Shown here piece after piece: positions 1 to 30,543 of a stretch of 30,543 nt of DNA; position 1 is the stretch's first letter; the number at the start of each line of letters is the position of its first letter. The notes under the pieces are model-generated. The model ran no database searches. It worked only from the letters and a program-made list of their open reading frames with translations, and was not told the DNA's origin. Location of the stretch: positions 1 through 30,543 of IMG/VR virus record IMGVR_UViG_3300020196_000163. One strand, 5' to 3'. The stretch comes from a virus. The translations under genes and the position numbers were made by a program.

Positions 1-2
1 AA

Positions 3-1094
3 AATGGCGCTGCGATTGCCGCCAGTGCAACACTAGGTGGCATAGATGCTCTTGCACAAGCGTTCCCCACATTTGCAAGCGCAGGCGGAAACTTGTTTGA
101 CCAAAACTATAAGCCAAGCAACATGGCGGGTGAGGCGATGGAGGGTATTTACACCGCAAACATCCAACTGCAACAAGCGATGGGTACTGCGGCGCGAAAG
201 GTTGAATCACCCGAAACGGGATCAGGCGTAACCGATTATGTGTTGGCGAAAGCGGGGCAGTTGCGCGATGCCGCATCGCAGGACGGCGGATTGGGCTTGA
301 CTGCAACGGCGGCGGATGCGCTGAAGTCAGCGGCGGATACGATGCGCGACCAAGCCGCCAAAATCGCCCCCAACGCTCAAAAGCAATACGGGGGAACACT
401 TGATCCCGTGCAGAAGGCAATCGCTGCACTTCAAGCGATGCTAGGGCAGGGCAGCGTTGTAGCGCAGCAGGGGAAGGTGGTAGATGCTGCTGCGGCAGCA
501 GCACAGAAGCGCGACAGGGACTTGGGGCAGGGAACTACGGGTGTAGAAACCGTGTTGGGAACCGTAAACCTTGCGTCAGGGGCGGCAAGCAAGGCGCAGC
601 AGATTGCAGGCAAACAACTGTCAGAGGCAGAAAAACAAACGCGCATACTGGAGGAATCGAACAAACTGTTGCAGGCGAACGACCCCGCCAAATATGTTCA
701 GGTGCGAGATGAAGATGGATACTTGGTTTCGATGCTTGAGTCGTACACGAAACTGGTTACGCGAGTGGATGCAGCAGGAAAGCAGACTACAGAGCGTGAG
801 GCGATGTCACAGGCTGAAATATCAGCAGTAAACGAGGCTGTCAATGTGCTTGCGCGGAGCGTGTTAGGCGAGCGAAATGTCGATGCGAGTGGGGTTGACC
901 TGTCGGTGCTGTCCCCACAGGTCTTGACACAAGCGTACAAAGACGCGCAGGCGCAAACAGAGAAAAGCGTCCGTGAGTTTGCTGCGGCGAGTGCGGTAAA
1001 GTCGCAGGAGGAACAAAACTTGGCAATGGCGGCAAATCGGTGGCTGTCGCAGATTGCAGACAACACAAAGGGCGGGTTTATCCCGTTGCAGTAA
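3..1094 (+). CDS. C-terminal part of a long tail protein, probably tape measure (5' partial)
   Basis: The frame is open from the first bases of the window, so the gene starts upstream. A start at the internal TTG at 93 is unlikely. The visible 363 or so residues are rich in Ala, Gln, Lys and Glu and look almost entirely helical, with long coiled-coil-like stretches (roughly codons 90-220 from the left edge). There is no transmembrane segment or catalytic motif. Composition, size and position just before other tail genes suit the C-terminal end of a tail tape measure protein, which sets tail length inside the tube. The tail assembly chaperone at the opposite edge normally precedes a tape measure gene, which fits a circular map. 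The stop overlaps the next start (TAATG). It could instead be another long helical tail protein; identity is inferred from context. Confidence 0.5.
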   Translation, partial: NGAAIAASATLGGIDALAQAFPTFASAGGNLFDQNYKPSNMAGEAMEGIYTANIQLQQAMGTAARKVESPETGSGVTDYVLAKAGQLRDAASQDGGLGLTATAADALKSAADTMRDQAAKIAPNAQKQYGGTLDPVQKAIAALQAMLGQGSVVAQQGKVVDAAAAAAQKRDRDLGQGTTGVETVLGTVNLASGAASKAQQIAGKQLSEAEKQTRILEESNKLLQANDPAKYVQVRDEDGYLVSMLESYTKLVTRVDAAGKQTTEREAMSQAEISAVNEAVNVLARSVLGERNVDASGVDLSVLSPQVLTQAYKDAQAQTEKSVREFAAASAVKSQEEQNLAMAANRWLSQIADNTKGGFIPLQ

Positions 1095-1876
1095 TGGCAG
1101 CACCCGTAGCACAACAAACGAGTTTTGAGGTTTCGCAGGACACAGAGAAGGACACGATCACTGTAAACTACATCATCAAACGACCTTCGGGCGTTGACCC
1201 CGTCACCTACGAAGAGGCGTTGCAGGTGATGCCTGACGAGGGTGTTACTTACACGGTGGTTGGGCGAACCGTCTATCTGAAATCACGCACCGTAAGCGCA
1301 GTTGAAAACAGCGCATTGCGTGTGTGGAACGGAACCGCCGTATGGGACAACGCTCCGACATCCACACCCGCACTGTCATTCGTTGCGCGTGAGATGAACA
1401 CTAGCACTACGGGTGTCGATTTTTGGAGGGCAGAAACCTCGCCACCCGCCGACCTATCAAATCCCGCGCAAACCGCCTTGACTGGTACACCGCTTGACGC
1501 GAACGGCGAGCCAATCACCGTTCAGGTTCCCCAAATCACATTCACGGTAACGAATCTGAAGGGGGACTCGCAATACGAAACGATTGCAAACCTTGTTGGT
1601 CGCAGGAACAGCGGTATTTTCTTGAATATAGCAGCAGGCTATTTGCTATTCACGGGAGGTCAGTCCCGCAGGGTAAACACATCGCAGTACGAAATCACCT
1701 ACACATTCGTTTACGATTGGTACGGTCACTGTAGACAGGTTGCGCTCGGCGATAGCGGTGGGATCATTATGGGAGCAGAGACTGGAAACCCACCTGTTCG
1801 ACACGCTACACAGGTTGTGTGGAAACAACCGTTCCCTGCTACTGGCAATTTTACTGCATTGGGTTTGGTAACCTGA
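1094..1876 (+). CDS. Tail-associated structural protein, unrecognised family
   Basis: This 260-residue protein starts at the ATG overlapping the upstream stop (TAATG). An upstream in-frame start at 1040 lies inside the preceding gene and is less likely. The sequence is rich in Thr, Val, Ser and Gly with alternating hydrophobic residues, suggesting a mostly beta-sheet fold. No transmembrane segment, signal peptide or enzyme motif is visible. It lies between the tape-measure-like protein and the lysis-like cassette and overlaps its downstream neighbour by one base, so it is probably translated with the tail operon. A distal tail or tail-tip component is the likely role, by position only; the sequence itself does not identify it. 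Confidence 0.5.
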   Translation: MAAPVAQQTSFEVSQDTEKDTITVNYIIKRPSGVDPVTYEEALQVMPDEGVTYTVVGRTVYLKSRTVSAVENSALRVWNGTAVWDNAPTSTPALSFVAREMNTSTTGVDFWRAETSPPADLSNPAQTALTGTPLDANGEPITVQVPQITFTVTNLKGDSQYETIANLVGRRNSGIFLNIAAGYLLFTGGQSRRVNTSQYEITYTFVYDWYGHCRQVALGDSGGIIMGAETGNPPVRHATQVVWKQPFPATGNFTALGLVT

Positions 1877-2394
1877 TGCCAACGATGAAGCGCACAATTC
1901 AGCGAGGGCTTGGCTCGTTGAGTCCTACCGTGTGGCGACAAATCGCAGACAGCGTAAACAAACTGGTTAGCGAATACCACGAATCGTTTACTGCACAGCA
2001 GCCCCAAAGATTCCTTGCACGAATCACGAACGCAACCAAAATCACGGGTATCGCCCGATGGAAATACGGCTTTGAAGAGGTGTTGCGCAATCCCGATACT
2101 AGCGGAATGGCTACAGCGTTGTTTAGCCCTCGCACTGGCGGTATCACGAGCGATTTGCAATCTCTTGCAACCTACAAGGCAACCAATCTGCTTGAAGCGG
2201 GAAACACGAGTACGCTTTGGTACGGGGTAGCGGTTCAGGGATCGCAGGGAATTCAACTGGTAAGCAACGATGCGTTCAATGTTTTGCCTGTTCCCGTGAA
2301 TGCGGTAGTGGAGATGACGGTTGTTCGCAGCCGTGGTGGAAACGCATTTGCGTATTTTTCAGCACCAAATCCTATTGACGGCGATTGCGGATGA
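1876..2394 (+). CDS. Hypothetical tail-module protein
   Basis: 172 residues from the ATG that shares its A with the upstream TGA (TGATG). A second ATG three codons later is also possible. The N-terminal half is basic and partly helical (MKRTIQRGLGSLSP, then a region with several Lys/Arg). The C-terminal half reads as beta-strand with many Val, Ala and Asn residues. No known motif, signal or membrane segment was recognised. Tight coupling to the flanking tail genes argues for a virion or assembly role near the tail tip. Its stop overlaps the start of the membrane protein gene that opens the lysis-like cassette. Confidence 0.45.
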   Translation: MPTMKRTIQRGLGSLSPTVWRQIADSVNKLVSEYHESFTAQQPQRFLARITNATKITGIARWKYGFEEVLRNPDTSGMATALFSPRTGGITSDLQSLATYKATNLLEAGNTSTLWYGVAVQGSQGIQLVSNDAFNVLPVPVNAVVEMTVVRSRGGNAFAYFSAPNPIDGDCG

Positions 2395-2684
2395 GTTACG
2401 ATAACGGGATGGAGTGCAAGACATCACACAGCCGACTTCCACCATATCAGTGGGGTAACCTGATTACCGCCGTTGTCGCCGTTGGCAGCATTCTTATTAT
2501 GCTTGGGCAACGCGATGCGGGTTTGACTGATGTAATTGCAACCGTGCGAGAGTTGCAAAGCGTTAGCATCCAACTGGCAAAAACGCAAGCCGCGCAACTT
2601 GAAGGCGCAAGGCACACGGAGAAAACACTGGAACAGATTGTTGGTAGACTGAACGAACTCGAACGAAAGGCACGAGGATTATGA
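2391..2684 (+). CDS. Small membrane protein with coiled coil, lysis-cassette candidate
   Basis: 97 residues from the ATG overlapping the upstream stop (ATGA). One hydrophobic segment of about 18 residues (around 24-41, beginning WGNLITAVVAVG) is followed by a helical, charged C-terminal half (about 50-97) with heptad-like Leu/Ile spacing, so it is a single-pass membrane protein with a coiled-coil tail. Next to a two-segment holin-like gene and a lipoprotein, it may be a holin accessory protein or an inner-membrane spanin-like component. The soluble half is shorter than in typical i-spanins. The stop overlaps the next start by four bases. Function is inferred from topology and position. Confidence 0.5.
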   Translation: MSYDNGMECKTSHSRLPPYQWGNLITAVVAVGSILIMLGQRDAGLTDVIATVRELQSVSIQLAKTQAAQLEGARHTEKTLEQIVGRLNELERKARGL

Positions 2685-2857
2685 AGCAATCTTGGAAAAC
2701 AACAACCGCAGGAATCGCAGCCATCGTTGTTGCATTGGGAACAGCAGCGCAGCATCTTGTTGCCACGCCGCCAACTCCAGTGGATTGGGGAGCGGTCATT
2801 GCAGCAATCATGGCGGGAGTCGGTTTGATTGTGGCAGCGGATAACAAGCAGAAGTGA
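2681..2857 (+). CDS. Small two-segment membrane protein, putative holin
   Basis: 58 residues from the ATG overlapping the upstream TGA. It has a short basic N-terminus (MKQSWKTT), a first hydrophobic segment (about residues 9-27), a Pro-containing turn (TPPTPVDW, about 29-36), a second hydrophobic segment (about 37-53) and a charged end (DNKQK). This is the layout of small two-segment phage holin-like proteins, which permeabilise the inner membrane at lysis. No endolysin was recognised nearby, so the lysis role is not proven. The gene is too short for many gene callers, but the four-base overlaps on both sides support it. Confidence 0.55.
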   Translation: MKQSWKTTTAGIAAIVVALGTAAQHLVATPPTPVDWGAVIAAIMAGVGLIVAADNKQK

Positions 2858-3057
2858 TTTTCCTGCGAGCAATCATTGAATCCATACTTGGATGGTTGGC
2901 AGGCGAAGCACGGCGAGGACATCGTGCAACGACAGCGCATGGCTCCACCGATCACGCTGCTCGCGTTGGCGGTCGCATCAGCGAGTATCTGCGTAAGCGC
3001 AGGATGCAGCAGGACAGTGCTAGTGGAGAGCGGAAAGCCGATTCGGATAGCGGCTGA
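2854..3057 (+). CDS. Small basic amphipathic protein overlapping the lipoprotein gene
   Basis: 67 residues from a GTG that overlaps the holin-like stop (GTGA). The N-terminus is short and amphipathic to hydrophobic (MIFLRAIIESILGWLAG), followed by a basic, hydrophilic tail rich in Arg, Ser and Asp. No known family was recognised. More than half of the gene is overlapped in a different frame by the lipoprotein gene. The arrangement resembles the nested or overlapping Rz/Rz1 spanin genes of other phages. The hydrophobic stretch is short for a membrane anchor, so an i-spanin role is only a possibility. Confidence 0.4.
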   Translation: MIFLRAIIESILGWLAGEARRGHRATTAHGSTDHAARVGGRISEYLRKRRMQQDSASGERKADSDSG

Positions 3058-3178
3058 TTGCGATTGCTACATTTACACGCTTGCCGATGATGGGGAGTGG
3101 GTACGCAGCGGAAACCGTGTACGCATAGCGGAGGGGTGGTACGCAGTTGATCCATCGTTTGTAGAGGACACCAAATGA
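2924..3178 (+). CDS. Small phage lipoprotein, possible o-spanin-like
   Basis: 84 residues from a GTG preceded by GAGGA, giving the basic n-region MQRQR. An ATG at 2939 would lack the positive charge expected of a signal peptide. A hydrophobic core (ITLLALAVASASICV) ends in a lipobox-like SAGC, so Cys is about residue 28 and would be lipidated. The mature part is about 57 residues with two further Cys (CDC) and a C-terminal EGWYAVDP. Small phage lipoproteins ending in a similar EGWY segment occur in other phages, by memory of the family. It overlaps the upstream small gene in another frame and the next start by four bases. An outer-membrane spanin or an exclusion lipoprotein are both possible. 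Confidence 0.55.
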   Translation: MQRQRMAPPITLLALAVASASICVSAGCSRTVLVESGKPIRIAADCDCYIYTLADDGEWVRSGNRVRIAEGWYAVDPSFVEDTK

Positions 3179-5298
3179 CGGCACAAACCGCCTGCTGCTG
3201 CCCTACGAATAACCAGTGCTGCGTACTGGATGAAGGCGATGCGGGGGTTGGTTTCCCGTCAGGGCTACAGGTTTCGTGGTCGCCATTGTTCTCATGGGTG
3301 AATCCTGTTTGCAGTTTAGGCAGTCAAGACAGCGCGTACTTTGAGTCAGATCACTGCATTCAGTTGGGGGCTTGGCGTAGTAGCGAAAACGGTTGCGTTG
3401 AGTTTGATCCGCGTTATCAAAATGGATCAGGGAACACCTACAGCCTGTGGAATGCCTATTTCGGGTGTACGCAGCAGCCGACCTATCAAGAGGTGATACC
3501 AACAGCGTGTGATGGTCGATATCCTGCCGCGCCTAGCGGTTATTGTTTCACGCCCTGCGCGTATTGTTCGTGTGCAAGCAGACCCGCAAACCACTTTTGC
3601 CCACCGAATCCGAATGCCTGCGATCCACTCTGCGGTGGAGGTATTTTGGGGAGTAGTGGTTGTGCCGCTTGTGCGGGTGCGGGTTGTCCCGCGTGTTTTG
3701 CATACCCTGACCGATATACAAAACGGGTTGGTGTCGATTGCAATTGTATGTGGGATTGCAATGACTTCAAGTGTGAGCCTGTTGATCCCCGTGCTTGTAG
3801 GGATTACTGTTGGCAGATACCAAATGATGAGTATTCACCCGACAGAGCGGCAGAATTGAGCGGTGGATACTGTCAGACTTCGATTGGCAACTATTCGCGC
3901 AGCGTTGACAAATGCACACATCGCAAGGGCAGTTTATCGCTTGTGGCTGCTGCGTTAGTAACAGGAGCAGATGGACACAAATACTCGCCAAGCAATTACG
4001 ATAATGCGGGGGCGTTGGTAAGTGGAAATGTTCGCGCAGACCTTGTTTCCACCATCAGCCGCGATGCCGCAGCAGTTGAAATAGATTATGTTGGCAAATA
4101 TCAGGGGGTGTTCCGAGCGCAATATGTGGAACACGGTGATTGTGTAACAGGTGGAGGCTCTACGCCAGTGCGAGGGTCAACGCAATACACAGCAGCGGGG
4201 TTGCTCACAGGCAATATGCCGTTGTCGCAAGACGAAATGAACGCTTGCAATGGTATGTGTGGACAAACGATACAGGGTGGCTTGCCACCACTCACAACCG
4301 ATTGCGACAGTACTACCAAGTGCGCGGTGTGCAGTCCATGCGCGGTTGCTCGTGTATGGATTGACATTGATGAGCGCGGTGGTGATATTAGCACCGCCGA
4401 AATGGTGATCGGGCAGGAGTACGAGATACGAGAGTTGGGATCGTTCTGTTGGGGTTGCTTTGGCGCGGGTGCTGCGCCGTTTGTGGGGCAACGATTCACC
4501 GCTACCGCCTGTCTGATGGTCAACTGCGCTCCGTGCCTTACAAATGGTCAGCCAACGGTTTTTAGTGATTGTGCAGAAGGGCTTGTCCTGCCAATCTACA
4601 AGCATCATTTTGAGGTGCGCGGTCGCGGACATTTGGGCAGTTTGTGGGAAAAGTTGGTGCAAAACTTTGATAACGGCGTTTGGCAGTACACAGAAAACCA
4701 AACAGCAGATACGAAGCGGGGGTATAGCATCACTGGATATTCTGCAATCAAGTCGGGGGATAGTTATGTTGGAGGAACACAGATTTTGGGGGGGTGCTGC
4801 AACAGTCCGCAGTATTTTGGCAATCATCCCGATTACCCCGAACAGTTTGTATACGAGTTTGGATGCACGGGCTGTATGTCGGGTCTATACACAACCTATG
4901 AGTATGTTCCCGAAACCACAAACGAAACCAAGAGATACTACGCAATTCCGTCCTTATGGATACGCGCTTCGGTGTATGTAAGCGAGAAAGCCACTTGTTT
5001 TGCGGACACTATAACATTTGTGGTTCCCCCGTATTACGATTGGGACTTTCTCTGTTGCAACCATCCTTGCGATCCTGCACCGCAGTTGATAGAGGTTTAC
5101 CCACAACAGGTAGTCGGCGGCTGCATTAGCACCGCACTGGACATGGGTGGCAGTGAATCCCACTCATCGACAGCGCAGAGTGCTGCGCGAGCGTTGCGGG
5201 TAGGAGTAGGACAGGACATCCTGAGTGGGCTATCACTAACACCTGCCAACGCCGTGTACGGTAGCGCGACTCCCAAACACACATTCACTGTACCCTGA
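3175..5298 (+). CDS. Large Cys-rich protein (707 aa), probable virion or tail-tip protein
   Basis: The ATG overlaps the upstream TGA. The protein has about 50 Cys in 707 residues, many as CC, CxC or CxxC, beginning with CCCPTNNQCC near the N-terminus and clustered at about 120-215, 355-390 and 420-455. Gly, Tyr, Thr and Asn are also abundant, as in beta-rich surface proteins. Residues about 410-440 carry a short module (VIGQEYEIRELG, then GA and VGQRFTATA) that resembles a module in the first capsid-like protein of this window. No enzyme motif or membrane segment was found. Position after the tail genes suggests a receptor-binding or tail-tip protein stabilised by disulfides or metal. The family was not recognised. 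Confidence 0.45.
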   Translation: MTAQTACCCPTNNQCCVLDEGDAGVGFPSGLQVSWSPLFSWVNPVCSLGSQDSAYFESDHCIQLGAWRSSENGCVEFDPRYQNGSGNTYSLWNAYFGCTQQPTYQEVIPTACDGRYPAAPSGYCFTPCAYCSCASRPANHFCPPNPNACDPLCGGGILGSSGCAACAGAGCPACFAYPDRYTKRVGVDCNCMWDCNDFKCEPVDPRACRDYCWQIPNDEYSPDRAAELSGGYCQTSIGNYSRSVDKCTHRKGSLSLVAAALVTGADGHKYSPSNYDNAGALVSGNVRADLVSTISRDAAAVEIDYVGKYQGVFRAQYVEHGDCVTGGGSTPVRGSTQYTAAGLLTGNMPLSQDEMNACNGMCGQTIQGGLPPLTTDCDSTTKCAVCSPCAVARVWIDIDERGGDISTAEMVIGQEYEIRELGSFCWGCFGAGAAPFVGQRFTATACLMVNCAPCLTNGQPTVFSDCAEGLVLPIYKHHFEVRGRGHLGSLWEKLVQNFDNGVWQYTENQTADTKRGYSITGYSAIKSGDSYVGGTQILGGCCNSPQYFGNHPDYPEQFVYEFGCTGCMSGLYTTYEYVPETTNETKRYYAIPSLWIRASVYVSEKATCFADTITFVVPPYYDWDFLCCNHPCDPAPQLIEVYPQQVVGGCISTALDMGGSESHSSTAQSAARALRVGVGQDILSGLSLTPANAVYGSATPKHTFTVP

Positions 5299-5822
5299 TG
5301 ACTGTGCGAGCATCCCATATTCCGTGTACCCCCCTGAAGCAATTTATGCAGCACGATGTCCACGGGGGGCGGCAGGATGCAGTCATGCTCACGGTCAATT
5401 GCGAAAACTATCTGACGAACACGAACACCTGTCGGGGTGCTTGTGCTGCGGGTCATAGGGCGAGCGTAGAGGTTTGTGAATCCTGCACCGACTACATACC
5501 AACGCAGGCTCCCTCGCTCGCAAGCCGCGCTGCCAATTTAGGTCGATCCATGATGTCAGCGATTGTTGCTCAACACGCTACAGCCGAACAGCAGGCGGTG
5601 CGCTTGGCAACCTGTCGCGCTTGCGCCCACCTAAAGCCTGCCGAGAACCCCGATGATGTCGGGTGGTGCGGGGCTTGTGGATGCCCACAGAACGCACTAT
5701 CCTTACTACGGGTCAAGGCGAAGATTTTGCACCCGTCTTGTCCAAAAGGCTACTGGAAATCACTGTCGCAGGAAACGATTACAACAGAACAGGTACGCGA
5801 TATCAAACCCCTGTCGGAGTAG
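5298..5822 (+). CDS. Zinc-ribbon-like Cys-rich protein
   Basis: 174 residues from the ATG overlapping the stop of the Cys-rich gene (TGATG). Two Cys clusters are visible: an N-terminal one (about residues 35-62, C..NTCRGAC, ending CESCTDY) and a C-terminal one (about 105-150, TCRAC, GWCGACGCP, then HPSCPKGYW). Both look like metal-binding ribbons; the second matches, from memory, a common phage pattern of paired CxxC motifs ending in a CPxGxW-like sequence. It is likely a small structural zinc-binding protein made with the Cys-rich protein upstream. A nucleic-acid-binding role cannot be excluded. Partner and exact function are unknown. Confidence 0.5.
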   Translation: MTVRASHIPCTPLKQFMQHDVHGGRQDAVMLTVNCENYLTNTNTCRGACAAGHRASVEVCESCTDYIPTQAPSLASRAANLGRSMMSAIVAQHATAEQQAVRLATCRACAHLKPAENPDDVGWCGACGCPQNALSLLRVKAKILHPSCPKGYWKSLSQETITTEQVRDIKPLSE

Positions 5823-5825
5823 CGA

Positions 5826-6587
5826 ATGAAAATTGAAACGATGCCAGTTGCGAGCCTTTGCCACGATCCCAAGAATTTGCGCAAGCATCCCGAGGACAAT
5901 CTTGAGTCGATCAAAACAAGCCTTACGCGCTTTGGGCAGCAGAAGCCCATTGTCGTTGATCAAAACAACATTGTGATTGCGGGGAACGGTACGCTTATGT
6001 GTGCGCGTGATTTAGGTTGGGAGAAAATCGCCGTTGTACGAACGAAATTGAATGGAGACGAGGCGGTTGCTTTTGCTATTGCCGATAACAGAAGCGCGGA
6101 ACTTGCGATGTGGGACGAAACGGCGCTGAAAGATGTGTTGCAAGAGTTACAGAAGAACAACAGCCTCATGTTCGATGCAACGGGCTTTGATCAGAAGTGG
6201 CTAGACGAATACAACGAAACAGGTCAAAACCTGTACACAAAAAAGATCGAAGTACCAATCTACGAACCCAAGGGCGAGTGTCCACCAATTGCCGAATTGT
6301 CGGATGGCGGGAAAACACTCGACCTACTGAACGAAATCAATCGCGTGGAAATGGAGGAGGGGCTTCGTAACTTCCTGCGCTCTGCTGCACATAGACACAC
6401 CGTATTCAACTTTGAGAACATCGCAGAGTATTACGCACACGCCACGCCGCAGATACAGCGGCTTATGGAGCGCAGCGGACTGGTTATTGTCGATTTCGAC
6501 AAGGCGGTTGAGTACGGGTTTGTACAGATCACGGAACAGATGTCGAAACTCATGAATGTGGAAGCCGAGTACCGTGAAAGCGAATAG
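5826..6587 (+). CDS. ParB-like protein of the TAGT modification module
   Basis: 253 residues, with GGAG a few bases before the ATG. Residues about 1-110 form a ParB-like fold: MPVASLCHDPKNLRKHP, IKTSLTRFGQQKPIVV, then IVIAGNGTLMCARDLGW and DEAVAFAIADNRSAE. This is the version found in phage DNA-modification contexts rather than in chromosome partition. The C-terminal half (about 150-250) contains ECPPIAEL, AAHRHTVFNF, IAEYYAHA and ERSGLVIVDFDKAVE, which I associate with ParB-like partners of TET-associated glycosyltransferases. It overlaps the glycosyltransferase gene by about 30 bp, so the two are co-translated. It probably binds or nicks DNA, or targets the glycosyltransferase; that step is inference. 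Confidence 0.75.
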   Translation: MKIETMPVASLCHDPKNLRKHPEDNLESIKTSLTRFGQQKPIVVDQNNIVIAGNGTLMCARDLGWEKIAVVRTKLNGDEAVAFAIADNRSAELAMWDETALKDVLQELQKNNSLMFDATGFDQKWLDEYNETGQNLYTKKIEVPIYEPKGECPPIAELSDGGKTLDLLNEINRVEMEEGLRNFLRSAAHRHTVFNFENIAEYYAHATPQIQRLMERSGLVIVDFDKAVEYGFVQITEQMSKLMNVEAEYRESE

Positions 6588-7491
6588 TGAATCGTGGCAG
6601 CCGCCACGCTTACGCAAAGACTTTGTGTTGCTGATTTTGAGCCACGGTAGACCCGATAGGGTCAAAACCGTCAAGGCGTTGGAAAAATCGGGCTACACGG
6701 GCAAGTGGTATGTCGTTATTGATGACGAGGACTCTACTGCGCAGCAATACCGCGACCTGTATGGCGATAAGGTGCTGCAATTCTGCAAGAGCGAATACAT
6801 CGCCAAAACCGATAGCGCAAACCCGTGGGGTGATCGGCGCGGTGTGGTGTTTGCGCGTAATGCAGCATGGTCGATTGCCGAAAGGCTTGGCATCAAATGG
6901 CACATGGTCTTTGACGATGACTACATTGACTTTCGGTTTCGCCATGACGAGTTTGGCAACTACATTACCTACGCACCTATCCATCGAACGCTCGATAGCG
7001 TGTTTGAGTTGATGATCCAATTCATGGAGGCAACGCCAATCAAATGCCTTGCCTTTTCGCAGGGCGGCGACTGGATTAGTGGCGCAGGGCAGATACCTGA
7101 TGGGCGTAGGTGCTACAGGCGCAAGGTAATGAATTCGTTCTTGTGCAATACAGATCGACCCTTTGCCTTTCGCGGAATCATCAACGAGGATGTGAGCACC
7201 TACTTGGAACTTGGCAGACAGGGCGATTTGTTTCTAACGCTTATGCAAATCATGCTTACGCAAGTGCAAACACAGACCAACGCTCGCGGACTGACTGATA
7301 TCTACAAGCGATTCGGGACCTACATCAAGTCGTTTTACAGCGTCATGTACGCGCCGTCCTGTTGTAAGGTAAGTACGCTTACAGACTGGCACGCCCATGT
7401 GTGGATGCCACGATTCCACCACCTAACAGACTGGAACGCTGCCTGCCCCAAGATCGTGCGCCAAGAGTTGCAGAAGCACAGTCCAGTCTAG
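6556..7491 (+). CDS. TET-associated glycosyltransferase (TAGT) family protein
   Basis: 311 residues from the ATG at 6556; a GTG at 6574 has a better-placed GGAAG and would give 305. Motifs follow the TAGT family: SHGRPDR (29-35), VIDDED (54-59), ARNAAW (about 100), the metal-binding FDDDY (119-123), AFSQGGDW (about 166-173), MNSFLCNTDRPF (about 192-203), NEDVSTY (210-216) and GTYIKSFYSVM (about 254-264). Members are predicted to transfer sugars to hydroxylated bases in phage DNA, protecting it from restriction. The adjacent ParB-like gene is a characteristic partner. No TET/JBP dioxygenase is in the window, so the hydroxylated base is unexplained. Family call strong; substrate inferred. Confidence 0.85.
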   Translation: MWKPSTVKANSESWQPPRLRKDFVLLILSHGRPDRVKTVKALEKSGYTGKWYVVIDDEDSTAQQYRDLYGDKVLQFCKSEYIAKTDSANPWGDRRGVVFARNAAWSIAERLGIKWHMVFDDDYIDFRFRHDEFGNYITYAPIHRTLDSVFELMIQFMEATPIKCLAFSQGGDWISGAGQIPDGRRCYRRKVMNSFLCNTDRPFAFRGIINEDVSTYLELGRQGDLFLTLMQIMLTQVQTQTNARGLTDIYKRFGTYIKSFYSVMYAPSCCKVSTLTDWHAHVWMPRFHHLTDWNAACPKIVRQELQKHSPV

Positions 7492-7502
7492 GTTAGGCAG
7501 GG

Positions 7503-7571
7503 CAACACCAAGCCGCCGCCGCCATGCCTCAAACCGAAGCCAGTTTCGATACCTGACATTCCTTGGTGTTG
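7503..7571. repeat. Spaced inverted repeat in the convergent gap
   Basis: CAACACCAAG (7503-7512) and CTTGGTGTTG (7562-7571) are perfect complements 49 nt apart. The interval includes a smaller CGAA/TTCG pairing. No T-run follows, so this is not a normal terminator. It could shape the 3' end of the glycosyltransferase transcript, or be a chance match. Confidence 0.35.
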
Positions 7572-7679
7572 GTTGGTGTAGCAGATAGGCAAACAAAGCA
7601 ACGCCTCATATCGAAAGCCCTGCCGCCTTGTGGGCTACAGGGGTAGGGGGGGTTGAAATCCGACTGAAAAGCGTTGTAC

Positions 7680-7728
7680 ATCGGTTTCGTTTCCGTCCTG
7701 TATGCGCCTACGGGTTAGCCGATTTTTT
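7680..7728 (+). terminator. Weak rightward intrinsic terminator candidate
   Basis: ATCGG (7680-7684) can pair with CCGAT (7719-7723), with an inner CCGT/ACGG pairing, and a run of six T follows (7723-7728). The stem is interrupted and long-looped, so the call is tentative. It is correctly placed to end rightward transcription from the tail, lysis and modification genes before the convergent DUF932 gene. Confidence 0.3.
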
Positions 7729-7735
7729 GTGGAAG

Positions 7736-7770
7736 CCAAAAAGAGGGCTGCCGTTAGGCAGCCCCCTTTG
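7736..7770 (-). terminator. Intrinsic terminator of the DUF932 gene
   Basis: A perfect 8-bp stem, GGGCTGCC (7745-7752) with GGCAGCCC (7757-7764), closes a GTTA loop. Read on the minus strand it is followed, after CTC, by a run of five T (AAAAA at 7738-7742 on the + strand), and it lies about 25 bp past the DUF932 stop. The + strand side has only CCTTTGTTT, so termination is likely stronger leftward. Confidence 0.8.
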
Positions 7771-7786
7771 TTTCCGTTTGCGCATT

Positions 7787-8764
7787 TTACGCCGTTCCAA
7801 CCGTCAGGGCGATTCGCATTGCCCGTGCCGTATCGACCGCCTTTGCGCCCAACACACAGGATGCTGCCCGATCCTCGCCGTCAAGCCGTCCATGCACATG
7901 CTGAATCCAGTTTGTCGTACTGTTTGCGGCGAGCCAAACCGAGGGCTTTGAGCCTTGCGAGCGCTCTGTATCGAACACCTTTTGCATGTAAGAAATGGCA
8001 TCGGTTGCCCTGATCAGCCTGCGCTGCTCGACTGGAGTGGTGGGGTTGGTTGGGATTTTGATGCCCGTGGTTGCCTCATAGACCGCCACCATGATTGCCG
8101 AGACCCGTTCCGAATTCACATCGAGGGCGGCAAGGGTGTCGCCTTCCGACTTGATGATTCGGAGCCGATCCCGCCACTGGCGAAGCGCATCCTGTACTTC
8201 TTCCACACGGAGGGAAAGCCCTGCGGTGTGTCGCCAAGTGTAACCGAGATGTGCATCTGCGGTAGAGCCTCCGAAGGTGTTGGCGCAAACCACGCGAGTG
8301 CAGGTAGGGTGAATGCGCAGCGGTCTGCCGTCACCGTAGCCGTTTGCGAGCAGAAGGTACTGATAGGTTTCGTCCCCACCGATCACGGTATCCTCACCCC
8401 GCAAGCCGATGAAAATGTTTCTGCCGCCTCGGAGTGAGCCGATTGTATCCACACTGGGCGAGTTATCGCCGCCTGCCAACGAATCGGCAATCGCCGCCAG
8501 TGTTTTGGGCTGAACCACAGAGTAGTTGATCCCAACCACATTGAGCACATCCTGATTGTCACTTCGGCGCAGCGCCTTATGACTGTTGATGTCCCTGCTA
8601 TCGGTTGCGGTTTGGATTGTTTCCTCGGTAACCGTCCAATCAAGCCCTACCGTTTCCATTGCCTGCAAAGCGGACTGCCCTGCCTCAATGTTCTTTCCCA
8701 AGCCATGCCATCCAGTACTGCCAACAATTCCGACTGTATCTGATTCTGTAATCTCGTGAGCCAT
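7787..8764 (-). CDS. DUF932 family phage/plasmid protein
   Basis: 325 residues from the ATG at 8764 (MAHEITESD), preceded by AGAAAGG. An in-frame ATG at 8842 is less likely because the frame between them holds the palindrome and leader hairpin and begins within the promoter. Features of the family: STGWHGLGK near the N-terminus, NYSVVQPKTLAAIADSL, GGRNIFIGLRGED, YQYLLLANGYGDGRPL and TRVVCANTF about halfway. DUF932 proteins are common in phages and plasmids, often expressed early and abundantly, but their function is unknown. This is the only gene on the minus strand. It has its own promoter, leader hairpin and terminator, and shares the promoter type of the rightward early operons. A diverged copy of one of its segments occurs in the gene at 9388. 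Confidence 0.8.
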   Translation of the reverse strand: MAHEITESDTVGIVGSTGWHGLGKNIEAGQSALQAMETVGLDWTVTEETIQTATDSRDINSHKALRRSDNQDVLNVVGINYSVVQPKTLAAIADSLAGGDNSPSVDTIGSLRGGRNIFIGLRGEDTVIGGDETYQYLLLANGYGDGRPLRIHPTCTRVVCANTFGGSTADAHLGYTWRHTAGLSLRVEEVQDALRQWRDRLRIIKSEGDTLAALDVNSERVSAIMVAVYEATTGIKIPTNPTTPVEQRRLIRATDAISYMQKVFDTERSQGSKPSVWLAANSTTNWIQHVHGRLDGEDRAASCVLGAKAVDTARAMRIALTVGTA

Positions 8765-8783
8765 TTGGCTGCCTTTCTGTTTT

Positions 8784-8798
8784 GTCCCACACGGGGAC
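8784..8798 (-). promoter_or_regulatory. 5' leader hairpin before the DUF932 start
   Basis: On the minus strand GTCCC pairs with GGGAC around the loop CGTGT, and CAGAAAGG (the ribosome binding site) follows shortly after. Three rightward small genes have the same arrangement with stem GACCC/GGGTC. The second base pair differs in a compensated way (A-T against T-A), which supports an RNA structure. Confidence 0.65.
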
Positions 8799-8810
8799 TG
8801 GTTCCTAAAT

Positions 8811-8827
8811 CTGTCAACGATTGACAG
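8811..8827. promoter_or_regulatory. Palindromic operator candidate, copy 1
   Basis: CTGTCAACGATTGACAG is a perfect 7-3-7 inverted repeat. It sits just downstream of the -10 of the leftward DUF932 promoter, about where early transcribed bases would be, a position suited to a repressor. A near-identical palindrome lies at 22153-22169 beside the promoter of the helical-protein cassette. Confidence 0.6.
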
Positions 8828-8837
8828 TTGCGCCATG

Positions 8838-8878
8838 ATCATAACCTGCCTCTTGGGAAAGTCTACCCCATTGTGAAC
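8838..8878 (-). promoter_or_regulatory. Shared-type promoter A (leftward, DUF932)
   Basis: On the minus strand: GTTCAC (8873-8878), then GTAGAC (8861-8866) 12 nt downstream, whose TAGACT (8860-8865) is the -35, a 16-nt spacer and TATGAT (8838-8843). An A-rich tract lies upstream. From that tract to the -35 it is almost identical to the promoter at 10199. Confidence 0.7.
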
Positions 8879-9003
8879 ATTTTTGCAAATCTTTTTTGTG
8901 CGTATCTATTCATACGCGGCTAGATTTGCGCTTGGCAGAGATTGCGAGATTCCGTTGGTTGCGCTTTGGCACGGAAATCCGCGAGAAAAAAGATTGACAA
9001 AAT

Positions 9004-9044
9004 GTTCACATTTAGGTTTACTTTTGCCGATAGCAGTGTAAGAT
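9004..9044 (+). promoter_or_regulatory. Shared-type promoter B (small-gene operon)
   Basis: GTTCAC (9004-9009) and GTTTAC (9016-9021) are 12 nt apart; the second overlaps the -35 TTTACT (9017-9022). A 16-nt spacer and TAAGAT (9039-9044) follow. TTGACAAAA lies immediately upstream, a half-site of the palindrome seen at 8811. It drives the operon beginning at 9095. Confidence 0.7.
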
Positions 9045-9064
9045 GGTTGCAGATCAGACACCCC

Positions 9065-9087
9065 GACCCCTAGCGGGTCAGAAAGGC
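9065..9087 (+). promoter_or_regulatory. 5' leader hairpin and ribosome binding site
   Basis: GACCC (9065-9069) pairs with GGGTC (9075-9079) around loop CTAGC, directly followed by AGAAAGG. The start codon is 15 nt after the stem. This belongs to a repeated leader family with copies at 8784 (minus strand), 10260 and 10561. Confidence 0.65.
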
Positions 9088-9094
9088 AAGGCAA

Positions 9095-9391
9095 ATGAAA
9101 ACGAAGAAGGCAGTCGAATACGATGTGCGAACCATTGACGAGTACGGCGATGTGCAGGATGTGGATTCGTTTTATGGCAGCGCACACAGCAAGCGGCAGG
9201 CAATCGAGTCCGCGCAGAGGATCGTGCGCGATGGTGGAACCGCCGTGGTCGAGCGCACGACCTACACGATTGAACCCGATGTGGAAAGATTCGTTGATAT
9301 GGAACACGAACAGATTTGGACTGGCGGCGACCACGACAGGCTGATTGCGGGTGGTTGGCGCACCGAAGGCAGCGAAGGAGGTGCAGCGTGA
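9095..9391 (+). CDS. Small early phage protein
   Basis: 98 residues, first gene after promoter B and the hairpin leader, with AAAGGCAAGG before the ATG. The protein is acidic to neutral with no Cys, signal or membrane segment. The middle (SAHSKRQAIESAQRIVRDGGTA) looks like one helix followed by strands, a common plan among tiny phage proteins. It ends in SEGGAA, encoded by the repeated junction sequence that also provides the ribosome binding site and GTG start of the next gene (GTGA overlap). No function is recognised; its place as first gene of an early operon suggests host takeover or counter-defence, by inference only. Confidence 0.6.
   Translation: MKTKKAVEYDVRTIDEYGDVQDVDSFYGSAHSKRQAIESAQRIVRDGGTAVVERTTYTIEPDVERFVDMEHEQIWTGGDHDRLIAGGWRTEGSEGGAA
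9371..9391 (+). repeat. Gene-junction repeat, copy 1
   Basis: The core AAGGAGGTGCAGCGTGA encodes the last residues (..GGAA, stop) of the upstream gene and at the same time supplies GGAGGT and the GTG start of the downstream gene. This copy and the one at 9909-9929 are identical over 21 nt; the copy at 9695 matches over 17 nt. Confidence 0.75.
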
Positions 9392-9711
9392 AGGACGGCG
9401 AAGTTACAATTACACTCCGCAGGTCTGAATTGCGAGACTTGATCGTCACGATCACTGCGATGTACGACCAGTCCGCCATGAGTTTTGAGGAGATGCAGCA
9501 TCGCTACCCGATCTTTGCAAACGGGTACGACCGACTTTGCCATCAGGCACAACTCGCAGGCGTTCCTACCAACAGCGATGAAAGCATTGACGAAGGCATT
9601 GACGCAGAGGCAGACCGATGTTCATCGCACATCGACTGCAGCGTTCGCGTGGTTTGCGCCAACACCTTTGGCGGCTCTGCCGCCGATGCACATCAAGGAG
9701 GTGCAGCGTGA
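9388..9711 (+). CDS. Small early protein with a DUF932-derived C-terminus
   Basis: 107 residues from a GTG overlapping the upstream stop, with GGAGGT in front. Residues 1-75 (VTITLRRSELRDLIVTITAMYDQSA, then EEMQHRYPIFANGYDRLCHQ) look helical and belong to an unrecognised small phage family. The last 25 or so contain RVVCANTFGGSAADAH, which matches RVVCANTFGGSTADAH in the DUF932 protein, in the same reading frame. Of the four base differences over that stretch three are synonymous, so the source may be a diverged DUF932 homologue rather than the local gene. The protein then ends in GGAA from the junction repeat. The native C-terminus may have been replaced by recombination. Confidence 0.6.
   Translation: MKDGEVTITLRRSELRDLIVTITAMYDQSAMSFEEMQHRYPIFANGYDRLCHQAQLAGVPTNSDESIDEGIDAEADRCSSHIDCSVRVVCANTFGGSAADAHQGGAA
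9695..9711 (+). repeat. Gene-junction repeat, copy 2
   Basis: Second copy of the AAGGAGGTGCAGCGTGA junction, directly after the DUF932-like fragment. It gives the ending GGAA to the upstream protein and the ribosome binding site and GTG to the gene at 9708. Confidence 0.75.
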
Positions 9712-9929
9712 AGCGAATAACGAAAGCAAAACTCATGGCGATTCGCAGGGCAGACGCATACCTGAAGTTTCTCCACTACCTTGATCGCAGGGAGTTTGGC
9801 ATGGCGTTGAGCGTTGCCAACACATGGGCGGTGACTGACACGAATGATCGGTTTAGGTCGTTGTGGGAAGGACACGCCAATGACACCTATCGACTGCTGA
9901 AAGCGCAAAGCGAAGGAGGTGCAGCGTGA
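9708..9929 (+). CDS. Small early basic protein
   Basis: 73 residues from the GTG within the second junction repeat. The N-terminus is basic (VKRITKAKLMAIRRADAY), followed by helical segments with aromatic residues (FLHYLDRREF, ALSVANTWAV) and ending in QSEGGAA. No known domain, Cys or membrane segment. The start is fixed by the GGAGGT and the GTGA overlap; upstream in-frame codons belong to another gene. It is co-translated with its neighbours from promoter B. Unknown function. Confidence 0.55.
   Translation: MKRITKAKLMAIRRADAYLKFLHYLDRREFGMALSVANTWAVTDTNDRFRSLWEGHANDTYRLLKAQSEGGAA
9909..9929 (+). repeat. Gene-junction repeat, copy 3
   Basis: Third copy of the junction, identical to copy 1 over 21 nt. 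It encodes the SEGGAA end of the gene at 9708 and the ribosome binding site and GTG of the gene at 9926. Confidence 0.75.
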
Positions 9930-10165
9930 GGTGGGAACAAAGGATCAGCATGACTCACATTTCGTTTGCCGCCTATTTTCGCACTGCATCCGATTGTTCA
10001 TTCGCTACGAACGCACTGCGATTCGCAACGAGGGAAGAAGCGGAGGGGTATGGGGCAGACCTGTACCAACGATGGCTTGGAGCAAAGGAATGGGAAGTGC
10101 GGGAAACCGATGATCCTGTCCGTCATCGGTGGGATGCGAAAGAAAGAACGGTCGTAAACATTTGA
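9926..10165 (+). CDS. Small phage protein, widespread type
   Basis: 79 residues from the GTG in the third junction repeat; an ATG at 9950 would give 71. The sequence has the pattern of a common tiny phage protein: aromatic strand (ISFAAYFRTA), FATNALRFATREEAEGYGADLYQRW, then WEVRETDDPVRHRW. This suggests a small alpha/beta fold with a conserved DDPV segment. It is the last gene of the promoter B operon, with about 125 bp to the next start. Function is unknown for the family as far as I know. Confidence 0.6.
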   Translation: MRWEQRISMTHISFAAYFRTASDCSFATNALRFATREEAEGYGADLYQRWLGAKEWEVRETDDPVRHRWDAKERTVVNI

Positions 10166-10198
10166 AAGAAAACAGCGACAAAAAAAATCTGCAAAAAT

Positions 10199-10239
10199 GT
10201 TCACAATGGGGTAGACTTTTGCCGATATTGGTGTAAGAT
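10199..10239 (+). promoter_or_regulatory. Shared-type promoter C
   Basis: GTTCAC (10199-10204), GTAGAC (10211-10216) 12 nt on, -35 TAGACT (10212-10217), 16-nt spacer, -10 TAAGAT (10234-10239). An A-rich tract lies upstream. The box region matches promoter A, and the spacer and sequence after the -10 match promoter B (TTTTGCCGATA; GTAAGATGGTTGCAGATC). Confidence 0.7.
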
Positions 10240-10259
10240 GGTTGCAGATCAAACACCCC

Positions 10260-10282
10260 GACCCCAAGTGGGTCAGAAAGGA
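10260..10282 (+). promoter_or_regulatory. 5' leader hairpin and ribosome binding site
   Basis: GACCC (10260-10264) pairs with GGGTC (10270-10274) around CAAGT, then AGAAAGG; the ATG is 16 nt after the stem. Same leader as at 9065 and 10561. Confidence 0.65.
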
Positions 10283-10290
10283 CAGGCAAG

Positions 10291-10494
10291 ATGAACAGGG
10301 CAAGCAATATCACGAGACTCATTGCGCTGAAGCGAGCGTGCGACAAGTTGGAGCAAGCATTGGATGCGGCGGAGGTGGCGTACTTCAAGAATCCAAGCGA
10401 ACGCCGCTACCAACTGCGTCAGCGATTGGGCGTGCGGTGTGATCGCGCATGGGATAAGTTGGCGACAGAGGAACTGAAGCAGCGTCATGGCTGA
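10291..10494 (+). CDS. Small helical early protein
   Basis: 67 residues, first gene after promoter C and its hairpin leader. Predicted wholly helical and rich in Arg, Lys, Leu and Ala (ITRLIALKRACDKLEQALDAAEVAYF, then RRYQLRQRLG). Net charge is basic, so nucleic acid or protein binding is possible. No recognised family. The next genes lie downstream in the same direction. Confidence 0.55.
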   Translation: MNRASNITRLIALKRACDKLEQALDAAEVAYFKNPSERRYQLRQRLGVRCDRAWDKLATEELKQRHG

Positions 10495-10594
10495 CCCGAA
10501 CGCGAGGGGCGGCAACCGCCGCCCCAAGCGTCCGAGCCAGTTGGCAAGGAATCAAACCCCGACCCCAAGTGGGTCAGAAAGGACAGGCAGATGA
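10487..10594 (+). CDS. Possible 35-residue basic ORF in the leader of the next gene
   Basis: An ATG at 10487 opens a 35-codon frame that overlaps the previous stop and ends with TGA overlapping the next ATG (ATGA at 10591). It is rich in Arg, Pro and Asn (ARGGNRRPKRPSQ) and includes the hairpin leader, so its C-terminal codons are constrained by the leader repeat. It may be a translated leader peptide or a chance frame. Confidence 0.25.
   Translation: MADPNARGGNRRPKRPSQLARNQTPTPSGSERTGR
10506..10525 (+). other. Strong GC hairpin between small genes
   Basis: GGGGCGGC (10506-10513) and GCCGCCCC (10518-10525) form a perfect 8-bp stem with an AACC loop. No T-run follows, so it is not a standard intrinsic terminator. 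It may act as an RNA stability or processing element between the genes at 10291 and 10591. Confidence 0.5.
10561..10583 (+). promoter_or_regulatory. 5' leader hairpin and ribosome binding site
   Basis: GACCC (10561-10565) pairs with GGGTC (10571-10575) around CAAGT, followed by AGAAAGG; the ATG is 15 nt after the stem. There is no shared-type promoter directly upstream, so here the leader sits inside an operon. A partial copy without the stem (GTCAGAAAGACAGGCAA) precedes the gene at 10815. Confidence 0.6.
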
Positions 10595-10818
10595 ACCCAG
10601 TATTCGATGCGTTTGAAAAGATCGGGCAAGCAATGGCAGAAGCGGAACTGGTTGCGGAAATCGCGCGATTGGATGAGGCGATGTTGTGGTACTTGAACTG
10701 CGCGAACGAAACGGTAGAGCAGCGCAAGGCTTTTGAGGCAATGCAAGCCGCATCCAACAGGTGTATTGAGATTGGAAGGGCAGCGAACCTAGCCGCAGTC
10801 AGAAAGACAGGCAAATGA
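10591..10818 (+). CDS. Small acidic helical early protein
   Basis: 75 residues, start fixed by the hairpin leader and AGAAAGG. Predicted all-helical, rich in Ala and Glu (FDAFEKIGQAMAEAELVAEIARLDEAM, then TVEQRKAFEAMQAASNRCIEIG). It resembles the upstream 67-residue protein in size and helicity but not clearly in sequence. Its last codons (VRKTGK) read through a partial copy of the leader repeat that serves the next gene, and the two overlap by ATGA. Unknown function. Confidence 0.55.
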   Translation: MNPVFDAFEKIGQAMAEAELVAEIARLDEAMLWYLNCANETVEQRKAFEAMQAASNRCIEIGRAANLAAVRKTGK

Positions 10819-11000
10819 CACAGTACAAAATTGCAGAGGTTTGCGGCGACACTGGTGGTTGGGATGTTGTTGCAGAGTTTGAGGCTCGCAACGATGAGGC
10901 TGCAAACGAATACGCAGAGGAAAACTACGGCGACCTTGATTGGTATGTGCTTGATGAAAATGGCATAAACATCAACGGAGGCTTGGATGAAAATGCGTGA
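10815..11000 (+). CDS. Small acidic early protein
   Basis: 61 residues, start overlapping the previous stop (ATGA), preceded by AGAAAGACAGG. Strongly acidic with several aromatic residues (EYAEENYGDLDWYVLDENG), an alpha/beta plan in a very small protein. Acidity of this degree in a tiny early phage protein is compatible with a DNA-mimic or inhibitor role, but no family was recognised. It overlaps the next gene by 14 bp. Confidence 0.5.
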   Translation: MTQYKIAEVCGDTGGWDVVAEFEARNDEAANEYAEENYGDLDWYVLDENGININGGLDENA

Positions 11001-11331
11001 GGAATGGATGCGAACACAGTGCTTGGAACTTGTAGGGGCAGCGCTGCATCAAATGCACAAGAAGGTAGATGCGCGGCGGCGAAAAAAAGAATGCGGTTGG
11101 GTTGGTTCATCGCCCGATCCAGTCGTTGTGCGCCTGTTGCACAGAATCAATAAGTACGAGGTTGTGCAGCAGTGTTTGTTGGGCGAGGAACCCATGACGG
11201 CGATTGCGTACAAATTAGGTTGGAGACCGTCAGTTTACTATCAGTATACGATATCAGAATTAGATGAGCAGGCGGCGTTGTGGATTGAGGCCACCTATCC
11301 GATTGATAGCAAGGAGGAGGACGATCAGTGA
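10987..11331 (+). CDS. Helix-turn-helix-like regulatory protein candidate
   Basis: 114 residues, with GGAGG before the ATG; a second ATG two codons on is possible. The N-terminal half is basic (DARRRKKECGW). Residues about 70-105 (EPMTAIAYKLGWRPSVYYQYTISELDEQAALWI) have the spacing of a helix-turn-helix similar in style to sigma-factor region 4 or ArpU-like phage regulators. It ends in a very acidic tail. It lies at the end of the early small-gene run and overlaps the exonuclease gene (GTGA), so it may regulate the switch to later genes. The HTH call is by eye. Confidence 0.45.
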   Translation: MKMREEWMRTQCLELVGAALHQMHKKVDARRRKKECGWVGSSPDPVVVRLLHRINKYEVVQQCLLGEEPMTAIAYKLGWRPSVYYQYTISELDEQAALWIEATYPIDSKEEDDQ

Positions 11332-12245
11332 TTACCGACTACCAAAAATCGCAGCGAGCAAGGGGCGTAGGCAGCAGTGATGTGCCAGTTATTTTGGGTT
11401 TGTCGCCGTTCAAAACCCCGTACGATTTATGGCTTGAACGGATGGGTCGGATAGAGCCGCCGCCCGAAACGGAGGCTATGACAATCGGCTCGCAAATTGA
11501 ACCGTTGCTATTGTCAATGGCAGCACAGCGTATCGGCGAGCGAGTCGTGCGACCATCGCAGACATTCGTGGGCGGTAAGCCTCACCATCGCGCAAACATT
11601 GATGGGATGGTTGGAATTGCCAAGCGCGGACATCCGATAGTGGAGGCAAAGAGCACGGGATGGCTTGAAGGTTGGGGCGCAGATGGCACGGACGAAATCC
11701 CTGAAGGGGTTAGGGCGCAAGTGATGTATCAAATGCTGATCACTTCAAGCACCATTGCGTATGTTGCTTGCCTACGAGCAGATCGCGGACTTTCGTTCAC
11801 TTTGCACCCAATCGAATATGACGAAGGGCTTGCGGTGGCAATCGTTGGCGCGGTTGATGACTGGTGGGGCTATGTTCAATCAGGAACAGCACCTAGCAGC
11901 AGCCCATCGTTGGAATGCGTCAAGCGTATGCGGTACTCCGAAGATGCTGCGCCCGTAACTATTGACGATGCGCTTCTGATTGCGGACATAGATGCGCGAC
12001 AAAGTTTGCAGCAAGCAGAGGCATACGCAGATACATGTAGGGCGAGGCTACTTGCCGCACTTGGCGAATCGCGTACAGGACAAAGCAAAGATGGTTGCTA
12101 CAGCATCAAGGTAGCAGCCGTGAAAACGGAACGATTTGACACAAGGGCGTTTCAGCAAGGGCATCCCGAACTTGCCGCCCAATTCAGAATTGCGGGTGGT
12201 TACAACAGAGTGACCGTCAAGGAAAGGAAGAAGCAAACCAAATGA
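11328..12245 (+). CDS. YqaJ/lambda-exonuclease family recombinase nuclease
   Basis: 305 residues from a GTG overlapping the upstream stop with AGGAGG in front. Motifs of the family: GVGSSDVPVILGLSPFKTPYDLW (about 13-35), G..IEPL with E58, a RANIDGMV segment with D92, and the IVEAKST triad residues E106 and K108. These residues form the metal-dependent nuclease site of YqaJ-like viral recombinases, which resect double-stranded ends 5'-3'. The downstream ERF annealing gene is the expected partner for single-strand annealing recombination. The C-terminal third (about 205-305) is less typical, with a helical stretch and a basic end (KERKKQTK). Confidence 0.85.
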   Translation: MITDYQKSQRARGVGSSDVPVILGLSPFKTPYDLWLERMGRIEPPPETEAMTIGSQIEPLLLSMAAQRIGERVVRPSQTFVGGKPHHRANIDGMVGIAKRGHPIVEAKSTGWLEGWGADGTDEIPEGVRAQVMYQMLITSSTIAYVACLRADRGLSFTLHPIEYDEGLAVAIVGAVDDWWGYVQSGTAPSSSPSLECVKRMRYSEDAAPVTIDDALLIADIDARQSLQQAEAYADTCRARLLAALGESRTGQSKDGCYSIKVAAVKTERFDTRAFQQGHPELAAQFRIAGGYNRVTVKERKKQTK

Positions 12246-12955
12246 AGCGAGAGACAGATGACTACAGAGCGGTGGAGGATGACGATAAGGCGGTGGTGTT
12301 TTGCGCGTTGTTGGAGGCGCAGCAGGCAATAGCATCAGTGGTAAAGGACGCGAAAGCAAACTATGGGGAGCGAGCGCGATATGCGTATGTCAGTGCGGAT
12401 CAGATGGTGACGGAGTGCCGCAAGGCTTTGCATGCGGCAGGACTTATCTTGCTGCGCGAGTCGTACAGCGTTCAGTCCAGTGCCGAAACAGGCATGGTGT
12501 TGTTTAGCAACTACCTGTTGGTTCATGCTGCGTCAGGCATATCGGTTGCAAGCAGTCAATCTCCATGGTTTATCATTGAAGCGCAAGGGCGACCACTTGA
12601 CAAGGCGCTTGCGGGAGCGTTGACCACGAGCCTGTCGTACTACCTCCGCGACCTATTGCTTGTGCCGCGCGAAGATGAAGCAGAAATGGATCAGCGCAAC
12701 GACACGGAACATCAGCCCAACAGCATCGGAATCAAGGGCGCGATTGCGTTACGCAAAGCGTTGGTTACTGCGGGCTGCAAGGAAGGCGCACTGCGATCTG
12801 CAATGCAGCAAAGCGGTGTAAATGTTCCTGATGACATGGCAACATGGGATCGCGCGTGGATGGAACGCATCAATGGATGGGTTGAACGCAACACGGTGTA
12901 TGCTGACATTGCTGACGAAACGGTTGAAAGGTCTAGCCGAACAGGTGTATCTTGA
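12242..12955 (+). CDS. ERF-family single-strand annealing protein
   Basis: 237 residues, ATG overlapping the nuclease stop (ATGA). The core (about 15-140) follows ERF proteins: LLEAQQAIASVVKDAKANYG, YAYVSADQMVTECRKALHAAGL, a strand-rich middle and the glycine-containing DKALAGALTTSLSYYLRDLLLVPRED segment. ERF proteins bind single-stranded DNA and anneal complementary strands; with the YqaJ-like nuclease upstream they form a two-component recombination system. The C-terminal part (about 155-237), with Trp-rich TWDRAWMERINGWVER, is family-variable. The gene overlaps the next start (TTGA). Confidence 0.8.
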   Translation: MKRETDDYRAVEDDDKAVVFCALLEAQQAIASVVKDAKANYGERARYAYVSADQMVTECRKALHAAGLILLRESYSVQSSAETGMVLFSNYLLVHAASGISVASSQSPWFIIEAQGRPLDKALAGALTTSLSYYLRDLLLVPREDEAEMDQRNDTEHQPNSIGIKGAIALRKALVTAGCKEGALRSAMQQSGVNVPDDMATWDRAWMERINGWVERNTVYADIADETVERSSRTGVS

Positions 12956-13185
12956 ACAATTGCAAAAAAACAAATCTAATTGCAGCACAGCAGAAGCATG
13001 TGCAGGAAAAATTCATCACGACCGCACAGTTGGCAACCGCCTTGGGAATTACACTGCAACGAGTATCGGCAATAGCACGAAGCAGAGGGATATCTTGTGT
13101 GTGGTTTGGAAATAGGCGTATGTGGCTAAGATCGCACTTTGATTCATTTGCACGCAGACCAAACGGAAGACCGAGAAAACAATAA
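12952..13185 (+). CDS. Small winged-helix/HTH protein with AT-hook-like tail
   Basis: 77 residues from a TTG overlapping the ERF stop; a GTG at 13000 would give 61. Residues about 21-65 (FITTAQLATALGITLQRVSAIARSRG, then VWFGNRRMWLRSHFDSF) have the layout of excisionase- or MerR-like winged helices. The end, RRPNGRPRKQ, carries a GRP core like an AT-hook. A DNA-binding role is well supported, and the structured non-coding stretch directly downstream is a plausible target. Xis, replication initiator accessory or transcription factor are all open. Confidence 0.6.
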   Translation: MNNCKKTNLIAAQQKHVQEKFITTAQLATALGITLQRVSAIARSRGISCVWFGNRRMWLRSHFDSFARRPNGRPRKQ

Positions 13186-13190
13186 CAGCG

Positions 13191-13231
13191 CACGGCATAG
13201 TGGGTATTGGGTCAGTACCCATTATGCCGTG
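13191..13231. other. Long hairpin/inverted repeat after the winged-helix gene
   Basis: CACGGCATAGTGGGTA (13191-13206) pairs with TACCCATTATGCCGTG (13216-13231): 15 Watson-Crick pairs plus one G-T, loop TTGGGTCAG. No T-run follows. The right arm also takes part in an alternative 6-bp hairpin, GCCGTG-TT-CACGGC (13226-13239), which excludes the long one. It may be an operator, a replication-related element or an RNA switch. Confidence 0.65.
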
Positions 13232-13571
13232 TTCACGGCAGAAAATACTTTCAGCCTTTCGATCAGGCTGCGAACCTTGCGAGGTGATCGGTGCTATGCG
13301 CGGCGGCATTGACGCGGCGATGGTTGTAGTGATACGGCTTGCCCCTACCGTATCCCATTGTGGGTTGTTTGCAATGCGCTCGACAACGCACGAAGCGGCT
13401 GCTCACCACAGCGAAATGGTAGATGCGTTGGCAAGGTTGACGGATGACGATGCGAAATGTTCAACAACCCAAGCCTTCGCGCTCCCGCATCTCGCGGGGG
13501 CTTGGTCTCAGGAATCAGATGCGCATGGAAACAAAAAATGGCGAAACGAAAAAGTAAGGGCGTTAGGGTAA
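13224..13571 (+). CDS. Uncertain ORF in the gap before the second ParB-like gene
   Basis: An ATG at 13224 opens a 115-codon frame through the gap, ending 34 bp inside the ParB-like gene. No ribosome binding site precedes it, it starts inside a hairpin, and its composition (SGCEPCEVIGAMRGGIDAAMVVV, then HEAAAHHSEMVDALARLTDDDA) resembles no known family. It is the only long frame on the + strand here, so a real small gene is possible. Otherwise the region 13186-13537 is non-coding and structured. Confidence 0.25.
   Translation: MPCSRQKILSAFRSGCEPCEVIGAMRGGIDAAMVVVIRLAPTVSHCGLFAMRSTTHEAAAHHSEMVDALARLTDDDAKCSTTQAFALPHLAGAWSQESDAHGNKKWRNEKVRALG
13469..13505. other. Two-part GC hairpin upstream of the second ParB-like gene
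   Basis: CCAAGCC (13469-13475) pairs with GGCTTGG (13499-13505). Nested inside, CCCGC (13484-13488) pairs with GCGGG (13494-13498) around ATCTC. There is an eight-base bulge on the left and none on the right. No T-run follows. It lies about 30 bp before the ParB-like start. Confidence 0.5.
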
Positions 13572-14467
13572 CGGGCAAGTGGTCTGAAGGTGAATCGATA
13601 GTTGATATCAGCCGACTGCTGCTCGACAAGGACATGCAGGCACGGGCAAAAATTTGCAACGAGGCAGTCGATGAATATGCGGAAGGCATGGCAGACACAG
13701 AAAACAACAAGCCGCTGCCACCGATCAGCGTTGTGGTATCTGACGAGGACGCAAAACAGGGTTGGGTAGTCGATGGTTGGCATCGGGTACTTGCCGCACT
13801 CAAGGCGGGGCTATCTGAATTGCCTGCGGTGGTCAAATTCGGCACACGCACCGATGCAATGGCTGCCGCTGCCGCTGCCAATCAACAGCATGGTGTACGG
13901 CGCACGAACGCAGACAAGCGGCTATCTGTCATGCTGATTCGGCGTGCTTTGCCCGACAGCAGCGTGGCATCGTGGGCTGCACAGTGTGGGGTTACACGAA
14001 CCTTCGTCTACAACCTAATACAGAAGGAACGCGACACGGAACTGGCAATGCTCGATATCGAAAGTGTGCCAAAGCAAATGGCAACGCCGCAGATAGTGGA
14101 ACTGGATGCGGAAACCAAAGCCAGTAGCGAGGAACACGATCCGCAAATCGCGCTTGTGATGAAACGCATGGCAATCGCTACAAGGGATGCGTCCACACTG
14201 TTCGAACTCATTGCGACAATCAAACAGAAAATCGTGATCGCAGCAGCCGCAAACGCAGCCGAACCCGACATTACCACTTTTCTCAATGTGCAAACCATGT
14301 TGTGCGACTTGGAAGCCGTCAAATCAGCAATCCGCAACGCTTCACCACATTCCATTTGTCCAGTATGCGGTGGAATGGGCTGCGCAATGTGCCGTCAGCG
14401 GGGTTGGGTATCAGTGCAGCAATACAAACTCATTCCTAAATCGCAGCGAGAGGGGGTAGCCGAATGA
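13538..14467 (+). CDS. Second ParB-like protein
   Basis: 309 residues from the ATG of MAKRKSKG; an upstream in-frame ATG at 13457 lies in the hairpin region and is less likely. Residues about 20-120 match a ParB-type domain: DISRLLLDKDMQARA, a spacer, PPISVVV, VVDGWHRVLAALKAG and the helix containing AAAAANQQHGVRRTNADKR. A helix-turn-helix follows (about 130-155, SVASWAAQCGVTRTFVYNLIQ). The C-terminal part is helical and ends with a CPVCGGMGCAMC Cys motif that may bind zinc. Lying just before the helicase, it may be a replication or origin-binding protein rather than a partition protein. It differs clearly from the first ParB-like protein. Confidence 0.7.
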   Translation: MAKRKSKGVRVTGKWSEGESIVDISRLLLDKDMQARAKICNEAVDEYAEGMADTENNKPLPPISVVVSDEDAKQGWVVDGWHRVLAALKAGLSELPAVVKFGTRTDAMAAAAAANQQHGVRRTNADKRLSVMLIRRALPDSSVASWAAQCGVTRTFVYNLIQKERDTELAMLDIESVPKQMATPQIVELDAETKASSEEHDPQIALVMKRMAIATRDASTLFELIATIKQKIVIAAAANAAEPDITTFLNVQTMLCDLEAVKSAIRNASPHSICPVCGGMGCAMCRQRGWVSVQQYKLIPKSQREGVAE

Positions 14468-16092
14468 ATCTGCGGGACTTTCAACAGCGAGCGGTCGAAG
14501 CCATTATTTCAAGACTCGACAGCGACAGAAGGACGCTGCTTGTCATGGCAACAGGGCTAGGCAAAACCGTTGTTTTTGGCGAAATCATTAGGCGATTCCT
14601 ACATGATCATCCGCATGAGCGCGTAATGGTTCTCGCGCACCGCGAGGAATTGGTAATGCAGGCGCGTAAGACAATCGAAATGATAAGTGGCTATGCGGTT
14701 GCAATTGAAATGGGCGAGCAGCGCAGCGATGAATCTGCATGGCGCAAGGAATCGGTGGTTGTATCTACCGTTCAGACACAATGCGCAGGGCGCAACGAAC
14801 GCAAGCGTATGCAGAGATTCGATGCTGAACGGTTTGGTTTGGTGATAATTGACGAGGCGCACCACGCAGTAAGCGGTTCCTATCGCCAAACCATTGACCA
14901 TTATGGGAAAGGCGGGTTGCGTTTGCTAGGTGTTACGGCAACCCCTGATAGACATGATCGCGTAGGGTTACTAGACCTGTTTGGCAGCATCGGCTACGAA
15001 TTTGGAATGCGCGAGGGCATCGAAAGCGGATGGCTTGTGCCAATCAAACAGCGCGTAGTCAATGTGCAGGGGCTTGACTTTAGCACATGTCGAACGCAGG
15101 CAGGCGATTTGCATGCAGGCGACTTGCGGCGGGTGGTGGAGTACGAGGAAGTGCTGCACGGCATGACCTATCCAACAATCGAAATAGCAGGCAATCGGCG
15201 CTGCATCGCATTTTGCGCAAGCGTTGCCCATGCGGAGCGTGTCGCGGAAATTATAAATCGACACCGTCCCGCATCAGCGGCTTGGGTATGCGGCGAAACA
15301 CCGCGAGATGAGCGGCGTAATATATTCCGCGACTTCAGCAGTGGACGGCTTCAATTCCTTGTAAATGTGGGCGTAGCCACCGAGGGATGGGATGATGCCG
15401 CGCTTGATGGCGTTGGCGTAAGCGTGGTTGCAATGATGCGCCCCACCAAGTCCCGCGCGCTGTATTGCCAGTGTATTGGACGAGCGACAAGACCAGTACC
15501 GAAGTTGTTAGACGGACTGACGGAGGCGGCGGCACGCAGGGCAGCAATTGCCCAAAGCCCAAAACCCGCCGCAATCATCCTTGACTATTGCGGCAACGCA
15601 GGCAGGCACAAACTCGTGCATGCGGCTGATGCACTGGGCGAATCGTTTAGCCACTCCGTGCAAGAGCGAGCCCACAAGGCGGTCAATCGGCAAGCAGCCG
15701 ATGACGAAATAGATGTGCTTGAGGCATTGACAAGGGCAGAAATAGAGGAACAGCGCATCGAAGAGCGCAAAAAGCGGCGGGGTATTGTGGTCAAGGCGCA
15801 ATATGCCGTTCAGGACATCGATCCGTTTAGCCTCATTGAACTGGCGCATGACAGAACGCTCGCATGGTCGCGGGGCGATCCGCCGACAGACAAGCAGGTT
15901 GACTTTTTGCGGCGGCTGCGGGTCGGCATACCTGATATGTTGACTAAGCAGGAGGCGGGAAGGCTAATCACCGCTGCCATATCAACGCCTACGCCCAAGC
16001 AAAGTGCGGTGCTGCTGCGGCATGGGCTAGACCCTGCGGACTTTGATCGGCGGTCAGCAAGCGCCAAACTGTCGGAGATATTCGGGCGATGA
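14464..16092 (+). CDS. Superfamily 2 DEAD/DEAH-box helicase
   Basis: 542 residues, start overlapping the ParB-like stop (ATGA). Helicase motifs are complete: Q-like LRDFQQRAV (3-11), Walker A ATGLGKT (29-35), AHREELVMQA (about 58-67), DEAH (130-133), TATP (158-161), the C-lobe FCASVAHAERVAEI, VATEGWDD and QCIGRATRP. This is the phage replication helicase type related to the restriction ResIII and UvsW-like enzymes, ATP-driven DNA unwinding or remodelling. The C-terminal region (about 400-542) is helical, with a run of paired charged residues. No DnaB-like helicase occurs, so this may be the main replicative helicase or a recombination helicase. Confidence 0.85.
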   Translation: MNLRDFQQRAVEAIISRLDSDRRTLLVMATGLGKTVVFGEIIRRFLHDHPHERVMVLAHREELVMQARKTIEMISGYAVAIEMGEQRSDESAWRKESVVVSTVQTQCAGRNERKRMQRFDAERFGLVIIDEAHHAVSGSYRQTIDHYGKGGLRLLGVTATPDRHDRVGLLDLFGSIGYEFGMREGIESGWLVPIKQRVVNVQGLDFSTCRTQAGDLHAGDLRRVVEYEEVLHGMTYPTIEIAGNRRCIAFCASVAHAERVAEIINRHRPASAAWVCGETPRDERRNIFRDFSSGRLQFLVNVGVATEGWDDAALDGVGVSVVAMMRPTKSRALYCQCIGRATRPVPKLLDGLTEAAARRAAIAQSPKPAAIILDYCGNAGRHKLVHAADALGESFSHSVQERAHKAVNRQAADDEIDVLEALTRAEIEEQRIEERKKRRGIVVKAQYAVQDIDPFSLIELAHDRTLAWSRGDPPTDKQVDFLRRLRVGIPDMLTKQEAGRLITAAISTPTPKQSAVLLRHGLDPADFDRRSASAKLSEIFGR

Positions 16093-16295
16093 GAACCGAA
16101 TCGAAAGACATTCCGCGCTCGCGCATTCGGGCATGGGTGCTTGATCAGCAATCAAATTATGCGAAGGTGATTATCGTCAAGCCGCGCGACTTCAAGCAGT
16201 GGCTAGAAGTAATCGAGCGGCAGCGCGAAACGGTCGAAAGGTTCCTTATAGAGTCGGGCTACACCATTGTGAATGACGAGGACGGCAAGCCATGA
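16089..16295 (+). CDS. Small hypothetical protein after the helicase
   Basis: 68 residues, start overlapping the helicase stop (ATGA). Sequence SRIRAWVLDQQSNYAKVIIVKPRDFKQWLEVIERQRETVERFLIESGY suggests one strand and two helices. It has no Cys, signal or membrane segment and no recognised family. Its start and stop both overlap neighbours, so it is a bona fide member of the replication operon. Confidence 0.6.
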   Translation: MRTESKDIPRSRIRAWVLDQQSNYAKVIIVKPRDFKQWLEVIERQRETVERFLIESGYTIVNDEDGKP

Positions 16296-16504
16296 CATAC
16301 AAGACGCATCAAATTGTGATGATCCGCGCTCGCATTATGTCCGAACGGGATGGCGAGTGGTCGTGTGCGCCAGTGGATCGCACGGGCAAAGACATAGACA
16401 ACGCCCTAACGCTAACCGTACCGCCTGCTGCAATCGTAACTATTGCGGAGGCTGCAGAGGCAATTGCCAAGCGGCGGCAGCCAAAGCAAAAGGAGGAATG
16501 GTGA
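16292..16504 (+). CDS. Small hypothetical protein in the replication operon
   Basis: 70 residues, start overlapping the previous stop. The first half is strand-like (HQIVMIRARIMSERDGEWSCAPVD), then comes a helix (AAIVTIAEAAEAIAKRRQ) and a basic tail (PKQKEEW). No known family. The tail codons contain AAAAGGAGG, which serves as ribosome binding site of the primase-like gene, so the C-terminal sequence is doubly used. Confidence 0.55.
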   Translation: MTYKTHQIVMIRARIMSERDGEWSCAPVDRTGKDIDNALTLTVPPAAIVTIAEAAEAIAKRRQPKQKEEW

Positions 16505-17346
16505 TACTGCGAGACAGGCGAACAGGCGAAGTAACATTCGATGGGGTGCGAGCGAGCCGCGCCGTGCCTTGTTGGGTATGTGCCGACCTGCACAAGCGGC
16601 AATCTTGGTGTCTAGTCGATCTACAGCGCGGCAAGTGCATCTGTCCCCGTGTCGAATCAGGGAATCGCATTGGTAATGCGGGTTGGCTGCATGAGCGCGG
16701 ACATGCAATGCCGTGTGTATCTAGGGTAGAAATCAGAAAACCGCTTATACGCGATCAGGCGATAGATTGGATGTCGGAGTGGCGCAAGGCGGTAGATGCT
16801 GCCGTCAACCAACCGCTTGACGATTGGCTGCGCGAAACCCTAGCCCTATCGAAAACCGAGGTTGCCAGTGTAGAAGTCGGCAATCGCAATGGAGATGCCG
16901 CATTCCTGATGACCGATGCAAACGGCAATGCAACTGGTTTGAAATTGCGAACGAAAAGCGGCAAAAAACTTTGTGCGCTTCATTCAAGACTTGGTGTTAT
17001 TCGGGCTAAAGCATTCAATCCTGCGCTGCCCACCCTCGTAGTAACCGAGGGCGAAAGCGACCTGATGGTTGCGGCGGGTTGGGGTATGAACGCAGTTGCA
17101 CGGGTTGGCTGCCGTTCATGTGAGGCAATTATCGTCCAACTTGCTCGTGGCAAGCGCACACTTATCATTGCCGACAACGATAGAGCAGGCATTGAAGGCG
17201 CAAAGGCGTTGCAAAAAGTTTGTGGGCAGGCAAACCGTGTCAGCATTGTTACCCCGCCAACAAGCGCAAAAGACCTACGCGCTTGGGCTAGGCTTGGCGC
17301 GACAAAAGCCGATGTGGTGTGGCGTTTGCGTTGTTGCGGTGGATAG
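16498..17346 (+). CDS. Toprim-domain primase-like protein with N-terminal zinc ribbon
   Basis: 282 residues from the ATG at 16498; a GTG one codon later has better spacing to GGAGG. The N-terminal part has a Cys cluster (CWVC at 25-28, C38, CIC at 47-49) like a primase zinc ribbon. A Toprim domain follows: TEGESD with E184 and the IADNDRAG motif with D226 and D228. Together these define DnaG-like or phage primases that make RNA primers. The distance between them is shorter than in full DnaG and no helicase domain is fused. Next to the SF2 helicase, it is the likely priming enzyme. No DNA polymerase was seen, so host polymerase would be used. Confidence 0.7.
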   Translation: MVILRDRRTGEVTFDGVRASRAVPCWVCADLHKRQSWCLVDLQRGKCICPRVESGNRIGNAGWLHERGHAMPCVSRVEIRKPLIRDQAIDWMSEWRKAVDAAVNQPLDDWLRETLALSKTEVASVEVGNRNGDAAFLMTDANGNATGLKLRTKSGKKLCALHSRLGVIRAKAFNPALPTLVVTEGESDLMVAAGWGMNAVARVGCRSCEAIIVQLARGKRTLIIADNDRAGIEGAKALQKVCGQANRVSIVTPPTSAKDLRAWARLGATKADVVWRLRCCGG

Positions 17347-17355
17347 CATAAGGGC

Positions 17356-17553
17356 ATGGAGTCGGATTGCGAAGCCAAGCGCCGTGCTTGTGAGGAAAAT
17401 GCTAGCCGTTGGCTTTTGTGTTGTACAATGTGCGATGAACGACTTCGTGTTATTTTATCCTTCATTCGCTACCACAAAGCACGCGGGAGACCAATGAATT
17501 GGCTAGACGAACTGGAAACGAAAATTCAGAATGTGCTGCAGCAAATGAACTGA
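17356..17553 (+). CDS. Small Cys-containing hypothetical protein
   Basis: 65 residues from the ATG at 17356, filling the gap between primase and RusA. It has five Cys in the first 26 residues (CEAKRRACEEN, CCTMC), a basic middle (RYHKARGRP) and a helical end (WLDELETKIQNVLQQMN). The ribosome binding site is weak. An internal ATG at 17494 has GGGAG in front and would give only 19 residues. Unknown function; moderate doubt about the start. Confidence 0.4.
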   Translation: MESDCEAKRRACEENASRWLLCCTMCDERLRVILSFIRYHKARGRPMNWLDELETKIQNVLQQMN

Positions 17554-17558
17554 CCGAA

Positions 17559-17990
17559 GTGCGTTTGGTGTTGCCAATAAAACCCATTGCACAGCCTCGT
17601 CATCGGGCAACTGCCCGAAACGGCTTTGTCCACATGTATTTGCCCAAAACACATCCCGTGCAGGAATACAAACAGCAAATTATCAACGCTGTTATTGAAA
17701 AGGGGGTAGGTTGCATCGAAGGGGCGGTTCGTCTTGAACTGCTGTTTGGGTTTGCAAATACCGCAGTAAAAAAAACAGGTGGTGCTGTTGTCTATCGCAC
17801 GGCGCGTCCCGACCTCGACAATTTGGAAAAAGCCGTAATGGATGCCTTGACTGCGGCAGCGGTGTGGAATGATGATTCCCAAGTAGCAGAAAAGACAAGC
17901 GCAAAGATATCGTCTTTTACCGATTTTTTGGCAATCACAATCAAAAGCATTCCGTTTGAAGTACCGCTTATACAACAGCAGGGAAAGTAG
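17559..17990 (+). CDS. rusA: RusA-family Holliday junction resolvase
   Basis: 143 residues from a GTG that begins VRLVLPIKPI; the same frame extends up to a TTG at 17499, but the shorter form fits RusA lengths of roughly 120-145. The family core is visible: P..QPRHRA near the N-terminus, the RPDLDNL segment (83-89) and a following DALTAAAVWNDDSQVAE (95-111), which supply the acidic metal-binding residues. RusA enzymes cut Holliday junctions and branched DNA, clearing recombination intermediates before packaging. It works with the YqaJ/ERF system upstream. The stop overlaps the HNH start. Confidence 0.85.
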   Translation: MRLVLPIKPIAQPRHRATARNGFVHMYLPKTHPVQEYKQQIINAVIEKGVGCIEGAVRLELLFGFANTAVKKTGGAVVYRTARPDLDNLEKAVMDALTAAAVWNDDSQVAEKTSAKISSFTDFLAITIKSIPFEVPLIQQQGK

Positions 17991-18643
17991 TGCCACACAA
18001 GATTCGAAGTCTGAACGAAACCACATACGGCTACCAGTGGCGCAAGAAACGACTTGCCGTATTGCGTCAACAACCGCTTTGCGCCCTCTGCCTAGCAGCG
18101 GGGAAAACGGTGGCAGCCGCTGTTGTTGACCACAAGGTTCCCCTATCGGACGGTGGTACAAACGACTCTAGCAATCTGCAACCGCTATGTAAGCGTTGCC
18201 ACGACAACATCAAAACACCGCTAGATGTCAAGATACGGGGTATCCGCGAAGCAAATAGCATCACAATGTTCGTTGCTTGGATTGGTGATACCAGTGTGAT
18301 AACCCCACCGTTTTCCCAAGGTCTTGATATGCGTTTGTTTCGCAAACAATGTGCAACTACGCTTGGTTGGAATGAGGCGCATCGCATCACCTTGGGCGCA
18401 ATTGAAGGCATTTGTCGCTTCGCGCAAACGCAACCAATACAAGAATTGTGCGTCATTTTTGACGATTTGGCACACGCTCTATGGTGCAAAGCCTCCTTTT
18501 CTGTTGATATTGTCGTGCAGCCTATGGGCGATGCAATACCATTATCAAACAATGAGGAAAGCATTTTCCTAGCAGAACGCTTTGGCGTTGAATATGTTAT
18601 GCGGCAAAAACCACAACGAGGCGAACAGCCTGCAAGGGCGTAA
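17990..18643 (+). CDS. HNH endonuclease with long C-terminal extension
   Basis: 217 residues from a GTG overlapping the RusA stop (TAGTG). Residues 1-75 are a compact HNH domain: CALC (31-34), VVDHKVPLSDGG (46-55), NLQPLCKRCHDN (62-73), with H48 and N62 as active-site candidates. HNH nucleases of this type sit next to terminase genes and assist packaging-associated cleavage in several HK97-like phages. The remaining 140 residues are not typical. In some phages an HNH domain is fused to a P-loop domain, but no GKS/T motif is present here, so it is either a decayed version or a different domain. Confidence 0.75.
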   Translation: MPHKIRSLNETTYGYQWRKKRLAVLRQQPLCALCLAAGKTVAAAVVDHKVPLSDGGTNDSSNLQPLCKRCHDNIKTPLDVKIRGIREANSITMFVAWIGDTSVITPPFSQGLDMRLFRKQCATTLGWNEAHRITLGAIEGICRFAQTQPIQELCVIFDDLAHALWCKASFSVDIVVQPMGDAIPLSNNEESIFLAERFGVEYVMRQKPQRGEQPARA

Positions 18644-18649
18644 CTGAAC

Positions 18650-19123
18650 ATGAGCGGCAATCCTCCAACACCAACAGCATTGCTTCGATTGGCGGGGTCT
18701 TATCGCGCCACCCGCAGAAAAAAAGAACCGCAGCCTGAACGCAAGAAATTGAAACCGCCTGCCAATGCCTCAGAGGAAGTTTTGGCTGAATGGAACAGAT
18801 TGGTTGCCGTGCTTGAACCAATGCGAGTGATAACCGTTGTAGACGAACTCGCTCTTGAGCAATTTGCGGAATATCTAGTGCGTTGGAAAAAGGCAACCGC
18901 GCAACTTGAAAAATTAGGCGAAGTGATACCTGTTAGAAATGCGCAAGGCGCAGTTGTGTCATTCAAGCGGTCCCCATGGGTTGCTATGCAAATCGAATAT
19001 GGGCTTATGGTTCGCCGTTACTCCTGCGAATTTGGTATGACACCCGCAGCGCGTTCAAGAGTTGAAACAACCCATGAAGAAACGCAAGACTTCACATTCA
19101 GTCGATCCAAAGCGGTTGGATGA
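18650..19123 (+). CDS. terS: Terminase small subunit, P27 family-like
   Basis: 157 residues. The N-terminus, GNPPTPTALLRLAGSYRATRR, and the segment PPANASEEVLAEWNRLVAVL match the P27-type small terminase pattern; the middle helix (ELALEQFAEYLVRWKKATAQLEKLG) and WVAMQIEYGLMVRRYSCEFGMTPAARSRV complete it. The protein recognises phage DNA and loads the large subunit to start packaging. It overlaps the large subunit gene by 50 bp. Confidence 0.8.
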   Translation: MSGNPPTPTALLRLAGSYRATRRKKEPQPERKKLKPPANASEEVLAEWNRLVAVLEPMRVITVVDELALEQFAEYLVRWKKATAQLEKLGEVIPVRNAQGAVVSFKRSPWVAMQIEYGLMVRRYSCEFGMTPAARSRVETTHEETQDFTFSRSKAVG

Positions 19124-20729
19124 ATGGGCGGCAGAGCGCTTCAATCACCTACCCAATTATGACGCTATTGCAACGGCAGAGGATTGTGTTTGGAATCCTC
19201 GGGCCGCAGAGCATGTCATTCATTTTGTTGAACATGTGTGTCGTTTCACGGAAGGCGAATGGGCGGGAACGCAGTTTGCGCTATTGCCGTGGCAGCGTTG
19301 TCTGCTAGGCAATTTGTACGGTTGGCTGCGTCCCGATGGAACGCGCCGATATCGTCAGGCACATATTCTTATTCCGCGCAAAGCAGGCAAAACGGAACTG
19401 GCTGCCGCACTTGCGCTGTATCACCTACTTGCGGACGATGAACCAACGCCCGAAGTGGTTGGCATTGCCCGTGATCGGGCGCAGGCAAGGTTGTGTCTGA
19501 AACGGGCGTGCTCTATGGCAAGTCAGGAGCCGCGCATTGGGGCGCAAACACAACAGTATCAAGGCAGGCTCGTGTGCCCGCAAAACTACGGTGTGTACAA
19601 GGTGCTTTCAAGTGATGCGCCGTCTGCCCACGGTTTGAACACAAGTGCTTGCATTGCGGACGAGATTCACGCAATGGAAAATCGCAGGGAATTGTGGGAG
19701 GCGGTTATGACAAGCATGGGCGCAAGGAAACAGCCGCTGATGGTGTCAATCACTACGGCGGGAGTGCTGCGCGAATCGTTGGAATACGACCTGTTCGAAT
19801 ATGCAAAAAAAGTTTGTGGCGGGGTTGTCAAAAACAAGGGCTTTTTGCCTTGTTTGTATTACGCCGACATGGACGCAGATTGGAAAAGCGAAACAACATG
19901 GCGGCAGACAAATCCGAGTCTTGGCTACACCACAAGCGTTGACTGGTACACAACAGAGGCAAAGCGAGCGCACGATCAGCCGTCATACGAAAGCCCGTTT
20001 CGCACATACTTTTTGTGCCAACACATAACCACTTCGCATCGGTGGATACGCATGAGTGATTGGGACAAATGTGCCAACCGTGAGTGGTTCAGCGAGGACA
20101 AACTAAAAACCCTTCCCTGCTACATCGGTATTGATTTGGCGCAGACCACCGACCTAACAAGCCTTGCATTGCTTTGGGTTGACGGCGACAAACTTATCAC
20201 GCGCTCGTACAACTATGCGCCCGAAGCGGGGGCGCACATTCGCAGCACGAGGGATGGCGTTCCATACGAGGAATGGTCGCGGAACGGTTGGCTTACGCTT
20301 ACAAGCGGCGACACAACCGACTACGGCTATTTGCGTGAACAGGTCTTTGAGTTTGCAAAAAAGTACAAGGTGCGGCACATTGCCTACGACCCCTACAACG
20401 CGCAAAACCTCGGCAACGAATTAGAGCAGGGTGGTTTGTCGGTATTCCGTTGCCCGCAGTCTTTTTTGCAGTTAGCCACGCCCACCCGTATGCTAGAACG
20501 CGCAATCATCGCACACGAAATGATCCATGACGGCAATCCTGTGTTGGCGTGGGCAATGTCAAATGTGGTGGTTGATCGGGATAGTGTTGGCAACCCAAGA
20601 CCAAGCAAAAAGCGTTCTGTCGAAAGAATTGACCCCGTGATTGCCTTGACGATTGCTATTGCGGCGGCAACACACGATGAGAAGCAGCGCAAGAGCATTT
20701 ATGAAAGCAGGGGGCTAATTTGGCTTTAG
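19074..20729 (+). CDS. terL: Terminase large subunit, HK97-like
   Basis: 551 residues from the ATG at 19074; a TTG four codons upstream is possible. ATPase motifs: Walker A PRKAGKT (101-107) and Walker B IADE (194-197), then SITTAG as coupling motif (about 225-230). Nuclease domain: GIDLAQTTDLT with D354, a second acidic site in HIAYDPYNAQ and the final Asp in IDPVIALTIAIA. The enzyme packages DNA into the prohead and cuts it. Length and motif order are those of a full HK97-type terminase. It ends about 45 bp before the portal. Confidence 0.9.
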   Translation: MKKRKTSHSVDPKRLDEWAAERFNHLPNYDAIATAEDCVWNPRAAEHVIHFVEHVCRFTEGEWAGTQFALLPWQRCLLGNLYGWLRPDGTRRYRQAHILIPRKAGKTELAAALALYHLLADDEPTPEVVGIARDRAQARLCLKRACSMASQEPRIGAQTQQYQGRLVCPQNYGVYKVLSSDAPSAHGLNTSACIADEIHAMENRRELWEAVMTSMGARKQPLMVSITTAGVLRESLEYDLFEYAKKVCGGVVKNKGFLPCLYYADMDADWKSETTWRQTNPSLGYTTSVDWYTTEAKRAHDQPSYESPFRTYFLCQHITTSHRWIRMSDWDKCANREWFSEDKLKTLPCYIGIDLAQTTDLTSLALLWVDGDKLITRSYNYAPEAGAHIRSTRDGVPYEEWSRNGWLTLTSGDTTDYGYLREQVFEFAKKYKVRHIAYDPYNAQNLGNELEQGGLSVFRCPQSFLQLATPTRMLERAIIAHEMIHDGNPVLAWAMSNVVVDRDSVGNPRPSKKRSVERIDPVIALTIAIAAATHDEKQRKSIYESRGLIWL

Positions 20730-20741
20730 TGGTTTGGGCTA

Positions 20742-20769
20742 TTGTCTTACTCCCGCAATCGGGTAATTT
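20742..20769 (+). promoter_or_regulatory. Possible promoter before the portal gene, leaderless start
   Basis: TTGTCT (20742-20747), 16-nt spacer and TAATTT (20764-20769). The portal ATG is 6 nt after the -10, and no purine-rich ribosome binding site is visible in between, so a transcript starting at or near the A of ATG would be leaderless. Weak boxes; treat as a hypothesis. Confidence 0.3.
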
Positions 20770-20775
20770 GCAGCC

Positions 20776-22146
20776 ATGAATTGGCGCACATGGCTTTCTG
20801 AAAAATTGCGTTTCAAAAGTCGTACTCCTGTCGGAATGCCCGTTCAAGCGGTGCAAACCTACACAGGCATTGCATCCGACACTGGTGAACTGATTACGCC
20901 TATTCAGGCGATGCAGTGCAGCACGGTGAATGCGTGTGTCAGTGCGATTGCAACCGAGTTAGCGAAACTGCCGTGGAATGTGATGGGAACAGGCGAAAGC
21001 GGTGGGCGTGAGGTGGTAGCAGAACACCCCGTATCGAAACTGCTATCCGACAACCCCAACCCCTCAATGGGTGCGATGACATGGCGCGAGTTGATGCTCA
21101 CAAGCGCGGTGTTGACTGGCAACGGCTACTCGCTCATTGAACGCAACGATGGTGGTACTCCTGTTGCGCTCCATTTCCTGCGTGGTGATGAGGTGATGGT
21201 GCAAAAACTACCAAATGGCGAGGTGGTGTATCAGTGGAGCGGTTCGATGGAATCGGGGATACAAATCATTCCCGCAACCGATATGTTTCACCTGATGTGG
21301 AACAGCCCTGATGGGTTGTTAGGCTATAGCCCTATCAGTCTAGCGCGGCAGAGCATCGCGCTCGCCATCGCAGCAGAACGGTTTGGCGCAACCTACTATC
21401 GCAACGCAGCCCGACCTAGTGGCGCGTTGACTACCGACAAGGAATTGACGAGCGAAGCGGTACAGCGGATGCGCGAGTCGTGGGAAGCGCGGATGAGGGG
21501 GGTTGAGAATGTAGGTTCGATAGCGGTATTGGAGGGCGGGTTGAAATGGACGGAGATGTCATTGTCTCCGCAGGACTCGCAATTTATGGAGAGCCGCGAG
21601 TACCAACGGCTAGAGATTTGCAGCATCTTCCGTGTGCCGCCAAGCGTGATCGGAATTGGAGCCTCGTCCTACAGCAGCGCAGAGCAGGCTAACCGTGAGT
21701 GGGTAAGTAACTGCCTCTCGACTTGGGCGGCGCGACTAGAGCAAGAGGCGAATCGCAAACTGCTGCGTTCTGACGAGGGTGTCAAGACCGAAATATCGTT
21801 TGATGCGTTGCTGCGGAGCGACCTAGAGACGCGCTACCAAATCTACTCAACTGCGCGGCAGTTTGGGTTTTTGAGCGTGAACGAAATCCGCGCAGAACTT
21901 GGACGCGCAGGAATCGGCGAGGAAGGCGATGTGTTCCTGCAGCCAACAAACATGATCGATACCGCTACTCCATACGGCGGCAAAAACTTTAGTGATTTGG
22001 GGGTTAGCACGGACGCTGTTCCTGATCGCCCACTAGACAAAGTTGCGCCAACCCCTCAGCCTGACACCAAAGGCAGCAGTGTTCCAGTAGACAAACCAAA
22101 ATCAACAAAACGCTATCTGAAACGAAAAAACAGGGAAATCAGTTAG
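20776..22146 (+). CDS. HK97-family portal protein
   Basis: 456 residues. Family segments: MQCSTVNACVSAIATELAKLPW (about 46-67), PNPSMGAMTWRELMLTSAVLTGNGYSLI, FHLMWNSPDGLLGYSPI, SLARQSIALAIAAERFGATYYRNAARPSGAL, and IFRVPPSVIG with SSAEQANREWV in the C-terminal core. Twelve copies form the ring through which DNA enters the head. Length is in the usual range for HK97 portals. The start lacks a clear ribosome binding site. The C-terminal 60 residues are polar and Pro/Lys-rich. The gene is followed not by the protease but by a 128-bp promoter region. Confidence 0.9.
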   Translation: MNWRTWLSEKLRFKSRTPVGMPVQAVQTYTGIASDTGELITPIQAMQCSTVNACVSAIATELAKLPWNVMGTGESGGREVVAEHPVSKLLSDNPNPSMGAMTWRELMLTSAVLTGNGYSLIERNDGGTPVALHFLRGDEVMVQKLPNGEVVYQWSGSMESGIQIIPATDMFHLMWNSPDGLLGYSPISLARQSIALAIAAERFGATYYRNAARPSGALTTDKELTSEAVQRMRESWEARMRGVENVGSIAVLEGGLKWTEMSLSPQDSQFMESREYQRLEICSIFRVPPSVIGIGASSYSSAEQANREWVSNCLSTWAARLEQEANRKLLRSDEGVKTEISFDALLRSDLETRYQIYSTARQFGFLSVNEIRAELGRAGIGEEGDVFLQPTNMIDTATPYGGKNFSDLGVSTDAVPDRPLDKVAPTPQPDTKGSSVPVDKPKSTKRYLKRKNREIS

Positions 22147-22152
22147 AGATCG

Positions 22153-22169
22153 TTGTCAATCGTTGACAA
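22153..22169. promoter_or_regulatory. Palindromic operator candidate, copy 2
   Basis: TTGTCAATCGTTGACAA, a perfect 7-3-7 inverted repeat, related to the palindrome at 8811-8827 (shared TGTCAA-N3-TTGACA). It could overlap a -35 (TTGTCA, 22153-22158) paired with TAAGAT at 22175-22180 through a 16-nt spacer, so repression of a promoter here is plausible. Confidence 0.55.
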
Positions 22170-22209
22170 ACCTATAAGATTCGCAGGCACAAGGAATTGT
22201 CAAAAAAAT

Positions 22210-22250
22210 GTTTACGTTGGGGTTTACATTTGAGGATCCTGTGATAAGAT
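22210..22250 (+). promoter_or_regulatory. Shared-type promoter D (helical-protein cassette)
   Basis: GTTTAC (22210-22215) and GTTTAC (22222-22227) are an exact 12-nt repeat; the second overlaps the -35 TTTACA (22223-22228). A 16-nt spacer and TAAGAT (22245-22250) follow. TTGTCAAAAAAA lies just upstream. It lies between portal and capsid genes but has the same design as the early promoters at 8838, 9004 and 10199. Confidence 0.7.
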
Positions 22251-22274
22251 GCTGATACAAAAGGAAAATCAACA

Positions 22275-22982
22275 ATGAGACAGCGCAGCGAGGAGGATGC
22301 CGAAAATGACATTCAAGACATCATTAGCGGAGAACACGATTCGCAAATAAAGCAGTTTACTGTAGAAGGGCTGCTAATGAAGGAGTACAAAGATCAGATT
22401 GAGGAACAGATAGCAGAAGATAGTGCGACAACGGGAAAAAAGTGGCGGCAACAGGGCTATGACACTAGGGAATTGGTGGCGGGTCTTGTAGAGGAATGGA
22501 CTGAAGCGTATATTTATTCCTATGGAAACAATAACACTGACGAACCAACCCGTGCTGAAAAAAGCGAGGCGAAACAGCATGTTGTTGAGGTAATGACAAA
22601 GGCGATACAGCAGGAGTGGGAAAGTGTGTTTGGCGGAGTGGTTGATAAAGCCCTCGCCAAAAAAGAGCATCGTATGAAACATAATCTAACTAAGGAGAAC
22701 ACAACAATGAGACAGCGCAGCGATGATATTGATATACGCCCGTACGAACAGGCACTTTTTGACGATGTGAACGGCGAACTGGAAACGGCAACAGACGCTT
22801 TCGTGGGTGTGTTCAGTAATGTGCTAGGCCCGCTTAGAAATGACATTGCCAAAGACGGGCACGAGGGTGATTTTGATGAAGCCGTGCAAAAGATGAAGGA
22901 AACCTGCATTGATGCAGTAGATGACATAGTCGTGCGATTGAAGCAAGACCTAGTCAGGTTCATCAAGAGCAATGACTGGTAG
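22275..22982 (+). CDS. Acidic helical protein, apparent fusion of two related genes
   Basis: 235 residues, with AAAAGGAAAA before the ATG. It is rich in Glu, Asp, Lys and Gln with several predicted helices and no Cys-rich, signal or membrane part. It begins MRQRSEEDAEN, and at residue 145 an internal MRQRSDDID repeats the same start, preceded by an in-frame AAGGAGAACACAACA that looks like the ribosome binding sites of the neighbouring genes. A six-A run (22659-22664) lies just before: loss or gain of one A would stop the first half before the internal start. The protein is probably two adjacent genes joined, or a read-through pair. Function unknown; a scaffold-like or moron role is possible from position. 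Confidence 0.6.
   Translation: MRQRSEEDAENDIQDIISGEHDSQIKQFTVEGLLMKEYKDQIEEQIAEDSATTGKKWRQQGYDTRELVAGLVEEWTEAYIYSYGNNNTDEPTRAEKSEAKQHVVEVMTKAIQQEWESVFGGVVDKALAKKEHRMKHNLTKENTTMRQRSDDIDIRPYEQALFDDVNGELETATDAFVGVFSNVLGPLRNDIAKDGHEGDFDEAVQKMKETCIDAVDDIVVRLKQDLVRFIKSNDW
22707..22982 (+). CDS. Second half of the fused frame, alternative internal start
   Basis: Starting at the internal ATG with AAGGAG in front, the product would be 91 residues: MRQRSDDIDIRPYEQALFDD, then acidic helices ending DAVDDIVVRLKQDLVRFIK. Base identity around this ATG and the ATG at 22275 (ATGAGACAGCGCAGCGA) suggests duplication of a gene start. The protein may be made both as part of the longer frame and separately. Confidence 0.45.
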   Translation: MRQRSDDIDIRPYEQALFDDVNGELETATDAFVGVFSNVLGPLRNDIAKDGHEGDFDEAVQKMKETCIDAVDDIVVRLKQDLVRFIKSNDW

Positions 22983-23020
22983 TTGCGAAATAAACACGGA
23001 AGCCAAAGGAAACCTTACCA

Positions 23021-23374
23021 ATGAGAACAGTAGGACTTACAGATATGGCTCAAAACGGTGTCCAAGACATCGCTGATGAAGTGGAAAGCCAACTTACAGC
23101 ACTGGTCGCTAACCTGCAGGAAGAGTTCGCGTTTGGGGGCGAAAAATATATCAAGGCTGCAGCCAGTAGGTTTGAAGATGCAGAGGATATCGCAGACGAA
23201 ATAATTTCTGCCAAAGAAGAGGTGGTAGCCACACTGGCCGAAGCATTGGAGCGACTAGCCGAAGAATGCCGCGCCATGTTCAATATGGAGCCACTTGATG
23301 ACGAGACCCAAACCCTACTTGGACAGGTGGAAAAGTTCAAAAGCGACATCGTCAAGGGGCAGGACGGCGGCTAA
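23021..23374 (+). CDS. Acidic coiled-coil protein of the portal-capsid cassette
   Basis: 117 residues. Almost wholly helical and strongly acidic (GVQDIADEVESQLTALVANLQEEF, then DIADEIISAKEEVVATLAEALERLAEECRAMF). Heptad-like spacing suggests coiled-coil oligomerisation. No recognised family. The ribosome binding site is AAAGGAAA. It lies between the fused frame and the 125-residue protein and shares their general composition, so the cassette may be a diverged paralogous set. Confidence 0.55.
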   Translation: MRTVGLTDMAQNGVQDIADEVESQLTALVANLQEEFAFGGEKYIKAAASRFEDAEDIADEIISAKEEVVATLAEALERLAEECRAMFNMEPLDDETQTLLGQVEKFKSDIVKGQDGG

Positions 23375-23394
23375 ACAAACTTAGGAGAACAACC

Positions 23395-23772
23395 ATGCGC
23401 AACAACAACATCTACAACCACGATCCCAAGCCCAAGCCAACGCCGAAACTTCAGCGGCGAGATGCGAACGGTTTCAATATTGACAAATACTTGATAAGAC
23501 TTGGAAAGTTTTGTGAGCAGGAAGTTCAAAGGGCGATAGATTCTGTCAGCCTAAAAATGGAGACGATGTTGGTAGAAGAAATTGGTAGGGAGTGGGAGGA
23601 GCATATTGATCGAAATGCCTTTTTGGAAGACGGGGGTAACAACGAAGAAGCAAAACGCCTAGCGAAGGAAATAAACGAAGAATGGATAACCGCATGCGAG
23701 GACGCGGCGGAAAGTTTTGCTGTAACTTTTTCGAGGGAAATGTCGCCAAAAATTGCGTATCTGCAAATGTAA
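23395..23772 (+). CDS. Acidic helical protein of the portal-capsid cassette
   Basis: 125 residues, with TTAGGAGAA before the ATG. After a basic, Pro-rich N-terminus (DPKPKPTPKLQRR) the rest is helical. The middle (LVEEIGREWEEHIDRNAFLEDG, then EEAKRLAKEINEEWITACEDAAE) resembles the LVEEWTEAYI..EAKQHVVEVMTKAIQQEWESV part of the gene at 22275 in order and spacing, so they may be distant paralogues. It ends 11 bp before the first capsid-like gene. Unknown role. Confidence 0.55.
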   Translation: MRNNNIYNHDPKPKPTPKLQRRDANGFNIDKYLIRLGKFCEQEVQRAIDSVSLKMETMLVEEIGREWEEHIDRNAFLEDGGNNEEAKRLAKEINEEWITACEDAAESFAVTFSREMSPKIAYLQM

Positions 23773-23783
23773 GGAGCAAACAA

Positions 23784-24968
23784 ATGAGTAGGTCGAGCAA
23801 TCAGGCAATTTTGCAAACCCGTGACATCGCTTCCGCTGACGCAGCGCGGTTGCGTCCGCGCTACCTTGAATCGCTGATTGCGAAACGCTACGACAAGCAC
23901 TGGTTGTACGGTGCGGTTCCGCGCACGATGGTTTCAACAGGAACGGTTGAGGTAAACGCATTCAACGCACTGTCTGCGGCGATGGTGGTAGCAGAGGATG
24001 CTGCACTTGGAGGAATCGACAGCACTTACATGGCGGCAAACACGAGCGTGTTGTCGGGTGCGCGACTCCGCATGACCGTTCGCGGTGGTGCATCAACCCT
24101 GTCTTTGGTACAAGCGGGAATGGTCAATCCGATTGCTACCGCACTGGTGGTGGGTAGGGAATACTGTATCGAAGTCGTGGGTAGTACGAATTGGACACTC
24201 TGCGGCGCAGCAAACAACAATGTGGGAACGATTTTTGTCTGTACGGCAGTCGGTACTGGAAATGGAAGTGCGTTTGAGACGAACTTTGTTTGGGCGGGCA
24301 ACCTTCCAAGCGCGTCAACCACCAAATTCACGCTTGCCGATCCAACGGTCTCGCGGCAGGATTTGACGCTGCAAACACACAGAGCGCGGGTAGAGATCAG
24401 CAACGAACTGCTGACCGACCTACCACCAAGCGGCTATCAAACCCTGTGCGACAGCCTTGCGATGGTGTTGTTGGAATCCATTACTGCGCGACTGGTAGGG
24501 GTGTTGCGCGGGTTTGCGGAGGCAGCGGGGCAACTGTCAAATGTGCAATTTGGCATAACCCCAAACGACCCCCTGAAACTGTTGATGAAACTGCCGCAGA
24601 CCGTGCTGCAAAATGACGATGCGGTATTGGTTTGCAGCAATGAAGCATTTTTGCAGTATTGCGACACTTCCGTGGCGCAACAGGTCGCAAATACACTGAA
24701 GTTTGCTACAGAGGGTGGATACAACAGAATTTGTGGTGCGCGAGTGATATTCTCGCAAGACATGGGGGTAACAAGTGAGTCCGAACAGGCATCCATGATT
24801 GCGTTCCCCATGAGCCAAATTCGGATTTATGAAACTCCGTTGGTAGTGAGCATTGACAGCGAAACCAAGCGCGGCAATAATGTGAGCGTGATTCACGCAA
24901 CACACAGAGCCGTTGGCACGGCGTTGTTTACCAAAAATGTATTTGGTTTGTCGTTAGCAGCCTCATAA
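23784..24968 (+). CDS. First HK97-fold capsid-like protein, with inserted beta module
   Basis: 394 residues from the ATG after AAGGAG; an in-frame ATG at 23682 lies inside the previous gene. Capsid-type segments are VEISNELLTDLPP (spine-helix entry), SITARLVGVLRG, the ATEGGYNRICGARVIFSQDM strand and MIAFPMSQIRIYETPLVVSIDSE near the C-terminus. There is no long N-terminal delta domain. Residues about 120-155 (VVGREYCIEVVGSTNW, CGAANNNVGTIFVCTAVGTG) form a module known in other phage structural proteins and seem inserted. It may be a second capsid subunit, a vertex protein or a decoration-like paralogue. The call rests on pattern, not alignment. Confidence 0.6.
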   Translation: MSRSSNQAILQTRDIASADAARLRPRYLESLIAKRYDKHWLYGAVPRTMVSTGTVEVNAFNALSAAMVVAEDAALGGIDSTYMAANTSVLSGARLRMTVRGGASTLSLVQAGMVNPIATALVVGREYCIEVVGSTNWTLCGAANNNVGTIFVCTAVGTGNGSAFETNFVWAGNLPSASTTKFTLADPTVSRQDLTLQTHRARVEISNELLTDLPPSGYQTLCDSLAMVLLESITARLVGVLRGFAEAAGQLSNVQFGITPNDPLKLLMKLPQTVLQNDDAVLVCSNEAFLQYCDTSVAQQVANTLKFATEGGYNRICGARVIFSQDMGVTSESEQASMIAFPMSQIRIYETPLVVSIDSETKRGNNVSVIHATHRAVGTALFTKNVFGLSLAAS

Positions 24969-24989
24969 CAAGAAAACAAAGGAGCAAAA

Positions 24990-26450
24990 ATGGGTCTTTT
25001 CAAGAGCAGAAACAGTCGAACCCTACGCAACAACAAAGAAACCGAGGAGAAGGTTGCGTCCAAGCGCAATGAGGAGGAGGTTGTTGGCGAACTTGCTTCC
25101 AAGCGCAGCATGGAGGAGGACGATGGTGCAAGCGGCGATAGTGGAGAGGGTGGCGCTCTGGGACTGAAAGGGAACTCGCTTCGCAGCCTGACAGACGAAA
25201 TCCACTCGTTGTATGAGCGCATGAAGCGAATGGTTGATTCGGCAGTTGGCGAAAAAGAGCCAATGAGCGAAAGCAGGCAGGCGAGATATAACTTGATGAA
25301 TGAGCGCATGACTAAACTGGTTCGTTTGCGCGATCAGAAATACCGAATGATGGATGCGGCAAGCGTTGCGCGTGATACGCGAGCCAACAGCATCGCTCGC
25401 ATTGTTGAACGGCGTGGAATGTCCCCGCGCAAGGCGGTTGCGTTTGCGAACACGGTGGACTCACCCGAATACCGCAGCGCGTTCCAACGCTATCTCGTAA
25501 GCGGCAGTGACCGCGAACTGCGAGCGATGACAGAGGGAGTCAACACTGATGGTGGATTCCTGCCCTCGACAGATTTTTACAACCAACTGATCGAAAAGCG
25601 ATTCCAAGCAAACGCGATGCGTCAGGTGGCTACGGTTATGCCGCTTGGCACATTCAAGACTGAAGTCACGATTGAATCGACATTTGGTTCCGCTAACTAC
25701 ATTGCAGAGGCAGGCGAGGTAACCGAAGTTTCGCCGACATTCGCCAACATCACCCTGAAGCCATACACGCTGCGTTACTTCACGAAGGTTTCCAACGAAC
25801 TGATTGCGGACGCGCCATCTCGCGGCGGGGCATTCTCAATCGAAACGATCCTTGCAAACCAAATCGGTCGCGTGATTGGACTGCGCGAGGAAACAGCGTT
25901 TACCGTTGGTACGGGTAGCGCACAGCCAAAGGGCATTTTCACATACACATCGGGTTCAGGAACCACAATTTCAAGCGTGACGGCAGCATCTGCATCAACG
26001 ATTACCGCAGCGAACCTAATGGCGGTTGTTTATGCACTGCCCCGCCAGTATCGCGCTAACGCAAAGTGGGTGATGTCGGACGCGACATTTGCATTGATTC
26101 GCAACCTGCTCCAAACCCAATCAATTGGATCAAGTCCTGCTGCACTCTCCTACGCACCATTCGGTTGGAGCATGGGCGATGGAAGGTTGCAAGACGGCGA
26201 GCCTGACCGATTGTTGGGCTACCCCGTGGTTTGCGTTGCGGATGCACCCACAATTGCAGCAAACGCAATCGCAGCGGTGTTTGGAGACTTCTCCTACTAT
26301 CGCATCGGTGAGCGCGAGGGCGTGAGCATTCAGACTGCTCGTGAAGCGTTCCTCGGTACGAATCAAACTGGCTACTATGCCTTTGCTCGCCATGACGCAC
26401 AAGCCACCCTGTTGGACGCATTCCGCTATCTGAAGATGGCTGCTGCCTAA
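24990..26450 (+). CDS. Major capsid protein, HK97 family
   Basis: 486 residues with AAAGGAG before the ATG. The N-terminal 175 or so are charged and helical (delta/scaffold-like, with SLRSLTDEIHSLYERMKRM). The capsid core begins at TEGVNTDGGFLPSTDFYNQL: then MRQVATVMPLGTF, FTKVSNELIADAPS, the spine helix (IETILANQIGRVIGLREETAFTVGTG), PKGIF, LMAVVYALPRQYRANAKWVMSD, LLGYPVVC and AVFGDFSYYRIGERE. These are the standard landmarks of HK97-fold shells. The delta region would be removed by the prohead protease, here encoded much further downstream. A terminator follows directly. Confidence 0.9.
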   Translation: MGLFKSRNSRTLRNNKETEEKVASKRNEEEVVGELASKRSMEEDDGASGDSGEGGALGLKGNSLRSLTDEIHSLYERMKRMVDSAVGEKEPMSESRQARYNLMNERMTKLVRLRDQKYRMMDAASVARDTRANSIARIVERRGMSPRKAVAFANTVDSPEYRSAFQRYLVSGSDRELRAMTEGVNTDGGFLPSTDFYNQLIEKRFQANAMRQVATVMPLGTFKTEVTIESTFGSANYIAEAGEVTEVSPTFANITLKPYTLRYFTKVSNELIADAPSRGGAFSIETILANQIGRVIGLREETAFTVGTGSAQPKGIFTYTSGSGTTISSVTAASASTITAANLMAVVYALPRQYRANAKWVMSDATFALIRNLLQTQSIGSSPAALSYAPFGWSMGDGRLQDGEPDRLLGYPVVCVADAPTIAANAIAAVFGDFSYYRIGEREGVSIQTAREAFLGTNQTGYYAFARHDAQATLLDAFRYLKMAAA

Positions 26451-26473
26451 TCGTTTGGTCTCTGCCTCAACGA

Positions 26474-26508
26474 CCGCCCACGGAGTCTCGACCGTGGGCG
26501 GTTTTGTT
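26474..26508 (+). terminator. Intrinsic terminator after the major capsid gene
   Basis: CCGCCCACGG (26474-26483) pairs perfectly with CCGTGGGCGG (26492-26501) around an 8-nt loop, and TTTTGTT follows. It lies 24 bp past the capsid stop and would lower expression of connector and tail genes relative to capsid. Confidence 0.85.
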
Positions 26509-26523
26509 GGGTAGGATGTGGAA

Positions 26524-26727
26524 ATGCTTATACGAATTACCACAACCTGCGCGACCGTTGAACGGGCTTACCAACAGGGCGAAATCGTTGAGGTGACAGA
26601 CGAACTGGCAGCGGAATTCATCCGTGCTAACATCGCGGAGGCGGTACAACAGCCAGTAGCAGAAGAAACGGCGGTAGTCAATCCCGTCCGCAAGGCAACA
26701 TCATGGCGCAAACCAAAGCAGATATGA
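26524..26727 (+). CDS. Small head-completion-region protein
   Basis: 67 residues from the ATG at 26524, preceded by AGGA at good spacing; a GTG at 26518 is too close. Pattern MLIRITTTCATVERAYQQGEIVEVTDELAAEFIRANIAEAV matches a small family often found just before the head-tail connector, with a strand, a turn and a helix in which the last residues are Ala/Val. The C-terminal tail is polar (NPVRKATSWRKPKQI). It overlaps the connector gene by 25 bp. Function unknown. Confidence 0.6.
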   Translation: MLIRITTTCATVERAYQQGEIVEVTDELAAEFIRANIAEAVQQPVAEETAVVNPVRKATSWRKPKQI

Positions 26728-27311
26728 GGATTTGGACAAACGCAGCGCGGACATTTGACGCGCTAACGCTCGCGCAGGCAAAACTGCATCTCCGTGTGGA
26801 TAACAACGATGATGATACGCTCATCACGAGCATTGTTTCAGCCGCGACCGACTATGTGGAACGGCGCAGCAACCGATCATTGTGCGCTAGGGTGTGGAAC
26901 GCAGAGGCAGATCGGTTTCCAACAGCGGGTCGGGAAATGGTTATAGCCAAATCCCCGTTTGTCAGTGTGCAAACCCTGTCCTATGTCACAACAAACGCAG
27001 CAACCATAACGCTAGTGCAGGACACTGATTACAGGGTTGTTGTAGCAAACGACATCGGGCGCATCCGCTTGCCGTTAGGGGCAACGCAATGGGCGGTAAC
27101 AGCCGATGTTCCTGACGCTGTGCGGGTGACATTCACCGCAGGGTATGTAACCCAAGCCACCATACCGCAGGGGTTGGTGCAGGCCGTACGGCTGATGCTC
27201 GGGCATCTTTACGAGAACAGAGAAGCGGTGAGCGAAAATGCGGGGAGCGAGGTTGAACTGGCGGTGGGATCGCTATGTAGTGCGTATTGGATGGGAGATG
27301 TGTTCTCGTGA
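26703..27311 (+). CDS. Head-tail connector, gp6-like
   Basis: 202 residues. LTLAQAKLHLRVDNNDDDTLITSIVSAATDYVERRSNRSL at about 20-60 is the typical helical entry of HK97 gp6-like (phiE125 gp8-like) connectors; the middle is strand-rich (VQTLSYV, DYRVVVANDIGRIRL) and the end has VQAVRLMLGHLYENREAV. The connector ring joins portal to tail. The length is that of the longer phiE125 gp8-like branch. The stop overlaps the next GTG. Confidence 0.8.
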   Translation: MAQTKADMRIWTNAARTFDALTLAQAKLHLRVDNNDDDTLITSIVSAATDYVERRSNRSLCARVWNAEADRFPTAGREMVIAKSPFVSVQTLSYVTTNAATITLVQDTDYRVVVANDIGRIRLPLGATQWAVTADVPDAVRVTFTAGYVTQATIPQGLVQAVRLMLGHLYENREAVSENAGSEVELAVGSLCSAYWMGDVFS

Positions 27312-27628
27312 ACATCGGCGCGATGCGGCAGCGAATCACGGTGCAGTTGCCTACGAGGACAACCGATGCGGTAGGTCAGGTGATTGAGTCGTTTGCCGAC
27401 AACGCGAGCATTTGGGGTAAGGTCGAGGTGGTTTCTTCAGATCAGCAGGAGGTTGATCGGGGGGAAACAACGGTTGAGGTGATAGAGGTGCGTTGCAGAC
27501 CTACCAACAAAATTAGCAATGCCTCTCGCCTGAAGTGGCGCGGCAACCCCTACAACATCAAAAGCGTGGTCGATGTCGATGGTCGGAACAGGGAGTTTGT
27601 GGTGCGAGCAGAGCGGGTGTTGCGATGA
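27308..27628 (+). CDS. Head closure / head-tail adaptor protein
   Basis: 106 residues from the GTG overlapping the connector stop. RQRITVQLPTRTTDAVGQVIESFADNASIWGKVEVVS and the end (LKWRGNPYNIKSVVDVDGRNREFVVRAERV) match the SPP1 gp16/HK97 gp7 head closure family: a beta barrel with a short, conserved end. It seals the head after packaging and forms part of the neck. The stop overlaps the next ATG. Confidence 0.8.
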   Translation: MNIGAMRQRITVQLPTRTTDAVGQVIESFADNASIWGKVEVVSSDQQEVDRGETTVEVIEVRCRPTNKISNASRLKWRGNPYNIKSVVDVDGRNREFVVRAERVLR

Positions 27629-28113
27629 GTATTGCAAAGACGCTGAACAAGGCAGTAGAAATTGGGGTTGCACAGGCAGCAGGGCGTGTTGCGCAGCGAG
27701 CAAAGCGGAACATTCTTACGATTCCATTTGGAGCCAAGAGCGTAGGCGAAGGGGAAAGCCCGATATCGCAAAAGAATGTGCGAAACAGCATTGCAGAAGC
27801 AATCCACGCAAAATATGTGTTGGGTACGATGATTGTCGAAGTTGAGGGCAGTCATGGTGGTTTGAGCACGGTTGCCGCAGACGGCGATCCGCTACCCCTT
27901 GCGCCATTGATCGAACTTGGATTCACCATCACCCATGCGTACTACGGTCGCAAGCGGAAAGCCGCAAAAAATGTGCAGCCACGCCCCTTTTTGGCTCCTG
28001 CGTTAGAGGAGACGAGGCGCGAGATCGCAATGATCGTTGGGAAGGCTGCGGCAACAGCAATAAAACAGTGGCATGGTTATGTGAGTTACGGCGGCACTGC
28101 AAAAAGGCTTTGA
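27625..28113 (+). CDS. HK97 gp10-like neck/tail protein
   Basis: 162 residues from the ATG overlapping the closure stop. Features: N-terminal helix, VAQRAKRNILTIPFG, a strand-rich middle, and the family-typical ITHAYYGRKRKAAKNVQPRPFLAPALEETRREI, where PRPFLxPALE is a strong marker. gp10-like proteins complete the neck between head and tail. Normal length and position. Confidence 0.8.
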   Translation: MSIAKTLNKAVEIGVAQAAGRVAQRAKRNILTIPFGAKSVGEGESPISQKNVRNSIAEAIHAKYVLGTMIVEVEGSHGGLSTVAADGDPLPLAPLIELGFTITHAYYGRKRKAAKNVQPRPFLAPALEETRREIAMIVGKAAATAIKQWHGYVSYGGTAKRL

Positions 28114-28115
28114 GC

Positions 28116-28520
28116 ATGAGTGTCAACGCCATCGTTTACCAACGGCTGATCGGGCGTACCGCGCTAACCGCACTGGTGGGAACCCGCATATTCCCCGATG
28201 CGCTCAAACAGGATTCCGCATACCCCGCAGTTGTGTACGGGGTTAGTAGCACGGAGGCGGTACAGGCAACGCAGGAGCGCAGTTACAGGGTAGCAACAGT
28301 TGAAACGATGGTTGTGGCTGAAACGAGGCTTGCCGCGCTTGGGGCGCACAAGGAAATTATCGCAGCCCTTGACAGATTCGTTGGTAACAGTGGTGGAATT
28401 GTGTTCCTGCACTGTTTACTATCCAACGAGGTCAGCGGATACGATCCACCCGCAGCGGGTACTGCAACTGGAACATTCACGGAATCAGCAACATTCAGCA
28501 TCGCATACACAGGAGATTGA
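28116..28520 (+). CDS. Tail terminator / tail completion protein
   Basis: 134 residues from ATG 28116. IVYQRLIGRTALTALVGTRIFPDALKQDSAYPAVVYGVSS at the N-terminus has the layout of the DUF3168/gp11-like tail terminators (short helix, then strands around YPAVVY). The middle helix AETRLAALGAHKEIIAALDRF fits. These proteins cap the tail tube and dock it to the neck. Position before the tube genes agrees. Confidence 0.7.
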   Translation: MSVNAIVYQRLIGRTALTALVGTRIFPDALKQDSAYPAVVYGVSSTEAVQATQERSYRVATVETMVVAETRLAALGAHKEIIAALDRFVGNSGGIVFLHCLLSNEVSGYDPPAAGTATGTFTESATFSIAYTGD

Positions 28521-28523
28521 ACA

Positions 28524-28937
28524 ATGCCGATTAGCAGCGTAGGCACAGTAATGTATCAAGGCTCAGCGGGTACTAATCCCGCAGTCAAGGGGAAGATCAA
28601 GAGCATTTCCGTTGACGGCGCAAGCACGAGCGCAATTGATGTCACGGGCATTTCAAGCCAATTCAAGGAGTATGTGTGCGGAATGCTTGATGGCGGCACA
28701 ATTACCGTCAGTTGTTTTGCGGAGGACAATTCTAGTAATGTGCCTGATATGGTTGTCGCGGGAGACAATACGGTTACGCGGTATCGCATCCTGTATGGTG
28801 GCGGTGGTGCAAATGGATTCACGGTCGCGTTTGACGGCTATTTGACAACGACCACGCTTGGGGCATCAGTCGATGAAGCGGTGACCCTTGAATATAAGTT
28901 TCGTGTAAGCGGGCATTTTGAGGTGACGAACGCATAA
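28524..28937 (+). CDS. Major tail (tube) protein, copy 1
   Basis: 137 residues after CAGGAGATT. Strand-rich with KGKIKSISVDG, MLDGGTITVSCFAED, FDGYLTTT and SVDEAVTLEYKF, typical for short siphovirus tube proteins. It is paralogous to the next gene: KSIS, LDGGTITV, F(D/N)GY and VDE(A/S)VT recur in the same order, and both are 137 residues long. Forms the hollow tube, possibly together with the second copy. Confidence 0.75.
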   Translation: MPISSVGTVMYQGSAGTNPAVKGKIKSISVDGASTSAIDVTGISSQFKEYVCGMLDGGTITVSCFAEDNSSNVPDMVVAGDNTVTRYRILYGGGGANGFTVAFDGYLTTTTLGASVDEAVTLEYKFRVSGHFEVTNA

Positions 28938-28971
28938 TTGTTTGGCAACAAACCAATAGGGAGCAAATAAC

Positions 28972-29385
28972 ATGGCAGTTATTACAGCAGTAGGCAGCGG
29001 AACAACTGGAACCGCACTCATTGGGGAAATCAAAAGCATTTCAATGAGCGGGATTACCGCTACTGAAATCGACACAAGCATTTTGAGTACCACGGTCAAA
29101 TCTTGTGTGTTGGGTACACTGGACGGTGGAACGATTACCGTTGAATTCAACGCAGTTGGAGATGGGCAACACAATTTGCCGACAGCAGGCGCAAACACGC
29201 CAGTAGGCTTTGTGATTCGGTTTGGACCCAACGCTGTAAACAAGGGCATCAATGTTTCATTCAATGGCTACATCATCGAAACAAGTTTCAGTGGTGGGGT
29301 GGATGAAAGCGTGACAGGCTCCTACACAATTCAGATGAGCAGCCTACCAACCATCACGGCGACATCGGGATCGTTGACGGAATAA
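28972..29385 (+). CDS. Major tail (tube) protein, copy 2
   Basis: 137 residues after AGGGAGCAAA. Contains IGEIKSISMSG, TLDGGTITVEFNA, FNGYIIETSF and GVDESVTGSYTIQ, matching copy 1 in order and spacing, but with much divergence between the marker segments. Only one tube protein is common in siphoviruses. Two copies may form a mixed tube, or one may serve at the tip or near the neck. Confidence 0.7.
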   Translation: MAVITAVGSGTTGTALIGEIKSISMSGITATEIDTSILSTTVKSCVLGTLDGGTITVEFNAVGDGQHNLPTAGANTPVGFVIRFGPNAVNKGINVSFNGYIIETSFSGGVDESVTGSYTIQMSSLPTITATSGSLTE

Positions 29386-29405
29386 TAAGTATAAGGCTGC
29401 GCCAC

Positions 29406-30302
29406 ATGGAAACTCGCGCAAACGCAAAGGTCGAGATTCGCACGAACCAAGCGGGGCAAAAAACGCTTGTGGGCTATGCGTCCACATTCGATCATCCATA
29501 CCCCGTGGACATGGTAACGGAGATCATTGATCGCAAGGCGTTCACGCGAACGCTGCAAGAAAAACCTGATGTGTACGCTTTGGTTGGACACGATCCCGCA
29601 CGGGTGATAGGTCGAACCAAAAACGGAACGCTGTCGCTTACCGTTGATGAGCGCGGTCTGCGCTGTGAAATCGTGCCAGTAGATACACAGGAGGCAAGAG
29701 ATGTGGTCGCGTTGGTGGAATCGGGAACGCTTGATGCGATGTCGTTTGGGTTCAAGGTAAAGGATCAGAGGTTTGAATATCGGGACGGCGGGGTTCATCG
29801 GCGCATTATGGATTGCGAACTGCATGAGGTAAGCGTGGTAGCGTTTCCCGCAAATCCCGATGCCAAACTGTCGATGCGCGACAGAGCAGAGGTGCGCAGT
29901 TTGTTGCGTAAACACAGCGAGTCGCCGAAAACACCCAAAGCAAAGCCCTGCGAACGATCCCGTTTGCCAGTTGAGTTTCCAAGCCTGTTGTCGGAGATTG
30001 CGGCTTACGGGTTGGAAACGCGGAGTTGGGGATCAAAAGCAATCCACGCAGAAAAAATGCAGGAAAACATTGGCGGCGAAGATCAAACCCTGTATCGCTT
30101 CAGGGGCAAGCACTACATCGTGTGGTACATCGCAGACATGAACGAAACACATGTTTATGAAGCAAATGCTGCGGGCGTGCGAATAAATAAAGGGGACGGA
30201 GAATTATGGAGTGAGCGTGGAAAAATAAGTCACGATGAAATGCTGAGAGACTTTCTGACTTGGAGGTTCAAACTCAAGAAGCGGCTAGAGATAGAGTCCT
30301 GA
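29406..30302 (+). CDS. HK97-family prohead protease with C-terminal extension
   Basis: 298 residues. The protease domain (about 5-160) has LVGYASTFDHPYPV, the catalytic-His region LVGHDPARVIGR (H62), the catalytic-Ser region LDAMSFGFK (S113) and LHEVSVVAFPANPDA (139-153). It should cleave the delta domain of the capsid protein at prohead maturation. In most HK97-like genomes it lies between portal and capsid; here it follows the tail-tube genes. Residues about 180-298 are a separate, charged domain (YRFRGKHYIVWYIADMNE, then DEMLRDFLTWRFKLKK) not usual for the family and of unknown role. Confidence 0.85.
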   Translation: METRANAKVEIRTNQAGQKTLVGYASTFDHPYPVDMVTEIIDRKAFTRTLQEKPDVYALVGHDPARVIGRTKNGTLSLTVDERGLRCEIVPVDTQEARDVVALVESGTLDAMSFGFKVKDQRFEYRDGGVHRRIMDCELHEVSVVAFPANPDAKLSMRDRAEVRSLLRKHSESPKTPKAKPCERSRLPVEFPSLLSEIAAYGLETRSWGSKAIHAEKMQENIGGEDQTLYRFRGKHYIVWYIADMNETHVYEANAAGVRINKGDGELWSERGKISHDEMLRDFLTWRFKLKKRLEIES

Positions 30303-30327
30303 CGGGGTTTCGCAATCACTGGCGTGG

Positions 30328-30336
30328 TGTTACACT
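30328..30336 (+). promoter_or_regulatory. Extended -10 promoter candidate, leaderless start
   Basis: TG at 30328-30329 then TACACT (30331-30336) form an extended -10 (TGnTACACT). No ribosome binding site precedes the ATG at 30344, only CCCCCC, so the transcript could begin close to the start codon. The -35 region is poor. Weak evidence. Confidence 0.3.
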
Positions 30337-30343
30337 ACCCCCC

Positions 30344-30543
30344 ATGCCAATCGACAAAGCCACCATCCTCGGTCTTACATCTCGCCTGAAAATCGAACCC
30401 GTAGCAATTGACGGACTTTCGGAACCGTTGTTTCTACGCACCCTCACTGGACGCGAACGCGATGCGTTTGAGAACGGCTGCTTCACGCAGCGCGGTAAGG
30501 ACAGGGTTCTCACAACCGACAACATCCGCGCCAAACTGCTCGT
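30344..30543 (+). CDS. Tail assembly chaperone (3' partial)
   Basis: 66 codons to the window edge, from the only ATG in frame. IEPVAIDGLSEPLFLRTLTGRERDAFE matches the N-terminal pattern of siphovirus tail assembly chaperones (short strand, then R.L.G.ERDAFE). Such proteins assist tape measure folding and tail polymerisation, and usually have a programmed frameshift near the end; that part is outside the window. No ribosome binding site is visible. Confidence 0.65.
   Translation, partial: MPIDKATILGLTSRLKIEPVAIDGLSEPLFLRTLTGRERDAFENGCFTQRGKDRVLTTDNIRAKLL

Follow-up and report, generated by a model that had tools for sequence, protein, structure and literature searches.

In the 30,543-nt stretch of viral DNA analyzed here (IMG/VR record IMGVR_UViG_3300020196_000163; hereafter the window), four genes are preceded by a hairpin with a 5-bp stem and a 5-nt loop close to the ribosome-binding site. 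This raises the question of whether the hairpin is maintained as RNA structure and, if so, what it does for the genes behind it. The features concerned are as follows, with H3 denoting the start-proximal hairpin and SD the Shine-Dalgarno sequence.

7787..8764, minus strand: DUF932 protein, 325 aa
8772..8778, minus strand: SD AGAAAGG of DUF932, 5 nt past the stem, ATG at 8764 (sequence and homology)
8784..8798, minus strand: H3 hairpin GTCCC-CGTGT-GGGAC of the DUF932 leader (read from the window sequence)
8838..8865, minus strand: putative DUF932 promoter TAGACT-16-TATGAT (consensus scan, 9/12 matches)
9017..9044, plus strand: predicted promoter TTTACT-16-TAAGAT (read from the sequence of a 109-nt repeat; absent from the consensus-scan matches)
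9065..9079, plus strand: H3 hairpin GACCC-CTAGC-GGGTC (pairing probability 0.97)
9080..9086, plus strand: SD AGAAAGG adjoining the 9065 hairpin, ATG at 9095
9095..9391, plus strand: 98-aa protein behind an H3 leader, homologue not found in the close relative
10212..10239, plus strand: predicted promoter TAGACT-16-TAAGAT, a repeat of the 9017 promoter
10260..10274, plus strand: H3 hairpin GACCC-CAAGT-GGGTC (pairing probability 0.98)
10275..10281, plus strand: SD AGAAAGG of the 10260 leader, ATG at 10291
10291..10494, plus strand: 67-aa protein behind an H3 leader, homologue not found
10506..10525, plus strand: hairpin H1, GGGGCGGC-AACC-GCCGCCCC, soon after the upstream gene's stop codon (folding; counterparts in relatives covary)
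10532..10549, plus strand: weak hairpin H2, between H1 and the linker (minimum-energy fold)
10561..10575, plus strand: H3 hairpin GACCC-CAAGT-GGGTC of the intergenic leader (pairing probability 0.77-0.87, whole leader folded)
10576..10582, plus strand: SD AGAAAGG of the 10561 leader, ATG at 10591
10591..10818, plus strand: 75-aa protein behind an H3 leader, homologue not found

The four leaders of the window

The first-pass annotation had described three GACCC/GGGTC stems, a DUF932 stem (GTCCC/GGGAC) with the second pair swapped on both sides, and loops following C-N-N-G-Y. The stems were confirmed in the sequence, and the loop rule is true of 4/4 window hairpins. The annotation had also placed AGAAAGG just after every stem, which is correct on the plus strand (9065, 10260 and 10561), where the motif lies directly 3' of the stem and the stem-to-ATG distance is 15-16 nt, but not at DUF932, where AAAAC intervenes. 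The longest DUF932 open reading frame begins upstream of the hairpin; homology sets the start at 8764, and the DUF932 hairpin therefore lies within the 5' UTR.

The pattern GACCC-N5-GGGTC has 3 matches in the window versus 0.03 expected, a number reached in 0/100 shuffles, and AGAAAGG by itself is not rare there (4 found versus 3 expected). The four leaders are not independent of one another, because the 9065 and 10260 leaders lie within the 109-nt repeat, in which they are 83% identical, and all three plus-strand hairpin copies are inside one 40-nt repeat. A single compensatory pair among such paralogues would be weak evidence when taken alone, four leaders of which two are nearly identical would prove little, and it is the relatives that decide.

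Transcription from the 9017 and 10212 promoters would be expected to start at about 9051 and 10246, respectively, in both cases 14 nt 5' of the hairpin. The 10561 leader is intergenic, and the order in folded leaders of this kind is stop codon, H1, H2, linker, H3 and SD. What promoter and intergenic leaders have in common is the part expected to be transcribed (ATCARAC...CCCC-H3-SD) and not the promoter DNA. Homologues of the genes at 9095, 10291 and 10591 were sought in relative L031 and none was detected; the same leaders are present there, and one chimaeric leader of L031 joins an H1 boundary to a promoter.

Pairing and loops in related phages

In a relative whose DUF932 protein is 71% identical, the DUF932 leader reads GCTTC-CTAGA-GAAGC followed by AGAAAGG. 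More distant phages were tied to the family via a shared block of recombination and replication genes, and in these phages many early genes have a 5-bp hairpin against the SD, in pentaloop forms (GCCGC-CNAGY-GCGGC, ACCGC-CTAGC-GCGGT, GCTGC-CAAGT-GCAGC) and triloop forms (GCCCC-NNN-GGGGC, GCGGC-NNN-GCCGC). Among 12 orthologous leaders picked by gene homology, with the hairpin not a criterion, it was present in 12/12 (DUF932, 4/4; a gene of ~295 aa, 8/8), and the stems and loops of the DUF932 orthologues were GTCCC-CGTGT, GCTTC-CTAGA, GCCCC-ACA and GTCCC-ACA. In 28 pentaloop leaders, rows that had been chosen for perfect stems, pairing was 100% versus 20-53% in slid controls, and in the same perfect-stem rows changes on both sides occurred in 16 cells versus 2.6 in shuffles (0/500). 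Furthermore, hairpins 10-17 nt before the start numbered 48 in 390 family genes and 16 in 467 control-phage genes. G-U pairs occur in the H3 stems of L035 and L036.

The leaders of the relatives were thus examined for freely broken pairing, and pairing was kept: unselected orthologous leaders retain the hairpin with different stem letters, which makes the case for covariation far stronger than the window alone had suggested. Because stem letters change in matched pairs while the hairpin, and often its loop, stays, we conclude from these alignments that the hairpin is genuine as an element of RNA-level control, of a general kind known from phages, here in a CNAGY or triloop variant. Within genomes the picture differs between hairpins, as 0/40 H3 stem columns varied over four paralogue sets versus 15/40 H1 columns in the two sets measured; H1 shows compensatory change in relatives.

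A CNAG pentaloop was found in 34/86 start-proximal hairpins versus 75/4420 elsewhere (odds ratio 38) and in 0/38 from control phages, counts that include paralogues and related phages, so that the P-value overstates the case. In one clade this loop, with nucleotides 1, 3 and 4 fixed and nucleotide 2 free, is constant over several stems; stems that bear it are GACCC, GCTTC, GCCGC, ACCGC, GCTGC, GCCGA and CCGTG. Other lineages of the family have free triloops (ACA, GTA, ATA, AAC, AAT); in L063, L064, L066 and L077 both sequence and length of the loop are free, and genomes with CNAG loops also hold GAGAA, CATAG, TACAC, CACGC and a GCT triloop. Since triloops and pentaloops occupy the same place, structure appears to outweigh a reader of the loop.

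Rfam covariance models gave no match at gathering score in the window and, with the E threshold relaxed to 1, none between positions 8700 and 10700. Two covariance models were also built from other lineages. R1 recovered 0 window or L031 leaders, and R2, with greater stem variety, placed the L031 DUF932 leader at the top (E 0.034) and missed the GACCC leaders; 15 nt hold too little information for a covariance detector. The GACCC pattern also matched L001 and L004, two large and unrelated phage contigs, in single copies that were treated as chance or convergence, and a scan for GCCGC-CNAGY-GCGGC-AAGGA matched mainly Pseudomonas phages, which are not counted as relatives here. Bacterial and archaeal genomes, scanned by exonuclease alignment in search of a host, yielded no relative, and cultured phages gave distant homologues only.

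Possible roles of the hairpin

Sequence comparison shows compensatory upkeep of the hairpin, its position adjoining the SD, its reuse before unrelated genes and a CNAG loop in one clade. Because the unit follows promoters, is also found between genes, and stands before genes without a detectable homologue in a close relative, it is best read as a leader cassette at the RNA level. The explanation we favor, to which we give somewhat less than an even chance, is a 5'-UTR cassette spread through the phage family that acts in cis, in initiation and/or message stability; a phage protein that reads CNAG is its main rival. The cassette consists of an A/C-rich linker, the 5-bp H3 with its 3' arm running into the SD, and the start codon, placed either directly after a promoter or between genes behind the GC-rich hairpins H1 and H2. 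It fronts early genes of fast turnover, so that it moves with the control site and not with the gene. It could act by capping and stabilizing the 5' portion of the transcript, by positioning the 30S subunit on the neighboring SD, or by both, and newly acquired early genes would thereby be expressed at once. The intergenic message may in addition be cut between H2 and H3, giving a 5' end like that of a promoter start.

Control of SD access is not part of this proposal. In folding, the SD was unpaired at 0.67 with H3 allowed versus 0.68 with H3 forbidden (up in 21 leaders and down in 22), so sequestration or insulation of the SD by H3 was rejected; because the SD is predicted to be open either way, H3 does not appear to be a switch that hides it. 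Two further results count against the favored explanation: models from other lineages missed the GACCC leaders, and some leaders' predicted folds drop H3 once longer upstream sequence is included; for DUF932 the pairing probability is 0.97 in short context and 0.01-0.06 with 85-120 nt upstream added. An intrinsic terminator was also rejected, as a GC-rich stem with a T run is absent from the coding strand and the only matches were minus-strand antisense ones in chance number.

If H3 acted through its structure alone, two facts would be left unexplained, namely the retention of CNAG over several stems and the uniform H3 stem letters in most genomes while H1 drifts. Both facts would be expected of a translational operator, in which a phage-encoded RNA-binding protein would recognize the CNAG pentaloop hairpin and turn early accessory genes down or up together, with a differing protein or specificity in the triloop lineages. 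We consider this operator a real but doubtful possibility. CNAG is specific to start-proximal hairpins, and the fixed nucleotides 1, 3 and 4 with a free nucleotide 2 resemble a loop that is read. However, loops are free in the four genomes named above, and non-CNAG exceptions share genomes with CNAG. The specific protein operator put forward in the first-pass annotation is thus not supported, given free triloops elsewhere, mixed loops per genome and folding that gives no control of SD access. A post-transcriptional regulon, in which a phage-encoded or captured host factor would recognize the SD-abutting CNAG hairpin and co-evolve with stem and loop across phage lineages while any gene set behind the cassette joins, is likewise possible but rather unlikely.

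RNA processing, the other role raised at the outset, is improbable. RNase III processes T7 early mRNA into messages with hairpins at both ends, and here an endonuclease might cut at or near H2, the linker or H3 and give each early gene its own message hairpinned at both ends. The intergenic order from stop codon to SD, the compensatory change in H1 and the likeness of promoter and intergenic leaders only from about the start site on would fit such cutting, but with its 5 bp H3 falls short of the length of a classical RNase III substrate, and it is equally found after promoters, where cutting is needless. Still less probable is a recombination linker, at which the phage's own exonuclease and Erf protein would exchange small genes through short homologies, uniformity reflecting recent copying only. 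A RecE-like exonuclease and an annealing protein of Erf type are indeed among the phages' genes, led genes show no detectable homology between close relatives, and L031 has its chimaeric leader; yet copying alone does not keep differently lettered stems paired across lineages, or H1 within a genome, and does not hold the hairpin against the SD. Finally, a DNA-level operator (the inverted repeat as a transcription factor binding site, two copies lying just downstream of predicted promoters) is hardly credible, as intergenic leaders have the hairpin without a promoter, orientation to the SD is fixed, spacers are 3-6 nt, the conserved loop is asymmetric and G-U pairs occur.

Phage early regions constantly gain and lose small genes, yet each newcomer needs immediate expression, and a cis-acting cassette usable before unrelated genes, whether it follows a promoter or lies in an intergenic gap, would be a concrete answer. 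The two constraints are separate, loop and position being kept while stem letters are free between lineages, which leads to clear predictions. If a phage protein does read CNAG, protein and loop would form a new RNA-protein pair, and the early regulon of a phage could then be listed from sequence alone.

Comparison with known systems

The boxB element of lambda nut sites has a 5-bp stem and a 5-nt GNRA-like loop in early leaders and is accompanied by boxA. H3 shares the stem and loop lengths and the early-leader setting, but its loops are CNAGY, not GNRA-like, and it sits at the ribosome-binding sites of many genes; a search for boxA (GCTCTTTAACA) gave chance-level matches only, none near the leaders. 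The coat-protein operator of RNA phages, likewise a hairpin at a translation start, has the start codon inside the hairpin, a bulged A and an ANYA loop, whereas H3 has none of these. The earlier comparison with T4 RegA fails: many early genes are under one control at the start region there too, but RegA sites are unstructured and A+U-rich, and they either overlap the AUG or come immediately before it (PMC3014915), whereas the leaders described here have a GC-rich hairpin 5' of the SD.

The general kind is known from T4 hairpins, as cited in PMC8948821, namely the intercistronic CUUCGG hairpins (Tuerk 1988) and the gene 32 5'-leader hairpin that stabilizes its mRNA (Gorski 1985). Like H3, they are short and stable and stand in leaders or between phage genes, and a 5' hairpin can stabilize a message. 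They differ in that H3 is fixed against the SD and reused before unrelated genes, and its loops (CNAGY, triloops or others) do not follow C(UUCG)G. A UUCG loop does appear in some relatives' H1 hairpins.

The SAS and ESAS of cluster K mycobacteriophages are similar in that many non-structural genes have a copy of the element where translation begins, with an inverted-repeat part that varies between subclusters. SAS, unlike H3, is a 13-bp sequence, GGGATAGGAGCCC, containing the SD core, and a search for it with up to 2 mismatches gave 0 matches. In the extended repeats (ESAS), RNA pairing had little support according to the authors of that work; in the leaders described here pairing is supported.

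Leader architecture in the window and a close relative

The record (30,543 bases, virus) encodes a terminase, portal, major head protein, RecE-like exonuclease, Erf-like annealing protein, helicase and DUF932 protein. The stretch from DUF932 (minus strand) to the exonuclease contains small genes with no family matches. Three of these small genes are preceded by GACCC-N5-GGGTC-AGAAAGG (3 found versus 0.03 expected by chance), and the DUF932 leader reads GTCCC-CGTGT-GGGAC-AAAAC-AGAAAGG. The first-pass annotation had placed AGAAAGG, the Shine-Dalgarno (SD) sequence, just after every stem, which is correct for the GACCC leaders but not for DUF932, where AAAAC intervenes. The longest DUF932 ORF would enclose the hairpin within the gene; according to alignment with a relative (71% identity) and the conserved ATGGCNCAY start in DUF932 relatives, translation begins at 8764, and the hairpin therefore lies in the 5' UTR. 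Because the copies of the GACCC pattern are repeats of one another, the window by itself gives weak evidence of covariation.

The close relative (L013/L031, IMG/VR contig 3300020214_000164) has five hairpin leaders, all running directly into AGAAAGG: three GACCC leaders (loops CCAGC, CTAGC and CAAGT), one GTCCC-GTGT-GGGAC leader, and the DUF932 leader, GCTTC-CTAGA-GAAGC, which differs from GACCC/GGGTC at three pairs, with both sides altered. The GTCCC leader there fronts another gene, and DUF932 has an intergenic-type leader; the GTCCC leader is thus linked to the promoter, not to DUF932. No homologue of the hairpin-led genes (9095, 10291, 10591) turned up in the relative at E 1e-3, while structural genes reach 98% identity; the leader is thus more stable than the genes downstream of it.

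Promoter leaders (both + strand promoters of the window) run from a predicted -10 box and start site through ~14 nt to the hairpin; promoter positions are our reading, and a consensus scan returned only the DUF932 promoter among the three. Intergenic leaders consist of a stop codon, a GC-rich hairpin (H1), a second hairpin (H2), a linker, the SD-adjacent hairpin (H3), the SD sequence and ATG. H1 pairing is retained through compensatory change among paralogues, while the H3 stem is identical in sequence within each paralogue set tested. What the two leader types have in common is the RNA, from about the transcription start on, and not the promoter DNA; this points to a function at the RNA level. 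Other features of the region are as follows.

8873-8883 (-), 8999-9009 (+), 10194-10204 (+): AAAATGTTCAC, found ahead of each of the three predicted promoters and at no other place in the window (3 versus 0.03 expected); likely their common operator or activator site
8805-8830 (-): 7-bp palindrome CTGTCAA-TCG-TTGACAG in the DUF932 leader, retained in the relative; may be a repressor site or second hairpin
9371-9391, 9691-9711, 9909-9929: GGAGGTGCAGCGTGA, a second, hairpin-free start cassette repeated at three successive stop/start junctions; phage sequences L031, L075 and L077 contain similar ones
8248-8297 and 9645-9694: 50-nt inverted repeat, 92% complementary
9388-9711: small gene holding, via this repeat, an in-frame piece of DUF932 (RVVCANTFGGSxADAH)

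An unrelated phage contig (L004, 1-6071) provides most of its small genes with individual strong TTGACA/TATAAT promoters, together with a short leader of nearly identical sequence, usually ACATCAAAAGCAAGGAGG.

Stem, position and loop across the family

Searching with three proteins (head protein, DUF932, exonuclease) yielded a family whose members have in common an exonuclease-Erf-ParB-helicase block and a number of genes that follow it; early genes of this family repeatedly bear a hairpin against the SD sequence.

Hairpins in distant relatives (stem-loop-stem: phage sequences)
GCCGC-CNAGY-GCGGC: L067, L068, L069, L071, L074, L075, L205
GCTGC-CAAGT-GCAGC and GCCGA-CAAGA-TCGGC: L073
ACCGC-CTAGC-GCGGT and GCCGC-CAAGT-GCGGT: L035/L036
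CCGTG-CTAGA-CACGG: L078
GCCCC-NNN-GGGGC: L063, L064, L066, L045
GCGGC-NNN-GCCGC: L077, L046

The proposed pairing held in relatives: among orthologous leaders picked by gene, without regard to hairpin, a stem of 5 bp or longer precedes the SD sequence in 12/12, with no gap in nine and gaps of 5 (window), 8 (L063) and 6 (L066) in the others. No such hairpin was seen in DUF932 phages at about 33% identity or less, and the feature therefore belongs to the window's phage family. Hairpins 10-17 nt before the start number 48 among 390 family genes versus 16 among 467 control-phage genes.

The base-pair test on pentaloop leaders carries a selection bias, its rows having been chosen for perfect stems. 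CNAG occurs in 34/86 start-proximal pentaloop hairpins versus 75/4420 elsewhere and 0/38 in controls, an enrichment whose P-value is too small owing to relatedness of the sequences. Common descent of stem letters does not explain the CNAG loop on several stems. In each of the 28 pentaloop leaders aligned, the stem is immediately followed by A.

Separately, Pseudomonas phages and prophages (L114-L232, L239, L249, L255, L265, L278, L294) carry CCACCTTCT-GCCGC-CCAGC-GCGGC-AAGGACACCCC-ATG; the gene behind it mostly encodes a ~73-aa membrane-like protein, and in some cases it is another gene. An upstream CCTT could extend the stem over AAGG. Being culturable, these phages would allow a hairpin of similar form to be tested.

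Possible roles of the hairpin

Hairpin structure and position are conserved; every functional step is one that we infer. The reading we tentatively favor is a cis-acting element that would fix the message's 5' portion or the site at which the 30S subunit lands. The main rival, a phage RNA-binding protein that reads the loop, is somewhat less likely: loop constancy favors it, whereas the free triloops and the mixture of loops in individual genomes count against its being general. In predicted folds the pairing probability of H3 averages about 0.8, and the SD sequence is equally open with and without this hairpin; H3 is therefore neither a lid on the SD sequence nor a simple insulator.

Comparison with known systems

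No Rfam family matched the element, and no description of it was found in the openly accessible literature searched. T4 RegA, offered as a parallel by the first-pass annotation, does not fit the leader hairpin (PMC3014915). Cluster K mycobacteriophages have repeated start-associated elements for which the authors saw little support for RNA pairing (PMC3203893). Hairpins are known in phage leaders and intergenic regions, among them the T4 CUUCGG hairpins and the stabilizing gene 32 leader (cited in PMC8948821). Since phage leader hairpins are thus a known kind and the present one was not found described, it is probably a new version of that kind.
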